Shown here: in pieces, positions 1 through 64,000 of the stretch
Layout: the number at the start of each line of letters is the position of its first letter
Numbering within the stretch: the first letter of the stretch is position 1
Origin: Brevibacterium picturae
Lineage (GTDB): Bacteria; Actinomycetota; Actinomycetes; Actinomycetales; Brevibacteriaceae
Reading direction: 5' to 3'
Assembly (NCBI RefSeq): GCF_900105045.1
Contig: NZ_LT629739.1
Span: forward strand, 930,001-994,000
DNA length: 64,000 nt
Position numbers and translations under genes: made by a program
The notes under the pieces: model-generated
What the model saw: only the letters and a program-made list of their open reading frames with translations
What the model was told of the DNA's origin: nothing
Databases searched by the model: none

Positions 1-193
1 CGCCCAACGGTTCGATGGTCGCGATCGGCGGGCCCACGATCAGCCCGGCGATCACTCCCAGGACCAGAGCTATTCCGAATTTCCAGATCAGAGGGAAGCC
101 GATGTAGCGCTGCCACCACGTCTTCTCTGTCCGATCCGTTCGCGATGAGTCCGGTTCCGGTTGGGTCGAGCCCGGGTCGGATGTCTGTTCCAC
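1..193 (-). CDS. Dicarboxylate/amino-acid:cation symporter, N-terminal part (runs off the window)
   Basis: Reading leftward from a GTG at 193, the frame stays open to the window edge. It gives a hydrophilic N-terminus of about 27 residues, then a helix with the pattern KFGIALVLGVIAGLIVGP. That fits the first membrane segment of the DAACS (GltP/DctA) family of sodium- or proton-coupled dicarboxylate/glutamate carriers. The GTG was chosen because in-frame stops lie about 60 bases upstream and no in-frame ATG is present; an AGGGCAGG-like ribosome site precedes it. Only about 64 residues are visible, so family assignment rests on one helix and is tentative. It follows aceE on the same strand, 118 bases downstream. 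Confidence 0.55.
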   Translation of the reverse strand, partial: MEQTSDPGSTQPEPDSSRTDRTEKTWWQRYIGFPLIWKFGIALVLGVIAGLIVGPPIATIEPLG

Positions 194-311
194 GAAGATG
201 AACCTGCCCTTCTGCTTGCGTTCTCCATTGATCAGCAGATGACCGACTGTCGATCCTGCGGCGTCAGGTCATCACGCTATCCCCTTGTGGCTCACGCTTC
301 AATGGTCGAAC

Positions 312-3071
312 CTAGGAGTCACCTCCGGCAGCGCCCGAGGTTCCCGCGTTGACGTCGTCCAGTCGGTACCTCTTCGCCGCCTCGACCGGCACCGAACGCT
401 CGATCTCGCCCCGGTCGGCCAGCAGCTGCAGGGTACGGACGACCATCGAGTGGGCGTCGATCTTGAAGTGACGCCTGGCAGCGGCGCGGGTGTCGGAGAA
501 TCCGAAGCCGTCGGCACCCAGGGTCGCGAAGTCCTGGCTGAGGAAGGGTCGGATGAGGTCCGGCTGGGTGGAGTCGAAGTCGCTCGTGGCCACGATCGGC
601 CCCGCTTGCGAGCCCAACCGCTCGCGCACATAGGGCACGCGCGGTTCGGCCTCGAAGTTCTCGAGCTTCTCGGCCTCGCACTTCAGACCGTCGCGGCGCA
701 GCTCGGCCCACGAGGTGACCGACCAGACAGCCGCATCCACTCCCCACTCCTGGGCCAGCAGACCACGAGCCTCAAGAGCCCACGGGACGGCAACCCCCGA
801 TGCGAGCAGCTGAGCCTGCGGACGATCGCCGGCATCCGCCTCGGTGCCGGTGCCCACTCCTGCTTCGGCCACCCGATGGATCCCACGCAGGATCCCATCG
901 ACGTCGACGTTCTCCGGCTCTGCCGGCTGGAGCATCGGCTCGTTGTACACGGTCAGGTAGTACATGACGTTGCGGGCGTCGTCGCCGAGGTCGTGCTCGC
1001 CGTACATGCGGTGCAGACCATCGCGCATGATGTGCCCGATCTCGTACCCGTAGGCCGGGTCGTAGATCCGCACGGCCGGGTTGGTCGCGGCCAGCACAGG
1101 CGAGTGACCATCAGCGTGCTGGAGGCCCTCACCGGTCAGCGTCGTGCGTCCGGCGGTGGCGCCGATGATGAACCCGCGGGTCATCTGGTCACCGGCGGCC
1201 CAGAAGGCGTCGCCGGTGCGCTGGAACCCGAACATCGAGTAGAAGACGTAGATCGGGATCATCGGCTCGCCGTGCGTCGAGTACGAGGTTCCGGCGGCGG
1301 TGAATCCGGCTGCGGCACCGGCCTCGTTGATGCCCACGTGGAGCAGCTGTCCCGAGGTCGCCTCCTTGTAGGACAGGAACAGTTCGCGGTCGACTGCCAG
1401 GTAGTTCTGCCCGTTCGGGTTGTAGATCTTCGCGGTCGGGAAGAACGCGTCGATGCCGAACGTGCGTGCCTCGTCAGGGATGATGGGCACGATCCGGTTG
1501 CCGACCCCCTTCTCCCGCATGAGGTCCTTGAGCAGTCGCACGAATGCCATCGTGGTCGCCGCCTGCTGCTGGCCCGAGCCCTTCTTCGTCTGCGAGAACG
1601 CCTTGTCGGACACCGCAGGCAGGGTCTTCTTGCTGTTCTCGAGCTTGCGGTTGGGCAGGAACCCGCCGAGTGACTTCCGCTTCTCCAGCATGTACTGGAC
1701 TTCTTCGGCGTCGTTGCCCGGATGGTAGTAGGGCACCGCGTAGGGGTCGTCGTCGATGACCTTGTCGGTGATCGGAATGTCCATCCGGTCGCGGAAGGCC
1801 TTGACGTCGGCGGCGGTGAACTTCTTCATCTGGTGGGTGGCGTTGCGCGACTCGAAGGTCGTGCCCAGGCCGTAGCCCTTGACCGTCTGAACGAGGATCA
1901 CGGTCGGCTTGCCGGTGGTGTTCACGGCCTGCTGGTAGGCGGCGAAGACCTTGTGGTAGTCGTGGCCGCCGCGTTTGAGGTTCCAGATGTCGTCATCGGA
2001 CAGGTGCTCGACGAGGCCCTTCGTCTCCGGCGAGCGGCCGAAGAAGTTGTCGCGGATGAATCCGCCGGACTCGGCCTTGAAGGTCTGATAGTCGCCGTCG
2101 AGGGTCTCGTTCATGATCCGGACCAGATCACCGGTATGGTCGGCGTCGAGCAGAGAGTCCCATTCGCGGCCCCAGAGGACCTTGATGACGTTCCAGCCGG
2201 CACCGGTGAAGACCGCTTCGAGCTCCTGGACGATCTTGCCGTTGCCGCGCACCGGCCCGTCGAGGCGCTGCAGGTTGCAGTTGATGACGTAGGTGAGGTT
2301 GTCCAGCCCCTCGTTCGCGGCCAGTTGAAGTGCCCCGCGTGATTCGGGCTCGTCCATCTCTCCGTCACCGAGGAATGCCCAGACGCGCTGGTCGGAGGTG
2401 TCCTTGATGCCGCGGTTGTGCAGGTAGCGGTTCATCTGCGCCTGGTAGATCGAGTTGATCGGGCCCAGACCCATCGACACGGTCGGGAACTGCCAGAAGT
2501 CGGGCATGAGGCGGGGGTGAGGATAGGAGCTCAAGCCGTTGGGGGCCTTCGAGGCCTCCTGCCGGAAGCCGTCGAGCTGCTTGTCGCTCAGCCGGTTCTC
2601 GAGGTATGCCCTGGCGTACATGCCGGGTGAGGCGTGGCCCTGGAAGAAGACCTGATCGCCGCCGCCGGGATGGTTCTGGCCGCGGAAGAAGTTGTTGAAC
2701 CCGATCTCGTACAGCGTCGCGGCTCCCGCATAGGTCGAGATGTGACCGCCGACCGAGATCTCCGGTCGCTGGGCTCGGTGGACGAGCATCGCGGCATTCC
2801 AGCGCAGCCATTTGCGGTACTTGCGCTCGAGGCGCTCGTCACCGGGGTAGGCCGGTTCCTGGTCCGCCGGAATGGTGTTGACGTAGTCCGTGGTCGTGAC
2901 CTTGGGCTGGGCGACGGAGTTCGAGGCGGCACGCTGACGCAGCGCCTCCATGATCTCGCTGGCACGCAGGGTTCCACGCTGACTGACGAGTCCCTCCCAG
3001 GACTCGAGCCATTCGTCGACCTCTTCGTCACCTGTTCCCCTCGGGATCGCCGAGGTTGTGTTCTGGGTCAT
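312..3071 (-). CDS. aceE: Pyruvate dehydrogenase E1 component (homodimeric type)
   Basis: Catalyses ThDP-dependent decarboxylation of pyruvate and transfer of the acetyl group to E2 lipoyl groups, feeding the TCA cycle in the cytoplasm. The 919-residue protein matches the length of actinobacterial AceE. The ThDP/Mg motif GDGEMDEPE is followed by [16 protein letters not shown], and the [12 protein letters not shown] active-site segment is present. The ATG at 3071 (MTQNTT) is preceded by GAGAGG at good spacing; an in-frame start ten codons upstream would run into a hairpin and is not favoured. It stands alone between the uricase terminator and the symporter gene; the E2 and E3 genes are not in this window. 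Confidence 0.97.
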
Positions 3072-3090
3072 AGTTGCCCCTCTCAAACAC

Positions 3091-3127
3091 GTCGGGTCCA
3101 CGGGGAGGTGTTCCCCGTGGACCCGAC
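3091..3127 (-). terminator. Strong hairpin after uricase operon
   Basis: A perfect 16-bp inverted repeat (arms 3091-3106 and 3112-3127, 5-base loop) sits just past the uricase stop codon and just before aceE. On the minus strand it is followed by GTGTTTGAG, only a weak T-run. It most likely ends the uraD-uraH-uox transcript and separates it from aceE. Confidence 0.75.
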
Positions 3128-3138
3128 TGCGGTATTTA

Positions 3139-4023
3139 TCAGCAGAAGCCGGCGATCTGCGCCCAGGCTTCCTTGGATTCCTCCACCCCGTCGCGGGTGA
3201 AGGTGGCCTCGATCAGCCCGTAGGGGCGATCTGCGACGATGAGCACTTCGTTCGGGTTCTCCAGGCCGAAGCGCTCGATGTCGTAGAGGAAGTGGTGTTT
3301 GTTCGGGCAGGAGAAGCGGATCTCGTCGATCTCCGGCACGGCGTCGATGACCTTCTCACCCATCTGGTACAGGGTGTGCTGCAGGGCATGCGAGTAGTGG
3401 TCGGTGAACGAATCGAGGATGATCTCCTTGACACGCGTGTACACGCCCTCGAAGTCGAGCTCCGTGGTGTTGTAGATCCAACGGGTCGCGATGTCGGTGG
3501 CCAGAATCCGGTCGTCGGTCTCCGGCAGGGTCGTGTACTTGTCCTTCGGGTAGCCCACGAAACCCGATTCCGTTGTCTTGAGCACGGTGAGTCCGTAGAA
3601 ACCGGAGATCAGCGTGGTCGCGTCACCGTCGCGGGTCAGCACTGCGGTGCGAGTCTCGGGCGCAGACTTGTAGAACGAGTGGTTGTGGTCGTTGATGCGC
3701 GACCAGCCGTATTCCTCTGCCGCCCAACGTCCGCCGGTGACCCAGTCGAAGCTCGAGGCGAAGTGATCGCCGAGGCCCAGGAGGAACTGCTCGGGTGAGC
3801 TCACGCCGAGTTCCTTGGCCTTGGCGAAGACCGTGTTCTTCTGGGTGTCGGTGGCGACGACGTGCTCGTTGTTGCCCTCGGTGTGGGCGGTCTCGAAGTC
3901 GCCCCACAGCTGGGAGGTGACGTTGAGGTCGCGGATCTCGTGACGTTCGGAGTCACGGTAGACCCTCATCAGACGGTTCTCCGCCTTGCCGTACTGATTC
4001 GTTGTCAGTTTCACCTTGCTCAT
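3139..4023 (-). CDS. Urate oxidase (uricase)
   Basis: Cofactor-free oxidation of urate by O2 to 5-hydroxyisourate and H2O2. The 294-residue protein has the usual uricase length, with the family motif [13 protein letters not shown] near residue 57 (catalytic Thr region) and the C-terminal-domain segment [17 protein letters not shown]. Start: ATG at 4023 (MSKVKL) with AGGAG 8 bases upstream; the frame is open for 45 more codons upstream but without a better ribosome site. It is the last gene of uraD-uraH-uox, giving the full urate-to-allantoin route. The 188-base gap to uraH could hold a second promoter, but I saw no clear one. Confidence 0.96.
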
Positions 4024-4211
4024 CTTCTTGCTCCTGTTGCTGAAACCAGCGACCGCGACACACTCGTCGCCGAGCCTGTCCTGGCCGCTGCGACCAATTG
4101 ATTTGCGAGGTTGCCGGACGACTCGCCCGGCGAACTTCGGCGGTTTGTTGAGGATCATGATCCTGTAAGGGGGCCTGCTTCCCCTGATGTCGTGTGGGTG
4201 GTGCCGTCCGC

Positions 4212-4535
4212 TCAGCTTCCCCGGTAGGTGCTGTAGGCGAACGGACTCAGCAACAATGGTATGTGATAGTGCGCCTCGCCCGCCTTGACCGTGAAGTCGA
4301 TCGTCACCTGAGGGTGGAAATGATCCTGCCCCTGGGCCTCGAAGTAGGCACCGGTACCGAATACGATCCGATAATCACCGGCGCCGAGGTGGTCCGGTCC
4401 GAATTCCGAGACACGACCGTTGCCGTCGGTGCGGGCGTTGGCGAGCACCTCGGTGCCGGAGTAGAGCGTGACCTCGAGGTCGGCGGCGGGAGTGCCGAGC
4501 GTGGAGTCGAGTGCGTGGGCGGAGATGAAGCTCAT
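4212..4535 (-). CDS. uraH: 5-hydroxyisourate hydrolase (transthyretin-like)
   Basis: Hydrolyses 5-hydroxyisourate, the uricase product, to OHCU. The 107-residue length and the C-terminal YRGS tetrapeptide are diagnostic of HIU hydrolases as opposed to true transthyretins; the N-terminal segment ISAHALDSTLGTPA carries the conserved His, and YHIPLLLSPFAYSTYRGS closes the protein. The start overlaps the end of uraD by 4 bases (ATGA arrangement), so the two are probably translationally coupled. AAGGA lies 8 bases upstream of the ATG. Confidence 0.96.
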   Translation of the reverse strand: MSFISAHALDSTLGTPAADLEVTLYSGTEVLANARTDGNGRVSEFGPDHLGAGDYRIVFGTGAYFEAQGQDHFHPQVTIDFTVKAGEAHYHIPLLLSPFAYSTYRGS

Positions 4536-5026
4536 GCGAGGATTCCTTCGAGTCTTAACGTGGCGATCTGGATCAGCTGCTCGCCCACCTCGGCGAGTTC
4601 AGCGGTGTCGGTGTTGGTCATGCGGCGTTCGAGTTCGGCGAGGATCTCTTCGGGGTCGCGTCCTGCAGCACGGATGAGGAAGACGCGGTCGAAGCGCTCC
4701 TCGTAGGCGGCGTTGCCTGCGGCGAGACGGTCCTGGACACTGCCGTCGAGGGCACCCAGGCCCGCCTGCTCACGGGAAGAATGGGCCGCCTCGGCGGACG
4801 AGCCTTTGGCCTTCTCACCGATCCGGGGATGGTGGGACATGGCCTGATTGATCTCGTCATCGGTCAGTGGCGCGGCGCTGGTGCGGGCTGCCTCGAGGGC
4901 GGCTTCGACGCTGGAGAACGGCCGCGCGGCGACAACCCCGTCGATCCACCGGTCGACGTCCAGGCACGGGCGCAGGCTCGCGCGGGCATCATCGCTCGAC
5001 AGCTGATTGAACTCGCCTAGGTCCAC
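4532..5026 (-). CDS. uraD: OHCU decarboxylase
   Basis: Decarboxylates 2-oxo-4-hydroxy-4-carboxy-5-ureidoimidazoline to S-allantoin, so that the chiral product is formed enzymatically. The 164-residue protein carries HHPRIGEK (catalytic His in HPRIGEK) near residue 66 and a FSSVEAALEAA segment typical of the family. The start is GTG at 5026 with AGGAGG five bases upstream; an ATG overlaps it one base earlier in the wrong frame. First gene of the uraD-uraH-uox operon. Its promoter region holds a GGAA-N6-TTCC palindrome at 5083-5096. Confidence 0.95.
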   Translation of the reverse strand: MDLGEFNQLSSDDARASLRPCLDVDRWIDGVVAARPFSSVEAALEAARTSAAPLTDDEINQAMSHHPRIGEKAKGSSAEAAHSSREQAGLGALDGSVQDRLAAGNAAYEERFDRVFLIRAAGRDPEEILAELERRMTNTDTAELAEVGEQLIQIATLRLEGILA

Positions 5027-5082
5027 ATTGACCTCCTGAGAAAATCGAGATGCTCAAGCACTGAGATTGTGTTTCACATCAC

Positions 5083-5096
5083 GGAAGATTATTTCC
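5083..5096. promoter_or_regulatory. Candidate purine-regulon operator, uraD promoter
   Basis: GGAAGATTATTTCC fits GGAA-N6-TTCC. It lies about 60 bases upstream of uraD, near the -35 region of a weak -10-like CACAAT (5071 to 5066 on the minus strand). The same palindrome recurs at 5180, 13553 and 21616, each ahead of a purine-catabolism transcription unit. Flanks ATC on the left and ATTT on the right are partly shared. The binding protein is not in the window; the shape suits an IclR-type repressor, which is inference. Confidence 0.65.
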
Positions 5097-5179
5097 ATTT
5101 AACTGCTTCGAGTTTGACCCCAGGTCCGCGCTAAGTCAAATTTCACGGTCGATTCCGGTGGCGCCGTCTGTCCGGATTT

Positions 5180-5193
5180 GGAAAAGTTATTCC
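5180..5193. promoter_or_regulatory. Candidate purine-regulon operator, glycerate kinase promoter
   Basis: GGAAAAGTTATTCC fits the same GGAA-N6-TTCC pattern. It covers the place where the -35 element would sit relative to the GATAAT at 5202-5207, so a bound protein would block RNA polymerase. This is the divergent partner of the site at 5083, 97 bases away. Confidence 0.65.
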
Positions 5194-5201
5194 ACAAAGC
5201 G

Positions 5202-5207
5202 GATAAT
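5202..5207 (+). promoter_or_regulatory. Probable -10 element for glycerate kinase
   Basis: GATAAT matches five of six bases of TATAAT and lies about 78 bases before the chosen glycerate kinase start. The -35 position 17 bases upstream falls in the operator at 5180-5193. Confidence 0.5.
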
Positions 5208-5284
5208 GGTGGCAGAGTCCCTCGCGCAGTCCGCGTTCTGGGCACTTGGCCATCGTTTTCTCGACAATGAGGTTGAATGACGTC

Positions 5285-6463
5285 ATGAGCATGGAAGCAC
5301 CCACGATCGTCTGCGTGCCCGATTCCTTCAAGGGTTCGGCCGGCGCCCCCGCCGCTGCCGCCGCCCTCGCCCGCGGTGCCCGCCAAGTGTTCCCCGACTC
5401 GCAGATCACCGATCTGCCCTTCGCCGACGGCGGTGAGGGAACCCTCGACGCCCTGTTGGCCGTGTGGGACACCCCGGCCCGTTCGGTCGAGGTCGTCGAT
5501 GCCCTGGGCCGGCCGACGACGGCCCTGTTCGGCATCTCCGCCGACGGGAAGACCGCGGTCATCGAAGCGGCTCAGGCCAACGGTCTCCCCCAGGTCTCCG
5601 ACGTCGCCCTCGCGCCCGAGCGCGCCGATACCTATGGGGTAGGACTGATCGCCCGCCACGTCCTGGACCAGGGAGTCGAAGAGATCCTGCTGTGCATCGG
5701 CGGCTCGGCGAGCACCGATGGCGGCGTCGGCATCGCCTCGGCCCTGGGCGCGGCCTTCACCGACCCCTCCGGTGCGCCCATCGCCCCCGGTGGCGGCGGA
5801 CTGTCGGCCCTGGCCAACGTCGATGATTCCGCGCTGGACCCACGTGCCCGCGAGGTCCGCTGGCGCATCGCCGTCGACGTCGATAATCCGCTCACCGGCC
5901 CCCGTGGCGCCGCCGCGGTCTTCGGCCCTCAGAAGGGCGCCGACGCCGCATCCGTTGCGGTCCTCGACTCCGGACTGGCCCACCTCGCCGAGGTGCTCGC
6001 CGCCTCGGCCTCTGAAGCGTCGTCAGTTGCGGCAACGCCGGGCTTCGGTGCCGCCGGCGGAATCCCTCTGGCTCTGACGAGTCTGCTGGGCGCCGAGGTG
6101 GTGCCCGGGTCGACGATGGTCGCCGAGGCGGTGGGCCTGACCGAGGCCCTGGCCGCCGCCGACATCGTACTCACGGGCGAAGGCTCCCTCGATACCCAGT
6201 CCTTGGGCGGCAAGGTCGTCGCGGCCGTACGCGACTACGCCCCCGCCTCGGCGAGGATCATCGTCATCGCCGGCCGCGTCGCGCTCAGCCCCGCCGAATG
6301 CCGCGCCGCCGGCATCACGGCCGCGCTGTCGATCGCGCCTGGCCCGGCCGATCTCGCCGAACTCTCCGAGCGCGCCGAGGAGCTCATCGAAGCCACCGCC
6401 GCTCACGCGTGCGCGCTCGTGGACGCGGGCGCGGGCGCGGGCGCGGGCGCGCATCAGAACTGA
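5285..6463 (+). CDS. Glycerate kinase (GlxK/GarK type, glycerate 2-kinase family I)
   Basis: Phosphorylates D-glycerate to 2-phosphoglycerate, the last step by which glyoxylate from purine breakdown enters glycolysis. The N-terminal pattern CVPDSFKGS, the internal ICIGGSASTDGGVG and the C-terminal LTGEGSLDTQSLGGK are characteristic of PF02595. Length is 392 residues from the ATG at 5285; GAGG lies 12 bases upstream, and starts at 5246 and 5267 are possible but less likely. It is transcribed away from the uricase operon. The tail ends in an Ala-Gly dipeptide run encoded by a hexanucleotide repeat, which looks dispensable. Confidence 0.93.
   Translation: MSMEAPTIVCVPDSFKGSAGAPAAAAALARGARQVFPDSQITDLPFADGGEGTLDALLAVWDTPARSVEVVDALGRPTTALFGISADGKTAVIEAAQANGLPQVSDVALAPERADTYGVGLIARHVLDQGVEEILLCIGGSASTDGGVGIASALGAAFTDPSGAPIAPGGGGLSALANVDDSALDPRAREVRWRIAVDVDNPLTGPRGAAAVFGPQKGADAASVAVLDSGLAHLAEVLAASASEASSVAATPGFGAAGGIPLALTSLLGAEVVPGSTMVAEAVGLTEALAAADIVLTGEGSLDTQSLGGKVVAAVRDYAPASARIIVIAGRVALSPAECRAAGITAALSIAPGPADLAELSERAEELIEATAAHACALVDAGAGAGAGAHQN
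6425..6448 (+). repeat. (GCGGGC)4 microsatellite in glycerate kinase tail
   Basis: Four perfect tandem GCGGGC units encode Ala-Gly repeats just before the stop codon. The unit is 6 bases, so copy-number slippage would change protein length without shifting frame. Confidence 0.85.
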
Positions 6464-6506
6464 CCACCACCAGCACAAGCAGTCACCTACGAAAGGATGC
6501 ATCATC

Positions 6507-6974
6507 ATGAGCACACAACTCGAAGTCGGACAGAGCGCACCGGATTTCTCCCTGGCCGATGCCAGCGGACAGACCTACTCGAAGGCGGACTTCGCCGGAA
6601 AGAAGGTTATCCTCTATTTCTACCCGAAGGCCGCAACACCCGGCTGCACGACCGAGGCCTGCGACTTCCGCGACAACCTCTCGTCCCTGGCCGCAGCCGG
6701 ATTCCAGGTCATCGGCGTCTCCCCCGATGATGCCGAGGCGCTGCAGGCGTTCACGGATGATCAGCAGCTGACCTTCCCGCTGCTCTCCGATCCGGGTGCG
6801 GAACTGGCAAAGGCCTACGGGTCATTCGGCGAGAAGACGATCAACGGCAACACCTTCGAGGGCACCCTGCGCTCAACCTTCGTCATCGACGAAGACGGCG
6901 CTCTCTCCGACGTCGAGTACAACGTCGACGCCGAGGGTCACGTCGCCCGCCTCCGCGAGAAGCTCGGCGCCTGA
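6507..6974 (+). CDS. bcp: Thiol peroxidase of the Bcp/PrxQ family
   Basis: Reduces hydrogen peroxide and organic hydroperoxides with electrons from thioredoxin. The 155-residue protein has the peroxidatic motif PKAATPGCTTEACDF, with Cys47 as peroxidatic cysteine and Cys52 five residues later as resolving cysteine, the arrangement of atypical two-cysteine PrxQ enzymes. AAAGGA lies upstream of the ATG. It follows glycerate kinase by 43 bases and may be co-transcribed. Its place beside uricase, which makes H2O2, is suggestive but could be coincidence. Confidence 0.95.
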   Translation: MSTQLEVGQSAPDFSLADASGQTYSKADFAGKKVILYFYPKAATPGCTTEACDFRDNLSSLAAAGFQVIGVSPDDAEALQAFTDDQQLTFPLLSDPGAELAKAYGSFGEKTINGNTFEGTLRSTFVIDEDGALSDVEYNVDAEGHVARLREKLGA

Positions 6975-6998
6975 GGTCTCACACCCTCCCCTCAGCCA

Positions 6999-7050
6999 CC
7001 CCGACGTCACTAATTGCGCCCGGCGCCGCCCGCATATAGTGACGTCGGGG
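6999..7050. repeat. 52-bp palindromic element, copy 1 (also a likely convergent terminator)
   Basis: Arms CCCCGACGTCACTA (6999-7012) and its exact complement (7037-7050) flank a GC-rich centre. Reverse-complemented, the second copy at 8166-8217 matches at 48 of 52 positions including the loop, so this is a repeated element and not merely a terminator. It lies between the convergent bcp and DUF559 genes, where it could stop transcription from both sides. Confidence 0.85.
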
Positions 7051-7054
7051 AGCC

Positions 7055-8044
7055 TTAGCGTGCAATGGCTCGTTCTGCGACGACACGTTTGATGTCTTCA
7101 AACGGCCCCACGGAGAACAACTGGCGCCAGGTCAGGTGGATCACCCGATAGCCTTGTGCCATCAATCGAGCGTCACGATTCTTCTCAGCTTCGAGAGCCT
7201 GCCGTGGTGTCCTGGTCCCCATCGAATACTTCCCGAGTCCATCGACCTCGATGATCACTTTTGACCCTCGGTGGCAGAAGTCGACCCGGGCCCACACGCG
7301 ACCGAAATCATCTTTGAACTCTACCTGAGGTTCGAACCCTCCGATTCCCGACTCGAAGAGCCTCACCGCGGCTATCGTTTCCGCCGGCGATTCCCGCCGA
7401 TCGTCCGCCAGGTCAAAAGCGCTCCGCGCCCTGAGCTGGGCACGAGCTTGACCACACTCTGCAAAGATCCGTTCGATCGAATCGACGTCGGTCACGCAGT
7501 TGTGAAGAACGTCATCGATCATCGTCACCGCGGTTGCCAAATCATAGGTCAACGCGACGTCGACCAATGTCCTCTCAACAGTGGTCACGCGGTAGATACC
7601 CACCGCGGTCACGTGCGCTGACGGCAAAGCGGCATTCCGCACCCGAAGATGACGATGCTTACGGGCAGCACCAGGCCGCAGAATCTCAACTCGCGGATCT
7701 GGAATGCCAGCAAGCGGGAGTCCGTGTATCAGAGCAGCGGAGAGGTGCGAGAACGTCTCTCGAACGGCACCGGCCGGATCAGAGGAATACTCCTCGTTGA
7801 CCTTCTCTGCCCGTGCACGGATGAGTGCCTTGAGATTCTGCTCGGAATCGCGGCGATCGTTGAATGTCTCAAACTGCTCAGCACTCCCCTCACTCACTGC
7901 TGCCCAGATGGTCGCGTGCTCGGGTGCGCGACACGTGCGCTCAACAGCGTACCGACCTCGAGCTATCCTCTGGACACAACACTTTTCAGCCCGCGCCAGC
8001 TCGCGCTTGGTGAATCCCGAGCGAAGCAATCGCGCCGTCGTCAT
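7055..8044 (-). CDS. AbiEi-type winged-helix plus DUF559 (PD-(D/E)XK nuclease-like) protein
   Basis: The N-terminal 40 residues (TKRELARAEKCCVQRIARGRYAV) look like the winged-helix region often called AbiEi antitoxin-like. The C-terminal part contains VDFCHRGSKVIIEVDGLGKY followed by EKNRDARLMAQGYRVIHLTW, the pattern of DUF559, a Vsr-like PD-(D/E)XK fold with Asp, Glu-Val-Asp and a Lys in place. Such proteins are common in Actinobacteria; their role is not established, and DNA cleavage is inferred from the fold only. Start: ATG at 8044; ATG at 8056 is an alternative and neither has a clear ribosome site. The gene is bracketed by inverted copies of a 52-bp palindrome and interrupts the purine block. 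Confidence 0.75.
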   Translation of the reverse strand: MTTARLLRSGFTKRELARAEKCCVQRIARGRYAVERTCRAPEHATIWAAVSEGSAEQFETFNDRRDSEQNLKALIRARAEKVNEEYSSDPAGAVRETFSHLSAALIHGLPLAGIPDPRVEILRPGAARKHRHLRVRNAALPSAHVTAVGIYRVTTVERTLVDVALTYDLATAVTMIDDVLHNCVTDVDSIERIFAECGQARAQLRARSAFDLADDRRESPAETIAAVRLFESGIGGFEPQVEFKDDFGRVWARVDFCHRGSKVIIEVDGLGKYSMGTRTPRQALEAEKNRDARLMAQGYRVIHLTWRQLFSVGPFEDIKRVVAERAIAR

Positions 8045-8107
8045 GATCGAATACATACAACAGATAATGGCAACAAACAGCATCATTCGCCATGGTGTCG
8101 ACAAAAC

Positions 8108-8128
8108 TGTGGATAACCCTGTGGATGA
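8108..8128 (+). repeat. Twin DnaA-box-like 9-mers
   Basis: TGTGGATAA (8108-8116) and TGTGGATGA (8120-8128) are direct repeats 12 bases apart, upstream of the DUF559 start. Each is close to the DnaA box TTGTGGATAA reversed in sense, but lacks the first T. Two boxes alone do not make an origin. Confidence 0.4.
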
Positions 8129-8159
8129 AGCCGCCGCTGAATTTCTTCGAGCAGACACT

Positions 8160-8223
8160 AAATCTCCCCGACGTCACTAATCGCGGGCGGCGCCGGGCAC
8201 AATTAGTGACGTCGGGGAGATTT
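8160..8223. repeat. Palindromic element, copy 2, with longer arms
   Basis: Perfect 22-bp arms (8160-8181 and 8202-8223) enclose a 20-base loop. The core 8166-8217 is an inverted, 48/52-identical copy of 6999-7050. On the minus strand it stands just after the allantoinase stop and just before the DUF559 gene, so it may also terminate the allantoinase transcript. Confidence 0.88.
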
Positions 8224-8240
8224 TAGGGTGCCAGCGCACC

Positions 8241-9620
8241 TCAGCGAGCGCGCAGCAGGCGGCCCTGGGGCTCGTCGAAGTTCACGGGGGCGCCGCGGAG
8301 AATGGTCTCCGTGACGCGGCCGCGGACGGCACGGGCGTCGTAGGCGCTGATCTGGTTGCGGTGATACAGGTCGGCGGCGGCGACCGTCCACTCCTCATCT
8401 GGGGCGAAGACTGCGAAATCCGCGTCGTTGCCGAGGGCGATCGCGCCCTTGTCCGCCACTCCGGCGACTGCGGCGGGGGCCGAGGACATCCAGGCCACCA
8501 CCTCGGCGAGGTCGATGCCCCGCTTCGCGGCCTCGGTCCACATCAGTGAGAGGCCCAGCTGCAGGGAGGAGATGCCACCCCACGCGGCGCCGAAATCACC
8601 GGTGTCGATGAGCTTGAGTTCGGCCGTCGAGGGCGAGTGATCGGAGACGACGCAGTCGATCGTGCCGTCGACGAGCCCCTGCCACAGTGCCTCCCGATTG
8701 GATTCTTCGCGGATCGGCGGGCAGCACTTGTGCGTGGTCGCCCCGTCCGGAATCTCCTCGGCAGTGAACACGAGATAGTGCGGGCAGGTCTCGACAGTGA
8801 GCTTCACACCCTCGGCCTTGGCCTCCGCGATCTGCGGGAGCGCATCGGCCGATGACAGATGGAGAATGTGCGCACGGGCACCGGTCTCCCGGGCGGCGTC
8901 GATGACGCGGGCGATCGCGACATTCTCCGCCTCACGGGGGCGGGAGGCGAGGAAGTCGCTGAACTTGCGGCCCGAGTTCTTCGGCGCCTCCGCCATCACC
9001 GAATGATCCTCGGCGTGGACGATGAGCAGACCGTCGTATTTCGCCAGCTCGGCCATATCGGTGCGCAGCTCCTCGGGCTCCAAGGGTGGGAACTCCTCCA
9101 CACCCGAGTCCTCGAGGAAGCACTTGAAGCCATAGACTCCGGCGTCGAAGAGGGGCTTGAGGTCCGTGGTGTTGCCGGGGATCGCGCCGCCCCAGAAGCC
9201 GACATCGACGAAGGCTTTGGGCTCTGCGACTTCGCGCTTGATGTCCAACGATTCGACGTTGACCGTGGGCGGCAGGGAGTTCAGCGGCATGTCGACGATC
9301 GTCGTCACGCCTCCGGCAGCTGCGGCTCGGGTGGCGCTGGAGAAGCCCTCCCATTCGCTGCGACCGGGATCGTTGACGTGGACATGCGAATCGACGAGAC
9401 CGGGCAGCAGCACCTGATTCTCGTCGACATCGACGACCTTCGCGTTCGCCGAGGTGGTCCCGTTCAGTGTTGCCCCCGCGGTGGCGATCTCGACGATCGT
9501 GCCGTCGCGCACACCGACCTCGGCCGCGCCCACGCCATCGGGCAGAACTGCCCGCTGGGCTCGGATGACCAGGTCAAAGCCCTGGTCGGTGGCCTGTGCT
9601 CCGCCGCCATCGACGTTCAT
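8241..9620 (-). CDS. allB: Allantoinase
   Basis: Hydrolyses allantoin to allantoate. This 459-residue member of the cyclic amidohydrolase family shows the metal-binding [14 protein letters not shown] motif, a lysine in [11 protein letters not shown] expected to be carboxylated to bridge two metals, [17 protein letters not shown] and the catalytic Asp in [13 protein letters not shown] precedes the ATG at 9620. It is the last gene of a same-strand series with hydroxypyruvate isomerase, tartronate semialdehyde reductase and glyoxylate carboligase, though a hairpin at 9671-9710 separates it from the latter. No allantoate-degrading enzyme is seen in the window. Confidence 0.96.
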
Positions 9621-9670
9621 ACATCCTCCTCATTCGCTCCGACGCATCTCGCCGAGCATGTCATAGAAGC

Positions 9671-9710
9671 CCCCGAGGGGATCGGATTCGTGTGTCCGAC
9701 ACCCTCGGGG
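9671..9710 (-). terminator. Hairpin after glyoxylate carboligase
   Basis: Arms CCCCGAGGG (9671-9679) and CCCTCGGGG (9702-9710) enclose an inner stem TCGGA/TCCGA. It lies between the glyoxylate carboligase stop and the allantoinase start, without a clear T-run, so it may be a partial terminator or a processing site. Confidence 0.6.
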
Positions 9711-9763
9711 CCATGGTATACCAATTGTGACGTGGCCGACATCGGACCCGGTCGGCCGGACGT

Positions 9764-11557
9764 CTACTTCGCTGCGGCGAGCTCGCTCATCGGGGTCAGC
9801 GCGGTGGGCGCGTCGGCCGGGGTCTGAGCGAGGACGTCGAACTCGTTGATCGCATCCAGCGAGGCACCCATCGAGATGTTCGTGATGCGCTCGAGGATGA
9901 TCTCGACGACGACGGGGACCTGATGCTCATCCATGAGCTCCTTGCCCACCCGCAGTCCCTCACCGATGAGTTCGGGATCTTCGACGCGCAGCGCTTTGCA
10001 TCCCAGTCCCTGCGCAACGGCCACATGGTCTACGCCGTAGCCCGCAGCTCCGCCCGAGGAGTTGATGTTGTCGAAGGCCAGCGACACCTCGTAGTCCATG
10101 TCGAAGCCTCGCTGCGACTGCCGAATCAGACCCAGGTAGGAGTTGTTGACGACGACGTGCAGGTACGGGATCTGATGCTGGGCACCGACGGCCAGCTCCT
10201 CGAGCATGAACTGGAAGTCGTAGTCACCGGACAGGGCGACCACGGTCTCCTCCGACTTGGCCTTCGCCACGCCCAACGCAGCCGGTCCGGTCCAGCCCAG
10301 GGGACCCGCCTGACCAGCGTTGATCCAGTGGCGGGGCTTATATACGTGGAGCATCTGGGCACCGGCGATCTGACTCAGGCCGATCGTCGACACATAGGTC
10401 ACGTCGTCACCGAACGTGGAGTTCATCTCCTGGTAGACCCGCTGCGGCTTGATCGGCATGTCCGTGTAGTTGGTCTTGCGGTGCTCGGTGGACTTGCGCT
10501 GCGTGCATTCGCCGGCCCAGCCGGTGAAGTCGGGCAGGCTCGCGCCGCCGCGACCGCGAGCAGCGACCAGCAGCGCGTCGAGGGCGGCACCGGCGTCGGA
10601 GACGACGCCGTAGTCGGGTGAGAACACACGTCCGATCTGCGTGGGTTCGATGTCGATGTGGACGAACTTCCGTCCCTCGCGGTAGACGCCCAGGTCACCG
10701 GTGTGGCGGTTGGCCCAGCGGTTGCCGATGCCGATGACCAGGTCGGATTCGAGGAACGAGGCATTGCCGTAGCGCACATGGGTCTGGATGCCGACCATGC
10801 CCGCCTGCAGCGGATGGTTGTCCGGAATCGTGCCCCAGCCCATCAGGGTCGGTGAGACCGGGATCGAGGTCGCCTCGGCGAATTCGACGAGCTTGTCCGC
10901 CGCATCGGCATTGAGGATGCCGCCGCCGGCGATGATCAGCGGGTGCGACGCGGCGGCGATGAGGTCGAGGATCTTCTCCGCCTGCGCCGAGGTGGCCGCA
11001 GGCTTCGATGGCACCAACGGTTCGTAGGTGTCGATGTCGAAGTCGATTTCGGTCTGCTGGACGTCGATCGGCAGATCGATGAGGACCGGACCCGGCCGGG
11101 CCGAGCGCATCAGCTGGAAGGCCGACTGGAAGACGCCGGGAACCTGTCCGGCCTCGAGGACGGTCTTGGCCATCTTGGTCACCGGCTTCGCGATCGAGGC
11201 GATGTCCACGGCCTGGAAGTCCTCCTTGTCGAGGACTGCGACGGGGGCCTGTCCGGTGATGCACAGGATGGGCTGCGAGTCCGCGGCGGCGGCGTAGAGC
11301 CCGGTGATCATGTCGGTGCCGGCAGGCCCCGACGTGCCGAGGCAGACGCCGATGTTCCCGGCCTTCGCTCGCGTGTATCCGTCGGCCATGTGCGAGGCGC
11401 CTTCGACGTGGCGGGCCAGTGTGTGGCGGATTCCGCCGTGGGCCCTCATCGCCGAGTACAGCGGGTTGATGGCCGCACCCGGCAAGCCGAATGTTTCTGT
11501 GGCGCCTTCCTTTTCGAGGATGAGCACCACCGCGTCAACTGCGCGCATACGTGTCAT
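9764..11557 (-). CDS. gcl: Glyoxylate carboligase (tartronate-semialdehyde synthase)
   Basis: ThDP- and FAD-containing enzyme that joins two glyoxylates into tartronate semialdehyde with loss of CO2. The 597-residue protein has Val51 in [15 protein letters not shown] where almost all ThDP enzymes have Glu; that substitution is the hallmark of Gcl and sits at the same number as in E. coli. The cofactor motif [12 protein letters not shown] to NNSYLGLIR lies near the C-terminus. AAGGA precedes the ATG. It follows tartronate semialdehyde reductase with a 170-base gap holding two hairpins. Confidence 0.97.
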
Positions 11558-11632
11558 TGTTCTTCCTTCGTGTCAGCGAGTCCGCATCGGAGCGGACCGA
11601 GTTCAGTGGCCCGCGAGCGGACTGAGGCGGGT

Positions 11633-11660
11633 GGGCCGGCGACGACGTTGTCGCCGGCCC
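11633..11660 (-). other. Intercistronic hairpin, inner of two
   Basis: GGGCCGGCGAC (11633-11643) pairs perfectly with 11650-11660 across a 6-base loop. It stands between the reductase stop and the gcl start. No T-run follows on the minus strand, so it may stabilise or process the mRNA or attenuate read-through. Confidence 0.6.
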
Positions 11661-11677
11661 GGTTCGTGGTGGGAGAA

Positions 11678-11705
11678 GGCCCTCGGTGTCGCAATGCCGA
11701 GGGCC
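11678..11705 (-). other. Intercistronic hairpin, first after reductase gene
   Basis: GGCCCTCGG (11678-11686) pairs with CCGAGGGCC (11697-11705) across a 10-base loop, 22 bases past the reductase stop. It is the first of two consecutive hairpins before gcl. Confidence 0.6.
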
Positions 11706-11727
11706 CCGCCCTGTTTGTGGGTTGGCT

Positions 11728-12615
11728 TCAGCTCTGATTCTTGCCCGAGAGCTGCTCGACGACGGTGAAGAGCCCCGAGTGGTCGAGTCCTCCGTTGCCC
11801 TGTTGGACTGTCGAGGCGACAAGCTGCGCGACGGCCGATCCGAGTGGGATCGAGACACCGGCCTCGCGGGCGGCGGCGGTGACGATGCCCATGTCCTTGT
11901 GGTGCAGCTCCAGGCGGAAGCCGGGGTCGAAGGAACGGTCGAGCATCTTCTGCCCCTTCTGGTCGAGCACCTTCGAACCAGCCAGTCCCCCGCCGAGGAC
12001 CTGCAGCGCCGAGTCGGTCTCGACGCCGTAGGCCTCGAGGAAGACGACGGCCTCGGCCAGGAGTTCGATGTTGCCGGCGACGATGAGCTGATTCGCGGCC
12101 TTGACGGTCTGCCCCGAGCCCGCAGGTCCGACGAGGACGATGGTCTTGCCGACCGCATCGAAGACATCGCTCACGGCATCGAAGTCGCCCCTGTCGCCTC
12201 CGACCATGATCGACAGCGCGCCGTTGATCGCTCCGGCCTCGCCGCCGGAGACGGGTGCGTCGAGGGGCTTGAGTCCCTTCTGGGCGGCCTGGGCGGAGAG
12301 GTTCTTTGCGACGTCGGGACGGATCGTCGAGTTGTCGATCCAGTAGGCACCGGATTTCGCGTGGGCGAGGATGCCCTCCTCGCCGGTCAGCACGTCTTCG
12401 ACGTCCGGGGAGTCCGGGACCATGGTGATGATGACATCGGCACCGTCGACCGCCTCGGCGATGGTGCCTGCGGCCTGGCCGCCGGCCTTCTCGAGTTCCG
12501 CAGCTTTCGCGGGTGTCCGGTTGAAGCCGCGGACGGTGAAGCCGGCGGTGACGAGGTTCTTGGCCATCGGCAGACCCATGATTCCGAGTCCGATGAATGC
12601 GATTGTCCTGCTCAT
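11728..12615 (-). CDS. glxR: 2-hydroxy-3-oxopropionate (tartronate semialdehyde) reductase
   Basis: NAD(P)H-dependent reduction of tartronate semialdehyde to D-glycerate, between Gcl and glycerate kinase. The 295-residue protein is a beta-hydroxyacid dehydrogenase: N-terminal Rossmann motif FIGLGIMGLPMAKNL, substrate-binding DAPVSGGEAGAINGALSIM near residue 120 and catalytic Lys in GQTVKAANQLIV. The ATG at 12615 (MSRTIAF) has AGGA seven bases upstream; the in-frame ATG at 12621 is too close to that site. It follows hydroxypyruvate isomerase with a 71-base gap. Confidence 0.94.
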   Translation of the reverse strand: MSRTIAFIGLGIMGLPMAKNLVTAGFTVRGFNRTPAKAAELEKAGGQAAGTIAEAVDGADVIITMVPDSPDVEDVLTGEEGILAHAKSGAYWIDNSTIRPDVAKNLSAQAAQKGLKPLDAPVSGGEAGAINGALSIMVGGDRGDFDAVSDVFDAVGKTIVLVGPAGSGQTVKAANQLIVAGNIELLAEAVVFLEAYGVETDSALQVLGGGLAGSKVLDQKGQKMLDRSFDPGFRLELHHKDMGIVTAAAREAGVSIPLGSAVAQLVASTVQQGNGGLDHSGLFTVVEQLSGKNQS

Positions 12616-12686
12616 GTTCATATCCTTTGCAGATGTGTGGTCGTGGGCGGTCTGCGCTCGTGCGCCGCCTGGAACGTGTTGGGGCT

Positions 12687-13499
12687 TCAGTTCGCGAGCC
12701 ACTCGAATGCGGTGGCGCGATCCTGCTTGTATTCGAGGGCGATCTGGCCGGTGTAGCCGAGTTCGTAGGAGCGGTTGATCCAGTCCTGCAGGGGCAGCTC
12801 TCCGGTGCCGGGGGCTCCGCGGCCGGCGGCGTCAGCGATCTGGATGTGTCCGAACCTCGCTGCGTCGGCCTCGATGACCGCGGCGACGTCGTCACCGTTG
12901 ATCGACATGTGGAAGAAGTCGGCGAGGACTGCGATGTTGGTCACGCCCTGGGCGCGAGCCTTCTCGACCACGCCTGCGGCGTCGGACGCTGTCTTGAGCG
13001 GGTAGGCCTCGGCGCCGGAGACGGGCTCGACGAGGACTGTGCCGTCGATGGCGCCGACGGCGTCCGACGCGAGCTTGAGGTTCTCGATCGCGACCTCGTC
13101 CTGCTCCTCGGGGGTTTGTCCCTCGGTGCGCAGGCCGTAGAGGGCGTTGAAGGCGCGGCAGCCGGTGCGGCGGCCGATCTCGACGACGATATCGACGTTG
13201 GCCGCGAAGTCGGCCTCTGCGCCCTTGATCGAGACCATGCCGCGGTCTCCGCCGGCCATGTTGCCGGCCCAGAAGTTCAGTCCCTTGAGCTCGACGCCGG
13301 CCTTGTCGAGCGAGGCGATGAATTCGTCGACCTCCGCCGAGGTGGGGGTCGGGTTGCCGTCGAAGGGCCACCAGAATTCGACCTGGCTGAAGCCGGCATC
13401 CTTGGCCGCCTGGGCCCGGTCCATGACGGGCAGCTCGGTGAGCAGGGTGGAGCAGTTGAGGATGTAGCTGTCGGCATTGGTGAAATCGAATGTCGTCAT
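12687..13499 (-). CDS. hyi: Hydroxypyruvate isomerase
   Basis: Interconverts hydroxypyruvate and tartronate semialdehyde; a TIM-barrel enzyme of the xylose-isomerase-like fold. The 270-residue protein has metal-ligand segments LVEPVSGAEAYPL and LADFFHMSINGDD and ends in GYTGQIALEYKQD, as in Hyi/OtnI proteins. AAGGAG precedes the ATG at 13499, and this start is preferred over the upstream in-frame codon at 13538. It is the first gene of the hyi-glxR-gcl-allB series, behind the operator at 13553-13566. Confidence 0.92.
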   Translation of the reverse strand: MTTFDFTNADSYILNCSTLLTELPVMDRAQAAKDAGFSQVEFWWPFDGNPTPTSAEVDEFIASLDKAGVELKGLNFWAGNMAGGDRGMVSIKGAEADFAANVDIVVEIGRRTGCRAFNALYGLRTEGQTPEEQDEVAIENLKLASDAVGAIDGTVLVEPVSGAEAYPLKTASDAAGVVEKARAQGVTNIAVLADFFHMSINGDDVAAVIEADAARFGHIQIADAAGRGAPGTGELPLQDWINRSYELGYTGQIALEYKQDRATAFEWLAN

Positions 13500-13552
13500 G
13501 GGATTCTCCTTCGCGTCTCTGCGAGTCCGGGTTTCCATTGTTTTCGTATCGT

Positions 13553-13566
13553 GGAATTGTATTTCC
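13553..13566. promoter_or_regulatory. Candidate purine-regulon operator, hyi promoter
   Basis: GGAATTGTATTTCC fits GGAA-N6-TTCC and sits 53 bases upstream of the hyi start. Flanks ATC on the left and GTTT on the right resemble those at 5083 and 21616. Confidence 0.65.
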
Positions 13567-13659
13567 GTTTGATGAAATCAAGCATAAGCAGGCTCGCGAG
13601 CCGGAGTCAACCCCCGCCGCAAAGTTCTCCGCACACTGCCCGCACCGCACGACGACGAA

Positions 13660-13719
13660 AGCAACCCTTCGGTCGCTGAGCACCCCGTAGCGAGGTTGCT
13701 CAGCGACCGAAGGGTTGCT
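13660..13719. terminator. Large near-perfect hairpin between guaD and hyi
   Basis: Arms of 23 bases (13660-13682 and 13697-13719), containing GCAACCCTTCGGTCGCTGAG and its exact complement, surround a 14-base loop. It sits after the guanine deaminase stop on the minus strand, with TTTCG following, so it probably ends the xdh-guaD transcript. The length and perfection of the arms exceed what termination needs. Confidence 0.7.
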
Positions 13720-13762
13720 GAGATTCATAAAGGCGGCGCGGGCGGAGCCCAGCGCGCCTGCG

Positions 13763-15049
13763 TCAGCCTTTGACGAGGCCTCCATCGACCCACACGCGGG
13801 TGATGTCGGCCGGTGTCCCCATGGCGAAGATCTTCGCCAGTGCGTCCTCGTCGCTGCTGGCGTGTTCGAGCCCCACCGCCAGGGGCTGGCCCGCGGCGGG
13901 TGAGATATAGGCGGCGTCGAAGCGTTTGCCCACGGACAGGTCGCCCACATCGTCGCTGAGATCGAGCGCCTCGGCGCCGGCGGCTGTGGCCAGGTGCAGC
14001 AGGTGCGCTGAGCTCAGCGGCAGGCCTCCCGAGGGGTCGAGCTGCTGCATGAAGTAGGCCTGGACGCCCTCCTTGAGCAGGGAGAACCCTGTTCCCGCGC
14101 CCACGTCGGAGCCGAGCGCGACGCGCACCCCAGCTTCGATGTGCCGACGCAGCGGGAAGAATCCGCTCGCCAGGTTCGAATTCGAGGTCGGACAGTGCGC
14201 CGAGGCGGCCCCGACCTCGGCCATTCGAGCCAGTTCACGGTCGCTGGGGTGGACATTGTGGGCCATGATCGTGCGCCGGCCCAGCAGACCGGCCCGGTCG
14301 TAGGTGTCGAGATAGTCGCGTGCTTCGGGAAACATCTCGGCCACACCGGCGATCTCGTCATGGTTCTCGTTGAGGTGAGAGGTGACCCAGATACCCGGGT
14401 TATCAGCCACCACCTGCCCACCGGCGGCCAACAGCTCCTGCCCGGCGGAGAAGGAGAAGCGCGGGGTGAGCGCATACCGGAGGTGGCCTTTGCCGTGCCA
14501 GCGGTCGATGAGGCCCTGACTCTCGGACACCGACCGCTCCACGCTCGTCAGCAGTTCTTCCGGGAGGATCCGGTCACTGGTGACCAGGCCCGACGTGATC
14601 CGCAGACCCGCCTCGGCGGCTTGGGAGAACAGCGCGTCGACGGCAGTGGCGAAATGCGAACCGAAGACCATCGCCGAGGTGGTCCCTGCCGACGTCAGTC
14701 CGGTGAGGAATTCGCCGGCCAGGGTCTGCGCATAGGCCTCGTCGCCGAGCTTGGCCTCCTCGGGCAGGGCGCAGTGGTCGAGCCATTCGAGCAGGGGTTT
14801 GCCGAGGTAGCCGATGGCGCGGATCTGCGGGTAGTGGACGTGGGTGTCGACGAGGCCGGGGATGAGCACTCCGGAGCGCAAGTCGATCACCTCGGCGTCG
14901 GGATGGGCTGCCACCGCGCTCGGATAGTCGGTGCGGGCGATGATGAGGCCGTCGTCGACGACGAGCGCGAGGTCCGCATCGGAGCGCAGCTCACCTCCGG
15001 CGAAGGGGTCGGTGGGTGTGTCGAAGACTCGGGCACGGTAGATGAACAT
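13763..15049 (-). CDS. guaD: Guanine deaminase
   Basis: Zinc-dependent hydrolytic deamination of guanine to xanthine, which the adjacent xanthine dehydrogenase oxidises. The 428-residue protein has PGLVDTHVHYPQ, the signature that marks guanine deaminases within the amidohydrolase family, then SHLNENHDE, a His in IMAHNVHP, AHCPTSNSNL and the metal-binding Asp in ALGSDVGAGTGFSL. It lies 61 bases after xdhC on the same strand, and is best read as the last gene of xdhA-xdhB-xdhC-guaD. Confidence 0.94.
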   Translation of the reverse strand: MFIYRARVFDTPTDPFAGGELRSDADLALVVDDGLIIARTDYPSAVAAHPDAEVIDLRSGVLIPGLVDTHVHYPQIRAIGYLGKPLLEWLDHCALPEEAKLGDEAYAQTLAGEFLTGLTSAGTTSAMVFGSHFATAVDALFSQAAEAGLRITSGLVTSDRILPEELLTSVERSVSESQGLIDRWHGKGHLRYALTPRFSFSAGQELLAAGGQVVADNPGIWVTSHLNENHDEIAGVAEMFPEARDYLDTYDRAGLLGRRTIMAHNVHPSDRELARMAEVGAASAHCPTSNSNLASGFFPLRRHIEAGVRVALGSDVGAGTGFSLLKEGVQAYFMQQLDPSGGLPLSSAHLLHLATAAGAEALDLSDDVGDLSVGKRFDAAYISPAAGQPLAVGLEHASSDEDALAKIFAMGTPADITRVWVDGGLVKG

Positions 15050-15110
15050 AGTGGTGGTGCTTCCTGTGAAGTGACAAACAGTGGTGTCTGGTTCGGTGTG
15101 ACGCGTCGGG

Positions 15111-15895
15111 TCAGCCCATGCGGGTCAGCAGGTCGGCGGCGACGCTGAGAGCGATCGTCGCCGGCTGCTTTCCGGGCAGATCGGACAGACCGATGGGGCA
15201 GTCGATGGTGTCGACGGTTTCGGGAGTGTGGCCTTCGGCGATGAGGTTCTTTCTGAACCGCTGCCATTTGGCGCTCGAGCCGATGAGCCCGATGGAGCCC
15301 AGGTCGCCGCGGGTCAGCGCCGCATCGCAGAGGTGCAGATCCTCGGCGTGGTCGTGCGTCATGATGAGGACGTGCGTGCCCGCCGGCAGGACGGTCAGCA
15401 CCTCCTCGCCGACGACGGCGAACTCACGATGAATCGCCGCCACCGGCGGCTCCAGACGGTCGAGCTCCTCGAGATGCTCGGGACGGGAGTCGCTGACGTG
15501 GACGTCGATGTCGTGACGGGCCAGGATCCGGGTCAGTTCGAGACCGATGTTGCCGATCCCGAAGATCGCCACCGAGGCGGGCACGGGCAGCGGCTCGAGC
15601 AGCACGTTAACCTCCCCGCCGCAGCATTGGCGCCCGTATTTGGCCGGTGCCTTGTCGTTGAGCCGCAGCGTGAGCATCTCGGGTGCGGACGACGACTCGG
15701 ATGCGAGGATCTCGCGGGCGCGGGTGACGGCCGTCATCTCCAGATTGCCGCCGCCGATGGTCCCATGTAGGTCATCGGCGGTGACGATCAGCTTCGCTCC
15801 GGCCTCACGCGGGGCGTGCCCGCGGACCGCGGCGAGAGTGACGAGGACGGCCGGGACTCGAGAAGCACGAAGCTCGGCCGCTGTGTCCATCCAAG

Positions 15896-15899
<4 letters not shown>
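15111..15899 (-). CDS. xdhC: Xanthine dehydrogenase maturation protein XdhC
   Basis: Binds molybdenum cofactor and delivers the sulfurated form to xanthine dehydrogenase. The 262-residue protein has the conserved Cys pair in KYGRQCCGGEVNVLLE, an N-terminal GTIGGGNLE segment and the Rossmann-like VAIFGIGNIGLELTRIL. The first codon overlaps the end of xdhB by 4 bases, which supports a single translationally coupled operon. Confidence 0.93.
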
Positions 15900-18324
<2,425 letters not shown>

Positions 18325-18328
<4 letters not shown>

Positions 18329-19785
18329 CGTCCTGCCTCCTGTTCGGCAAAGAAACGTTCCAACGAGGACCGCAGCATCGCGGTCCGGTACTTCGCACTC
18401 GCCCGGTGATCATCCATCGGGGTGCCTTCGGCGGCCAACGTCTCGGCCGCACCGTGCACGGTCTCCAAAGTCCAGGGTGACCCTTCCAGCAGAGCCTCGG
18501 TGGCTGTGGCCCGCAAGGGGGTGGCAGCCACGCCGCCCAGACCGATCCGAGCTTTGGTCACGACCTGGTCCTCGACGTTCACGGCATAGCCGATCGCGAC
18601 CGAGGAGATGTCGTCGAAGCGGCGCTTCGCGATCTTCTGGAACGAGGTCATCGGCGACAGCGGCAGCGGGATGCGAACTGCGGTGATGAGTTCGTCCGCG
18701 CTGCGCACGGTCTGCCGGTAGCCGGTGAAGTACTCGGCCAGATCCACGACCCGTGACCCCCTCGCCGAGGTGAGCACGAGCTGTGCGTCCAAGGCCAGGA
18801 GTGCCGGCGGGGTGTCACCGATGGGTGATCCCGTGCCGAGGTTTCCGCCGATGGTGGCGGCGTTGCGGATGAGGCGGGAGGCGAACTGCGGGATCAGTTT
18901 GCCCAGCAGCGGGATCGAGCCGGCGAGTTCGCGTTCGAGTTCACTCAGGGTCTGAGCAGCACCGAGTTCGATGTACTCGTCGGTGCGGGCGATGGTGCGC
19001 AGTTCGGGCAGGCGGTCGATGGCGAGCATCGATTTGGCGCGTGCGCCCTTGATGTTGACCTCGACGCCCCAGTCGGTGGCGCCGGCGACGACGAGAACCT
19101 CGGGTTCGCCCGCCAGGATGTCGAGCGCCTCGGCGATGGTGGACGGGCGACGATAGCGTCCCGGTTCACCGGTGGCCGTATCGGCTCGGTGGATGTCCGT
19201 GTTCGCCGAGGCGGGTGCCGGCTGCTCGCGTCGCGCCGCGACCCGGTCGCCGGGTTCGGGCTGGCCGAGCGCGTAGGCGGCGTCGCGGATGGGGCGGTAG
19301 CCGGTGCAGCGGCAGAGGTTGCCGGACAGGGAGTGGATGTCGAAGCCGTTGGGACCGCAGTGATGGTCGGCGGCGTCGGCGGCACGTTCGGGCCGATAAT
19401 ATTCGGCGGCCATGGAGCAGATGAAGCCGGGGGTGCAGTATCCGCATTGGGATCCGCCGCGCACGGCCATCTCTTCCTGGACCGGGTGGACGCTCTCGCC
19501 CTCGGCGAGGCCCTCGGCCGTGATGGCCTCTTGGCCATCGAGTGCGGCGGCGGGCAGCAGGCACGAGTTGATCGAGGTCCAGCGGGTTGACCCATCGGCG
19601 TCGGGGCGGGCGACCATGATCGCGCAGGCCCCGCATTCGCCTTCGGCGCAGCCTTCCTTGGCTGCGGTGAGGCCGACTCCGCGGAGAAAGTCCAGGGCAT
19701 TGGTATGTGGGGGCCCGTCGAATTCGTGAGCTGTCGAGTTCACCGAAATCTGGGCGGTGGAACGTTGTGTTGCCGGGGCAGACAT
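18325..19785 (-). CDS. xdhA: Xanthine dehydrogenase, FeS/FAD subunit
   Basis: Passes electrons from the Mo subunit through two [2Fe-2S] clusters to FAD and NAD. The 486-residue protein starts with a plant-type ferredoxin domain (GCAEGECGACAIM), then the second cluster domain (SQCGYCTPGF and GNLCRCTGYRPI), then the FAD-binding domain (IGGNLGTGSPIGDTPPALLALD). ATG at 19785 has AGGAGG at ideal spacing; an open upstream extension of 29 codons is not needed. First gene of the xdh-guaD operon. Only a degraded version of the purine operator (19833-19846) is seen upstream. Confidence 0.95.
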
Positions 19786-19832
19786 CGCACTTACCTCCTG
19801 CGCCTCGTCTCTGCGGCGCACAGTGCATGGTT

Positions 19833-19846
19833 GGAACAATTGCTTC
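19833..19846. promoter_or_regulatory. Weak purine-operator-like sequence, xdhA promoter
   Basis: GGAACAATTGCTTC has the GGAA half and a nearly palindromic centre (CAATTG), but the right half is CTTC instead of TTCC. It is 48 bases upstream of xdhA. Listed because the other purine units carry good sites. Confidence 0.25.
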
Positions 19847-19931
19847 GTTCTTCGAAACTTCTGGTTATCCATGCGAACAGCAGCGAAGAACGTGGTGTCG
19901 AGGTGACGGGGTGGCCCAGTTGGCTGGGTGA

Positions 19932-19955
19932 CCCGTCAGTGCAGCGACTGACGGG
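19932..19955 (-). terminator. Hairpin after purine permease
   Basis: CCCGTCAGT (19932-19940) pairs perfectly with ACTGACGGG (19947-19955) across a 6-base loop, downstream of the permease stop on the minus strand. A second small stem (CCCAG/CTGGG) lies just beyond it. No T-run. Confidence 0.55.
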
Positions 19956-20014
19956 CTCTCAATCGCCGTGTGCGATCTGGCCCTTTCCCCAAGCAAGATG
20001 TCCAATCATTTCAC

Positions 20015-21496
20015 TCATCCACCCAACATAGCCGATATCGGTCCGCGAACGAAGTACAGCACGAATCCTGCCGACACGACCCAGAGGAGCCAGTGCACGT
20101 CCCGGCCGCGCTTGCTCATCGCGTGGATGAGGGCCCAGGAGATGAATCCGACGCCGATTCCGTTGGCGATCGAGTAGGTCAGCGGCATCGTGACCATGGT
20201 CAGGAACACCGGCAGCGAGGTGCGGAAGTCGCTCATGTCGATCTCGCGGATCTGCGTGACCATCATGGCGCCGACGACGACGAGCGCTGCGGCTCCGGCC
20301 TCCATCGGAATGACTCCGATGAGTGGTGCGAAGAACATCGAGACCAGGAACAGCCCGCCGGTGACGCAGGCGGCGAGTCCGGTGCGCGCGCCTTCGGCGA
20401 TGCCGGCCGCTGCGTCGACGAACACGGTGTTCGACGAGGCGGAGGCTCCACCACCTGCGACGGCACCGAGGCCCTCGACGACGAATGCGCCGCGGATGCG
20501 GGGGAACATTCCATCAGAGGTCTGCAGTCCGGCGCTGCGAGCCAGGCCGGTCATCGTGCCCATGGCGTCGAAGAAGTTCGTGAACACCAGGGTGAAGACC
20601 AGCATCGTGGCCGCGAGCACGCCGATGCGCTCAAAGGATCCGACGAGATCGAAGGCTCCGATGAGGGAGAAGTCCGGCAGAGCGAGGATCTGGCTGGGGA
20701 TCTCGGGGGCGGAGAGGTTCCAGCCCACGGGGTCCGGGTTGACCGGGTCACCCACGGTGCCCAGCTTCGCGAAGGCCTGGATGACCATCGCGACGATCGT
20801 GGCCACGACCATGCCGATGAGGATTCCGCCCGGCACCTTGCGCGCGACGAGGATGCCGATGAGGATCAGGGCGAACAGGAACACCGCCGTGGGCAGGGAC
20901 GCGATCGACCCGTTCTGGCCCAGCTGGACCGGTGGTCCTTCCGGAGTGCGGGTGACGAACCCGGAGTTGACAAAGCCGATGAACGCGATGAACAGGCCGA
21001 TGCCGACCGTGATCGCGACCTTGAGGGCATGGGGCACGGCGTTGAAGATCGCTGTGCGGATACCGGTGGCTCCGAGCACGACGATGATGACGCCGTTGAT
21101 GACCACGAGCCCCATGGCCTCGGCCCAGGTGACCTCCTGGACCACCGAGACGGCTAGGAAGCTGTTCATGCCCAGTCCCGCGGCGAGAGCGAACGGGAGC
21201 TTCGCGACGACTCCGAACAGGATCGTGATGACGCCGGCGATGAGGCCGGTGACCGCGGTCAACTGGGCGAAGTCGAGCGACCCGCCCGCGACGTCCTGAG
21301 ATCCGCCCAGGATGAGCGGGTTGAGGACGACGATGTAGGCCATCGCAACGAAGGCGACGATGCCTCCGCGAATCTCCTGCTTGATCGAGGAGCCACGCGA
21401 TGTGATTTCGAAGAATCTGTCGAGCAAGCCCGGACTCCCGGTGCTTTCGGGGGCGGTTGTCGTATCCCGCCCTTGGTCGTTGTCAGCCATTTTCAT
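20015..21496 (-). CDS. AzgA-type NCS2 purine permease
   Basis: Proton-coupled uptake of adenine, guanine or hypoxanthine across the cytoplasmic membrane. The 493-residue protein opens with FFEITSRGSSIKQEIRGGIVAFVAMAYIVVLNP, broken here as in the COG2252 (AzgA/PbuG) family, and later has FTNFFDAMGTMTGLA and GGGASASSNTVF, the substrate-site segments of that group. About twelve or more hydrophobic helices follow one another. GAGG lies 6 bases before the ATG at 21496. The promoter carries the GGAA-N6-TTCC palindrome, placing the permease in the same regulon as the catabolic genes. Confidence 0.92.
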   Translation of the reverse strand: MKMADNDQGRDTTTAPESTGSPGLLDRFFEITSRGSSIKQEIRGGIVAFVAMAYIVVLNPLILGGSQDVAGGSLDFAQLTAVTGLIAGVITILFGVVAKLPFALAAGLGMNSFLAVSVVQEVTWAEAMGLVVINGVIIVVLGATGIRTAIFNAVPHALKVAITVGIGLFIAFIGFVNSGFVTRTPEGPPVQLGQNGSIASLPTAVFLFALILIGILVARKVPGGILIGMVVATIVAMVIQAFAKLGTVGDPVNPDPVGWNLSAPEIPSQILALPDFSLIGAFDLVGSFERIGVLAATMLVFTLVFTNFFDAMGTMTGLARSAGLQTSDGMFPRIRGAFVVEGLGAVAGGGASASSNTVFVDAAAGIAEGARTGLAACVTGGLFLVSMFFAPLIGVIPMEAGAAALVVVGAMMVTQIREIDMSDFRTSLPVFLTMVTMPLTYSIANGIGVGFISWALIHAMSKRGRDVHWLLWVVSAGFVLYFVRGPISAMLGG

Positions 21497-21589
21497 GGAC
21501 CACCTCTAGTTGTTCGATTTGATCAGCCGCCGGCATCATCGTCGACGGCCATGCGCCTTGAACATGCGCAGAGGAACAGAAACCACTCC

Positions 21590-21595
21590 ATAATA
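21590..21595 (-). promoter_or_regulatory. Probable -10 element for purine permease
   Basis: TATTAT on the minus strand, about 94 bases before the permease start. The operator at 21616-21629 begins where the -35 element should be. Confidence 0.45.
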
Positions 21596-21615
21596 GAATC
21601 TTCTTTTCACATCAT

Positions 21616-21629
21616 GGAAGAACACTTCC
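21616..21629. promoter_or_regulatory. Candidate purine-regulon operator, permease promoter
   Basis: GGAAGAACACTTCC is a GGAA-N6-TTCC palindrome, with flanks CATCAT and GTTCC. The stretch TTTCACATCA before it is shared with the uraD site at 5083. The whole 21497-21889 gap holds this site, the -10 box and the tRNA terminator; I see no gene in it. Confidence 0.65.
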
Positions 21630-21838
21630 GTTCCGACTGACCAGTTAAGTCTGTTTTGCATAATGTGTCAACGATCACAGCTTGATCACACTGATTGACA
21701 ACGGCCAGCTCGCCCCCTCTCGGCCACACGCCATCATCGCAAATGCCGAGCCGACGCCCACCATCGGGGGCAGAGAGGGCCTCGCGGCGGCAGACAAGGC
21801 GGAACGTCAAGCCAGAGGCCGGCGATGGTGAAATGGCA

Positions 21839-21880
21839 AAGGCCCCGAACATCCTGTTTGACCAGGGCGTTCGGGGCCTT
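21839..21880 (-). terminator. Terminator after tRNA-Ser
   Basis: Perfect 12-bp arms AAGGCCCCGAAC (21839-21850) and GTTCGGGGCCTT (21869-21880), followed on the minus strand by TTTGCC. It sits 10 bases downstream of the tRNA 3' end. Confidence 0.8.
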
Positions 21881-21889
21881 GCACAGCGG

Positions 21890-21977
21890 CGGTGGCGGTG
21901 GGATTTGAACCCACGGTAGGGGGATGCCCTACACGACATTTCGAGTGTCGCACCTTCGGCCGCTCGGACACGCCACC
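21890..21977 (-). tRNA. tRNA-Ser, anticodon CGA
   Basis: An 88-nt gene with acceptor stem GGTGGCG/CGCCACC, discriminator G, a T-arm GTGGGTTCAAATCCCAC, a long class II variable arm (GTAGGG...CCCTAC) and anticodon stem CGACA/TGTCG around the loop CTCGAAA. The anticodon CGA reads UCG, a common serine codon in this GC-rich genome. The CCA end is not encoded. It follows tadA on the same strand. Confidence 0.93.
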
Positions 21978-22066
21978 GCGGACAACATTACAGTTATGCC
22001 CGGGTGGCGTCCAAATCGAGAGGCAGTGACCTGAGCCACTGTTCTGATGTCACCTCGCAGCCTCGC

Positions 22067-22513
22067 TCAACCAGCGGGGCTCCCCCGCTTCGCGGCAAAG
22101 AAATCACTGAGCAGCGCACTGCACTTACTCGCCGCGACTCCGGAGTAGACCTCGGGGTGATGCAGGGCCGCACGGTCTCGCAGCAGATCCCAGACGGACC
22201 CTGCAGCGCCGGCCTTCTCATCGAATGCACCGTAGACGACCCGAGCAATCCGCGATCCGACCACAGCGCCGGCGCACATCACACAGGGCTCCAGGGTGGC
22301 CACAAGGGTGCAGCCGTCGAGGCGCCAGCGCCCGGTCGCCTCGGCGGCGTTGCGCAGCGCCATGAGCTCGGCATGCCCGAGCGGATCCTGATCGACCTCG
22401 CGTCGATTGTGACCGCGCCCGATCACCGAACCGTCGCCGTCGAGGACCACGGCCCCGACGGGAACGTCGTCATGCTCGCCGGCCAGGGCCGCCTCGGCGA
22501 GGGCGAGTGCCAT
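22067..22513 (-). CDS. tadA: tRNA-specific adenosine deaminase
   Basis: Converts A34 of tRNA-Arg(ACG) to inosine. The 148-residue protein has the zinc and catalytic motifs HAELMALRNA (His ligand plus Glu proton shuttle) and LEPCVMCAGAVV (two Cys ligands). The ATG at 22513 is the only in-frame start that gives the normal length; CCAGGG is a weak ribosome site. It lies 59 bases after its usual actinobacterial partner gene. Confidence 0.93.
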   Translation of the reverse strand: MALALAEAALAGEHDDVPVGAVVLDGDGSVIGRGHNRREVDQDPLGHAELMALRNAAEATGRWRLDGCTLVATLEPCVMCAGAVVGSRIARVVYGAFDEKAGAAGSVWDLLRDRAALHHPEVYSGVAASKCSALLSDFFAAKRGSPAG

Positions 22514-22572
22514 CCAGCCCTGGAAATGCGCGTGAGCGCCGAAGCCGAGTTCCGCACTCTCCTCCGGTGAGC

Positions 22573-23124
22573 TCAGCGGGCGGCCTCGAGCTGGTCGGCG
22601 AACCCGACGGTCTCGCCGACGTGGGCGACGACGCGGGCAGGATCGGAGCGGTACTTCTCCACCTGCTCGATGAGATCAGCGGCGAGGACCCCACGGTCGG
22701 CATAGATCTCGGCATCGCCTGCCCATTCGGCGTCGGCGTCGAACTCGAGCATTGCGACGTCCTCATCGTCGTCGTCATCGTCATCTGCAGTCTCGTCTTC
22801 TTCGAGGCCGAACTCCTCTTCTGGCTCCGCCTCATAGGCGTCGGGCTGCGCATCGAGGAAATCGGCGAAGATCTCTGCGAAGGGGCTGAGCTCGACGGCA
22901 CGAAGGTCGGACAGGAAGACCTTGACCTCGTTGTTGTCGCAGACTCGCACGAGCCCGAACCATTCGTCCTCGTGTTCGATGACCGCGACCGATTCGCCGT
23001 CTTCCGCCCCGGCGGCTTGCATCATGTCGACGAGGCTGTCGAGGTCGGAGGCATCCCGAACATCGACATCGAGCGCACGAAAACCATCGCTTGATTCGGC
23101 AAGGATCTCAGTGAAGTAGGACAT
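22573..23124 (-). CDS. tRNA adenosine deaminase-associated protein
   Basis: The 183-residue protein begins [11 protein letters not shown], is strongly acidic and contains an Asp run of seven followed by [14 protein letters not shown]. It belongs to the actinobacterial family found next to tadA; the name reflects genomic neighbourhood and no activity is established. GGAGG directly precedes the ATG at 23124. It is divergent from upp, with only 78 bases between the two starts. Confidence 0.82.
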
Positions 23125-23202
23125 GCCTCCATTGTGACGGCTTCGGAGTCCTTTCACCACAGCCCGACGCGCGAAGATGAAAAGTTCCGTACCATTTCTC
23201 TT

Positions 23203-23841
23203 ATGCGCCTTCATGTAGCCGATCATCTGCTCATCGCCCACAAACTCAGCGTCCTGCGTGACCGGAGCACCGATTCCGCTCGGTTCCGTCAGCTCACCGA
23301 AGAGCTCGTGATGCTTCTCGCCTACGAGGCTACGCGGTCGGTGGCCGTCGAGGACAAGGAGATCACGACCCCCGTCACGACGTTCACCGGCACGCGCCTG
23401 GCCGAGCCCCGACCTGTCGTCGTCCCGATTCTGCGCGCGGGCCTGGGCATGCTCGACGGCATGCTGCGCATCCTCCCCACCGCCGAAGTCGGCTTCCTGG
23501 GGATGGTCCGCGATGAGGAGACCTTCGAGCCCAGCGCCTACGCGGATCGTCTGCCCGATGATCTCAGCGGGCGGCAGATCTTCGTCGTCGATCCCATGCT
23601 GGCGACGGGTGGAACCTTGGCCATGGCCATCGACTTCCTCCTCGCCCGAGGCGCCAGGGACGTCACCGCGGTCTGCCTCGTCAGCGCCCCGGAGGGTGTC
23701 GAACGGATCGAGAAGGATTACGCGGAGTCCGCGAACGTCGAGATCTACACGGCCGCGCTCGACGAGAGGCTCAATGAGAAGGGCTACATCGTCCCGGGCC
23801 TCGGTGACGCCGGTGACCGGATGTACGGAATCGTCGACTGA
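23203..23841 (+). CDS. upp: Uracil phosphoribosyltransferase
   Basis: Salvages uracil with PRPP to UMP. From the ATG at 23203 the protein is 212 residues, the family length, starting [20 protein letters not shown]. The PRPP-binding loop reads [16 protein letters not shown], and the uracil-binding tail [16 protein letters not shown] is present. The frame is open upstream to 23134 but that would add 23 residues not found in the family. No Shine-Dalgarno sequence precedes the ATG, so a leaderless message is likely. Confidence 0.96.
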
Positions 23842-23856
23842 GCTGAGCCGGAGATC

Positions 23857-23884
23857 GTGACGATTTCTTGTCATATTTCGTCAC
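23857..23884 (+). terminator. Possible upp terminator
   Basis: GTGACGA (23857-23863) and TCGTCAC (23878-23884) form a 7-bp stem with a 14-base AT-rich loop, 15 bases after upp. The stem is short and no T-run follows. Confidence 0.35.
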
Positions 23885-23945
23885 ACTCGTCTCATTTTCG
23901 GGCTTTCCTTTGCAACTTGCGAGTTTTATGACAAATAATGAAGCC

Positions 23946-24017
23946 ATGACTTCCACGACGCACCAGACGCGAATGCGCCCCGCAGGCATGTGTATGCCCT
24001 GCGTTCGTTGTCGGTAA
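23946..24017 (+). CDS. Small Cys/Met-rich reading frame, candidate leader peptide
   Basis: A 23-codon frame runs from an ATG to TAA and ends in AGMCMPCVRCR: three Cys and two Met in eleven residues. It lies 97 bases ahead of the winged-helix regulator gene. TTGCAA and AATAAT, 18 bases apart, lie just upstream as a possible promoter. Cys-rich upstream peptides are known in other actinobacteria to sense cysteine supply; a similar role here is a guess from composition and position. Translation is unproven. Confidence 0.35.
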   Translation: MTSTTHQTRMRPAGMCMPCVRCR

Positions 24018-24114
24018 CCGTCCCTCCGCTGTCCGGCCTCGAACGAGTACACGCACCCTCCGCAGCGGACTCATTCAGTCACAACGGCCTTTCAGGTCGA
24101 AGCAAAGGACAGCC

Positions 24115-24942
24115 ATGTCGAATCCAGAACCAGCGTACGCACATCCACGCAGCGCAGCTGCCGTCCGTCGTGCAGGAGCCAGGTTGAGTGCAGTAGACCC
24201 GCAGAACCCGCCCCACACCTTCGGCCCCGCCGGTGTCGTGGCCTCGCCGAAGGCAGCGCGCGGAATCATCGTCTACATCGGCCTCGACGAGTCCAAAGCG
24301 GCCGCCGATGGGACCAATCTGTCCGCCATCGCAGGCGAGCTGCAGGCCTACGCGAAGGAATTGGCCTCCCAGGCAGAGACCCAGGCGGTCATCGCTCTGG
24401 CGCCGGAAGGTCGCGGCAACGACATCGATGCCGTGCGCGCTGTGGCCAACGGCTCCCCCGCTGCCACGGGCACCCCGGCAGGAACGCACGGCCCGGTCCG
24501 CTCGCGCATCCCCAGCCGCATCCATCCGCCGGCTCTGCGCCGTGAGGCCGATCAGGGCATCGGCGAAGCCGCGCCCACGGGAGGCTTCGGATCCCGTTTC
24601 GATGGGAATTTCCAGAACGGAACCGCCGAGCGCCTGCGCATCGACATCCCCCGCCGCGAGGTTCGCATCGACGGCGATCTCATCGATGTCACGACCAAGG
24701 AGTTCGATCTTCTTGCGACTCTCGTTTCGCATGCCGATTCGACTCTGCCTCGTGAAGATCTCATCACTGCCGTCTGGTCGGGCGGCGAAGTTCCTGATGA
24801 GAGGACTGTTGACGTGCATATCAGGCGCCTGCGCAGGCGCCTGGGAGAGTACTCTTCGGTGATTCGCACGATGAGGGGCTCGGGTTACCGCTATGACACT
24901 CATCCCGATGTCACAGTGTGGTCCGCGACTGCTCACCGGTGA
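24115..24942 (+). CDS. Winged-helix DNA-binding protein, OmpR/PhoB C-terminal type, no receiver domain
   Basis: The last 95 residues hold the OmpR-type winged helix: VTTKEFDLLATLVSHAD, LPREDLITAVW, DERTVDVHIRRLRRRL and VIRTMRGSGYRYD. The first half does not look like a receiver domain; no phospho-acceptor Asp pattern is seen. It has a short segment GIIVYIGLDESKAAADG followed by AIAGELQAYAKELASQ, then a Pro/Gly/Arg-rich linker near residues 110-160. Target genes are unknown. AAAGGA precedes the ATG. Confidence 0.82.
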   Translation: MSNPEPAYAHPRSAAAVRRAGARLSAVDPQNPPHTFGPAGVVASPKAARGIIVYIGLDESKAAADGTNLSAIAGELQAYAKELASQAETQAVIALAPEGRGNDIDAVRAVANGSPAATGTPAGTHGPVRSRIPSRIHPPALRREADQGIGEAAPTGGFGSRFDGNFQNGTAERLRIDIPRREVRIDGDLIDVTTKEFDLLATLVSHADSTLPREDLITAVWSGGEVPDERTVDVHIRRLRRRLGEYSSVIRTMRGSGYRYDTHPDVTVWSATAHR

Positions 24943-25041
24943 CTGATTCTCACTGGTGGCCGATCCCCTTGGACGCGTGTAAGGCACATCGCATGACACA
25001 CCCAGCTTGAAGACATATTCAGCGGTTAAGATTCTTAATCG

Positions 25042-25983
25042 ATGAACCAGGAATCTCCTCAACCCCGAAAGACGCATAACCCGACCAAGGGGATCACTGC
25101 GCTGATCTTCGGCTTGGCCTATGCGGCGTTTCTCCTGCTCCACAACCTGCTGCCTGCCAGGATGGGAATTGCTCTGCTCATCGAGAGCATTCTGCCCTGG
25201 ACGGGAGTCTTCCTGGCCCTTGTGCTGCTCATGTTCCTCATCCGCTTCTCCCTCCTGTCAGCGATCGGCATTCTGGTACCGACAGTGGTCTGGGCCTCGA
25301 TGTTCGGCTCCGCACTGATTCCAACTAACGACCAGGGCATACCGGACCTCACCGTCGCCACACACAATGTGGGTGCCAGGTTGCCCGAGCCCACAGCGGC
25401 GGCGAAGAGTCTCGTGTCCGCCGACCCGGATATCGTCACGATCCAGGAACTGGAATCTCTGTCGGGCAAGATCATCCACAAGGAACTCGATTCTTCGTTC
25501 GAGCATTCGCGGGTCGTCGACACCATCGGCGTGTGGTCGAAATGGCCGATGTCCGCGCCCGAAGAGATCAGCCTGGGGCTGCAGTGGCCGCGGGCCTTCG
25601 CCACCACCATTTCGACAGACCACGGCGACATCAGGTTCTACTCCGTGCACATGCCCTCGGTGCGCCCCGGCCAAGAGGCCATGCGCAATGCGGCGATCCG
25701 CAGATTGGCCACAGAGGTCGAGACCGATGAGGCCGAGCACGTCATCGTCGCCGGTGATTTCAACACCGCCACGACAGACACCAACTTCTCGACCCTGTCT
25801 CCTCCCCTGGAGGATTCGCGAGTCGAAGCGGGCGGCGGGTTCGGGTTCACCTGGCCGGCTCGTTTCCCGGTGACCCGCCTCGACCACGTCCTCTATCGCG
25901 GGTTCGAGGCCACCTCCGACGAGGTTCTCGGCCGCGGATCGAGTGACCACCGCGCCGTCGTCGCCGGCCTGAACCTCCAATAG
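25042..25983 (+). CDS. Membrane-anchored endonuclease/exonuclease/phosphatase family protein
   Basis: Three hydrophobic segments fill residues 15-95; the rest is an EEP (Mg-dependent phosphoesterase) domain with THNVGAR, the metal-binding Glu in VTIQELESL, VHMPS, VAGDFNTA (catalytic Asp and Asn) and the RLDHVLY and SSDHRAVVA end motifs. The catalytic part should face outside the membrane. The substrate (DNA, phospholipid or sugar phosphate) cannot be told from sequence. No ribosome site is visible before the ATG, with TAAGAT 13 bases upstream, so it may be leaderless. Confidence 0.87.
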   Translation: MNQESPQPRKTHNPTKGITALIFGLAYAAFLLLHNLLPARMGIALLIESILPWTGVFLALVLLMFLIRFSLLSAIGILVPTVVWASMFGSALIPTNDQGIPDLTVATHNVGARLPEPTAAAKSLVSADPDIVTIQELESLSGKIIHKELDSSFEHSRVVDTIGVWSKWPMSAPEEISLGLQWPRAFATTISTDHGDIRFYSVHMPSVRPGQEAMRNAAIRRLATEVETDEAEHVIVAGDFNTATTDTNFSTLSPPLEDSRVEAGGGFGFTWPARFPVTRLDHVLYRGFEATSDEVLGRGSSDHRAVVAGLNLQ

Positions 25984-26026
25984 TCGTCGGTTCGTCGGAT
26001 CGTCGGTCGGTGCGTCGAAGCGTCGG
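25984..26026. repeat. CGTCGG short tandem repeats between convergent genes
   Basis: CGTCGG recurs at 25985, 25993 and 26001 (8-base period) and twice more in looser spacing. It occupies the gap between the convergent EEP and protease genes. No stem-loop is obvious. Confidence 0.5.
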
Positions 26027-26072
26027 AGGGCGCGAGGCTCATTGTGTCTACTGCCTCAGCTTGTGCGCTGCC

Positions 26073-27260
26073 TCAGCTCGTACACTGTCCTGTCCGCTGC
26101 GGGGTCCGGTTCTGTGCTCCGGCCTGCAGCTCGTCGCTGATCTCCGATCGCGTGAGGGCGTATCCCGTTTCTTCATCGGTGGCAGACCGGGCGAAAACCA
26201 TCCCCACCACGTCACCGTTCGCGTCGAGCAGCGGGCCGCCCGAGTTTCCTTCGCGGACGATGCCGCGGAGCGAGTACACCTCGCGCACCACCGAATTCGA
26301 ATCGTAGATGTCGAGGCCCCGCGCGTCGATCGTCTCGCGCACTCGTGACGGTGAGATCGTGTAGGGCCCGTTCTGTGGGAATCCGGCGACCACGGAGTCG
26401 TCTCCGGGATCCAGTGCATTGCCGAAGTCGAGAGCGGGAGCCTCGAGCTCGGGAACTCGCAGGACGGCCACGTCGGCTGCGGAATCGAATTCCACCACCT
26501 CGGCGGGGTAGGGCCTGCCCTTGCCACCGACCTGAACAGCGAGGTCCGTTGAGCCCGCAACGACGTGGGCGTTGGTGGCGACGAGTCCGTCACCATAGAC
26601 GAACCCCGATCCTTCGGAACCCGTCGGACAGGTGGTGGCAGTGGTCGTGATCTTGACGACCGATTCCTCGACGCCACGGCCGACGTCGACCATCGCCGAG
26701 TCGGGTTCGCCGACGCCGCGAATCTGCTCCGTCTGACCAGCGAACACCTGCGGGAACCCGGTGGCCTTGAGACCCTTGGAGATGTCACCCAGCGCGATCT
26801 GCGAGGAATACGGGATCGTCCGGTCCACGGCCGCAATCACCGATGAGTCGGCGACCCACCGGTTGGGTTCGACCCAGGGTGTGGTCCGGATGAAGCCTGC
26901 GGCCAGCCAGATGACGAGGACATAGACGACTCCGGCGGTGACAGTGCCGCCGATCGAGTCGATTCCCTGCCCCAGCTCCGAGTCCATGGATCGTTTGATC
27001 CACGCGCCGACTCCGTTGCCGGCGAAGGCGAGCAGGACGCTGAGGACAAGCGGCATCGACGCGAGGAGGATGACGACACCGGGGCTCTCCATCGCCTGGG
27101 TGCCTTCGCTCAGGCTTTCGACCAAGGGTGAGAGCACTCGGCCGAGGATCCAGCCGACCACGAAGCCGACGGCGGTGCCGAGGCCGATGATGAATCCCTG
27201 GCGGAACCCGGAGAAGAGCGCAGCGATCCCCAGGACGATGATGACGACGTCGACGAGCAT
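26073..27260 (-). CDS. MarP-like membrane serine protease (CvpA plus trypsin-like domain)
   Basis: Four hydrophobic segments in residues 1-150 form a CvpA/colicin V production-like domain, followed by an extracytoplasmic chymotrypsin-fold protease with the triad His in VATNAHVVAG, Asp in AADVAVLRV and Ser in VREGNSGGPLLD. At 395 residues it closely matches mycobacterial MarP (Rv3671c), needed for acid and oxidative stress resistance; the same role here is inference. The ATG at 27260 is eight bases past the prsW stop with little ribosome site of its own, so translation is probably coupled to prsW. Confidence 0.88.
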   Translation of the reverse strand: MLVDVVIIVLGIAALFSGFRQGFIIGLGTAVGFVVGWILGRVLSPLVESLSEGTQAMESPGVVILLASMPLVLSVLLAFAGNGVGAWIKRSMDSELGQGIDSIGGTVTAGVVYVLVIWLAAGFIRTTPWVEPNRWVADSSVIAAVDRTIPYSSQIALGDISKGLKATGFPQVFAGQTEQIRGVGEPDSAMVDVGRGVEESVVKITTTATTCPTGSEGSGFVYGDGLVATNAHVVAGSTDLAVQVGGKGRPYPAEVVEFDSAADVAVLRVPELEAPALDFGNALDPGDDSVVAGFPQNGPYTISPSRVRETIDARGLDIYDSNSVVREVYSLRGIVREGNSGGPLLDANGDVVGMVFARSATDEETGYALTRSEISDELQAGAQNRTPQRTGQCTS

Positions 27261-27268
27261 CACGGCAG

Positions 27269-28924
27269 TCAGCGGATCACGCTTCTCGACGCGGCGAGAA
27301 GGCGATCGCGGGCGGAGGAGAACTTCTTCAGCTGGAAGCTCTCGATGTCGCGTTCCTTCTGACCGCCGACTCCGGCCAGGAGCCGCATGCGGGTCGTCGA
27401 GAGATCCCCGGAGGTCCGGATCATGGTGCGCATCTCCTCCTTGCCGCCGGGGAAGGAATTCGCCCACTGCCTGCCGAACTTGCGCCCCTTCCAAGTTCCG
27501 AGCATGTCCACCTCGGCGTGAGTGAACCACCCTGTGTTCGCATAGTCACCGAGCATGTTCAGGGTATGGAGTCGCTCGCTGCGGCGCAGGAGGATTCCGA
27601 GCACAACCCAACAGGTGGTGAGGATGAAGCTGAGCACGATGAGCCCGATGATCTGCGGGATCGTTCCGAGCAACGAAAGACCAGTCATGGTGCCGTTCCA
27701 GATGCCGTGCAGGATCATGCCGACGAAAAGGCCTGGCAACCACATGAGGATGATCGCCCACCACTGCCATTTGCGGGCGGCGAAGCCGATCGTCACACCA
27801 GCGCAGGTGCAGAAGACGGTGTGCAGCAGAGGCGAGAACAGGCAGCGAAGTACGAAGGTCTGCCACAGTCCGGCTGCGGCTGCTTCCTCCCATGCGCCGC
27901 CGAGGTAGAGCACGTTCTCCGTGAAGGCGAAACCGGCACCGATGAGGGCACCGTAGACGAGTCCGTCGAGGGGCCCTTCGAAGTGACGCCGGGCCGCGAG
28001 GACGATGACGACGAGCAACACGGTCTTCGTCGTCTCTTCGACGATGGGCGCCTGAATGACGGCTCCGACAGCATCGGGCATGGCCCCGACGCCGGCGAAG
28101 TAGAGAGCGACCTGGCTGACGAGGGAGAAGACGAGGGTGAGGATGACCGCGGCCACACCGCCCCAGAGGAGGCAGAGCCCGAGGACGATCTTCGGCTGCG
28201 GTTTCCACCGGTCGAGCCAGAGCACATAGGCGATGATGCCGATGAGCGGTATCGCCGACAGCGCGATCAAGGCGAAGAGTCTGACGCCGAAGCTCAGACT
28301 TCCGACCAGAGCGAGAACAGCCAGCCCGATTGTCAGTCCGACCACGGCCACGATGGCGATGGCGAGACGGATGATATTGGCCGTCGAACCTGGTTCTTCC
28401 ACAGGCTGGGACTGTCGCACGGCTCCGGTCCACGGAGTGTCGGAGACCCTCTGCTGCGGTGCCTGCATGCGGGCGCGGACCCGCATCTCCTGGGTCACTG
28501 TCGGTGCGAATCGCGCCTGTTCGTAGACGCGCTGCTGCATAGGCGGTTGCCCCTGCATCTGGTGTTGACTCATCGGACCGCCGAGGTGGGGGTTGCCCTG
28601 GCCCTGCGACGCCGGGTTCATCCCCGGTTGAGGGATCTGACGAGGTGGCGGCTGAGGGCCCGGGCCCTGCGAGCCAGGACCGGGCTGCTGCGGGCGAGGA
28701 CGAAACCGGTCATTGTTCGGGCGCTGTGGTGGAGGTCCCTGCATCGGCGGTCCCTGCTGCGGCGGTGGAGGACCCTGCTGCGGCGGTGCTCCTTGCTGGG
28801 GCGGCACATTCGGGTTCCGGGGGTCGGCGGCCCGAGGCGGTTGCGCGCGAGGAGGCACGGGGTTTCCCGCGCGTGCATGCTGCTGCGAGTCGGGGCCGTT
28901 TCCGGGTCCCGTCTGATCCGACAT
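27269..28924 (-). CDS. PrsW-family intramembrane protease with Pro-rich N-terminal extension
   Basis: About 170 residues of Pro/Gln/Gly-rich sequence precede eight or so hydrophobic helices. The PrsW signatures are present: APIVEETTKTVLLV with the EExxK glutamates, and FAFTENVLYL; a later FSPLLHTVFCTCAG and GMILHGIWNG supply conserved His residues. PrsW enzymes cut anti-sigma factors inside the membrane in B. subtilis; no anti-sigma gene is in the window. AAGGA precedes the ATG. A likely two-gene operon with the MarP-like protease downstream. Confidence 0.87.
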   Translation of the reverse strand: MSDQTGPGNGPDSQQHARAGNPVPPRAQPPRAADPRNPNVPPQQGAPPQQGPPPPQQGPPMQGPPPQRPNNDRFRPRPQQPGPGSQGPGPQPPPRQIPQPGMNPASQGQGNPHLGGPMSQHQMQGQPPMQQRVYEQARFAPTVTQEMRVRARMQAPQQRVSDTPWTGAVRQSQPVEEPGSTANIIRLAIAIVAVVGLTIGLAVLALVGSLSFGVRLFALIALSAIPLIGIIAYVLWLDRWKPQPKIVLGLCLLWGGVAAVILTLVFSLVSQVALYFAGVGAMPDAVGAVIQAPIVEETTKTVLLVVIVLAARRHFEGPLDGLVYGALIGAGFAFTENVLYLGGAWEEAAAAGLWQTFVLRCLFSPLLHTVFCTCAGVTIGFAARKWQWWAIILMWLPGLFVGMILHGIWNGTMTGLSLLGTIPQIIGLIVLSFILTTCWVVLGILLRRSERLHTLNMLGDYANTGWFTHAEVDMLGTWKGRKFGRQWANSFPGGKEEMRTMIRTSGDLSTTRMRLLAGVGGQKERDIESFQLKKFSSARDRLLAASRSVIR

Positions 28925-29308
28925 ATATCATCCTTCTTCGTGTGGAGTTCACCGCTCTGCCAAGTTTACGGTCCCAGGCTGACGTCGGGCCCAGAATGCT
29001 GTTGCCGAACGGCAACAGTTCCTGACAAATGTCGGTCCACTCAAGCTCGCTGCTATGTGGACGAACCTCCATTCTCGGGGCCACCTCGGCGAGGGACAGC
29101 AATGAACAAATCGGCTGGTGCCCGTACTCTCTCACCGGTGACCGTCTTGACCTGGAGCGATACTTGGAGATGGGTGGACCCTTCTGTGCACACCCGCATC
29201 GGCTTCGAAGCTGACTCATGTTCGTTTTCCTGTGGATGCCACCGGGTGAATTCACAGGCAGATTTTCTGCCCTGGTCAGGATCGACACGTCCATCGTCGA
29301 ATCGGGGT
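28925..29308. other. Divergent intergenic region with a CTGTTGCCG palindrome
   Basis: This 384-base gap separates the divergent prsW and surface-protein genes. CTGTTGCCG (28999-29007) and its exact complement (29010-29018) form a compact palindrome with a 2-base centre, about 75 bases upstream of prsW; it could be an operator. A weaker CCTGTG/CACAGG inverted pair spans 29229-29258. No convincing reading frame is seen; the open frame in phase with the surface protein has no family-like content. Confidence 0.5.
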
Positions 29309-31213
29309 ATGAATACTCGCAGACGCTTCACACTCCGCTCCTCTCTCTTCCTGCTGGTCCTGGCTCTGGCCTCTCTCATCGGTCTCGGGCCGGCCATGGC
29401 CCAAGGGCCGCCCGCATCGCTCGGCGAAGTGCCGATGCTCAAGGCCAGTGAGGCCTACGGACCGGGCATCTGGCATCATGCTCCGCAGGGCAAGACCTGG
29501 TACGGCGCCTACACAACGTTCACGGACACGCATGCCTACTGCATTGATGCCGGCAAACAGTCGCCTCTGCCCAAATACTTCAAAGGTTCGCAATCGGAGA
29601 AGATCACCACCGCGCAGACCGCATGGGCGCTGCACGAGTATTCTGAGTCCGAGTCGGCCGATGTGCAGGCGGCGTTGAGCGCGCTGGCACGACTGGACGA
29701 GACGATCGCGCATGATCACAAGATTCCGCCGCAGGAGCCAGGCGATCTGGATAAAAAGTTCACGGGTGCTGCGAAGCAGTTCTCCAAGATCAAGGCCGAG
29801 GCGGAGAAGTTCGCGGGCCCGTATACGCTCGATGTCTCCCTGACCCCGGTCCTGGATATGCCGGTCCTCGAACCATATGGCAAGCAGGGCCCAAACGACG
29901 GTGATTTCAAACGAGTCGAGAACGGCAACGATGATGACAAGAAGGTCCAGCTCCCCACAACGAATAAGGTCACACTCTCGGTGTCCCTGACCAGTGCCTC
30001 GGGCACCGCTGTCCCGGGCATCCCCATCGCTCTCGACACCACCGGGGCCGCGGACGCTCCGGAGTCCCTGACCAGCGAAGAGAAACCCGTCGTCATCACC
30101 CTCACGCTCGACGCACCGGGCACGGTCACGGCCAAGGCTTCGGCGAGCCTCGCACCGGAGTCTGTCCTGCTGTACGAACCGCAGACGACCAACCGGGTGC
30201 AGCGCGTCATCACCCCGGACGAACCCGTCACGGTCTCCGCTCAGGCGAAGGTCGACATGACCTCACAGCCTCGCGTGTCCACCGAGATCTCCGATCAGAC
30301 CCCGCAACCCGGCGATGCGATCACCGACAAGTTCACCGTCGCCGGCCTGGTCGGCGACCACACCGTCACCGTCGAGCATGAACTGTGGCAGACCCAATCG
30401 GTGCCCGAGCCCGGGAAGAAGAACGATGACGCCGAGGTGATCGCACAGGTGACGTCGAAGGACGTCGGCAACGGCACGCACCGGACCGAAGCGATCACAG
30501 TCCCCCAGGACTTCCGCGGGTGGATGTATTTCACCGAGACCATCGCCGGTGACAAATCCACAGAAGAATGGAGGGGCATCCACGGTCAGCCGCGGGAAAG
30601 AGGCTTTGTTCCCTGGGCCCCGAGCGCCGAAACCGAAGCGGTTCTCGAGGTCAACCAAGTCCACGACGAAGTCACAGTGAGCGGGCTGCGCCCCGGCGGC
30701 GAAGCAGTGATCACGATGACCGCATACCACTCCGAGACCAAGCCGAAGCAGTCGAAGGAGGCCGACGGGAAAGAACTCCAGTCCCAGGACATCACCGTGG
30801 TCGGAGACCAAGACGGCACGGCGACGGTGAGCTCCGAAGCCATCGAGATGCCCGTCGGATGGGTGACCTATGTGACCACGATTCACGGCAACGACGTGCA
30901 CCAGGAGTGGAGGAGCGACTGGGGCATCCCGGACGAAACAGTGCACCGGCCGCCGGAAGAGACCCCGACAGAACCGCCTGAAGAGCCCTCGACGCCACCG
31001 CCCCCGCCGGAAGAACCGGAATCACCTGAAGCGCCGCCGGCCGAGCCCGTGACAGAACCGGTTGCTGACGAACCTGCAGCACCCGCCCCGCCGGCTCAAC
31101 TGCCGCGGACGGGCACCACGGGCAATGGAATGCTCATCGGCGCCGGAATCTTCCTCATCGGCCTCGGAGCCACGGCCCTCCTCATCACCGGAAGTCGCCG
31201 AAATAGAGAGTAG
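29309..31213 (+). CDS. LPXTG-anchored surface protein with possible thioester-type head
   Basis: A signal peptide (basic start, FLLVLALASLIGLGPAMA) leads a 634-residue secreted protein ending in the sorting signal LPRTG near residue 598, a hydrophobic stretch and SRRNRE. Residues 50-110 contain HAYCIDAGK (Cys78) and TAQTAWALHEY (Gln103), recalling the Cys and Gln of TQXA/thioester domains, but the spacing is short and the match is partial. Beta-rich modules follow (repeated VTVEHELWQT-, VTVSGLRPGG-type strands), then a Pro/Glu stalk. Sortase would attach it to peptidoglycan. The ATG at 29309 was chosen because it begins the signal peptide; the frame upstream is open but meaningless. Confidence 0.82.
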   Translation: MNTRRRFTLRSSLFLLVLALASLIGLGPAMAQGPPASLGEVPMLKASEAYGPGIWHHAPQGKTWYGAYTTFTDTHAYCIDAGKQSPLPKYFKGSQSEKITTAQTAWALHEYSESESADVQAALSALARLDETIAHDHKIPPQEPGDLDKKFTGAAKQFSKIKAEAEKFAGPYTLDVSLTPVLDMPVLEPYGKQGPNDGDFKRVENGNDDDKKVQLPTTNKVTLSVSLTSASGTAVPGIPIALDTTGAADAPESLTSEEKPVVITLTLDAPGTVTAKASASLAPESVLLYEPQTTNRVQRVITPDEPVTVSAQAKVDMTSQPRVSTEISDQTPQPGDAITDKFTVAGLVGDHTVTVEHELWQTQSVPEPGKKNDDAEVIAQVTSKDVGNGTHRTEAITVPQDFRGWMYFTETIAGDKSTEEWRGIHGQPRERGFVPWAPSAETEAVLEVNQVHDEVTVSGLRPGGEAVITMTAYHSETKPKQSKEADGKELQSQDITVVGDQDGTATVSSEAIEMPVGWVTYVTTIHGNDVHQEWRSDWGIPDETVHRPPEETPTEPPEEPSTPPPPPEEPESPEAPPAEPVTEPVADEPAAPAPPAQLPRTGTTGNGMLIGAGIFLIGLGATALLITGSRRNRE

Positions 31214-31417
31214 GAGGAGCAGGATCAGCGGTGGTCCGTGTCGATGAGATCGACGAGGACGCTTCCGGCCCGGAACAGGGCCAGCGTCCGCCGGGCCACC
31301 GCTTCCCGCCGTTCATCGAGTGCCGTCAGCGACCGGCTCGGCCACGCGCATGCAGACGCAGAACGGCGCTGGCATCGAATCAGATAGGTGCCAGCGCCGA
31401 TCAGTCGCCGAGTCGCT

Positions 31418-31459
31418 GTCAGTCGTGAGTCGCAGTCAGTCGTGAGTCGCAGTCAGTCG
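31418..31459. repeat. 17-bp tandem repeat
   Basis: GTCAGTCGTGAGTCGCA occurs twice in tandem (31418-31434 and 31435-31451) and a third partial copy follows. It lies just past the end of the broken hpaI gene, in a 258-base gap with no gene. Confidence 0.75.
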
Positions 31460-31471
31460 CTCAGAACCCGA

Positions 31472-32262
31472 TCATTCCTGAACCCAGGTCTCGGCCCATG
31501 CCCGGGCGCCGTTCATCATCAGCCCGACGTCGGCGCCGACGAGGACGAAGGAGGCACCGGCGGCAAGGTACTTTCTCGCCTGCTCAGGGTCGAAGGCGTT
31601 GACGCCGACAAGCTTGCCGGCCGCCTTGACCGCCTCGAAGGTCCGCAGCACCGCATCGGTGACATCCGGGTGCGTCTGCTGCCCGAGGAGACCCATCGAT
31701 GCAGCCAGGTCCGAGGGGCCGACGAAGACTGCGTCGATCCCGTCGATCGTAGCGATCTCGGCGGCGTTGTCCACCGCCGTCGCGGATTCGATCTGCACGG
31801 TCAGGGACACGAGCTCCTCGGCCCGAGCGAGATAATTCGGCACCGCGTTCCAGCGGGAGGCTCGTGCCAGCGCCGATCCCACTCCGCGCACACCGCGAGG
31901 TGGGTAGTACACACGGAACGCACGGCCGCCTCGGCGTCGGAAGGAGTATCGATCATCGGCACGAGCAGGTTCTGCGCGCCGAGGTCGAGGTACTGCTTGA
32001 TGAGGACCTGATCGTTCACGGGCACCCGCACGACGGGGGTCGCGGGGTATCCGTTCATGGCCTGGAGCAGGCTGGTGGTGATCTGCAGGTCGATGGGCGA
32101 ATGCTCGGCGTCGATGAGCACCCACTGCATCCCCGAGGCTGCAGCGATCTCCGCGGCCACGGGAGAGCCGGAGCAGACCCACATTCCTGCCAGGTGCTCC
32201 CCCTCGCCCAACTTCGCCACACGCTGGGTGAAGGTCTGCGGCAATTCTACTTGAAACGGCAT
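31472..32262 (-). pseudogene. hpaI: 4-hydroxy-2-oxoheptane-1,7-dioate aldolase, frameshifted
   Basis: The N-terminal half (MPFQVELPQ... [14 protein letters not shown] ... [18 protein letters not shown]) and C-terminal half ([19 protein letters not shown] ... [15 protein letters not shown]) of a class II pyruvate aldolase lie in different frames. They meet at an ACACAC run (31909-31914). Removing two bases there restores one frame of exactly 262 residues, the length of E. coli HpaI, with catalytic His and Arg in place. The intact enzyme would split the pathway's last intermediate into pyruvate and succinate semialdehyde. It overlaps hpaH by 16 bases. Either a recent inactivating 2-bp insertion or a sequencing error. 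Confidence 0.85.
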
Positions 32263-33032
32263 GTGATGACTCCCAAGTCTCCATAGTCGGCATGGACGGT
32301 GTCACCAGGGCTGACCCACATGGGGCGGGTGAAGGACCCTGCCAGAACGGTCTCGCCGACCTGGAGGACGTCACCGTGCTCGGCCAGTTTGTTCGCCAAC
32401 CACACGATTCCGCGCCCCGGGTGGTCGAGGACGGCGGCGGCAAGGCCGGAGTCCTCGACCGACTCATTGCGGTAGAGCAGCGCACCGACCCGACGCAGGT
32501 CGACCGCGTCCACGGCCACCGGATTGCCGCCGAGGACCATGGCGCCCAGGGCTGCATTGTCGGAGATCGTGTCGACGATGGTGCGGCCCTCCATCTCGAT
32601 CCGCGAGGACAGCACCTCGAGTGCGGGCACCACGTATTCGGTGGCGCGCAGCACGTCGATGAGGCCGATGTCCGGTCCACGCAGTTCGTCCTTGAGCACG
32701 AAGGCGAGTTCGACTTCGACGCGCACACCCGAGTACAGGGAGTGGTCGATGACCGACCCGGTGTCATAGACCTGATCGGCGAAGATCGCCCCGTAATCGG
32801 GTTCGGTGATCCCTGTCGCCTGCTGCATGGGCTTCGAGGTCAGGCCGATCTTATGACCGATCAGCCTGCGCCCTGAGGCCTCACCTCGGCGGCGCCATTC
32901 GTTCTGCACGGCGTAGGAATCCTCGACGGTCATGTCAGGGTACTGAGCCGTGAGCAGACCGATCTTCGTCCGGTTCTTCTCCGCATTCGCCAGATCGTCG
33001 GCGATGGCCGCGATCGTTGTTTCATCGAGCAT
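32247..33032 (-). CDS. hpaH: 2-oxohept-4-ene-1,7-dioate hydratase
   Basis: Adds water to 2-oxohept-4-enedioate to give the aldolase substrate. The 261-residue protein belongs to the FAH-like hydratase group with MhpD/DmpE: motifs [14 protein letters not shown] near residue 55, [15 protein letters not shown] with metal-binding Glu pair near 105, and [21 protein letters not shown] lies 8 bases before the ATG. It sits 12 bases after hpaD and overlaps hpaI. Confidence 0.92.
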
Positions 33033-33044
33033 GTGCGCGTCTCC

Positions 33045-34157
33045 TCAGAGCTGGTGGCCCAATTTGAATCCGGCTTCTCCGTCATCGGCACCCGAGTGCT
33101 CACCGAAGTCGGATTCCGCGTCCTCACGTCTGGTGTAGGAGAACCCGTCGGCGCCGATCGTGACCTCCATTTCGGAGTCATCGGTGCGCTTCGTCACCGG
33201 CACCGGGTTGCCCTCGAGGTCGAGGACCGTTGAGGCATCGGTGTACCAGGATGGGACGACCGGGTTGCCCCACCAGTCGCGACGCTGGTTGTCGTGAACG
33301 TCCCAGGTCACGCGCGGGTTGTCGGGGTCGCCCGTGTAGTAGTCCTGGGTGTAGATCTCGACCCGGTGACCGTCGGGGTCGCGCAGGTAGAGATAGAACG
33401 CGTTCGAGACGCCGTGGCGGCCAGGGCCGCGTTCGATGGCGTCGGAGAGCCGCAGCGCTCCGAGCTTGTCGCAGATGGCGAGGATGTTGTGCTTCTCGTG
33501 GGTGGCGAAGGCGACGTGGTGCATGCGCGGACCGTCACCACCGGTCATCGCGGTGTCGTGCACGGTCGGCTTACGGCGCATCCAGGCCGCGTAGACGGCG
33601 CCCTCGGCGTCCTGGATGTCCTCGGTGACGCGGAAGCCCAGATTCTCCATGTAGTCAACGGCCTTCGGCACGTCCGGGGTGACCTGGTTGAAGTGGTCGA
33701 TGCGGACGAGCGCTCCCGGGGAGTACAGGTCGTAGCGCCAGGCCAGACGTTCGACGTGGTCGACCTCGTAGAAGAATTCGTACGGGAAGCCCAACGGATC
33801 CTGGACGCGCACCGAGTCGCCGATGCCATTGACGAAGCCGTCCTTCTTCCGCACAACCGGGCAGCCGAGATCACGGTAGTACGCCTCGGCGGCGTCGACG
33901 TCTTCGGGGGTCCGCACCCGGTAGGAGAACGCTGCAACAGCGGCAACGGGTCCCTGCCGGAGGATCAAGTTGTGGTGGATGAACTCCTCCATCGACCGCA
34001 GGTAGACGGTGTTCTCGTCTTCCTCGGTGACCTGCAGATCAAGCACATCGACGTAGAAGTCGCGCGACTTCTTCAGATCCGTGACGACGAGCTCCATGTA
34101 GGCACAGCGCAGAACGTCCGGCGCCGGAACTGTTGGAACGGGAATTGTGTGGGACAT
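33045..34157 (-). CDS. hpaD: 3,4-dihydroxyphenylacetate (homoprotocatechuate) 2,3-dioxygenase
   Basis: Extradiol ring cleavage of homoprotocatechuate to 5-carboxymethyl-2-hydroxymuconate semialdehyde. A two-module vicinal-oxygen-chelate protein of 370 residues; metal ligands read His155 (VRIDHFNQV), His214 (RMHHVAFATH) and Glu267 (DGHRVEIYT), with His200 (PTVHDTAM) and Tyr257 as second-sphere residues. These numbers equal those reported for the Fe(II) enzyme of Brevibacterium fuscum, so no insertion or deletion separates the two through this span. ATG at 34157 has AAAGG upstream; a longer upstream frame is spurious. Confidence 0.96.
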   Translation of the reverse strand: MSHTIPVPTVPAPDVLRCAYMELVVTDLKKSRDFYVDVLDLQVTEEDENTVYLRSMEEFIHHNLILRQGPVAAVAAFSYRVRTPEDVDAAEAYYRDLGCPVVRKKDGFVNGIGDSVRVQDPLGFPYEFFYEVDHVERLAWRYDLYSPGALVRIDHFNQVTPDVPKAVDYMENLGFRVTEDIQDAEGAVYAAWMRRKPTVHDTAMTGGDGPRMHHVAFATHEKHNILAICDKLGALRLSDAIERGPGRHGVSNAFYLYLRDPDGHRVEIYTQDYYTGDPDNPRVTWDVHDNQRRDWWGNPVVPSWYTDASTVLDLEGNPVPVTKRTDDSEMEVTIGADGFSYTRREDAESDFGEHSGADDGEAGFKLGHQL

Positions 34158-34168
34158 GGAGTTACCTT

Positions 34169-35674
34169 TCACTGCTTCCCGAAGACGGGATTGTGGACCT
34201 CGCCGAGGTTGATGTGCACGGACTGCTGTTCCGTGTAGAAGTCGATCGACCTGTAGCCGCCCTCGTGGCCGAGGCCCGAGGCCTTGACACCACCGAAGGG
34301 GGTGCGCAGGTCGCGGACGTTGTTCGAGTTCAGCCACACCATGCCGGATTCGACGGCCTGCGAGAAGTTGTGAGCCCGCTTGAGGTCAGACGTCCAGATG
34401 TAGGCGGCCAGGCCGTACTTCGTGTTGTTGGCCAGCTGGAGTGCTTCTTCATCGGACTTGAACGGGGTGATCGCGACGACGGGGCCGAAGATCTCCTCCT
34501 GGAAGATCCGCGCATCGGGGGTGACGTCGGCGAACACGGTCGGTTCGACGAAGTTGCCGGTGTCGAACCCTTCGGGGCGGCCGCCGCCGGCGACGAGGCG
34601 AGCCTCTTCCTTGCCGATTTCGACGTAGGACATGACCTTCTCGTAGTGCTCGGGGTGGACCAGTGCGGCCACCTCGGTGGTGGGATCCGAGGGCAGACCC
34701 ACCTTCACACGCTTGGCCTGCGCAGCGTAGCGCTCGACGAACTCCTCGTAGACCGATTCCTCGACGAGGAGGCGCGAGCCGGCGGTGCAGCGTTCGCCGT
34801 TGAGGGAGAAGACGCCGAAGACCGTGGCGTTGATCGCCGTGTCGAGGTCAGCATCGGCGAAGACGACAGCAGGCGACTTTCCGCCGAGCTCCATCGACAG
34901 GCCCTTGAGCCAGGGAGCGGCGTTGGCGAAGATCGTCTGACCCGTGCTCGACTCACCGGTGAAGGAGATGAGGGGAACGTCGGGGTGCTTGACCAGGGAG
35001 TCTCCGGCGAAGCCCTCTTCACCGTAGCCGTTGACCATGTTGAACACGCCCGTGGGCAGTCCGGCCTCTTCGAAGATGCCCGGCCACAGCGACGCTGAGA
35101 GTGGGGTGAACTCGGCGGGCTTGAGCACCACCGAGTTGCCGGTCGCGATCGCGGGAGCCAGCTTCCATGACTCGAGCATGAACGGCGTATTCCACGGCGT
35201 GATGAGGCCGGCGACGCCGATGGGCTTGCGATTGACGTAGTTGGCCTGACGGCCGGGAACCTTGAAGGCGTCATCGACCTGGGCGACGATGAGATCGGCG
35301 AAGAAGCGGAAGTTCTCCGCGGCACGGTTGGCCTGGCCCTTCGCCTGGGTGATCGGCAGACCGGAGTCGAAGGACTCCATCTCGGCCAATTCCTGGCTGC
35401 GGGTCTCGGAGATGTCGGCGATCTTGTTGAGGACGCGGGCGCGCTCACGTGGGAGCATCGACGGCCAAGGTCCTTCGTCGAAGGCCTGCTTCGCCGAGGC
35501 GACCGCTGCGTCGATGTCGGCTTTCTTGCCCGAGGCGGCCTTGATGTAGGGCTCGTTGGTCACCGGGTTGATGACGTCGAATTCCTCACCATCGATCGAA
35601 TCGACGAATTCGCCGTTGATGTAGTGACGGATCTTCTCCGGCAGGTTCGCTGGAGCTGGCGTGGACGCGGTCAT
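34169..35674 (-). CDS. hpaE: 5-carboxymethyl-2-hydroxymuconate semialdehyde dehydrogenase
   Basis: NAD-dependent oxidation of the ring-cleavage product. The 501-residue aldehyde dehydrogenase has LITPWNTPFMLESWK, the catalytic Glu in SMELGGKSPAVVF and catalytic Cys in LNGERCTAGSRLL, and ends in FGGVKASGLGHEGG typical of the HpaE/betaine aldehyde group. AGAGGA precedes the ATG. It overlaps the GntR gene by 4 bases and is followed by hpaD after 11 bases; the pathway role comes from that context. Confidence 0.93.
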   Translation of the reverse strand: MTASTPAPANLPEKIRHYINGEFVDSIDGEEFDVINPVTNEPYIKAASGKKADIDAAVASAKQAFDEGPWPSMLPRERARVLNKIADISETRSQELAEMESFDSGLPITQAKGQANRAAENFRFFADLIVAQVDDAFKVPGRQANYVNRKPIGVAGLITPWNTPFMLESWKLAPAIATGNSVVLKPAEFTPLSASLWPGIFEEAGLPTGVFNMVNGYGEEGFAGDSLVKHPDVPLISFTGESSTGQTIFANAAPWLKGLSMELGGKSPAVVFADADLDTAINATVFGVFSLNGERCTAGSRLLVEESVYEEFVERYAAQAKRVKVGLPSDPTTEVAALVHPEHYEKVMSYVEIGKEEARLVAGGGRPEGFDTGNFVEPTVFADVTPDARIFQEEIFGPVVAITPFKSDEEALQLANNTKYGLAAYIWTSDLKRAHNFSQAVESGMVWLNSNNVRDLRTPFGGVKASGLGHEGGYRSIDFYTEQQSVHINLGEVHNPVFGKQ

Positions 35675-36393
35675 GACTTGTCCTCTTCTCTGTCGATGGT
35701 TCCTGTGGGGTCTGTGGTTTTGGCCTGGGCTTCCTGGTAGCTGGCCAGGGTCGTCGAGCGGTGGTTGCGCACCACCCGTTCGATCTCCTCCGCCGAGGCG
35801 GCCGCCCGGATGAGTGCGACGATCCTGGCATGCTCATCGACCGACCCCCGTGCCCGCTCGGGCACGAAGGAGAAGGTCGAGTTCCGCAGGTGGGCCAGGC
35901 GGTCCCATTCGACGGCCACCAAGCTGTGCAGGCGTTCGTTGGGGCAGCGGCGGAACAGTGCCGCGTGGAATTCGTGGTTGAGGCGGGTGAATTCGGTGGG
36001 GTCGAAGTCGGCGAGCAGGTCACGCATGCGTTCATTGATCGCATCCGCCTCGGCGAGGTCGCTCTCGTTCAGGAACTCCAGTGCCTGCGCGGTCGCGGCA
36101 CCCTCGAGGATCGCCACGGCCTCCATCGACTGGGCGTAGGAGTTCTGGTCGACCATGGCAACGCGGGCCCCGACATTGCGTTCGAAGGTGACGAGGCCGT
36201 CGGCTTCGAGGCGGCGGATGGCCTCCCTGACCGGAACGACGGAGGTGTCGAGTTCGAGTGCGATCTGAGCCAGCACCAGCTTGTGACCCGGGTCGAAGGT
36301 CTGATCCGCGATGCGCTCACGGATCCAGCGATATGCCGTCTCCGCTTTGCTCAGAGAGCTCGGCTCCGCTTCGACGGTTCCAGCGGTGCTCAT
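35671..36393 (-). CDS. GntR-family regulator, FCD subfamily (probable homoprotocatechuate operon regulator)
   Basis: A 240-residue protein with an N-terminal winged helix (YRWIRERIADQTFDPG ... TSVVPVREAIRRLEADGLV) and a C-terminal FCD helical ligand domain with metal-binding His residues in LNHEFHAALFRRCPNERL and later NHRSTTLASY. It is embedded in the operon, overlapping the FAH-RraA gene upstream and hpaE downstream by 4 bases each, so it should be self-regulated. The shared GATCGTATATGA at 37907 and 39385 is the obvious candidate operator. ATG at 36393 has GGAAAG 8 bases upstream. Confidence 0.9.
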   Translation of the reverse strand: MSTAGTVEAEPSSLSKAETAYRWIRERIADQTFDPGHKLVLAQIALELDTSVVPVREAIRRLEADGLVTFERNVGARVAMVDQNSYAQSMEAVAILEGAATAQALEFLNESDLAEADAINERMRDLLADFDPTEFTRLNHEFHAALFRRCPNERLHSLVAVEWDRLAHLRNSTFSFVPERARGSVDEHARIVALIRAAASAEEIERVVRNHRSTTLASYQEAQAKTTDPTGTIDREEDKS

Positions 36394-37871
36394 TGTGAGG
36401 CTTTCCAGGCGTCGAATTTCTCTTTCCATTCGCCCTTCGGTGGGAACAGAGACTCAATCGGGTTGCCGGCGGCGACCTGCTCGGCCACCCATCCGTCCTC
36501 GATCTCCTTGGCCAGTGCCGCATCGACGACCTCTTCGACGAGGCTGCTCGGAATCACGATGACCCCGTCGTCGTCTCCGACGATCACGTCACCGGGCAGG
36601 ACGGTGGCGTTTCCGCAGGCCACGGCCACGTCGGATTCCCAGGGCACGTGCTTGCGTCCGAGCACGGCGGGGTTCTTCGCCGTCGCGAACACGGGAAGGA
36701 TTCCGGCCACCTCGGCGGAGTCGCGGACTCCCCCGTCGGTGATGACACCGGTCGCACCCTGGGCCTTGGCCCGCAGCGCGAGCACGTCCCCGAGTGTGCC
36801 GGAGCCGGGTTCGCCGCGTGCTTCGATGACGACGACCTCGCCGCTCTTGAGGGAGTCGAAGGCTCGCTTCTGGGCGTTGTATCCGCCGCCGTGGGATTTG
36901 AACAGGTCCTCGCGGTTGGGCACGAAGCGCAGCGTCTTTGCGGTGCCCACGATCTTGGACCCTGGGACGAGTGGCGAGACGCCCTCGATGACGACGTTGT
37001 TCAGTCCGCGTGCGCGCAGCTGAGCCGACAGTCCGGCGGTCGGCGCTTCAGTCAGCTTGGCCCGCAGATCGTCACTCAACGGGCCGGTGGCAGATTCATC
37101 CGGCGCCAGACCGGCTTCCTCCCGCGATCCCCAGGCATCGGCCTGCAGTGCTTCGGTCACGGCCGGTGCGCTCCCCAGCTTCGGATCGAATTCGCCCGAA
37201 CCCTCGACGACGTTCGTGGCGAGTCGTCCCGAACTGAGCTCGGACCCGGTGCTCGCCGAGGTGGCCGTGACCTCGACTTCGACCGTGTCCCCGGGTGCGA
37301 CGACGCTCGAGCCTGCAGGGGTGCCGGTGAGGATGACGTCACCGGGTTCGAGGGTCATGTGCTGGCTGAGATCAGCGACGATCTGGGTCAGGGGGAAGAT
37401 CAGCTGCTCAGCACTCGTGCCGTCGTCCTGCTTGACCTCGCCGTTGACCCAGGTGCGGATGCGCAGGGACTGGGGGTCAGCCTCGGCGGCGGGAATGATG
37501 TTGGGACCCAGCGGTGTGTAGCCGTCGCGGCTCTTCGAGCGCAGGTTCGAACCCTTGTCGGGCGCCTTGATGTCGTAGAGGCCGAAATCATTGGACGCGG
37601 TCACACCCTCGACGTAGGTCCACGCATCGTCAATGCTGACGGAGCGGGCCGCGGTGCCGATGACGATGGCGATCTCGCCTTCGAAGGCGAGCAGCGAGGT
37701 TCCGACAGGACGCTCGATCGCATCACCCGATGCGGCCAGGGAACTTGTGGCCTTGAGGAAATAGGACGGCTGGGAGGGCCGTTTGCCGCGCTGGGCGGAA
37801 CGTGACTCGTACGCCACGTGGACGGCAATGATTTTGCCCGGTCGGACTGGAACACCCGCTGGAGTCGACAT
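36390..37871 (-). CDS. FAH-family decarboxylase/isomerase fused to an RraA-like aldolase domain
   Basis: Residues about 1-215 form a fumarylacetoacetase-like domain (AFEGEIAIVIG, TASNDFGLYDIKAPDKG, ILTGTPAGSSVVAPGD) as in HpaG, which decarboxylates and isomerises the pathway's tricarboxylate. Residues about 265-480 form an RraA/HMG aldolase-like domain (GVSPLVPGSKIVGTAKTL, GVITDGGVRDSAEVAG, GDVIVGDDDGVIVIP); the Arg-Asp in DGGVRD are the metal- and pyruvate-binding residues of HMG/CHA aldolases. E. coli HpaG instead has two FAH domains. First gene of the operon, with the operator 36 bases upstream. The RraA part could act as decarboxylase or aldolase; that is inference. Confidence 0.88.
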   Translation of the reverse strand: MSTPAGVPVRPGKIIAVHVAYESRSAQRGKRPSQPSYFLKATSSLAASGDAIERPVGTSLLAFEGEIAIVIGTAARSVSIDDAWTYVEGVTASNDFGLYDIKAPDKGSNLRSKSRDGYTPLGPNIIPAAEADPQSLRIRTWVNGEVKQDDGTSAEQLIFPLTQIVADLSQHMTLEPGDVILTGTPAGSSVVAPGDTVEVEVTATSASTGSELSSGRLATNVVEGSGEFDPKLGSAPAVTEALQADAWGSREEAGLAPDESATGPLSDDLRAKLTEAPTAGLSAQLRARGLNNVVIEGVSPLVPGSKIVGTAKTLRFVPNREDLFKSHGGGYNAQKRAFDSLKSGEVVVIEARGEPGSGTLGDVLALRAKAQGATGVITDGGVRDSAEVAGILPVFATAKNPAVLGRKHVPWESDVAVACGNATVLPGDVIVGDDDGVIVIPSSLVEEVVDAALAKEIEDGWVAEQVAAGNPIESLFPPKGEWKEKFDAWKASQ

Positions 37872-37906
37872 CGATCTCGCACCTCATTTCGATTGGCTTT
37901 CACCCA

Positions 37907-37922
37907 GATCGTATATGATACG
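37907..37922. promoter_or_regulatory. Candidate GntR operator, homoprotocatechuate operon promoter
   Basis: Contains the 12-mer GATCGTATATGA (37907-37918) and the palindrome CGTAT-ATG-ATACG (37910-37922). On the minus strand it covers TATCAT/TACGAT -10-like hexamers about 35-50 bases before the FAH-RraA start. The same 12-mer recurs at 39385. Confidence 0.6.
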
Positions 37923-37956
37923 GTTCCGGAGGACAAGTAGTCCGCGTCACATCATC

Positions 37957-37976
37957 GAGGTCGGATCTGCGACCTC
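37957..37976. promoter_or_regulatory. GAGGTCG inverted repeat before MHS transporter
   Basis: GAGGTCG (37957-37963) and CGACCTC (37970-37976) form a perfect 7-bp inverted repeat with a 6-base centre, about 50 bases upstream of the transporter gene. It could be an operator for the rightward promoter or an mRNA hairpin. Confidence 0.4.
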
Positions 37977-38026
37977 ATATGCGTGCGGCGACACTAACCC
38001 AGCAGTCTCAAAGCGACGCAGGAGTC

Positions 38027-39367
38027 ATGGTGAGTAAAAAGCACACCCAAGGTCGGGTGGCATTCGCGACCGTCGTCGGCACCAGCATCGAGTGGTACGA
38101 CTATTTCCTCTATGCGGCGGCCTCGGGGCTGATCTTCAATCAACTCTTCTTCGGCCCGCTGGGCTCGACCCTGTCGACCATGGTCGCCTTCGCCACCGTA
38201 GGCATCAGCTTCCTGTTCCGCCCACTGGGCGCATTCCTCGCCGGGCACTACGGTGACAAGCTGGGGCGCCGGGTCGTCCTCATCATCACACTCATCGCGA
38301 TGGGTGCCGCCACAGCCCTGATCGGCTTCCTCCCGACCTACGAGTCGATCGGCATCGCAGCACCGATCCTCCTCATCGTCCTGCGCATCATCCAGGGCAT
38401 CTCCGCCGGCGGCGAATGGGGCGGAGCCGTCCTCCTGGCCGTCGAGCACGCCGAGGTCAAACATCGTGGTCTGCGCGGCTCCTTCCCACAGATCGGTGTG
38501 TCCATCGGCCTCATCCTGTCCTCCGGCGTGCTCGCGCTGATGACTGTGATCGCGCCCGGCGAGGCCTTCCTCGAATGGGGCTGGCGCGTGCCGTTCTTCC
38601 TCTCGATCCTGCTCGTCGCCGTTGGCTACTGGATCCGCCGAGGCGTCGAGGAGTCCCCCGTCTTCCACGAGATCGCCGAGCGCAAGGAACAGGTCACCAA
38701 CCCGCTGGGCAAGCTGCTCAAGAACCACTGGCTCCTCGTCATCCTGGCCTCGCTGGTCTTCGTCGGCAACAATGCGGCCGGCTACATGACGACCGGCGGC
38801 TACATCCAGAACTACGCCACGGACTCGGCTGGGTCGGTCGGGCTCGAACGCGGCCCTGTGCTCTGGGCAGTCTCCGCCTCGGCGGTGTCGTGGTTGATCT
38901 TCACCATCGTGGCCGGCTCCGTCTCGGACAAGATCGGGCGGAAGAACACCTACCTATTGGGCTGGGCGCTTCTCCTGATCGGCATCTTCTCCCTCTTCCC
39001 GCTGGTCAACACCGGAAGCATCTGGATGCTGTTCCTGGGACTGGTCATCCTCACCGTCGGGCTCGGCTTCACCTACGGGCAGCAGCCGGCGATGTACGCC
39101 GAGATCTTCCCCTCCAGCGTCAGGTTCTCAGGTGTCTCGGTCTCCTATGCGATCGGATCAATCCTCGGCGGAGCGTTCGCCCCGACCATCGCAAAAGCAC
39201 TGGTCTCGGCCACAGGCACGACCACCTCGGTGGCCTTCTATCTGGCGATCATGACGGTGATCGCACTCATCGCCACACTGCTCCTGCGGGACCGCTCGGG
39301 CATGCCCCTGGGGCCCGACCACGAGGAGGAGCAGTCCGTGAGCCCGATCATAGGTGTGCGCTCATGA
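38027..39367 (+). CDS. MFS transporter, metabolite:H+ symporter (MHS) family
   Basis: A 446-residue, twelve-helix carrier with MHS features: the opening VVGTSIEWYDYFLYAAASGLI, the loop motif GHYGDKLGRRVVLI, and RIIQGISAGGEWGGAVLLAVE. Relatives carry organic acids such as shikimate, proline or alpha-ketoglutarate; a hydroxyphenylacetate substrate is inferred from its divergent position next to the homoprotocatechuate operon. AGGAG is only 2 bases from ATG 38027 but 5 from GTG 38030, so the true start may be the GTG. Confidence 0.88.
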   Translation: MVSKKHTQGRVAFATVVGTSIEWYDYFLYAAASGLIFNQLFFGPLGSTLSTMVAFATVGISFLFRPLGAFLAGHYGDKLGRRVVLIITLIAMGAATALIGFLPTYESIGIAAPILLIVLRIIQGISAGGEWGGAVLLAVEHAEVKHRGLRGSFPQIGVSIGLILSSGVLALMTVIAPGEAFLEWGWRVPFFLSILLVAVGYWIRRGVEESPVFHEIAERKEQVTNPLGKLLKNHWLLVILASLVFVGNNAAGYMTTGGYIQNYATDSAGSVGLERGPVLWAVSASAVSWLIFTIVAGSVSDKIGRKNTYLLGWALLLIGIFSLFPLVNTGSIWMLFLGLVILTVGLGFTYGQQPAMYAEIFPSSVRFSGVSVSYAIGSILGGAFAPTIAKALVSATGTTTSVAFYLAIMTVIALIATLLLRDRSGMPLGPDHEEEQSVSPIIGVRS

Positions 39368-39380
39368 TGACCTGAGTAAC

Positions 39381-39396
39381 ATACGATCGTATATGA
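39381..39396. promoter_or_regulatory. Candidate GntR operator, monooxygenase promoter
   Basis: ATACGATCGTAT (39381-39392) is a perfect palindrome and the overlapping GATCGTATATGA (39385-39396) is identical to the 12-mer at 37907. It sits about 50 bases before the monooxygenase start, in a 79-base gap after the transporter. Confidence 0.6.
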
Positions 39397-39446
39397 ACTG
39401 CTAATATTGGAAAGTCACGAAGACGTGTGATGAACCGGAGGTTGAC

Positions 39447-41348
39447 ATGCATTTTCACCAGCACGGCTATGTGTCCGCAGACCCGCGGATCGAAGCTGCA
39501 GCAGGCTATGGAATCGATCGCCCAGAGGACCTGCCTGATGAGGTCGATGTCCTCATCGTCGGCAGCGGCCCGGCGGGGATGGTCGCGGCAGCGCAGCTCT
39601 CTCAGTATCCGGAGGTCAACACCCGGATGATTGAGAAGCGCGACTCGCGGCTGGTCATCGGTCAGGCCGATGGCATTCAGGCACGCTCGGTCGAGACCTT
39701 CCAGGCGTTCGGCTTCGCTGAAGAGATCATGCGCGAGGGTTATCACATCATCGATATGGCCTTCTGGAATCCGGACCCGCAGAACCCCGAGCACATCATC
39801 CGCACCGGACGGCCGAAAGATGATGAGACCGGGATCAGCGAATTCCCCCACCTCATCGTCAACCAGGCCCGTGTGCTCGACTACTTCGCGCAGTTCGCCA
39901 AACAGTCCCCTGGCCGAATCGTCCCGGACTACGGCATCGAGTTCGTGGATCTGAAGGTCGATGACGATTCTGCGTCGAAGCACCCGGTCACTGTCACGGT
40001 TCGCTACATCGCAGGCGAGCGTGCAGGCGAAGAACGCACCATCCGTGCCGGCTATGTCGTCGGCTGCGACGGAGCCCGGTCGGGGGTGCGCAAGTCCATC
40101 GGTCGTACGATGATCGGCGACCAGGCCAACCATGCCTGGGGTGTCATGGATGTGCTCGCGAACTCCGACTTCCCCGACATTCGGACCAAGTGCGCTATCT
40201 CCTCGAAGCACGGCAACATCCTCCACATCCCCCGCGAGGGCGGGCATCTCTTCCGCATGTACGTCGACCTCGGTGAAGTTCCCGAAGACGATGCGCGCAA
40301 GGTGCGGCAGACGAGCGTCGACGAGATCATCGATCGCGCCAACGCCATCATCAGCCCGTACAGCATCGATGTGAAGGATGTCGCATGGCACAGCGTCTAC
40401 GAGGTCGGACACCGTCTCACTGATGCCTTCGACGACACCGACGAGACTGCAGTCGGCTCACCGAGCCCACGCGTGTTCATCACCGGTGATGCCTGCCATA
40501 CCCACTCGGCGAAGGCCGGTCAGGGCATGAACGTCTCAGTGCAGGACGGGTTCAACATCTCGTGGAAACTCGGCCAGGTGATCTCCGGGCGGTCCTCGCA
40601 GGAACTGCTGCGGACCTATTCCGACGAACGCCAGGTGACCGCGAAGAACCTCATCGACTTCGACAAGGAATGGTCGACCCTGATGGCGACTCCGCAGGAG
40701 GATCTGCCGGACGAGACCTACCTGCAGGACTTCTACGTCAAGACCGCCGAGTTCCCCGCCGGCTTCATGACCGAATACACGGAATCGATGATCACAGCCT
40801 CGACCGAGCATCAGGAGCTGGCCACCGGCTTCCCCGTGGGCAAAAGGTTCAAGTCGGCCCAGGTTCAGCGCAGCTGCGACTCCAACTTCATCCACCTGGG
40901 GCACAGGGCCCGGGCTGATGGTCGCTGGCGCGTCTATGTCTTCGCGGATGCTCCGGCACCTACCGATGCCACCTCGTCAAAGGTCACCGAGCTGGCCGAC
41001 TGGCTCAATGCCGATCCGGCCTCGCCGTTGGTCAAGTACCGCCGAGCAGGTGAGGACCTCGACAGTCTCCTCGAGCTCAGCGTCATCTACCAGCAGGGTC
41101 ACACCGAGTTCTCCTTCCCCGATGTGCCGACAGTCTTCCGTCCGCACGTGGGCGAGTTCGACCTCGAGTATGTGGAGAAGATCTACGCAACTCTCGAAGG
41201 TGAGGACATCTTCGAGGAGCGCGGCATCAGCCGTGACGGCGCCGTAGTGGTAGTCCGCCCGGATCAGTATGTCTCAGGTATCTTCCCCTTGGATGCCCAT
41301 GACGAGATCGGCAACTTCTTTGACGGAGTGTTCGTCTCCGAACAGTGA
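39447..41348 (+). CDS. FAD-dependent aromatic monooxygenase, phenol 2-hydroxylase/3-hydroxybenzoate 4-hydroxylase type
   Basis: The 633-residue flavoprotein has the FAD-binding VDVLIVGSGPAGMVAAAQL, a substrate-domain GCDGARSGVRKSIG and the second FAD motif GDACHTHSAKAGQGMNV, followed from about residue 450 by the thioredoxin-fold dimerisation domain of phenol hydroxylase. Length and domain order match MobA (3-hydroxybenzoate 4-hydroxylase). Its operator-like 12-mer is shared with the homoprotocatechuate operon, so ortho-hydroxylation of a hydroxyphenylacetate to homoprotocatechuate is a reasonable guess; substrate is unproven. GGAGG lies upstream of the ATG. Confidence 0.88.
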   Translation: MHFHQHGYVSADPRIEAAAGYGIDRPEDLPDEVDVLIVGSGPAGMVAAAQLSQYPEVNTRMIEKRDSRLVIGQADGIQARSVETFQAFGFAEEIMREGYHIIDMAFWNPDPQNPEHIIRTGRPKDDETGISEFPHLIVNQARVLDYFAQFAKQSPGRIVPDYGIEFVDLKVDDDSASKHPVTVTVRYIAGERAGEERTIRAGYVVGCDGARSGVRKSIGRTMIGDQANHAWGVMDVLANSDFPDIRTKCAISSKHGNILHIPREGGHLFRMYVDLGEVPEDDARKVRQTSVDEIIDRANAIISPYSIDVKDVAWHSVYEVGHRLTDAFDDTDETAVGSPSPRVFITGDACHTHSAKAGQGMNVSVQDGFNISWKLGQVISGRSSQELLRTYSDERQVTAKNLIDFDKEWSTLMATPQEDLPDETYLQDFYVKTAEFPAGFMTEYTESMITASTEHQELATGFPVGKRFKSAQVQRSCDSNFIHLGHRARADGRWRVYVFADAPAPTDATSSKVTELADWLNADPASPLVKYRRAGEDLDSLLELSVIYQQGHTEFSFPDVPTVFRPHVGEFDLEYVEKIYATLEGEDIFEERGISRDGAVVVVRPDQYVSGIFPLDAHDEIGNFFDGVFVSEQ

Positions 41349-41398
41349 CTCGTACGATCGAGTGACGAGTCGGTTCTAGTCCCGAGTCGGATCCACTG

Positions 41399-41450
41399 AC
41401 GCCGACGTCTCAACAGTGTGGGAATGCCTCACCTGAAGAGACGTCGGCGT
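41399..41450. terminator. Bidirectional terminator-like inverted repeat
   Basis: Perfect 13-bp arms ACGCCGACGTCTC (41399-41411) and GAGACGTCGGCGT (41438-41450) with a 26-base loop, between the convergent monooxygenase and membrane-protein genes. The right arm overlaps the last codons of the membrane protein. Confidence 0.6.
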
Positions 41451-42514
41451 TGTCGTTGGGCGATGAGTCCGCTGATGCCAGCGGCAATCAGCGTGATGCT
41501 CCCCAACGCCCAGAAGTTCACTCCCGCCGCTGGAAAGCCGACGATGTTGGCGCTGATCGATTCTCCGGACGATGTTTCGCCTCTCCACCGGACGGTCGGC
41601 GGGTGCGCCAGAATCTTCTCTAGCATGAGGTACAGGCCGACGCTGAAGGCCACGACGACCGCAGACCACCATGCCGGTGGTTCCATGGTCAGACCGACTG
41701 CCGAGCTGAGGATGACGGCAGTCCACGCAAACAGAATGCCGGGGCTCATATCGACGAGTTCGGTTGTGTTGAAACCCAGGGATGTAAGCGTGACACCCTC
41801 TTCGTCCGTCGCCTGGTTGTCCATGATGGGCACCCAGATCATGACGATCCAGGAGACCAAACTCATCAGCGGCAGCAGACGTGCAGCGTTTTCAGCCGGA
41901 GTTCGTTGCTGGCGGACGATGAACCGGCTGTGCGTGTCTTGGCGGAAACGCTCAGGCGATCGCTGACGTTCAGGCGACCGCTGCCGTTCCCCTATGAAAC
42001 CGCAGATCCCCGCGGCGATCAGAGCAATGCCCCCGACTGCCCACAATGCGGCTCCCCAGGCAGGAGAAGCGACTTCCATCCCGCCGACCCACCGTCCGCT
42101 GCTGTCCTGGCTATCCCACATCAACGTCGGAGGGTTGGCCACCATGTTGATCAGTGTGGCCAGGATTGCGATACCGAGACAGACCGTGGGCCACGCCCAG
42201 ATCCGCAGACGGTCGACGAGCCAGGCCGAGATCACGCAGGCGAGCAGGCAACTCCAGATAACGACGAATTTGGGATCGAGGTCGCTGAGTTCGCTGGAAA
42301 CATCACCCAACGAGGTGACGACGATCCTCATGGACTCTTCGGTGTGCAGACTGTTGAGCGAGCTGTCAAGGACCGGGACCCAGAGGGTCACCGCCCATAC
42401 AGCCCAAGTCACGACCGGCAGTACTCTGGCAAACAGCCGCAATCGAGCATGTCTCGGTCCCCCGGTGCTGCGGGTGACGAGGTTCGAGCGCTCAGCTCTC
42501 GGCCTCTTCGGCAT
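41429..42514 (-). CDS. Membrane protein with two copies of an undescribed module
   Basis: No known family recognised. The 361-residue protein holds two homologous units of about 150 residues. Each has a helix ending WVP(V/I)(L/M)D, a VTSLG or LTSLG strand, two helices, a HPPT or NPPT motif followed by W, then a closing helix with the pattern ALIAAGIxGxIxxRQR. A copy of the same unit forms the whole of the neighbouring gene product. The two units are joined by RQRSPERQRSPERF. The gene starts two bases after the upstream gene's stop (TAGACATG), so translation is coupled. Function unknown. Confidence 0.8.
   Translation of the reverse strand: MPKRPRAERSNLVTRSTGGPRHARLRLFARVLPVVTWAVWAVTLWVPVLDSSLNSLHTEESMRIVVTSLGDVSSELSDLDPKFVVIWSCLLACVISAWLVDRLRIWAWPTVCLGIAILATLINMVANPPTLMWDSQDSSGRWVGGMEVASPAWGAALWAVGGIALIAAGICGFIGERQRSPERQRSPERFRQDTHSRFIVRQQRTPAENAARLLPLMSLVSWIVMIWVPIMDNQATDEEGVTLTSLGFNTTELVDMSPGILFAWTAVILSSAVGLTMEPPAWWSAVVVAFSVGLYLMLEKILAHPPTVRWRGETSSGESISANIVGFPAAGVNFWALGSITLIAAGISGLIAQRQRRRLFR
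41953..41988 (-). repeat. 18-bp tandem duplication inside membrane-protein gene
   Basis: Two 18-base units, each beginning CAGGCGA and ending CGTT (41953-41970 and 41971-41988), differ at two positions. They encode RQRSPE twice in the linker between modules. Confidence 0.8.
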
Positions 42515-42516
42515 GT

Positions 42517-43080
42517 CTAGGCTCCGCTCTTGCGTCGCTGCGCGCCGATCCACCCGCAGAAGCCGGCGGCACCGAGCGCCTGACTGCCGATAAGGGAGAT
42601 CGCGAATCCGAAGTCCGGAAGAGCCACCTCCATCCCACCTGTCGGCAATCCGTCATCGGTCTGCCCATCCCATAACAACGATGGCGGATTGATGACGGCT
42701 GCGGCGAGGACGAGCAGAAGCAGAGCACCCAGCACGATGGCACTTCCCGACCACCATTGCTCGACACCGAACAGCCAAGGAAGTATCGCGAAACCGACGA
42801 TCAGGAGCCAAATGGCAATGAAGCCGGGAGAAAGGTATTCGGGGTCGAGCGGGGTCTCGCCCACAGACGTGATCCTGATTCTCGGCCCGTCATCGTTGCC
42901 GCTGTCGAGGATGGGAACGAAGATCGTGATGATCCACGCAGCAACCGTCACGAGGGGAAGGAACCGCGCGGCCCGAAGCAGGTCCAGGCCCGGTCGCAGT
43001 CCTCGTCGTTGCTCTGGACCGTCGCTATTGTGGCCGCCGTAGCCACGATTATCGCCGCCGTCGTTGTCATGAGTATCCAT
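42517..43080 (-). CDS. Membrane protein with one copy of the same undescribed module
   Basis: No known family recognised. The 187-residue protein has a polar, Gly/Asp/His-rich N-terminus of 30 residues, then one module: FLPLVTVAAWIITIFVPILD, ITSVGETPLDPEYLSPG, two helices, NPPSLLWDGQTDDG, GGMEVALPDFG and a last helix LGAAGFCGWIGAQRRK. Conserved outside-facing Asp, Trp and NPP positions suggest a common fold. The ATG at 43080 is used; GTG at 43086 is also possible. First of two coupled genes. Confidence 0.78.
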   Translation of the reverse strand: MDTHDNDGGDNRGYGGHNSDGPEQRRGLRPGLDLLRAARFLPLVTVAAWIITIFVPILDSGNDDGPRIRITSVGETPLDPEYLSPGFIAIWLLIVGFAILPWLFGVEQWWSGSAIVLGALLLLVLAAAVINPPSLLWDGQTDDGLPTGGMEVALPDFGFAISLIGSQALGAAGFCGWIGAQRRKSGA

Positions 43081-43142
43081 ACTCACGATCTTGCTGCCCG
43101 GCGCGGTGAGAGCCGTGTCGGGGTTGTTGCAGTTTCATCACG

Positions 43143-44831
43143 TCACCCGGTGTCGAGCAACCCCTGGCGAAGACATCCCTCGGCATAACTTCCTTTGGAA
43201 CTGTCGGCACAGCTGGCTACGGGCCTGTCTCCAGAGCCGTTGAGCCTCCGGGCCCGGCGAGGACGCCGGCGACGATACCGAGAGCGAAGTGTCGTGGGCA
43301 GAGCACAGGGTTGGACAACCTCGACAATCTCGTACGCAGGAGGTTCGCCGCGAGCTGGTTCAGGAGGTTCGCCGCGAGCAGATTCAACCTGCTGTTGTTC
43401 CTCGAACTTCTTCGCTTCTGACGCCGTGATCGGAAAGAACGGAATGTCGACTTCGCGGCATTCGGAGTCGGATTCGGAGTCGGGTGGCGATCCTGATCGC
43501 TGCGGTTCCAACAGTCCAGACAACGCCAAGCGCCAATCGCCATCACCCGGAGCAGCTCGTGGATATTTCATCCGGCGCACCAATGGAGACGTCGGCACCA
43601 CATACTCGCGACCGGTGGGAGTTGTAACCGTCAGCCTCTCTGCCGTCGCCTTGTGCTTCCACCCAGGATGTTCCTTCGCGTAATTGCATGCGGCGCACAG
43701 TCCCGAACCGTTCTCCCACGAAGTCTCGCCGCCGGAGGCGTGTCCGTCAGCATGATCGGCATGCCTGATCCGCGCATCGCACCAGGGCGTCCGGCACACG
43801 TCATCGCGAAAGACGACCATCTGCCGCAGCTGCCCGGTGAACGTGCGACCGCGAGATTCCATTCCCACCAGCTGGCCATCGGTGGCACGAGTGAACATGC
43901 GGCGGATGAAGACCTCGGCTTCGTTGGCGGCGATGAAGTTGCGTGCTGTTCGTGCCGGAAGGGGGCCGAAGCCCGGCAGCCAGGCGGGGACCAAGCCGTC
44001 GGAGAGCAACGACTCCGCTTCGACGACGAGGTGCACCTCTGCGGGAACAGCTTCCGCGCTCGACTGTCCCGTCAGCCGCTCGACAAAGGTATCGGCCAGC
44101 AGCTGGTTGTTCCTGCGCCCCTTGGCACCGCCGGCTGCTGACGCTGATTCGGCGGCATTCTTCAACCCCTCATAGACGGCAACGGCCTGCTGGATCGGAA
44201 TGATCGCGGACACGCGTCCCATCCCGTCATCGAGCGCGGTCATGGTCACGCGGCGGTTCGCCGTTGCTTTCTTCGCCCGTTCGGCCGCAGCCTCGGCGTT
44301 CATCTCCTCTGCCAAGGCGCGCGCTTCCGTGCGCAGGCTCCGCAGCCCTGCCGGCCCCATGCTCGTCTTCATTCGAGTGTCGACCTTGCCTCGGTCGGCG
44401 CTGGGCAGCGTTGCAGTTTCGTCGGCCATGACACGGGCTTTGTCCTCGGAGATCTCCCCGGCGGCAAGCGCTTTGAATGTATTCGGCATCTCGCCCACGA
44501 TTGCCCGCGAGGTGGAAAGAAACTTTCGGCCGGATCCGGGTGAGACCCTCTTCGCCAAGGCGATCTCCTCAGCCGAGCGGATTCCGCAGTCACGCGCGGG
44601 AACCTGGTTGAGCGCATCCCGCCGTTGGCGCAGGGCCTCAAAGGCCACAGCCTCGGCGGACTGCGCGGCCACGATGGTCGCCTTCAGTCTTTCGAATGCT
44701 GTGATCCGCGCCAGTGTCTCGGCTTCGGTGACAGCGGGCTTCTCGCCACGCACCATGGAAGCGAAGCGGTCGATCTCTGCAATGAGATCATGATCCGCCG
44801 AAAATGCCTCCGGAACGGTCTCCGTGTCCAT
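43143..44831 (-). CDS. DUF222 and HNH endonuclease domain protein (13E12-repeat type)
   Basis: The first 300 residues are the helical DUF222 region typical of the actinobacterial 13E12 family; the HNH motif then reads CRTPWCDARIRHADHADGH ... NGSGLCAACNYAKEHPGW, with the conserved CxxxxC pair and His residues. Such proteins are multicopy and often near mobile DNA; their biological role is not settled. The 130-residue tail is low-complexity (Ser/Asp/Glu, duplicated ARGEPPEP, Arg-rich). No ribosome site is visible before the ATG at 44831. Confidence 0.86.
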   Translation of the reverse strand: MDTETVPEAFSADHDLIAEIDRFASMVRGEKPAVTEAETLARITAFERLKATIVAAQSAEAVAFEALRQRRDALNQVPARDCGIRSAEEIALAKRVSPGSGRKFLSTSRAIVGEMPNTFKALAAGEISEDKARVMADETATLPSADRGKVDTRMKTSMGPAGLRSLRTEARALAEEMNAEAAAERAKKATANRRVTMTALDDGMGRVSAIIPIQQAVAVYEGLKNAAESASAAGGAKGRRNNQLLADTFVERLTGQSSAEAVPAEVHLVVEAESLLSDGLVPAWLPGFGPLPARTARNFIAANEAEVFIRRMFTRATDGQLVGMESRGRTFTGQLRQMVVFRDDVCRTPWCDARIRHADHADGHASGGETSWENGSGLCAACNYAKEHPGWKHKATAERLTVTTPTGREYVVPTSPLVRRMKYPRAAPGDGDWRLALSGLLEPQRSGSPPDSESDSECREVDIPFFPITASEAKKFEEQQQVESARGEPPEPARGEPPAYEIVEVVQPCALPTTLRSRYRRRRPRRARRLNGSGDRPVASCADSSKGSYAEGCLRQGLLDTG

Positions 44832-44920
44832 GCAAACACACTACAAGTCGGCCCTGACACGAGATTTTCCGAGGGTCAGACACGCGACTCCAGCGAAACG
44901 AGATTCGACCTCACGAGGCC

Positions 44921-45532
44921 CTAGCCGACGTCCCTCTGGATCCGGTTGAGGACCATGTCCATGGCCACGATATTGTGCCCGCCATCAGGGATGATGATGT
45001 CCGCGTTGCGTTTCGAGGGCTCCACGTACAGCTCGTGCATCGGCTTCACAGTTCCCAGGTACTGGTCCTCGACCGACTGCAGGGTGCGCCCTCGTTCGAC
45101 GACGTCGCGCTTGATCCGTCGCAGCAGTCGGACATCGGCGTCTGTATCGACGAAGAGCTTGATATCGAGCAGTTCGCAGATCCGCGGTTCGGCGAAGATG
45201 AGGATCCCCTCGACGATGATCACCGGCGAGGGTTCGACGAGCGTCGTGCGATCGCTGCGATTGTGGATCGAGAAGTCGTAGACGGGGCTCTCGACCGGTC
45301 TAGAGGAGCGCAGGGCGCGCAGGTGCTCGACGAACAGGTCGTTGTCGAAGGCGTCGAGGTCGTCATAGTTGACCTTCTCCCGCTCCTCGTAGGTCAGCTC
45401 ATCCCGCCGCCGATAGTAGTTGTCGTGGAACAACACCGAAGGCGGACCGGCGCACTTGTCCAACAGCTCCTGGGTCAGCGTCGTCTTTCCGCTGCCGGTC
45501 CCGCCTGCCACGCCTACAATCAAGGTCTCCAC
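44921..45532 (-). CDS. udk: Uridine kinase
   Basis: Phosphorylates uridine and cytidine with ATP or GTP. The 203-residue P-loop protein has Walker A GVAGGTGSGKTTLTQ at residue 7, FHDNYYRRRDELTYEER (substrate-binding Asp-Tyr-Tyr), FDNDLFVEHL, VIIVEGILIFA (Walker B-like) and RRIKRDVVERGR in the lid. Start is GTG at 45532. It lies downstream of the divergent putA regulator on the same strand with a 113-base gap and probably its own promoter. Confidence 0.92.
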   Translation of the reverse strand: METLIVGVAGGTGSGKTTLTQELLDKCAGPPSVLFHDNYYRRRDELTYEEREKVNYDDLDAFDNDLFVEHLRALRSSRPVESPVYDFSIHNRSDRTTLVEPSPVIIVEGILIFAEPRICELLDIKLFVDTDADVRLLRRIKRDVVERGRTLQSVEDQYLGTVKPMHELYVEPSKRNADIIIPDGGHNIVAMDMVLNRIQRDVG

Positions 45533-45645
45533 GGTTCAACTATCCCTTTCGGCTCTGCGAAATCAAGCACTGACTTTCCCCAAATTTATACCAGGCACCC
45601 TCGCCGAGGTTGTCCGGCGGCTGACGCTGTCCACCGCGGGCCCGT

Positions 45646-47211
45646 TCATCCCCGTCGGGTCAGCTGCGCCCAGAGATCCTGGTCGAACCGACGGCGGGCG
45701 AAGAGTCCGGCCATGTGTCTGACCGCGTTGTCGACCTTCCCCCGCCACGCGTCCACGGCACGCTCTGCATCCCCGACGGACAGTGCTCTGAAGATGGCGC
45801 GGTCATCGATGAGGATGCGATCGCTGGCCGGTGAGTAGTCGAGCTGCAGGACCGAGATGAACAGCCGCAGCCGCAGGGTCAGGGCTTCAAAGGCTCGAGC
45901 GCTCTGCCTCAGCCCCGAGGCCCGGGCCAGTTCCTGCTGGAAGTGGAGGTCCGCATCCTCGACATCGATGCCGCTCTTGGTCGCCGCCGATGCTTCCACC
46001 TGGCGAAGGGCCAGCTGCACAGGCACGAAGTAGCGCTTCTGCCGCAGCGCCAGAGACCGCAGAAGAACCTCCCCCACGGCCATGCGCCCGGCATAGAGGT
46101 CGAGGACGTCGAGGGTCGTGATGAGCGGGATTCTCGTTCCGCCTCGGGAGCCGTCGAGCAGCTTGTCGTCGACCATGCGCCGCAGTGCGGCATCGACCGA
46201 AGAGCGCGGCACCTGCATCCTGCGTGACAGCAGACGCGGATTGATCCGATCACCGGGCTGATACCCGGAATCGATGATCTCCTCACGCAGGGCGATCGCC
46301 AGATGTTCGGTGATGGATCGTGTCCCCTTCGGCAACCATGACGAGATCTCCATTGAGTCAGAAGAAATGGAACTTCTCCGGGCTTCGGTTTGACTCGCCC
46401 GACGCCACATGACGCCCTCGAAACCGTGGCGCACGCGGTCGGCGAGGGTGTCGAGCAGTGATCCGGGAATGTCGCGGCAGCAGGCGAGAGCGGATGTGGA
46501 TGCGTCGAGGAACTCCGCGAACTCGCGGTGGACGGCGATGGCCGCGCCCCCGCCCAGATCGCTGTCTGCCAGAGCTCCGGACTCAGCGAACGGACCGCTC
46601 GTCTCGCCGAAGGGATCGAAGACGACGAAGCGATCGCGATCCCCGCCGGCCCGAAGCAGCTCGAGCGTCGCCGAGGCATCGGTCTGGCGATGCTCGCTGT
46701 CGAAGCGCTGCGGCCAGTGCTGAACCCCGGCCGAGCGCAGCGCTGCCACGATGCCGGCGATGCGACGCTGCACCCGTCTCGCTGAGACCCCACCCCCACT
46801 TCCACCTGCGTTGCGAGCGTCTGCAGCGCGAATGCCGATGACGATCAGCGGGAATCCGCCCGCGACGACGGTGACCTCATCACTGCCGAGCAACCGATCC
46901 GTCGGCACCGTCATCCCTCGCATTGCGCGGGAGACGATGCTCTGGCTCAGTCCCGTCGCCTCGGCCAGCGCCCGGGTCGAATAGTCCTTCCCCGAGATCC
47001 TCGCCCCTGCGGTGCTCACCAGAGCCTCGACGACCTGATCGGCCGTGCTCTGGATCTGCGGGCGGCCGCTGCGCGGCCGATCCTCGAGGTCAGAACGCGA
47101 CTTCCACCGACGCAGACTCGACGGTGAGATGTCCAGCTGCGCGGCCACCTCGGCGATGGAGGACGACGCCGTCATGGCAACAGCACCACGACGCATTTCT
47201 GAGGAATACAT
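45646..47211 (-). CDS. Chimeric regulator: transposase-like double HTH joined to GntR/FCD
   Basis: Residues 18-39 (SIAEVAAQLDISPSSLRRWK) with DRPRSGRPQIQ, then 78-98 (YSTRALAEATGLSQSIVSRA), look like the paired helix-turn-helix region of IS630-type transposases. A 170-residue middle region of unknown fold follows. From about 285 comes a GntR winged helix (HLAIALREEIIDSGYQPGD ... VPRSSVDAALRRMVDD) and an FCD-like helical domain to residue 510. The total of 521 residues is about twice a normal GntR protein. Divergent from putA, with 185 bases between starts, so it probably controls putA. ATG at 47211 preferred to GTG at 47214. Confidence 0.75.
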   Translation of the reverse strand: MYSSEMRRGAVAMTASSSIAEVAAQLDISPSSLRRWKSRSDLEDRPRSGRPQIQSTADQVVEALVSTAGARISGKDYSTRALAEATGLSQSIVSRAMRGMTVPTDRLLGSDEVTVVAGGFPLIVIGIRAADARNAGGSGGGVSARRVQRRIAGIVAALRSAGVQHWPQRFDSEHRQTDASATLELLRAGGDRDRFVVFDPFGETSGPFAESGALADSDLGGGAAIAVHREFAEFLDASTSALACCRDIPGSLLDTLADRVRHGFEGVMWRRASQTEARRSSISSDSMEISSWLPKGTRSITEHLAIALREEIIDSGYQPGDRINPRLLSRRMQVPRSSVDAALRRMVDDKLLDGSRGGTRIPLITTLDVLDLYAGRMAVGEVLLRSLALRQKRYFVPVQLALRQVEASAATKSGIDVEDADLHFQQELARASGLRQSARAFEALTLRLRLFISVLQLDYSPASDRILIDDRAIFRALSVGDAERAVDAWRGKVDNAVRHMAGLFARRRFDQDLWAQLTRRG

Positions 47212-47342
47212 CACGCCATTCTAATACTTCTGACTCAACTATGCCTGCGATTGTGCACGAGCTCTTCACCCCGCATTTCGTCCGGAGCATACTGGACTCA
47301 ACGATCCCGCCAACGGTCAATGGCGACGCGGGAGCGCCGCAC

Positions 47343-47370
47343 CCAGAGTCCACCCAGACTCATCCAGAGT
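47343..47370 (+). promoter_or_regulatory. Helically phased CCAGA(G/C)T direct repeats before putA
   Basis: CCAGAGT (47343), CCAGACT (47354) and CCAGAGT (47364) recur at 11- and 10-base steps, about one turn of DNA each, 27 bases before the putA start. Possible binding array for the divergent chimeric regulator or an activator. Confidence 0.4.
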
Positions 47371-47396
47371 TCGTCCAACAGAAAAGGAACGAGCAG

Positions 47397-50300
47397 TTGT
47401 TGCACACAGACTCCGATCTTGATCAGCTCACCAGTCGCTCCATCGACACAGTCCGCAGATGGCTGCGCGTGGCGACGAGCAAGACCACGGCGAAGAATCC
47501 CGCAGCCGAGCGCCTCTCCGCAGTTCTCTCCGACCCCAATGGGCTCGATTTCACCGTCGGGTTCGTCGATCGGGTCGTGCGCACCGATGACGTGCACGCC
47601 GCCGCCGATGCGCTGACCGAGGTCGGCAAGCTCGCTCCCGAGACGATGTCGTTCCTCGACCGCGCGCAGATCAAGGCCGGTGCTGCGCTGGCCAAGGTGG
47701 CCCCGCAGGTCGTCGTGCCCGCTGCCCGCACCCGCCTGCGCCAGATGGTCGGCCACATGGTCGTCGACGCCCGCGATAAGCAGTTCGGCAAGGCCGTGGC
47801 CGCACTCACCGCCGACGGGCACCGACTCAACATCAACCTCCTCGGCGAGGCCGTCCTCGGGGACTCGGAAGCCGACCATCATCTCGAAGAGACCCACCGG
47901 CTGCTGGCCCGCGAGGATGTCGACTACGTCTCCGTCAAGGTCTCCTCGGTCGCCTCCCAGATCTCGATGTGGGCCTTCGACGAGACCGTCGACTACGTCG
48001 TCGAACGACTGCGCCCGCTCTACCAGCAGGCCGCGAAGGCACCGACCGGATCCAAGTTCGTCAACCTCGACATGGAGGAGTACCAGGATCTCGAGCTCAC
48101 GATCGCGGTCTTCACCCGCCTGCTCGCCGAACCGGAATTCAAGGACCTCGAGGCCGGAATCGTCATCCAGGGCTACCAGCCCGACGCACTGGGCGCTGTC
48201 CAGCGCCTGAGCGAGTTCGCCAATGAGCGCGTCGCCAATGGAGGCGTCGGAGTCAAGGTTCGTCTGGTCAAGGGCGCGAACCTCGCTTTGGAGACCGTCC
48301 ACGCGGAGATCGCCGGCTGGCCCGCAACGGTCTGCGACTCGAAGCAGTCCACCGATGCGAACTACAAGCGCGTCCTGCACTGGCTCTTCACCCCGGAACG
48401 GATGAAGGGACTGCGCATCGGCGTGGCCGGTCACAACCTCTTCGACATCGCCTTCGCCCACCACCTGTCGCTCGACCGGGAGGTCACCGACCGCGTGGAG
48501 TTCGAGATGCTGCAGGGCATGGCCTCCGAACAGGCCGCTGCAGTGACCGAGGACGTCGGTGACCTCCTCCTCTACGTTCCGGCCGTGCATCCGAAGGAGT
48601 TCGACGTTGCGATCTCCTACCTCGTGCGCAGGCTCGAGGAGAACTCTTCTCACGAGAACTTCATGTCAGGCATCTTCGACCTGGCCAACGGCAACGAGGT
48701 CTTCGTGCGGGAGGCGGAGCGCTTCCAAGCCGCCGTCAAACAGCTCGAGGACATCCTCGCGGAAGATGGGGAGAGGGCGCCAGCGCCGAACCGGTCCCAG
48801 GACCGTTCAGCCGAGCGCGACGTGCCCGCCCCCGTCCCGTCCGAGTTCTTCAACGAGCCCGACACTGATCCCTCGCTGCCGGCGAACCAGGCATGGGCCA
48901 GGCAGATCATCGCCGAGGCGACCGCTCCCGGTTACCTCGACGATCGGCCCAAGACGCCGAAGGTCGAATCGGCTGCGAAGCTCGATGAGATGATCTCCGG
49001 CGGTCGCAAGGCGGCAGAAGCCTGGCGCGCGCTCGGTGCCACCGGGCGCGGAGAGATCCTCCATCGCGCGGCGGAGGTCTTCGCCGCCCGTCGCGGTGAG
49101 TTCATCGCCGTCGCGGCCGCCGAGGTGGGCAAGATGCCGTCTCAGTCCGATCCCGAGATCTCTGAGGCCATCGACTTCATCCGCTACTACGCGCTGGGTG
49201 CTGCCGAGCTGGAGAACCTCGAGGGCGCGAACTTCGTCCCCGATGAGATGGTCGTCGTCACCCCGCCGTGGAACTTCCCCATCGCCATTCCCACCGGTGG
49301 CACCGTGGCGGCACTGGCCGCTGGTTCGGCCGTCATCCATAAGCCGTCGAAGCCCGCACCGCACTGCTCGGCGCTCATCGTCGACTGCCTGTGGGAGGCT
49401 GGCGTTCCCACGGACGTGCTGCAGCTGTGCACTCCGGCCGACAGGGACCTCAGCCGCCACCTCGTCGCCCACCCTGACGTCGATCGCGTCATCCTCACGG
49501 GTGCCTCGGAGACGGCCGCGCTGTTCAAGTCCTTCCGCCCCGACCTGCATGTCAACGCGGAGACCTCCGGCAAGAACGCCCTGGTCATCACGCCTGCGGC
49601 CGATCGCGATCTGGCTGTGGCCGATCTCGTGCACTCGGCCTTCGGCCACGCCGGACAGAAGTGCTCGGCCGCTTCCCTGGGCATCTTGGTCGGGTCGACC
49701 CACGACTCCGAACGCTATCGTCGCCAACTCGTCGATGCCGCCTCGTCGATGGTCGTCGACTGGCCGGCGAATCTGTCCGCCACGATGGGGCCGCTGACCG
49801 AGGATCCCTCCGACAAGCTCGAGCGGGCGCTGACCTCGCTGGAGCCGGGCGAGTCCTGGCTGCTCGAGCCTAAGCAGCTCGATGACACGGGCCGCCTGTG
49901 GAGTCCGGGAATCAAGGAGGGCGTCAAGCCGGGATCGTTCTTCCACCTCACCGAGGTGTTCGGCCCGGTGCTCGGCCTCATGCACGCCCGTGACCTCGAC
50001 GAGGCGATCGAGTTCCAGAATGCCGTGGACTTCGGCCTCACCGGCGGCATCCACTCCCTCGACCCGGAGGAGGTGCGCACCTGGCTCGACCGTGTCCAGG
50101 TCGGCAATGCCTACGTCAACCGCGGCATCACCGGCGCGATCGTGCGGCGTCAGTCCTTCGGCGGCTGGAAGCAGTCCTCCGTGGGGCTCGGTTCGAAGGC
50201 CGGTGGCCCGAACTACCTCATGCTCTTCGGCCACTTCACCGATGATCCCTCAAGTCTGCCGGGCGCGACTGACACGAGTCAGAACCTCGAGCTGGCCAAG

Positions 50301-50831
50301 GCCGACGACGACCGTTGGCTGGCCCGCGAATTCGGGGCGGCGAAGGACCACACCGGACTCCATGCGGAAGCCAACATCTTCCGCTACCGGCCCCGTCCCG
50401 TGACCCTACGAGTGACCTCGGCTTCGTCCCTGTTCGACCTCGAAAGGTCCGTCCACGCTGCGAAGTCAGTCGGGTCGACGGTACAGCTGTCCGTCGCCGA
50501 GGATGTCGCCTCCGAGGTGAAGATCGCCGTCACGAATGCGGGAGTTGCAGCCCGCACCGAGTCCGCGTCGACGTTCTCCGACATGGTCAGCGAAGGCCGC
50601 TACGACGATTCCGTCGGCGCCCGCATCCGGGTGCTCGGTCCGCAGGAGCCCGAGCTGCTGGCCGCGAGCGCACCCCGTCCGGAGGTCGCGGTCATCGATG
50701 AGCCGGTAACCTCCTCGGCGCGGGTGGAGATGCGGTACTACGTGCAGGAGCAGGCCGTGTCGATGACACTGCACCGCTTCGGCAACCCCAGCCGCACCTT
50801 CCACGAGCTGGCCGCGGAACTCAAGGCCTGA
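47397..50831 (+). CDS. putA: Bifunctional proline dehydrogenase / L-glutamate gamma-semialdehyde dehydrogenase
   Basis: Oxidises proline to glutamate in two steps with substrate channelling. From TTG 47397 the protein is 1144 residues: a FAD proline dehydrogenase barrel (VSVKVSSVASQIS, VNLDMEEYQDLELT, KGANLALE, VAGHNLFDIAFAH) up to about 450, then an aldehyde dehydrogenase with PPWNFPIAIPTGG, NAETSGKNALVI, catalytic Cys in GHAGQKCSAAS and a C-terminal extension. AAAGGA lies 9 bases before the TTG; an ATG at 47241 is in frame but has no ribosome site and lies 30 bases from the divergent start. The short PRODH N-terminus lacks the RHH DNA-binding domain of E. coli PutA, fitting a separate regulator. 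Confidence 0.93.
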   Translation: MLHTDSDLDQLTSRSIDTVRRWLRVATSKTTAKNPAAERLSAVLSDPNGLDFTVGFVDRVVRTDDVHAAADALTEVGKLAPETMSFLDRAQIKAGAALAKVAPQVVVPAARTRLRQMVGHMVVDARDKQFGKAVAALTADGHRLNINLLGEAVLGDSEADHHLEETHRLLAREDVDYVSVKVSSVASQISMWAFDETVDYVVERLRPLYQQAAKAPTGSKFVNLDMEEYQDLELTIAVFTRLLAEPEFKDLEAGIVIQGYQPDALGAVQRLSEFANERVANGGVGVKVRLVKGANLALETVHAEIAGWPATVCDSKQSTDANYKRVLHWLFTPERMKGLRIGVAGHNLFDIAFAHHLSLDREVTDRVEFEMLQGMASEQAAAVTEDVGDLLLYVPAVHPKEFDVAISYLVRRLEENSSHENFMSGIFDLANGNEVFVREAERFQAAVKQLEDILAEDGERAPAPNRSQDRSAERDVPAPVPSEFFNEPDTDPSLPANQAWARQIIAEATAPGYLDDRPKTPKVESAAKLDEMISGGRKAAEAWRALGATGRGEILHRAAEVFAARRGEFIAVAAAEVGKMPSQSDPEISEAIDFIRYYALGAAELENLEGANFVPDEMVVVTPPWNFPIAIPTGGTVAALAAGSAVIHKPSKPAPHCSALIVDCLWEAGVPTDVLQLCTPADRDLSRHLVAHPDVDRVILTGASETAALFKSFRPDLHVNAETSGKNALVITPAADRDLAVADLVHSAFGHAGQKCSAASLGILVGSTHDSERYRRQLVDAASSMVVDWPANLSATMGPLTEDPSDKLERALTSLEPGESWLLEPKQLDDTGRLWSPGIKEGVKPGSFFHLTEVFGPVLGLMHARDLDEAIEFQNAVDFGLTGGIHSLDPEEVRTWLDRVQVGNAYVNRGITGAIVRRQSFGGWKQSSVGLGSKAGGPNYLMLFGHFTDDPSSLPGATDTSQNLELAKADDDRWLAREFGAAKDHTGLHAEANIFRYRPRPVTLRVTSASSLFDLERSVHAAKSVGSTVQLSVAEDVASEVKIAVTNAGVAARTESASTFSDMVSEGRYDDSVGARIRVLGPQEPELLAASAPRPEVAVIDEPVTSSARVEMRYYVQEQAVSMTLHRFGNPSRTFHELAAELKA

Positions 50832-50851
50832 GCTGCTCAGGGCCTGAGCTC

Positions 50852-50886
50852 GGGCGCCTGGCCGGGCCGCCTGGTTTCAGGCGCCC
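50852..50886. terminator. putA terminator-like hairpin with direct repeat
   Basis: GGGCGCCTG (50852-50860) pairs with CAGGCGCCC (50878-50886). TTTCAGGCGCCCGG is repeated immediately (50889-50902), reaching into the end of the convergent monooxygenase gene, so a second pairing partner exists. Confidence 0.55.
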
Positions 50887-50890
50887 GGTT

Positions 50891-52072
50891 TCAGGCGCCC
50901 GGCCAGTCTGGGAGTTCGATCGGATCTCGCAGACTGCGTCCCATGGTGAGATTCGCGACGGGCGGGAATCCCATGGACCTCATCAGAGTGTTTCGCAGGA
51001 CGAGCTGCAGACGGTTCGGCGGGGCGAAGGCCGTTCCGAGCCCCTTGGCCGCGTCCTGTTTGCTGCCCACCATGGGCATCAGCCGACGTTCATACGCGTC
51101 GAAGGCTCGGCGGTGGTCATCCGGCGTGGCAGTCAGTTCAGCGGCCAGAACGTAAGCTTCGACCATGGCTAGCGCCGAGCCCTGGCCGGCCAACAATGAC
51201 GGGGACGCCGCGGCATCACCGATCAGTGCAACCCTGCCGCTGGTCCACGAAGGCATCCGGATCTGGTTCGCCCGATCGAGGTAGAGCGTCCGTGCCTGCG
51301 GCAATCTGTCGAGGATCGCAGGGATCTCCCACCCTGCTCCCGCCAGACTCGATCGCACCAGCTCCCGTTGGGCCTCGACATCATCAGCGGGGAGGCGGCC
51401 ATCATGCCGGAAGGTGAGCATGAACATCGTCAGGTCATCACGCAGCGCGACACGGATCGCCTGAAACCCGACCTCGGCATGCATGACGGCGACAAGTTCG
51501 TCCCGTGGTCGGTAGCCGGCGACATCGAATGCCGCGACAGCGATCCCGAGATCGCGCTCGAACCCCGACTCCTCACCGAAGACCAGCTCACGGACGCGGG
51601 AGTGCAGACCGTCGGCACCGACGACGAGGTCGAACTCCCGTGGGGCAGCATGCTCGAACTCGACACGCACGCTGCGCTCATCCTCGGTGAACCGGGCAAT
51701 GGTGTCACCGAAGATCGTCTCGACCCTGTCGTCGAGGCAGTCATAGATCGCGGCGGCGAGGTCTGATCGAAGGATGCTGACATATCGTTCGCTGGCTCCA
51801 GCGACGAAACGCTGGGTATCGAGCGACGCGACTCTGTGCCCGTCTGCTGCGACGTCGCGGGCCTCCGCGAGCTGATACCCTTCGCTCAGCAGACGAGGCA
51901 CGAGCCCCATCATTTCGGCGACGTCGAATCCGGTACCCCAGAAGTCGATGAGATACCCGCCTCTGCGCAGGCCATGTGCATGTTCGACGAGGGTGGGCTC
52001 ATGCCCCGCCTTCTGCAGCCAGTATGCCAGCGTGGAGCCAGCGATTCCGGCACCGACGATGAGCACGCGCAT
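50891..52072 (-). CDS. FAD-dependent monooxygenase (UbiH/PHBH class)
   Basis: A 393-residue class A flavoprotein with the N-terminal dinucleotide motif MRVLIVGAGIAGSTLAYWL, the NAD(P)H/FAD motif DLVVGADGLHSRVREL near residue 160 and the FAD-ribityl motif GRVALIGDAAASPSLLAGQGSALA near 290. Related proteins hydroxylate aromatics, tetracycline or quinone precursors; the substrate cannot be predicted. ATG at 52072 has GGAGG upstream; the upstream frame lacks a sensible start. It converges on putA. Confidence 0.85.
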   Translation of the reverse strand: MRVLIVGAGIAGSTLAYWLQKAGHEPTLVEHAHGLRRGGYLIDFWGTGFDVAEMMGLVPRLLSEGYQLAEARDVAADGHRVASLDTQRFVAGASERYVSILRSDLAAAIYDCLDDRVETIFGDTIARFTEDERSVRVEFEHAAPREFDLVVGADGLHSRVRELVFGEESGFERDLGIAVAAFDVAGYRPRDELVAVMHAEVGFQAIRVALRDDLTMFMLTFRHDGRLPADDVEAQRELVRSSLAGAGWEIPAILDRLPQARTLYLDRANQIRMPSWTSGRVALIGDAAASPSLLAGQGSALAMVEAYVLAAELTATPDDHRRAFDAYERRLMPMVGSKQDAAKGLGTAFAPPNRLQLVLRNTLMRSMGFPPVANLTMGRSLRDPIELPDWPGA

Positions 52073-52208
52073 CTTCTGCCTCCCCGCAGATCGGTGATCA
52101 GACCACCAGTGTAGAACTCCCGGCACTGGCGACATCACCCTCGACGAGACTCATTTACAGTGCCCGCATCGTCGGCGCTGACCACATCCGCACGTCTAGT
52201 ACAGTAAT

Positions 52209-52241
52209 TTCACACCGTATTCACAAGGTCGTCACCGATGT
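52209..52241 (+). promoter_or_regulatory. Candidate PHO box before the secreted nuclease gene
   Basis: TTCAC at 52209 and 52220, and GTCAC at 52231, recur at exact 11-base steps, the spacing of actinobacterial PhoP direct-repeat units (GTTCACC-like). The array runs into the -35 position of GATAAT at 52255-52260, as expected for an activator. The same spacing is seen before pstS. Confidence 0.5.
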
Positions 52242-52254
52242 CGACCTCTCACTG

Positions 52255-52260
52255 GATAAT
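52255..52260 (+). promoter_or_regulatory. Probable -10 element for the secreted nuclease gene
   Basis: GATAAT, 55 bases before the ATG at 52316. The matching -35 position falls in the third unit of the candidate PHO box. Confidence 0.5.
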
Positions 52261-52315
52261 GTGCATGCGTGCGCGCCGTCATCTTCCGCGGTGCCCAAGA
52301 TTCCGAAAGGCTCCT

Positions 52316-55126
52316 ATGACAGTCTCCAAGACGGCCTCGTCGTGCGCGGCGCTCAGCCTCGTCGCAGCGATCGGCCTCACATTTCCCGCAGCACCGGCGG
52401 CCGCCGCCGAGGACCCGCACATCAGCGAGATCGGCTACACGCTCGACACCGACTTCATCGAGATCGCAGCCGACCCCGGCACCGACATCTCAGGATGGAC
52501 GATCGGGTCCGTCACTCGCGGCGGCAGCGTCCACGCTGCGGAGAACACGACGATTGTGCCCGAGGGCACCACCGTCGGCGACTCCGGTGCTCTGGCTATC
52601 GACGTGTCGATCACGAACTCTGTGAAGTCCGGGAATGCCGCCGACGGCAGCTACGGCTCTTCGGCCTTCGCCATCGATGATGACGGCGTGCTCGTCGGCT
52701 TCGAACAGATCGGCGGAGTGATCGACGGCGCGGGCGTGACGGGCAAGTCGAACAAGAACACCCCGGACCCCGTCGTCGGCGAAGAGGCCGCACCCACGGG
52801 AGCCACCGCCTCGGGCGGACAGACCATCCAACTCGTCGACGGTGCCTGGACATCCGCTGCTCCCACCCCGGATGCGCTGCCCGGTGACGACGGAGGCGAT
52901 GACGACGGGGACACCCCGGTGCCTGAGGACGTCACCCCGGTCGCCGATGTCCAGGGCACCGGCAATGAAAGTCCGCTGCAGGGTGAGACCGTCAAGACGC
53001 AGGGCGTCGTCACGGCTTCTTACCCGAGCGGCGGTCTGAACGGCTACTACGTGCAGACGCCGGGCACAGGCGGCGCCGATGATGAGACTCCCGGTGCCTC
53101 GGACGGCGTCTTCGTCTACTCGCCCGACACAGTCGCCGGTGTCAGCATCGGCGACCATCTCGAGCTGACAGGTTCCGTTTCCGAACGCTATGGACAGACT
53201 CAGGTCTCCGTGGGCGCCAACGATGTGACGAGCGTGGATGAGCCCGCCGAGGCGGTCAAGCCAGTCGAGGCCGAGTTCCCTGACGACGCTGCCGCACGGG
53301 AATCCCTCGAAGGCATGCTCCTGCAGCCCGGCGGTGAACTGACCGTGGCCGACAACTACAACACGAACACCTACGGCGAAGTGGTTCTGGCCACCGGCGA
53401 AGGAACCCTCCCGCAGCCCACCGATGTCGCCCGACCAGGAAGCGCGGAGGCCAAGGCCGTCGAGGCCGAGAACCTCGAACGTGAGGTCGTCCTCGACGAC
53501 GGTGCGACAGTGAACTATCTCGAGAACGACAAGGACACTGTCCTGCCATACATCTCTAATGACTCCCCTGTGCGGGTCGGCGCTCAGGCAACGATCACCT
53601 CGCCGGTGGTGCTCGGTTTCGATCACGAGAAATGGCGGTTCCAGCCCACTACCCGCCTGACCGGGGACAACGCCGAGGCGATCCAGCCTGCCAGCTTCTC
53701 CGACACTCGGACCGAGGCACCAGAGGACATCGGCGGCCAGGTCAGCCTGGCCAGCTTCAACGTCCTCAACTACTTCACCACCACCGGCGACCAGCTCGAG
53801 GGATGCGAGTACTACGACGACCGCGAGGGCAACCCCATCACCGTTCGCGGCGGCTGCGACGCTCGCGGTGCGGCGAACGCGGAGAGTCTCGAACGCCAGG
53901 AGGCGAAGATCGTCACGGCCATCAACAAGCTCGATGCCTCGGTCGTCTCCCTCATGGAGATCGAGAACTCCGCCGCCTTCGGCAAAGATCGCGATGCCGC
54001 GCTGGAGACTCTGGTCGATAGCCTCAACGAGGCCGCTGGCGAAGAGAAGTGGGACTTCGTTCCCTCCCCCGCCGAGGTGCCTGCAGATGAGGACGTCATC
54101 CGAACCGCCTTGATCTATCAGCCCGCCGAGGTGGCCCCGCACAAGGATTCCACGATCCTTGACGATGAGGAGGCGTTCTCGAACGCGCGCGAACCCCTCT
54201 CGCAGGCGTTCGCACCGAAGGACGAATCCGGTGAGCTCGACGTCGACAAGACATTCGTGACGATCTCGAACCACTTCAAGTCCAAGGGCTCAGGCGAAGG
54301 CCCGGGCAACGAGGACAACGGTGATGGGCAGGGCAACTCCAATGCGGACCGCGTAAAGCAGGCGAAGTCCCTGGTGGAGTTCGCCGGCGAGCAGCAGGAA
54401 GCCGTCGACAGCGACTTCGTCTACCTGCTCGGTGACTTCAACTCCTACACGCAGGAGGACCCGATGCAGGTCTTCTACGAGGCCGGTTACAAGGACGTCG
54501 CGTCGGAGATGACGGACGAGTCGACCTACGTGTATAAGTCCCGGACGGGCAGCCTCGACCACGTGCTGGCGCTGGATGCTTCGGACGGGCCGAGCGCCTT
54601 CGACGCGATCACCGGTGCCGATGTCTGGAACATCAACTCGGTCGAGGCTCTGGCACTCGAATACAGCCGCTTCAACTACAACGCGGGTGACTTCTACGCT
54701 CCCGACCAGTTCCGCGCCTCCGACCACGACCCTGTGGTCGTCGGACTCTTCGAGCCCGAGGATGACGGCGACGGCGCCGACGGCGGAAGTGATGCAGCAG
54801 AGGCCTCAGCTGAGACTGATGGTGGAGATGCTGATGCTGGTGGCGCATCCGACGACGGCACAGACGCAGATTCTTCAGCCGGAGCGGACTCGGATAATTC
54901 CGGGAGTGCGGATTCCGACAATGCGTCGAGTGGCACATCGACCACAGACGCAGATGGTTCGTCGACTGCTGCCGGTTCTTCGACCGCAGAGGCAGGGCCC
55001 GGTGGCGACCTGCCTCGCACTGGCGTGGATCCGGCACTGACCATCTCGATAGCAGCCGGGCTTCTCCTCATCGGAGCCAGCATCGTCGCCGTCGTGCGCA
55101 GGCGCAGGCTGGGTGGGCGAGGCTAG
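52316..55126 (+). CDS. Cell-wall-anchored extracellular nuclease, ExeM/NucH-like
   Basis: Secreted DNase-type protein of 936 residues: signal peptide ending AAPAAAA, lamin-tail-like domain (ISEIGYTLDTDFIEIAADPG) to about 175, an OB-fold region (VADVQGTGNESPLQGETVKTQG broken into family motifs) to about 450, then an EEP nuclease domain with LASFNVLNYF, the metal Glu in VVSLMEIEN, ISNHFKSKG, LLGDFNSYTQ, LDHVLAL and ASDHDPVVVG. An acidic Ser/Asp stalk leads to LPRTG near 899, a hydrophobic helix and RRRR. Sortase should fix it to the wall. AAAGG precedes the ATG. Phosphate scavenging from DNA is suggested by the upstream repeats. Confidence 0.9.
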   Translation: MTVSKTASSCAALSLVAAIGLTFPAAPAAAAEDPHISEIGYTLDTDFIEIAADPGTDISGWTIGSVTRGGSVHAAENTTIVPEGTTVGDSGALAIDVSITNSVKSGNAADGSYGSSAFAIDDDGVLVGFEQIGGVIDGAGVTGKSNKNTPDPVVGEEAAPTGATASGGQTIQLVDGAWTSAAPTPDALPGDDGGDDDGDTPVPEDVTPVADVQGTGNESPLQGETVKTQGVVTASYPSGGLNGYYVQTPGTGGADDETPGASDGVFVYSPDTVAGVSIGDHLELTGSVSERYGQTQVSVGANDVTSVDEPAEAVKPVEAEFPDDAAARESLEGMLLQPGGELTVADNYNTNTYGEVVLATGEGTLPQPTDVARPGSAEAKAVEAENLEREVVLDDGATVNYLENDKDTVLPYISNDSPVRVGAQATITSPVVLGFDHEKWRFQPTTRLTGDNAEAIQPASFSDTRTEAPEDIGGQVSLASFNVLNYFTTTGDQLEGCEYYDDREGNPITVRGGCDARGAANAESLERQEAKIVTAINKLDASVVSLMEIENSAAFGKDRDAALETLVDSLNEAAGEEKWDFVPSPAEVPADEDVIRTALIYQPAEVAPHKDSTILDDEEAFSNAREPLSQAFAPKDESGELDVDKTFVTISNHFKSKGSGEGPGNEDNGDGQGNSNADRVKQAKSLVEFAGEQQEAVDSDFVYLLGDFNSYTQEDPMQVFYEAGYKDVASEMTDESTYVYKSRTGSLDHVLALDASDGPSAFDAITGADVWNINSVEALALEYSRFNYNAGDFYAPDQFRASDHDPVVVGLFEPEDDGDGADGGSDAAEASAETDGGDADAGGASDDGTDADSSAGADSDNSGSADSDNASSGTSTTDADGSSTAAGSSTAEAGPGGDLPRTGVDPALTISIAAGLLLIGASIVAVVRRRRLGGRG

Positions 55127-55151
55127 CCCCGTTCTGGATGGGCCACCAACC

Positions 55152-56318
55152 TCAGGCTTCCACGGCGACCTGACCCCGCATAAGCACCCGTGCGGTGCGG
55201 AACAGCGAAGTCGCAGTGACCGTCGCCTGCTTTTCGTCCCAGACAGCCGCGGCCGTCACGACTCCCGAGGGTGTGCCGAGGCGCACCTCGGGTCCGGCCG
55301 TCGAATGATCCGAGCGCCTGATGATCCCGTTGACGATTGTGCCGGGGATCTGCGCCGCTGCCTCTAAACACATGGCACCGGTTCCCGGGACTGCCTTGTG
55401 CGTCTGTCCCATCGAGATCATGCGGACGACGACGTCGGAGTCTGTTGCCTCGAGAGTGGTGCCATCGAGGAGAGTCGTCGGCGTCTGTGAGGTCACGACG
55501 GCGACCTTAGGCACGACCTGCGGGGCTGTCTCTGGTGTCTCACACAGCCCCATCCGGACAGCCGCCTTGCGCCGCAATTCCTCGATCATCAAGGTCGAGG
55601 GACGGTTGGCGTCGATGGACTCCGGTGACTCATCGCCATTGAGACTGATCGCGTCGGCTGGAACGATGACCACCGGCAGTGCCGCGTCGACCATGGAGAC
55701 GTTGAACATGCGTCCGTCGACATCAATCGAATCGGAGGCGGCTCCCGTGGGCAGAATCCCCGAGGTACGACTACCCGCCGGATCGGGGTAGATGAGTTCG
55801 ATCGGTGCCCCAGTGCCGCTGACACCGGTGAGTGCGAAGTCGCCCTTGACGGCGGCCTGACCATCGACAACGGTGAGGCCGACGTCGACGAGCTTGCCCG
55901 TATTCGTGTTGAATAGCCGGAAGACGTGCCATCCATCGGCTGCGGAGATGACACCGGCCAGCAGTGCGAACGGCACGACACCCGAGGACAGATTTCCGCA
56001 GTTGCCGGAGTAGTCCACGACCGCCTCGGCGACGGAGACCTGACCGAAGGTGTAGTCGAGGTCGACGCCTGCCCGCGTTGACGCGGACACCACCATCACC
56101 TTCGACAGCGAGGAGATCCCTCCGCCCATGCCATCAAGCTGACGGCCGAAGGCGTCTGGGGAGCCGAGCGCAGAACAGAAGATCACGTCCCACGCCGAGG
56201 TATCACCGGCAATTCCAGGGGCCGGCTCCGCGTCCAGGGTGGGCAGAGCATCGGCACGGAAGTAGAGTCCCTTGCTCGTGCCTCCGCGAACGAACGCGGC
56301 ATCGATCCAGTCAGTCAT
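55152..56318 (-). CDS. PrpF-family isomerase (4-oxalomesaconate tautomerase/methylaconitate isomerase type)
   Basis: The 388-residue protein matches the PrpF family: AAFVRGGTSKGLYFRADAL at the N-terminus with the conserved Arg-Gly-Gly-Thr-Ser-Lys, GMGGGISSLSKVMVVS, VDYSGNCGNLSSGVVPFAL with the catalytic Cys, and GQTHKAVPGTGAMCLEAAA. Members isomerise C=C bonds in tricarboxylates, for example in gallate degradation (GalD). It overlaps the AAHS transporter gene by 4 bases and shares an operon with an aldehyde dehydrogenase. The exact substrate is open. Confidence 0.88.
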   Translation of the reverse strand: MTDWIDAAFVRGGTSKGLYFRADALPTLDAEPAPGIAGDTSAWDVIFCSALGSPDAFGRQLDGMGGGISSLSKVMVVSASTRAGVDLDYTFGQVSVAEAVVDYSGNCGNLSSGVVPFALLAGVISAADGWHVFRLFNTNTGKLVDVGLTVVDGQAAVKGDFALTGVSGTGAPIELIYPDPAGSRTSGILPTGAASDSIDVDGRMFNVSMVDAALPVVIVPADAISLNGDESPESIDANRPSTLMIEELRRKAAVRMGLCETPETAPQVVPKVAVVTSQTPTTLLDGTTLEATDSDVVVRMISMGQTHKAVPGTGAMCLEAAAQIPGTIVNGIIRRSDHSTAGPEVRLGTPSGVVTAAAVWDEKQATVTATSLFRTARVLMRGQVAVEA

Positions 56319-57589
56319 CGTCCGGCGTGGTCCACGGCCTTCGGAACGATGACCATGGCGGCGAAGCCGAGGACGGCGACGACGGCGAAGAGGTAGAAGC
56401 CCCACGGGTAGGCGATGCCCGCTGTGACCAGGGTGCCGGTGATGAACGGGCCGACGATGGCGCCGATGCGTCCGACTGCCGAGGCCATGCCGATCGCCGT
56501 GCCGCGCGCGGTGGGCGGGTAGATCGCGGACACGAAGGCGTAGACGAGCACCTGGGCGGAGAAGACGAAGACACCGGTGATGAAGACCGCGATGTTGAGC
56601 AGGATCTGACTGGTCATGGGAATGCTCAGGGCGGCGAGGAACACGGCCGCGAGGAGGAACCACATGAGCACGATCGGTTTGGTGCCGTGTTTGTCCGCCA
56701 ACCAGCCGGCGATGACGAGACCGACGACGGCACCGACGTTCATCACGAACAGCATGACGAGGGAATCGGAGACCTCGTAGCCGGCATCGGCCATGATCTT
56801 CGGCAGCCAAGTGTTGAGGCCGTAGACGAGGAGCAGGCCCATGAAGCTGGCGGCCCAGACGCCGATCGTGACCAGCTTGAACCGACCCACGAACAGCCCG
56901 GCCATCCCGGTCTTCGGGGCGACAGGCGCTGCATCGTCATCTGCGGTACCAGCGTTGCCGGCGGGTGCTTCCTTCTCAACCCGAGCATCGACGAACGCCT
57001 GGGATTCTGGCAGCTTCCACCACAGCAGTGGGACGAGGACGAGGCCGGCCACGCCACCGGCGATGAAGAGCAGGTGCCAGTTGTGCGAGTAGAAGACCGC
57101 GAGCAGAGAGATCGCCACGGCGCCGGCGTGGTAGCCGGTCATCGTCAGCGTCGTCGCCTTGCCGGTCTTGCCCGACTTGTTGTGCTCACTGATGTAGGCG
57201 AGGCAGCCGGGCATCACAGCACCCAGCGCCAGCCCGGCGATGAAGCGGAAGGTCGTGAACAGTGCGACGTTCGGGGAGAACGCCACGAGCAGCGTGAAGA
57301 CGGAGAAGAAGAGCACGCAGAAGATGATCGTGTAACGACGTCCGAACCGGTCGGCGACCGGTCCCACCGCCGCTGCACCGAGGCCCACACCCACCAGGCT
57401 CAAGGTCGCCACGAGCGTCGCGGCCTCGGTGGTGAACCCGAGGGAGTTGGTCGCCAGGAGTTCGGGGATCACGGCCCCGAGCACGACGAGGTCGAAGCCC
57501 TCGAGGGCGACCGCCAGCCAACATAGGATCGCCGGCCAGCGGGTATCGGCCGCCGTTCGGGTGGCGGGGGCTGCGGCAGGTGTGGACAT
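56315..57589 (-). CDS. MFS transporter, aromatic acid:H+ symporter (AAHS) family
   Basis: Twelve-helix carrier of 424 residues with the AAHS hallmark EGFDLVVLGAVIPEL in the first helix and GPVADRFGRRYTIIF in the first cytoplasmic loop; LADKHGTKPIVLMWF is the second-half counterpart. Close families import benzoate, 4-hydroxybenzoate, gallate or protocatechuate. GGAG lies 7 bases before the ATG. It stands between the aldehyde dehydrogenase and PrpF genes, which points to an aromatic acid or aldehyde substrate. Confidence 0.9.
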   Translation of the reverse strand: MSTPAAAPATRTAADTRWPAILCWLAVALEGFDLVVLGAVIPELLATNSLGFTTEAATLVATLSLVGVGLGAAAVGPVADRFGRRYTIIFCVLFFSVFTLLVAFSPNVALFTTFRFIAGLALGAVMPGCLAYISEHNKSGKTGKATTLTMTGYHAGAVAISLLAVFYSHNWHLLFIAGGVAGLVLVPLLWWKLPESQAFVDARVEKEAPAGNAGTADDDAAPVAPKTGMAGLFVGRFKLVTIGVWAASFMGLLLVYGLNTWLPKIMADAGYEVSDSLVMLFVMNVGAVVGLVIAGWLADKHGTKPIVLMWFLLAAVFLAALSIPMTSQILLNIAVFITGVFVFSAQVLVYAFVSAIYPPTARGTAIGMASAVGRIGAIVGPFITGTLVTAGIAYPWGFYLFAVVAVLGFAAMVIVPKAVDHAGR

Positions 57590-57649
57590 CGAAGTCTCCG
57601 GTCGTTGGGTCAGTCGTTCAGCTGGTCAAGGAATCAGTGCTGTGAGAAA

Positions 57650-59113
57650 TCAGAACGGGTATGGCGCGATCTGCGAACGCATCGTGACCCACTGGGTCTC
57701 GGTGAAAGCTTCGATGTTGGCGTCCGCCCCACCGAAGCGGGACCCGTTGCCGGAGTCCTTCGTGCCGCCGAAGGGCACGTTCGCCTCATCGGAGACCGTC
57801 TGCTCATTGATGTGGACCTTGCCGGTGTCGACGAGGTCGGCCAGTTCGATGGCCATTCCCACATCGCCGAGGATGCCCACGGACAGACCGTATTCACTGG
57901 CGTTGACCAGTTCCGCGGCCTCCTCGAGCGTCGAGAAACGGCTGACGGGCGCCACAGGGCCGAAGATCTCCTGCGTCCACGCCGGATTCGACGGGCTCAG
58001 GTCGGCCAGGACCGTCGGCGGGACGAAGGCTCCTTCGCCGGTTCCTCCGGCTGCCAGTCGTGCGCCGTCGGCCTGTGCCTGATCGATGACATCGCGGACG
58101 TTCGTCCGCTGTTTGTCGTCGATGATGGGACCCAGCGCGACCTCCTCGGTGGCGGGATTGCCCACGGCTAGGTTCCTGGCACGCTCGGACAGCTGCTCAA
58201 CGTATTCGTCGTAGATGGACTCGTGGACGAGGTGGCGGCCCGTGGTCATGCAGATCTGGCCCTGGTGCATCCAGGAACCGAAGGCTCCCGCCGAGGTGGC
58301 CGGACCGACCTCTGCCCCAGGGAGGACGACGAGTGCGTTGTTTCCACCCAGTTCGAGGTGGCAGCGCTTGAGGAGGCGCCCGGCGGACTCGCCGACCTTG
58401 CGTCCGGCCGCGGTCGATCCGGTGAAGGAGATGACCGAGACCTCGGGGGCCGACACCACTGCTTCGCCGGCTTCCCGACCACCGGGCAGCACCTGCAGGA
58501 GCCCTTGGGGAAGTCCCGCCTCGGCGAAGATCCGAGCCAAGGTGACGCCGCCGCAGACAGCGGTGCGTGGGTCCGGCTTGAGCAGGACCGCATTGCCCAG
58601 GGCGAGCGCCGGGGCGACGGAGCGGATCGAGAGGATGAGCGGGAAGTTGAACGGAGCGATGACGGAAACGACTCCCGCGGGCACCCGGCGGGAGAACGAC
58701 CAGCGAGGCTCGTTCGAAGTCAGGACCTGTCCCTTGGGATGGCTGGGCAGGGCGGAGGATTCGTAGCAGATCTGCTCTGCGGAGCTGACTTCGAGCCCTG
58801 CCTTGGCCGGGATGCCGCCGGACTCGCGGATGATCCAGTCGGAGATCTCTTCGGCGTGCTCGGCCCACAGAGCGCCGGCCCGGCGGAGGACGGCGGCACG
58901 CTCGGCAGGTGGCGTCTTCGCCCATTCCTTCTGCGCGGCCGCTGCACGGGTGGCGGCCTTGTTCACGTCATCGGCATTCGCCGCACCCAAGCGGCCCAGG
59001 CTCTCCCCTGTCGCCGGTTCGATGACGTCATAGGACTCGTCGGCACCGTTCGTCCATGCGCCGGTGAAGATCTTGCCCTGCCACTGGGTGCCTAGGAAAC
59101 TGTTCTCGCTCAT
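57650..59113 (-). CDS. Aldehyde dehydrogenase, benzaldehyde-dehydrogenase-like
   Basis: A 487-residue NAD(P)-dependent aldehyde dehydrogenase: APFNFPLILSIRSVAPALA, FTGSTAAGRKVGE, catalytic Glu in HLELGGNNALVVL and catalytic Cys in MHQGQICMTTGRHLVH. The QGQICMTTGR form and the FGGTKDSGNGSRFGG end are typical of benzaldehyde and vanillin dehydrogenases. ATG at 59113 has AGGGGAG upstream; the longer open frame is not used. First gene of the operon with the AAHS carrier (60-base gap) and PrpF. Confidence 0.9.
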   Translation of the reverse strand: MSENSFLGTQWQGKIFTGAWTNGADESYDVIEPATGESLGRLGAANADDVNKAATRAAAAQKEWAKTPPAERAAVLRRAGALWAEHAEEISDWIIRESGGIPAKAGLEVSSAEQICYESSALPSHPKGQVLTSNEPRWSFSRRVPAGVVSVIAPFNFPLILSIRSVAPALALGNAVLLKPDPRTAVCGGVTLARIFAEAGLPQGLLQVLPGGREAGEAVVSAPEVSVISFTGSTAAGRKVGESAGRLLKRCHLELGGNNALVVLPGAEVGPATSAGAFGSWMHQGQICMTTGRHLVHESIYDEYVEQLSERARNLAVGNPATEEVALGPIIDDKQRTNVRDVIDQAQADGARLAAGGTGEGAFVPPTVLADLSPSNPAWTQEIFGPVAPVSRFSTLEEAAELVNASEYGLSVGILGDVGMAIELADLVDTGKVHINEQTVSDEANVPFGGTKDSGNGSRFGGADANIEAFTETQWVTMRSQIAPYPF

Positions 59114-59307
59114 GTCTTTCTCCCCTGTTCCTTCGCTGGTCGGGTTGTGACTGTTGTGGCGTCCGCTCCTTCGAGGTCTGCCTTTTCGGGCATGGGTGAT
59201 GCACGTGACTGCCACACTTATCGGCCACAATAGTGATGCGGACCACGAGGAGCCATCGCAGGTCCATTCATTGAGAATACATATGGTCCGGGGATACGAT
59301 TGCGGCT

Positions 59308-60081
59308 ATGGCGAACTCTCAATCGGGCGATTCCATGATCGATCGGCTGGTCCGGGTCCTCGGGGCGTTCGACCCTGATCATCAGAGCCTGAGCACCGAG
59401 GAGCTCTCCGATCGCGCGGCGCTTCCGAAGTCCACGGCGTACCGGCTGATCAACGACATGATGCGACACAATCTGCTCCAGCGCGACCCCAACGGTCGGC
59501 TCAGAATCGGAGTGGGAATGTGGGAGTTGTCGAACCGCGCCTCCGATGCTGTCGACCTGGCAACCGTGGCCAGACCGCACATGATGGCGGTCCACGACTT
59601 CGTCGGCGAGAACACTCAGTTGGGGATCCTGCGCGAACGCGAGGTCCTCATCATCGAGAGGATGTCGAAGCCGACGGCGGTCATCCACCGATCGAAGACG
59701 GCCGGGAGACTTCCCGCCCATGCATCCTCGTGCGGGTTGGTGCTGCTCGCTCACGCTCCGAAGCACGTGCGCGAGGCCTATCTGCGCGGACCGCTGGCCG
59801 CGATCACCGAGAAGACGACGACCGACCAGGCCGTGCTGCGAAAGATGCTGGCCACGATCCGGACCTATCACTTCGCGGAACTCGTCGGCCATATCGATGA
59901 CGGCACCACGGGAATCGCGGTGCCCGTCTTCGACGGCAACGGGCTGACCATCGCCGGCCTCGGAGTTGTCGTCGACTCCGAGCATCACGTGGGTGGACCG
60001 GCGATCATGCAGGCCCTGCGCACCGCCTCGGCGGGAATCACGAAGGACCTCGAGGCTCAAGGGAAGTCTGTGGTGGACTGA
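59308..60081 (+). CDS. IclR-family transcriptional regulator
   Basis: The 257-residue protein has the N-terminal winged helix (DRLVRVLGAFDPDHQSLSTEEL ending in PKSTAYRLINDMMRH, quoted in parts) and the IclR effector domain (VARPHMMAVHDFVGENTQLGIL, LPAHASSCGLVLLAHAP, GTTGIAVPVFDGNG). It is divergent from the aldehyde dehydrogenase operon with 194 bases between starts and most likely controls it. No ribosome site is visible; TACGAT lies 8 bases before the ATG, suggesting a leaderless message. The purine-type GGAA-N6-TTCC operator is not found here. Confidence 0.92.
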   Translation: MANSQSGDSMIDRLVRVLGAFDPDHQSLSTEELSDRAALPKSTAYRLINDMMRHNLLQRDPNGRLRIGVGMWELSNRASDAVDLATVARPHMMAVHDFVGENTQLGILREREVLIIERMSKPTAVIHRSKTAGRLPAHASSCGLVLLAHAPKHVREAYLRGPLAAITEKTTTDQAVLRKMLATIRTYHFAELVGHIDDGTTGIAVPVFDGNGLTIAGLGVVVDSEHHVGGPAIMQALRTASAGITKDLEAQGKSVVD

Positions 60082-60105
60082 GTTCACCGCGAGTCACTGC
60101 GATCG

Positions 60106-60369
60106 TCATGCGCGGGCTTCGTATCTGGCTCGTCGCTTCTCAGCTTCGACCTCCCTGTTCTTCGGCGGAGCATTGGTCACCAGCGCGTCGAGGAGATGCT
60201 GTGTGGTGTGGGCGATCTCTTCGACCGCCTTGTCGAAGGCCTCCGTATTGGCTTGGGACGGTTTGGTCGTGCCGGCGATTTTGCGCACGTACTGCAAGGC
60301 TGCGGCGTGAACTTCGTCGGTGGTGGCGTGGGGTTCGAAATTATGAAGGGTTCTGATGTTCCTGCACAT
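60106..60369 (-). CDS. DUF2277 family protein
   Basis: The 87-residue protein begins MCRNIRTLHNFEPHATTDEV and continues AALQYVRKIAGTTKPSQAN, the conserved core of the DUF2277 family common in Actinobacteria and proteobacteria. Function unknown. GGAGC directly precedes the ATG. It converges on the IclR gene. Confidence 0.88.
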   Translation of the reverse strand: MCRNIRTLHNFEPHATTDEVHAAALQYVRKIAGTTKPSQANTEAFDKAVEEIAHTTQHLLDALVTNAPPKNREVEAEKRRARYEARA

Positions 60370-60809
60370 GCTCCAACGGTACGCCGCGGAGCTGACACAA
60401 GGTAGAGGAGCATCACAGCGCAGAGGACTGACATGAGGCAGATCGGTGCCGACGCTACACTGAGCCGAGAACTCCCAACGTCCTATCCCCGACCCTCAAC
60501 AGCGGAGAATCATGACGGAACGACAGCAGCTCCCGGGCATGGCCCTGACGCCGACCCAGGTGGCGAGCGTGCGATCGCTGCGATACGACTTCTCGCAACT
60601 TCTCATGGAACATCGCTTCGTCATCGACGATGTCAGTTTCAGAAGGCGGCTGCACAATTTTCAAATGTCGCCTGCGCGCCCTGTCGTGCGCCCGGTTCAA
60701 CCCGTCGCCGTACTCATGTCCTGACGGGTGTCGATACGCCTTCAACATTCCCCAACGTGTGCGGAAGGCTCGGAGCGTCGCTTTGGATGCATTGCTGACA
60801 GACCTGGGT
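60370..60809. other. Decayed intergenic stretch
   Basis: A 440-base region between DUF2277 and the truncated SulP gene. Apart from a possible gene remnant at 60512-60634 I see no coding signal, and nothing resembling a complete transposase. The bases after 60634 match no family I recognise. The combination of a gene with no 3' end and a gene with no 5' end on either side suggests past deletion or rearrangement. Confidence 0.45.
60512..60634 (+). pseudogene. Possible N-terminal remnant of a RelA/SpoT-domain protein
   Basis: The frame starts MTERQQLPGMALTPTQVASV and continues RYDFSQLLMEHRFVIDDV, which recalls the helix before the catalytic core of small (p)ppGpp synthetases (LMEYRFAIDE-like). 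After that the sequence loses all resemblance and the frame ends at 60724. If the likeness holds, more than 80% of the gene is missing. Recognition rests on one helix, so this is weak. Confidence 0.3.
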
Positions 60810-61634
60810 TTAGTGGCCGTCGCCGAGGCCACCGGTGAGTCGAGCGTGGAAGGCTGTGGTGTAGTCGTTCATGCCGACAAACTCGACAGCCTTACCGTGG
60901 TGTTCGTATTTCGTTTCGATCGTATCGAGTGCGGCAACAGTCGACGCGTCCCAAATGTGGGACTTCGTGAGATCGATGACCACCCGATCCGGATCATCAA
61001 CATACTCAAACAGCGTGGTCAGGTCATTGCTGGAGGCAAAGAGCAGCTGTCCTTCAACCGTGTAGTGAGCGACCTGTACCCCGTCGTGTTCCTGGATCTC
61101 CCTCCGAACGTCGATGAGGTGGGCAACGCGACGGACGAACATCACCGAGGCCACGAACACGCCGACAACGACGCCGATAGCGAGATTGTGAGTTGCGACG
61201 ACCACTGCGACGGTGATGACCATGACTGCGGTTTCGCTCTTGGGCATGCGCTTGAGCGTGGAGAGCTTGATCGAGTGCCAGTCGAAGGTTCCGACCGAGA
61301 CCATGATCATCACAGCGACCAGTGCGGCCATCGGGATGATCGCCACGATGTCGCCAAAGGCGACGATGAGGATCAGCAAGAACATTCCTGCAAGGAAAGT
61401 TGATATCCGGGTGCGCGCACCGGAGGCTTTGACGTTGATCATGGTCTGCCCGATCATGGCGCAGCCACCCATTCCGCCGAAGAATCCCGAGAGAATGTTC
61501 GCCACTCCCTGACCCCAGCCTTCACGGGTCTTGTTTGAGTGCGTGTCGGTGACATCGTCGACAAGCTTTGCCGTCATCAACGACTCCATGAGTCCAACGA
61601 GGGCCATCGCCAGAGAGTTACGTTCGTGTAGCAC
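60810..61634 (-). pseudogene. SulP-family anion transporter, 5'-truncated
   Basis: The 274 residues present are the second half of a SulP permease: [66 protein letters not shown], then a C-terminal STAS domain (VVIDLTKSHIWDASTVAALD). Normal SulP proteins have about 480-570 residues; the first 200 or more, including the substrate-binding helices, are missing. An in-frame stop lies three codons before the GTG at 61634 and the upstream DNA is the pst promoter region. Probably non-functional. Confidence 0.85.
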
Positions 61635-61642
61635 TTCAATTT

Positions 61643-61663
61643 AGACCAAACGCGATTTGGACT
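61643..61663. repeat. AGACCAAA/TTTGGACT inverted repeat near the SulP break
   Basis: AGACCAAA (61643-61650) and TTTGGACT (61656-61663) form an 8-bp inverted repeat with one mismatch and a 5-base centre, directly beside the truncated SulP end. It may mark the breakpoint or be an operator. Confidence 0.35.
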
Positions 61664-61739
61664 GAATCCACATACACCGCAGTCGCCCACATTGACTTCC
61701 AGTCAGCGCAAAAGAGGATTCAGTCCCAAGCCACGTTCA

Positions 61740-61761
61740 GTTCACCTCACATTCATATAGG
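61740..61761 (+). promoter_or_regulatory. Candidate PHO box before pstS
   Basis: GTTCACCTCAC and ATTCATATAGG are consecutive 11-base units with TTCA in register; another GTTCA starts at 61735. They end about 20 bases before TATAGA at 61781-61786, a likely -10. This suits PhoP activation of the phosphate transport operon under phosphate limitation, as known for actinobacterial pst genes. Confidence 0.55.
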
Positions 61762-61780
61762 CGATCTTCAATATGAAACG

Positions 61781-61786
61781 TATAGA
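61781..61786 (+). promoter_or_regulatory. Probable -10 element for pstS
   Basis: TATAGA (five of six matches to TATAAT), 71 bases before the GTG start. The candidate PHO units lie where an activator would sit. Confidence 0.45.
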
Positions 61787-61857
61787 TGAATAACTATCTG
61801 ACTGCTGCTTTGTAGCGATCTGTGATGGCCCTGACGGGTCCTAACTGAAGGTGGAAC

Positions 61858-62805
61858 GTGAAGAAGAATTTTGCACAATTGTCCTCCGCATGTTTTATCG
61901 GAGTTGCCGCGCTGGCCCTCGCCGCATGCGGCGGGCAGAATGCCGGCTCATCCGACGGCGGTAGCGGCCTGTCTGGCGAGGTGACGACAGATGGATCATC
62001 GACCGTCGCCCCACTGACTGAGGCGGCCGCGGATATGTACCGCGAGGTTGAACCGGGAGTGAACGTGTCAGTCTCTACATCAGGTACCGGCGGTGGCTTC
62101 AAATCGTTCTGCGCTGGCGAGACTGATATCTCCAATGCATCGCGACCAATCTCGAAGGAAGAAATTGCGGACTGCGAATCCAATGGTGTTGAGTACACCG
62201 AAATCGTCGCCGCGAACGACGGGCTCTCCGTCATTGTGAATCCAGAAAACGACTGGGCGACGAATCTGACCGTGGAGCAGCTGCAAAAGATTTGGGCACC
62301 CGAGTCTGAAGGAAAGATCACGAACTGGAACCAGGTCGACCCGTCCTTCCCTGACGAGGAATTGACCTTGTTCGGGGCCGGTACCGACTCCGGGACGTTC
62401 GACTACTTCACAGAGGCGATCAATGGCGAAGAGGGAGCGATTCGCACTGACTACAGCCCGTCCGAAGACGACAACATCACTATCCAAGGTGTGTCTGGCG
62501 CCAAAGGAGCCGTTGGCTTCCTCGGGCTCAGCTACGTCGAAGAAAACGAGGGGGCCATCAAGGCGACCTCTGTTGACGACGTGACTCCCAGCACAGAAAC
62601 CGTTCAGGATGGCAGCTACACTCCACTAGGCCGGGAGCTGTTCATCTACGTGAATAACTCGTCTTACAGTGAAGACGAAGCGGCTAAGTCATTCGTAGAC
62701 TTCTACGTTGAGAACTCCACCGACGTGGCCGATCGAGCGCTCTTCGTCCCACTCACCGAGGACCAAGTGACCACTGCACAGGATGAGCTCGCCAGCCTCG
62801 GCTGA
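61858..62805 (+). CDS. pstS: Phosphate ABC transporter, substrate-binding lipoprotein
   Basis: High-affinity phosphate binding outside the membrane, delivering to PstCA. The 315-residue protein has a lipoprotein signal (LALAACGG, Cys24 as lipid attachment site), then GSSTVAPLTEAAA and STSGTGGGFKSFCAGETDISNASRPI, the phosphate-contact loops, and FGAGTDSGTFDYFTEAI. Start is GTG at 61858 with AAGG six bases upstream. First gene of pstS-pstC-pstA. GC content is visibly lower than in neighbours. Confidence 0.95.
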   Translation: MKKNFAQLSSACFIGVAALALAACGGQNAGSSDGGSGLSGEVTTDGSSTVAPLTEAAADMYREVEPGVNVSVSTSGTGGGFKSFCAGETDISNASRPISKEEIADCESNGVEYTEIVAANDGLSVIVNPENDWATNLTVEQLQKIWAPESEGKITNWNQVDPSFPDEELTLFGAGTDSGTFDYFTEAINGEEGAIRTDYSPSEDDNITIQGVSGAKGAVGFLGLSYVEENEGAIKATSVDDVTPSTETVQDGSYTPLGRELFIYVNNSSYSEDEAAKSFVDFYVENSTDVADRALFVPLTEDQVTTAQDELASLG

Positions 62806-62825
62806 GCACATTCGCCTGCATAACT

Positions 62826-63782
62826 ATGACTATCACCTCAGCCGGTACTCGCCGCCCGACCACAAGGTCGGACGGCGAGGCCCCCGTCCTCTTTGCCTCG
62901 CGCCGCCGATGGTCCGAATCGGTGATCAAACTCGTACTGCGGTTAGCCGCGATTCTCACCATCGCCACGACCGTTGGAATACTCATCGCGCTCGTCATAC
63001 CGTCGATCTCGTTCTTCAGCGAAGTCTCCATCATAGAATTCCTCTTCGGCACGCGATGGGCTCCCCGCTTCGCCCAGGCATCATTCGGCGTCGTTCCACT
63101 CATCACCGCTACGCTCTGGACGACAATGATTGCGCTGATCGTTGCCGTACCCCTTGGTCTCGGGGCCGCGATTCTGTTGTCAGAGTACGCTCACCCGCGT
63201 CTTCGCAAGATCCTCAAGCCGATGCTCGAGATCCTCGCGGGCGTGCCAACGGTCGTATACGGGTTCTTTGCACTGCAATTCGTTCAAACAACCGTTCTAC
63301 GAGAATGGTTGGGACTACCGACACAGGCCTTTAGCGTCCTGTCCGCAGGACTGGTCATGGGAGTCATGATCGTGCCTACCATCGCTTCGCTAGCAGAGGA
63401 TGCGATGTCCTCGGTACCGAGCGCATTGCGCCAAGGCAGCGCAGCACTTGGAGCCAACCGCATGCAGACTTCCCTGCGTGTCGTGTTCCCGGCTGCCCTG
63501 TCGGGAATCGTCGCCGCCGTCGTGCTCGGTATTTCACGAGCAGTCGGCGAAACGATGATCGTCGCGATCGCGGCGGGAAATCAGGCGCAGATCGTCGCTA
63601 GCCCATTGGACCAAGGACAGACAATGACCGGTTTCATCGCGAATGCCGCGCTCGGAGACTCCCGTGTGGGAAGTCTTGAGTACAACACTCTATTCGCCGT
63701 GGGGCTGCTGCTGTTCCTCCTCACCATGCTGATCAACGCCATCAGTATCGGATTCGTTCGACGATATCGAGAGGCCTACTGA
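62826..63782 (+). CDS. pstC: Phosphate ABC transporter permease
   Basis: Inner-membrane permease subunit forming the phosphate channel with PstA. The 318-residue protein has a cytoplasmic lead, six hydrophobic helices and the ABC permease EAA-loop region ALRQGSAALGANRMQTSLRV followed by FPAALSGIV; ISRAVGETMIVAIAAG is the usual PstC motif. It starts 20 bases after pstS and its stop overlaps the pstA start by one base (TGATG). Confidence 0.95.
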   Translation: MTITSAGTRRPTTRSDGEAPVLFASRRRWSESVIKLVLRLAAILTIATTVGILIALVIPSISFFSEVSIIEFLFGTRWAPRFAQASFGVVPLITATLWTTMIALIVAVPLGLGAAILLSEYAHPRLRKILKPMLEILAGVPTVVYGFFALQFVQTTVLREWLGLPTQAFSVLSAGLVMGVMIVPTIASLAEDAMSSVPSALRQGSAALGANRMQTSLRVVFPAALSGIVAAVVLGISRAVGETMIVAIAAGNQAQIVASPLDQGQTMTGFIANAALGDSRVGSLEYNTLFAVGLLLFLLTMLINAISIGFVRRYREAY

Positions 63783-64000
63783 TGAAGGCTGACAACCGAA
63801 CCTCAGAAAGCGACATTCGCCCTCTGAAGTTGGGAGGAAATGCCGAGCGGGCGCCGCGCCCGCTGATCTTCCTCGGGTTGCTGTGGTTATCGCTCCTGGT
63901 TGCCTTCAGCGTCCTCGTCACGCTCCTGGTGACGATCCTGGTCGAAGGACTCCCGGTGCTGAGTTCCGACCTGGTGACGGAGTACCCATCTTCACGACCC
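63782..64000 (+). CDS. pstA: Phosphate ABC transporter permease, N-terminal part (runs off the window)
   Basis: The ATG at 63782 shares its first base with the pstC stop, and GAGAGG precedes it. The visible 73 residues give a 31-residue hydrophilic lead and one long hydrophobic helix (LIFLGLLWLSLLVAFSVLVT onward), then EGLPVLSSDLVTEYPS, the usual PstA start. Assignment rests on position after pstC and this topology. Confidence 0.88.
   Translation, partial: MKADNRTSESDIRPLKLGGNAERAPRPLIFLGLLWLSLLVAFSVLVTLLVTILVEGLPVLSSDLVTEYPSSRP

Follow-up and report, generated by a model that had tools for sequence, protein, structure and literature searches.

The 64-kb stretch of Brevibacterium picturae DNA analysed here (the window) carries, at 7055-8056 on the minus strand, a DUF559 gene for a 333-aa protein, which lies between two long palindromes of one sequence type that we call dialect A. 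The first palindrome, P1 (6991-7058, core 6999-7050), lies between the stop codon of the outer left neighbour, a plus-strand gene at 6507-6974 that we take to encode a bcp-like peroxiredoxin, and the stop codon of the DUF559 gene. The second, P2 (8158-8225, core 8166-8217), precedes the DUF559 start by about 100 bp and lies just past the stop codon of the outer right neighbour, a minus-strand gene at 8241-9620 that is presumably allantoinase-like. The DUF559 start was placed at 8056, where the N-terminal Met is invariant in 24/24 aligned relatives. The gene has a lower GC content (59.2%, over 7055-8044) than its neighbours (63.5% and 67.2%), and the same is seen in 90 DUF559 relatives, with a mean of 60.7% vs 65.7% for the remainder of their loci.

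Two inverted palindromes had been reported at these core positions in a preliminary description of this DNA, and both are present. The cores are 48/52 identical after reverse-complementing one of them, as described, and 44/52 in direct reading, while the arms extend to about 68 bp, over which 54/68 positions of P1 and 56/68 of P2 are self-complementary. As RNA, both palindromes fold strongly on both strands (z -5.1 to -11.1, with 0/200 shuffles equal). A palindrome scan of the window gave scores of 14 (at 6999), 16 (3091) and 23 (13660), compared with no score above 12 in five first-order Markov sequences of the window's length; its loop limit of 8 left the 8166 element uncalled, and this element scores 18 once a loop of 10 is allowed. 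Neither P1 nor P2 was called by a T-run terminator scan, which is possibly unsuited to such a long stem, and Rfam at the gathering threshold returned one tRNA only for the whole window; two sub-threshold Rfam microRNA matches on the 8166 hairpin were put down to chance hairpin similarity. The window also has a hairpin with 16-bp arms at 3091-3127, between genes that we take to be pyruvate dehydrogenase E1-like and uricase-like.

The label of AbiEi-like plus DUF559, given earlier to the protein, stays below the cut-off in Pfam: a search at E 0.001 returned no match for the window protein, and AbiEi_1 (E 0.002), DUF559 (E 0.0024) and motB, each sub-cut-off, are all that is listed. PADLOC AbiEi models fit it better (E 7e-8), and the label is clear by predicted structure (mean pLDDT 90, pTM 0.85), in which an AbiEi-like N-terminal part is followed by a Vsr/EDxHD C-terminal domain. 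Residues 1-218 of the model resemble AbiEi (6y8q, Z 10.9, rmsd 6.6, 169 residues), and the C-terminal domain resembles 3hrl (Z 12.7), the homing endonuclease I-Bth0305I (3r3p, Z 12.3, rmsd 2.5, 96 residues aligned) and DNA-bound Vsr (1cw0, Z 10.8). Residues E226, Q244, D259, E270 and K276 are invariant in 24/24 aligned relatives and, judged by the predicted fold, are candidate catalytic residues. Also invariant in these 24 relatives are C26, C27 and C42, a Cys-Cys ... Cys arrangement that is accompanied in the N-terminal part by a near-invariant His 47 and might bind a metal. Residues 73-217 of the model resemble MenT1 nucleotidyltransferase toxins as well (8rr5, Z 10.0; 8an5, Z 9.8).

Matched flanks and palindrome dialects

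Of 57 Brevibacterium genomes, at least 30 have the DUF559 gene at the locus between bcp and allantoinase, the best 30 DUF559 matches among the 57 coming from 30 different genomes and all from this same locus. The arrangement is therefore not a recent insertion confined to one species. Both bcp and allantoinase adjoin the gene in 28/30 loci, the exceptions being L043, which has no bcp match, and L056, which ends at the contig end on the allantoinase side. Inspected by eye, the flanks of these 30 genomes fall into four dialects, A (5 genomes), B (19), C (5, with locus L058 as a weak member) and D (1). We also used a blind measure in which the left flank of a gene is aligned to its right flank, with a threshold score of 45. 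Matched flanks were found for 27/29 scorable locus genes (L056 being too short), compared with 0/187 genes of 600-1700 bp in the fetched loci and 0/29 genes of the window. The preliminary description had reasoned that its proposal would be undermined if the element occurred widely with no link to DUF559 genes and if the gene stood at this locus in all relatives with different flanks. Wide occurrence with no such link was not what we found; the gene in relatives does have different flanks, and this strengthens the proposal, since left and right flank nearly always match within a given relative.

Among the 27 other genomes, the allantoinase side was read in eleven, and none of these has a DUF559 gene there. 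In six of these (G031, G012, G014, G042, G034 and G006) bcp and allantoinase are convergent, with a short gap that contains one palindrome. The single palindrome of G014 is of dialect B, and this palindrome-only allele could be a cognate site that the gene has not entered, as expected for a homing endonuclease, or equally the product of gene loss through recombination. Gaps are longer in the gene-less loci of G050 (three weaker hairpins), G010 (two) and G020 (one), and the loci of G051 and G001 have different neighbours.

Other DUF559 genes are flanked by repeats too, as the preliminary description had suggested one should look for, and they have dialects of their own. Matched flanks were found in 33/60 paralogs at a score of at least 45 (23 at 60 or more), the 60 having been drawn among the matches listed, mostly from one-contig genomes, and in 14/20 DUF559 genes that could be scored in other families of the order, which were the best matches of the family model (L331 was too short to score). 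This family model has a match in 134/149 genomes of the order. A flank repeat common to different DUF559 genes of one genome was seen in just 1/128 pairs, exactly at the threshold of 45, and between genomes flanks are similar in 5/1192 pairs of proteins with less than 45% identity vs 448/591 pairs above 45%, a comparison restricted to matched-flank genes and in which orthologous loci inflate the upper identity classes. Each DUF559 gene thus appears, from these comparisons, to have its own palindrome dialect. The link is not universal, since phylum-wide only 5/24 scorable PF04480 loci have matched flanks. Within the genus, 27/60 paralogs score below 45, and at least 13 of these (L171, L174, L175, L177-L180, L189, L191, L194, L198, L209 and L222) have one conserved set of neighbouring genes and seem to form a lineage that lacks the palindrome pair; a GC-rich palindrome with CCGAGGCGGG lies on the 3' side in 7 of the first 12 of them. 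In L183, L190, L208, L217, L218, L219, L221 and L317 the matched flanks are mainly direct repeats and palindromes are unclear.

Dialects that are otherwise unrelated in sequence have in common a repeat at lag 19 within the arms. In 29 non-redundant arms of the genus, mean identity at this lag is 0.44 vs 0.27 in shuffled arms (z 7.8), and the next positive lag is 16 (z 3.3). A separate set of 11 arms from 7 loci of other families gave z values of 6.1 at lag 19, 3.6 at lag 20 and 2.0 at lag 25, all of them inflated because these arms were not reduced for redundancy. We infer from this periodicity two putative protein-binding boxes per arm. The pairing in dialect B is kept by two-sided changes in 15 pairs, compared with 7.6 expected (0/500 shuffles equal), and covariation in the nine-copy alignment of dialect A is at shuffle level.

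Exchange of the cassette and dispersal of its palindromes

On the tree of DUF559 proteins the dialect changes 3 times, the minimum, and 0/200 shuffles are as low. On a tree built from the neighbouring genes (allantoinase, bcp and a third, presumably glycerate-kinase-like, gene), whose bootstrap support is not fully settled, 9 changes are needed, against a shuffled mean of 10.3, with 28/200 shuffles as low. Counting its well-supported branches alone, dialect A must change 2 times, dialect B 3 times and dialect C 4 times. In this tree two genomes with dialect A, G005 and G044, fall with G046, which has B; other A genomes fall with C genomes (G052 with G049, and G056 with G004), and G017 (C) falls with G016 (B). 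As dialect fits the DUF559 tree and not the adjacent-gene tree, gene and palindromes have been exchanged together. Between G005 and G046 the sequences are near-identical as far as about 10 nt past the bcp stop, differ throughout the interior, and become near-identical once more at about the allantoinase stop. From these breakpoints and the conflict between dialect and tree, the exchanged unit is palindrome, gene and palindrome, and bcp and allantoinase mark the ends of the exchanged segment. A search by tblastn of plasmid and phage collections gave no match in either, and carriage by plasmid or phage was set aside.

Palindromes of these dialects also occur away from any cassette. A covariance model of dialect A, built from nine copies, matched at least 11 copies on both strands in the 4.44-Mb genome, 150 of 577 first-look candidates having been scored genome-wide. 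The consensus of the nine copies is a near-perfect palindrome that starts with CTAAACC, ends with TTTAG and has GGCGCC at its centre, so that its ends, CTAA...TTAG, are paired. All nine solo copies in this genome (9/9) lie between convergent genes. In the genus, dialect A has matches at 63 places in 17/57 genomes, and among the 60 places fetched 54 elements are called as lying between convergent genes, compared with 70/350 background junctions of the same loci; the ten cassette-flanking copies in this count were mostly scored against bcp and allantoinase, because the gene caller often misses the DUF559 gene. Among the 54 convergent cases, stop codons fall inside the element for the left gene in 14, for the right gene in 10 and for both in 6.

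The numbers of palindromes follow the dialect of the cassette. Expressed as strand matches (about two per copy, with 83 or 85 candidates scored per genome and models built from copies of the same genomes), dialect A gave 14-22 in the five locus genomes whose cassette is of type A, vs 0-6 in the remaining 25, and dialect B gave 26 to at least 85 in the 19 whose cassette is of type B, vs 1-23 in the remaining 11. Phylogenetically independent contrasts agree (2/2 and 3/3), these being few and with cut-offs set once the counts were known. No match to dialect A was found in the 27 genomes outside the 30, and 10 of them had matches to dialect B (at least 85 in G014), which counts against a strict link between solo copies and cassette. 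For dialect C no conclusion on copy number can be drawn, since the counts of its model, R3, cross-react with dialect B at the same places, at about 67 bits. A solo palindrome of dialect C lies in the window itself, at 13653-13726 between two minus-strand genes (G000:C1:943653-943726; 77.7 bits, the copy being itself a row of the model), and it has the dialect that is found on both sides of the DUF559 gene elsewhere in the genus. Solo copies were also seen for other cassettes. The dialect of the paralog L172 has 17 matches to its 14-mer in the B. picturae genome (at most one mismatch; 0 for the reversed control), and G081, from another family, has 37 matches to the 14-mer of its own cassette (control 0), several clusters of which repeat one 67-bp layout far from the gene; three other genomes gave 4, 9 and 10 matches.

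We compared by eye, in 40 genomes, one ordinary convergent junction unrelated to the DUF559 locus. There, 27 genomes with a cassette carry a palindrome, and its dialect agrees with that of the cassette in 25/27, the exceptions being G017 and G049; G014 carries a dialect-B palindrome without having the locus gene. The junction is empty in eight genomes, with stop codons 1-21 bp apart, and the remaining four have other sequence or another gene arrangement. Two of the empty genomes, G056 and G004, are close relatives (query identity 93-94% over the first half and 89% over the second) and read CTAG-ANC-TCAG where a filled element runs from CTAA to TTAG or TCAG. A comparison with these two close empty sites revealed no clear target-site duplication, in agreement with the earlier remark that none was seen. 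Gain and loss of the element cannot be told apart site by site at such junctions. In G038 and G003, dialect-B palindromes are split by a gene for an IS110-family transposase (PF01548, PF02371) with flanking DNA (L436, about 1486-2955; L435, about 1438-2898), at the centre of the palindrome in G038, where both halves are kept, and near one end in G003. Insertion sequences are described as targeting REPs in Pseudomonas and other genera in PMC3733652.

A putative nuclease cassette and its alternatives

Comparison between genomes shows that the matched flanks are specific to these genes, that protein and palindrome co-vary, and that the segment is exchanged at a fixed locus. It also shows that related solo palindromes sit at convergent 3' ends in numbers that follow the dialect, and that filled and empty sites exist. 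The reading that we consider probable, with some reserve, is that of a nuclease cassette bracketed by its own putative recognition palindromes and REP/RAYT-like in behaviour. The preliminary description had proposed a mobile cassette or repeat family comparable in concept to REP/RAYT, and this proposal gains support from the flanks, the trees, the solo copies and the empty sites.

We hypothesise that the AbiEi-like part would bind the boxes repeated within each arm and that the Vsr/EDxHD-type domain would nick or cut at or beside the palindrome. Repair from a copy bearing the palindrome or the cassette could then spread palindromes to gene ends and exchange cassettes between genomes. Hosts may tolerate such insertions because, placed between convergent genes, a strong hairpin can serve as a two-way terminator, and because the inserted palindrome sometimes provides stop codons. 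The upstream copy would probably act as an autoregulatory operator as well, by analogy with AbiEi at its own inverted repeats.

The main rival, which we hold to be unlikely, is purely regulatory: the protein would be a DNA-binding regulator with no part as a nuclease, the palindromes would be its operators, used for autoregulation at its own gene and as binding sites across the rest of the genome, and would not move, and the co-variation would come from co-evolution of regulator and operator. AbiEi indeed binds and represses at inverted repeats of its own promoter, according to PMC3985639, P2 is in the upstream region of the gene, about 100 bp from its start, and repeated boxes in the arms suit a wHTH protein. 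However, palindromes also lie downstream of the gene and at convergent 3' ends (9/9 solo copies), which are poor places for operators, the nuclease-type residues are invariant in 24/24 relatives, and the filled and empty states of one junction suggest that whole elements are gained or lost.

A further reading, in which the palindromes would be non-autonomous and depend for their movement on a different enzyme, such as an IS transposase supplied in trans, and the DUF559 gene would be cargo or a domesticated controller, we find improbable. The IS110-family genes that interrupt dialect-B palindromes in G003 and G038 indicate that such elements do meet, but these cases resemble an element that targets the palindrome; moreover, dialect tracks the DUF559 protein and paralogs have their own dialects, and one shared trans-acting enzyme would yield neither. 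Finally, it is highly improbable that we are dealing with ordinary bidirectional terminators, alike through gene conversion and with a DUF559 gene between two of them by chance, for although the elements are strong hairpins (z down to -11.1) and 54/60 of them lie between convergent genes vs 70/350 junctions, none of 187 other genes has matched flanks, the pairs around paralogs differ from gene to gene within a genome, a T-run terminator scan that may not fit so long a stem called neither P1 nor P2, and the eight genomes with 1-21 bp between stops indicate that a terminator is not obligatory at the test junction.

Known systems and wider meaning

The putative nuclease cassette shares with REP/RAYT systems a gene bracketed by palindromes (here 27/29 scorable locus genes) and palindromes that are dispersed, mostly at gene 3' ends (here at least 11 copies, with all solo ones convergent). 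REPs are dispersed and often lie between convergent genes, as described in PMC3733652, and REP palindromes and the RAYT enzyme have co-evolved, according to PMC8266576. The enzyme differs, being a HuH tyrosine transposase there and, by Pfam and predicted model, an AbiEi-like plus Vsr/EDxHD protein here, and so does the palindrome, which has 20-40 bp and an unpaired GTAG or CGTC tag there, compared with about 68 bp here, no such tag in dialect A and lag-19 boxes inside each arm; the host here is actinobacterial. In the absence of the defining HuH transposase, the DUF559 cassette is not a member of the REPtrons.

With the EDxHD homing endonuclease I-Bth0305I, which forms a dimer on a target almost 60 bp long, as reported in PMC3943268, the cassette shares the predicted fold of the catalytic domain (3r3p, Z 12.3), and six of the eleven cassette-free loci hold one palindrome in a short convergent gap. 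In contrast to that enzyme, it lies outside any group I intron or phage, has two bracketing palindromes and many solo ones, and its DNA-binding part is AbiEi-like. The AbiE type IV toxin-antitoxin system shares the AbiEi fold over the first two thirds of the protein (6y8q, Z 10.9) and the match to PADLOC AbiEi models; here, however, no AbiEii-like gene adjoins (bcp and allantoinase both do in 28/30 loci), the protein has a nuclease-type domain, and palindromes flank the gene. Both the long target of I-Bth0305I and the binding of AbiEi to inverted repeats would, by analogy, suit a long palindrome. Very-short-patch repair nucleases of the Vsr/DUF559 type share the C-terminal fold (1cw0, Z 10.8), and differ in lacking the AbiEi-like part and the association with palindromes; a Caulobacter DUF559 protein is described as Vsr-like and linked to DNA damage in PMC12907096. 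No literature linking DUF559 to palindromes was found in full-text searches, which had preprints and most subscription journals outside their scope.

The association of gene and hairpin points to mobile DNA, selfish or domesticated, of a type that has yet to be described. Whether it extends to a widespread actinobacterial class of mobile palindromes, in which nucleases of Vsr/EDxHD type with AbiEi readers have private dialects of 60-80 bp with repeated boxes and spread them to convergent gene ends, cassettes are exchanged between species and the whole forms a non-homologous counterpart of REP/RAYT, seems to us evenly balanced. If true, an abundant family of unknown function would consist of nuclease-palindrome pairs of many specificities, one class of recurrent hairpins at the ends of genes would be accounted for, and REP-like repeat populations could arise by a second route, unrelated in its chemistry to the first. 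With so many natural pairs of enzyme and site, the idea can be tested directly, and these pairs could yield new long-site nucleases.
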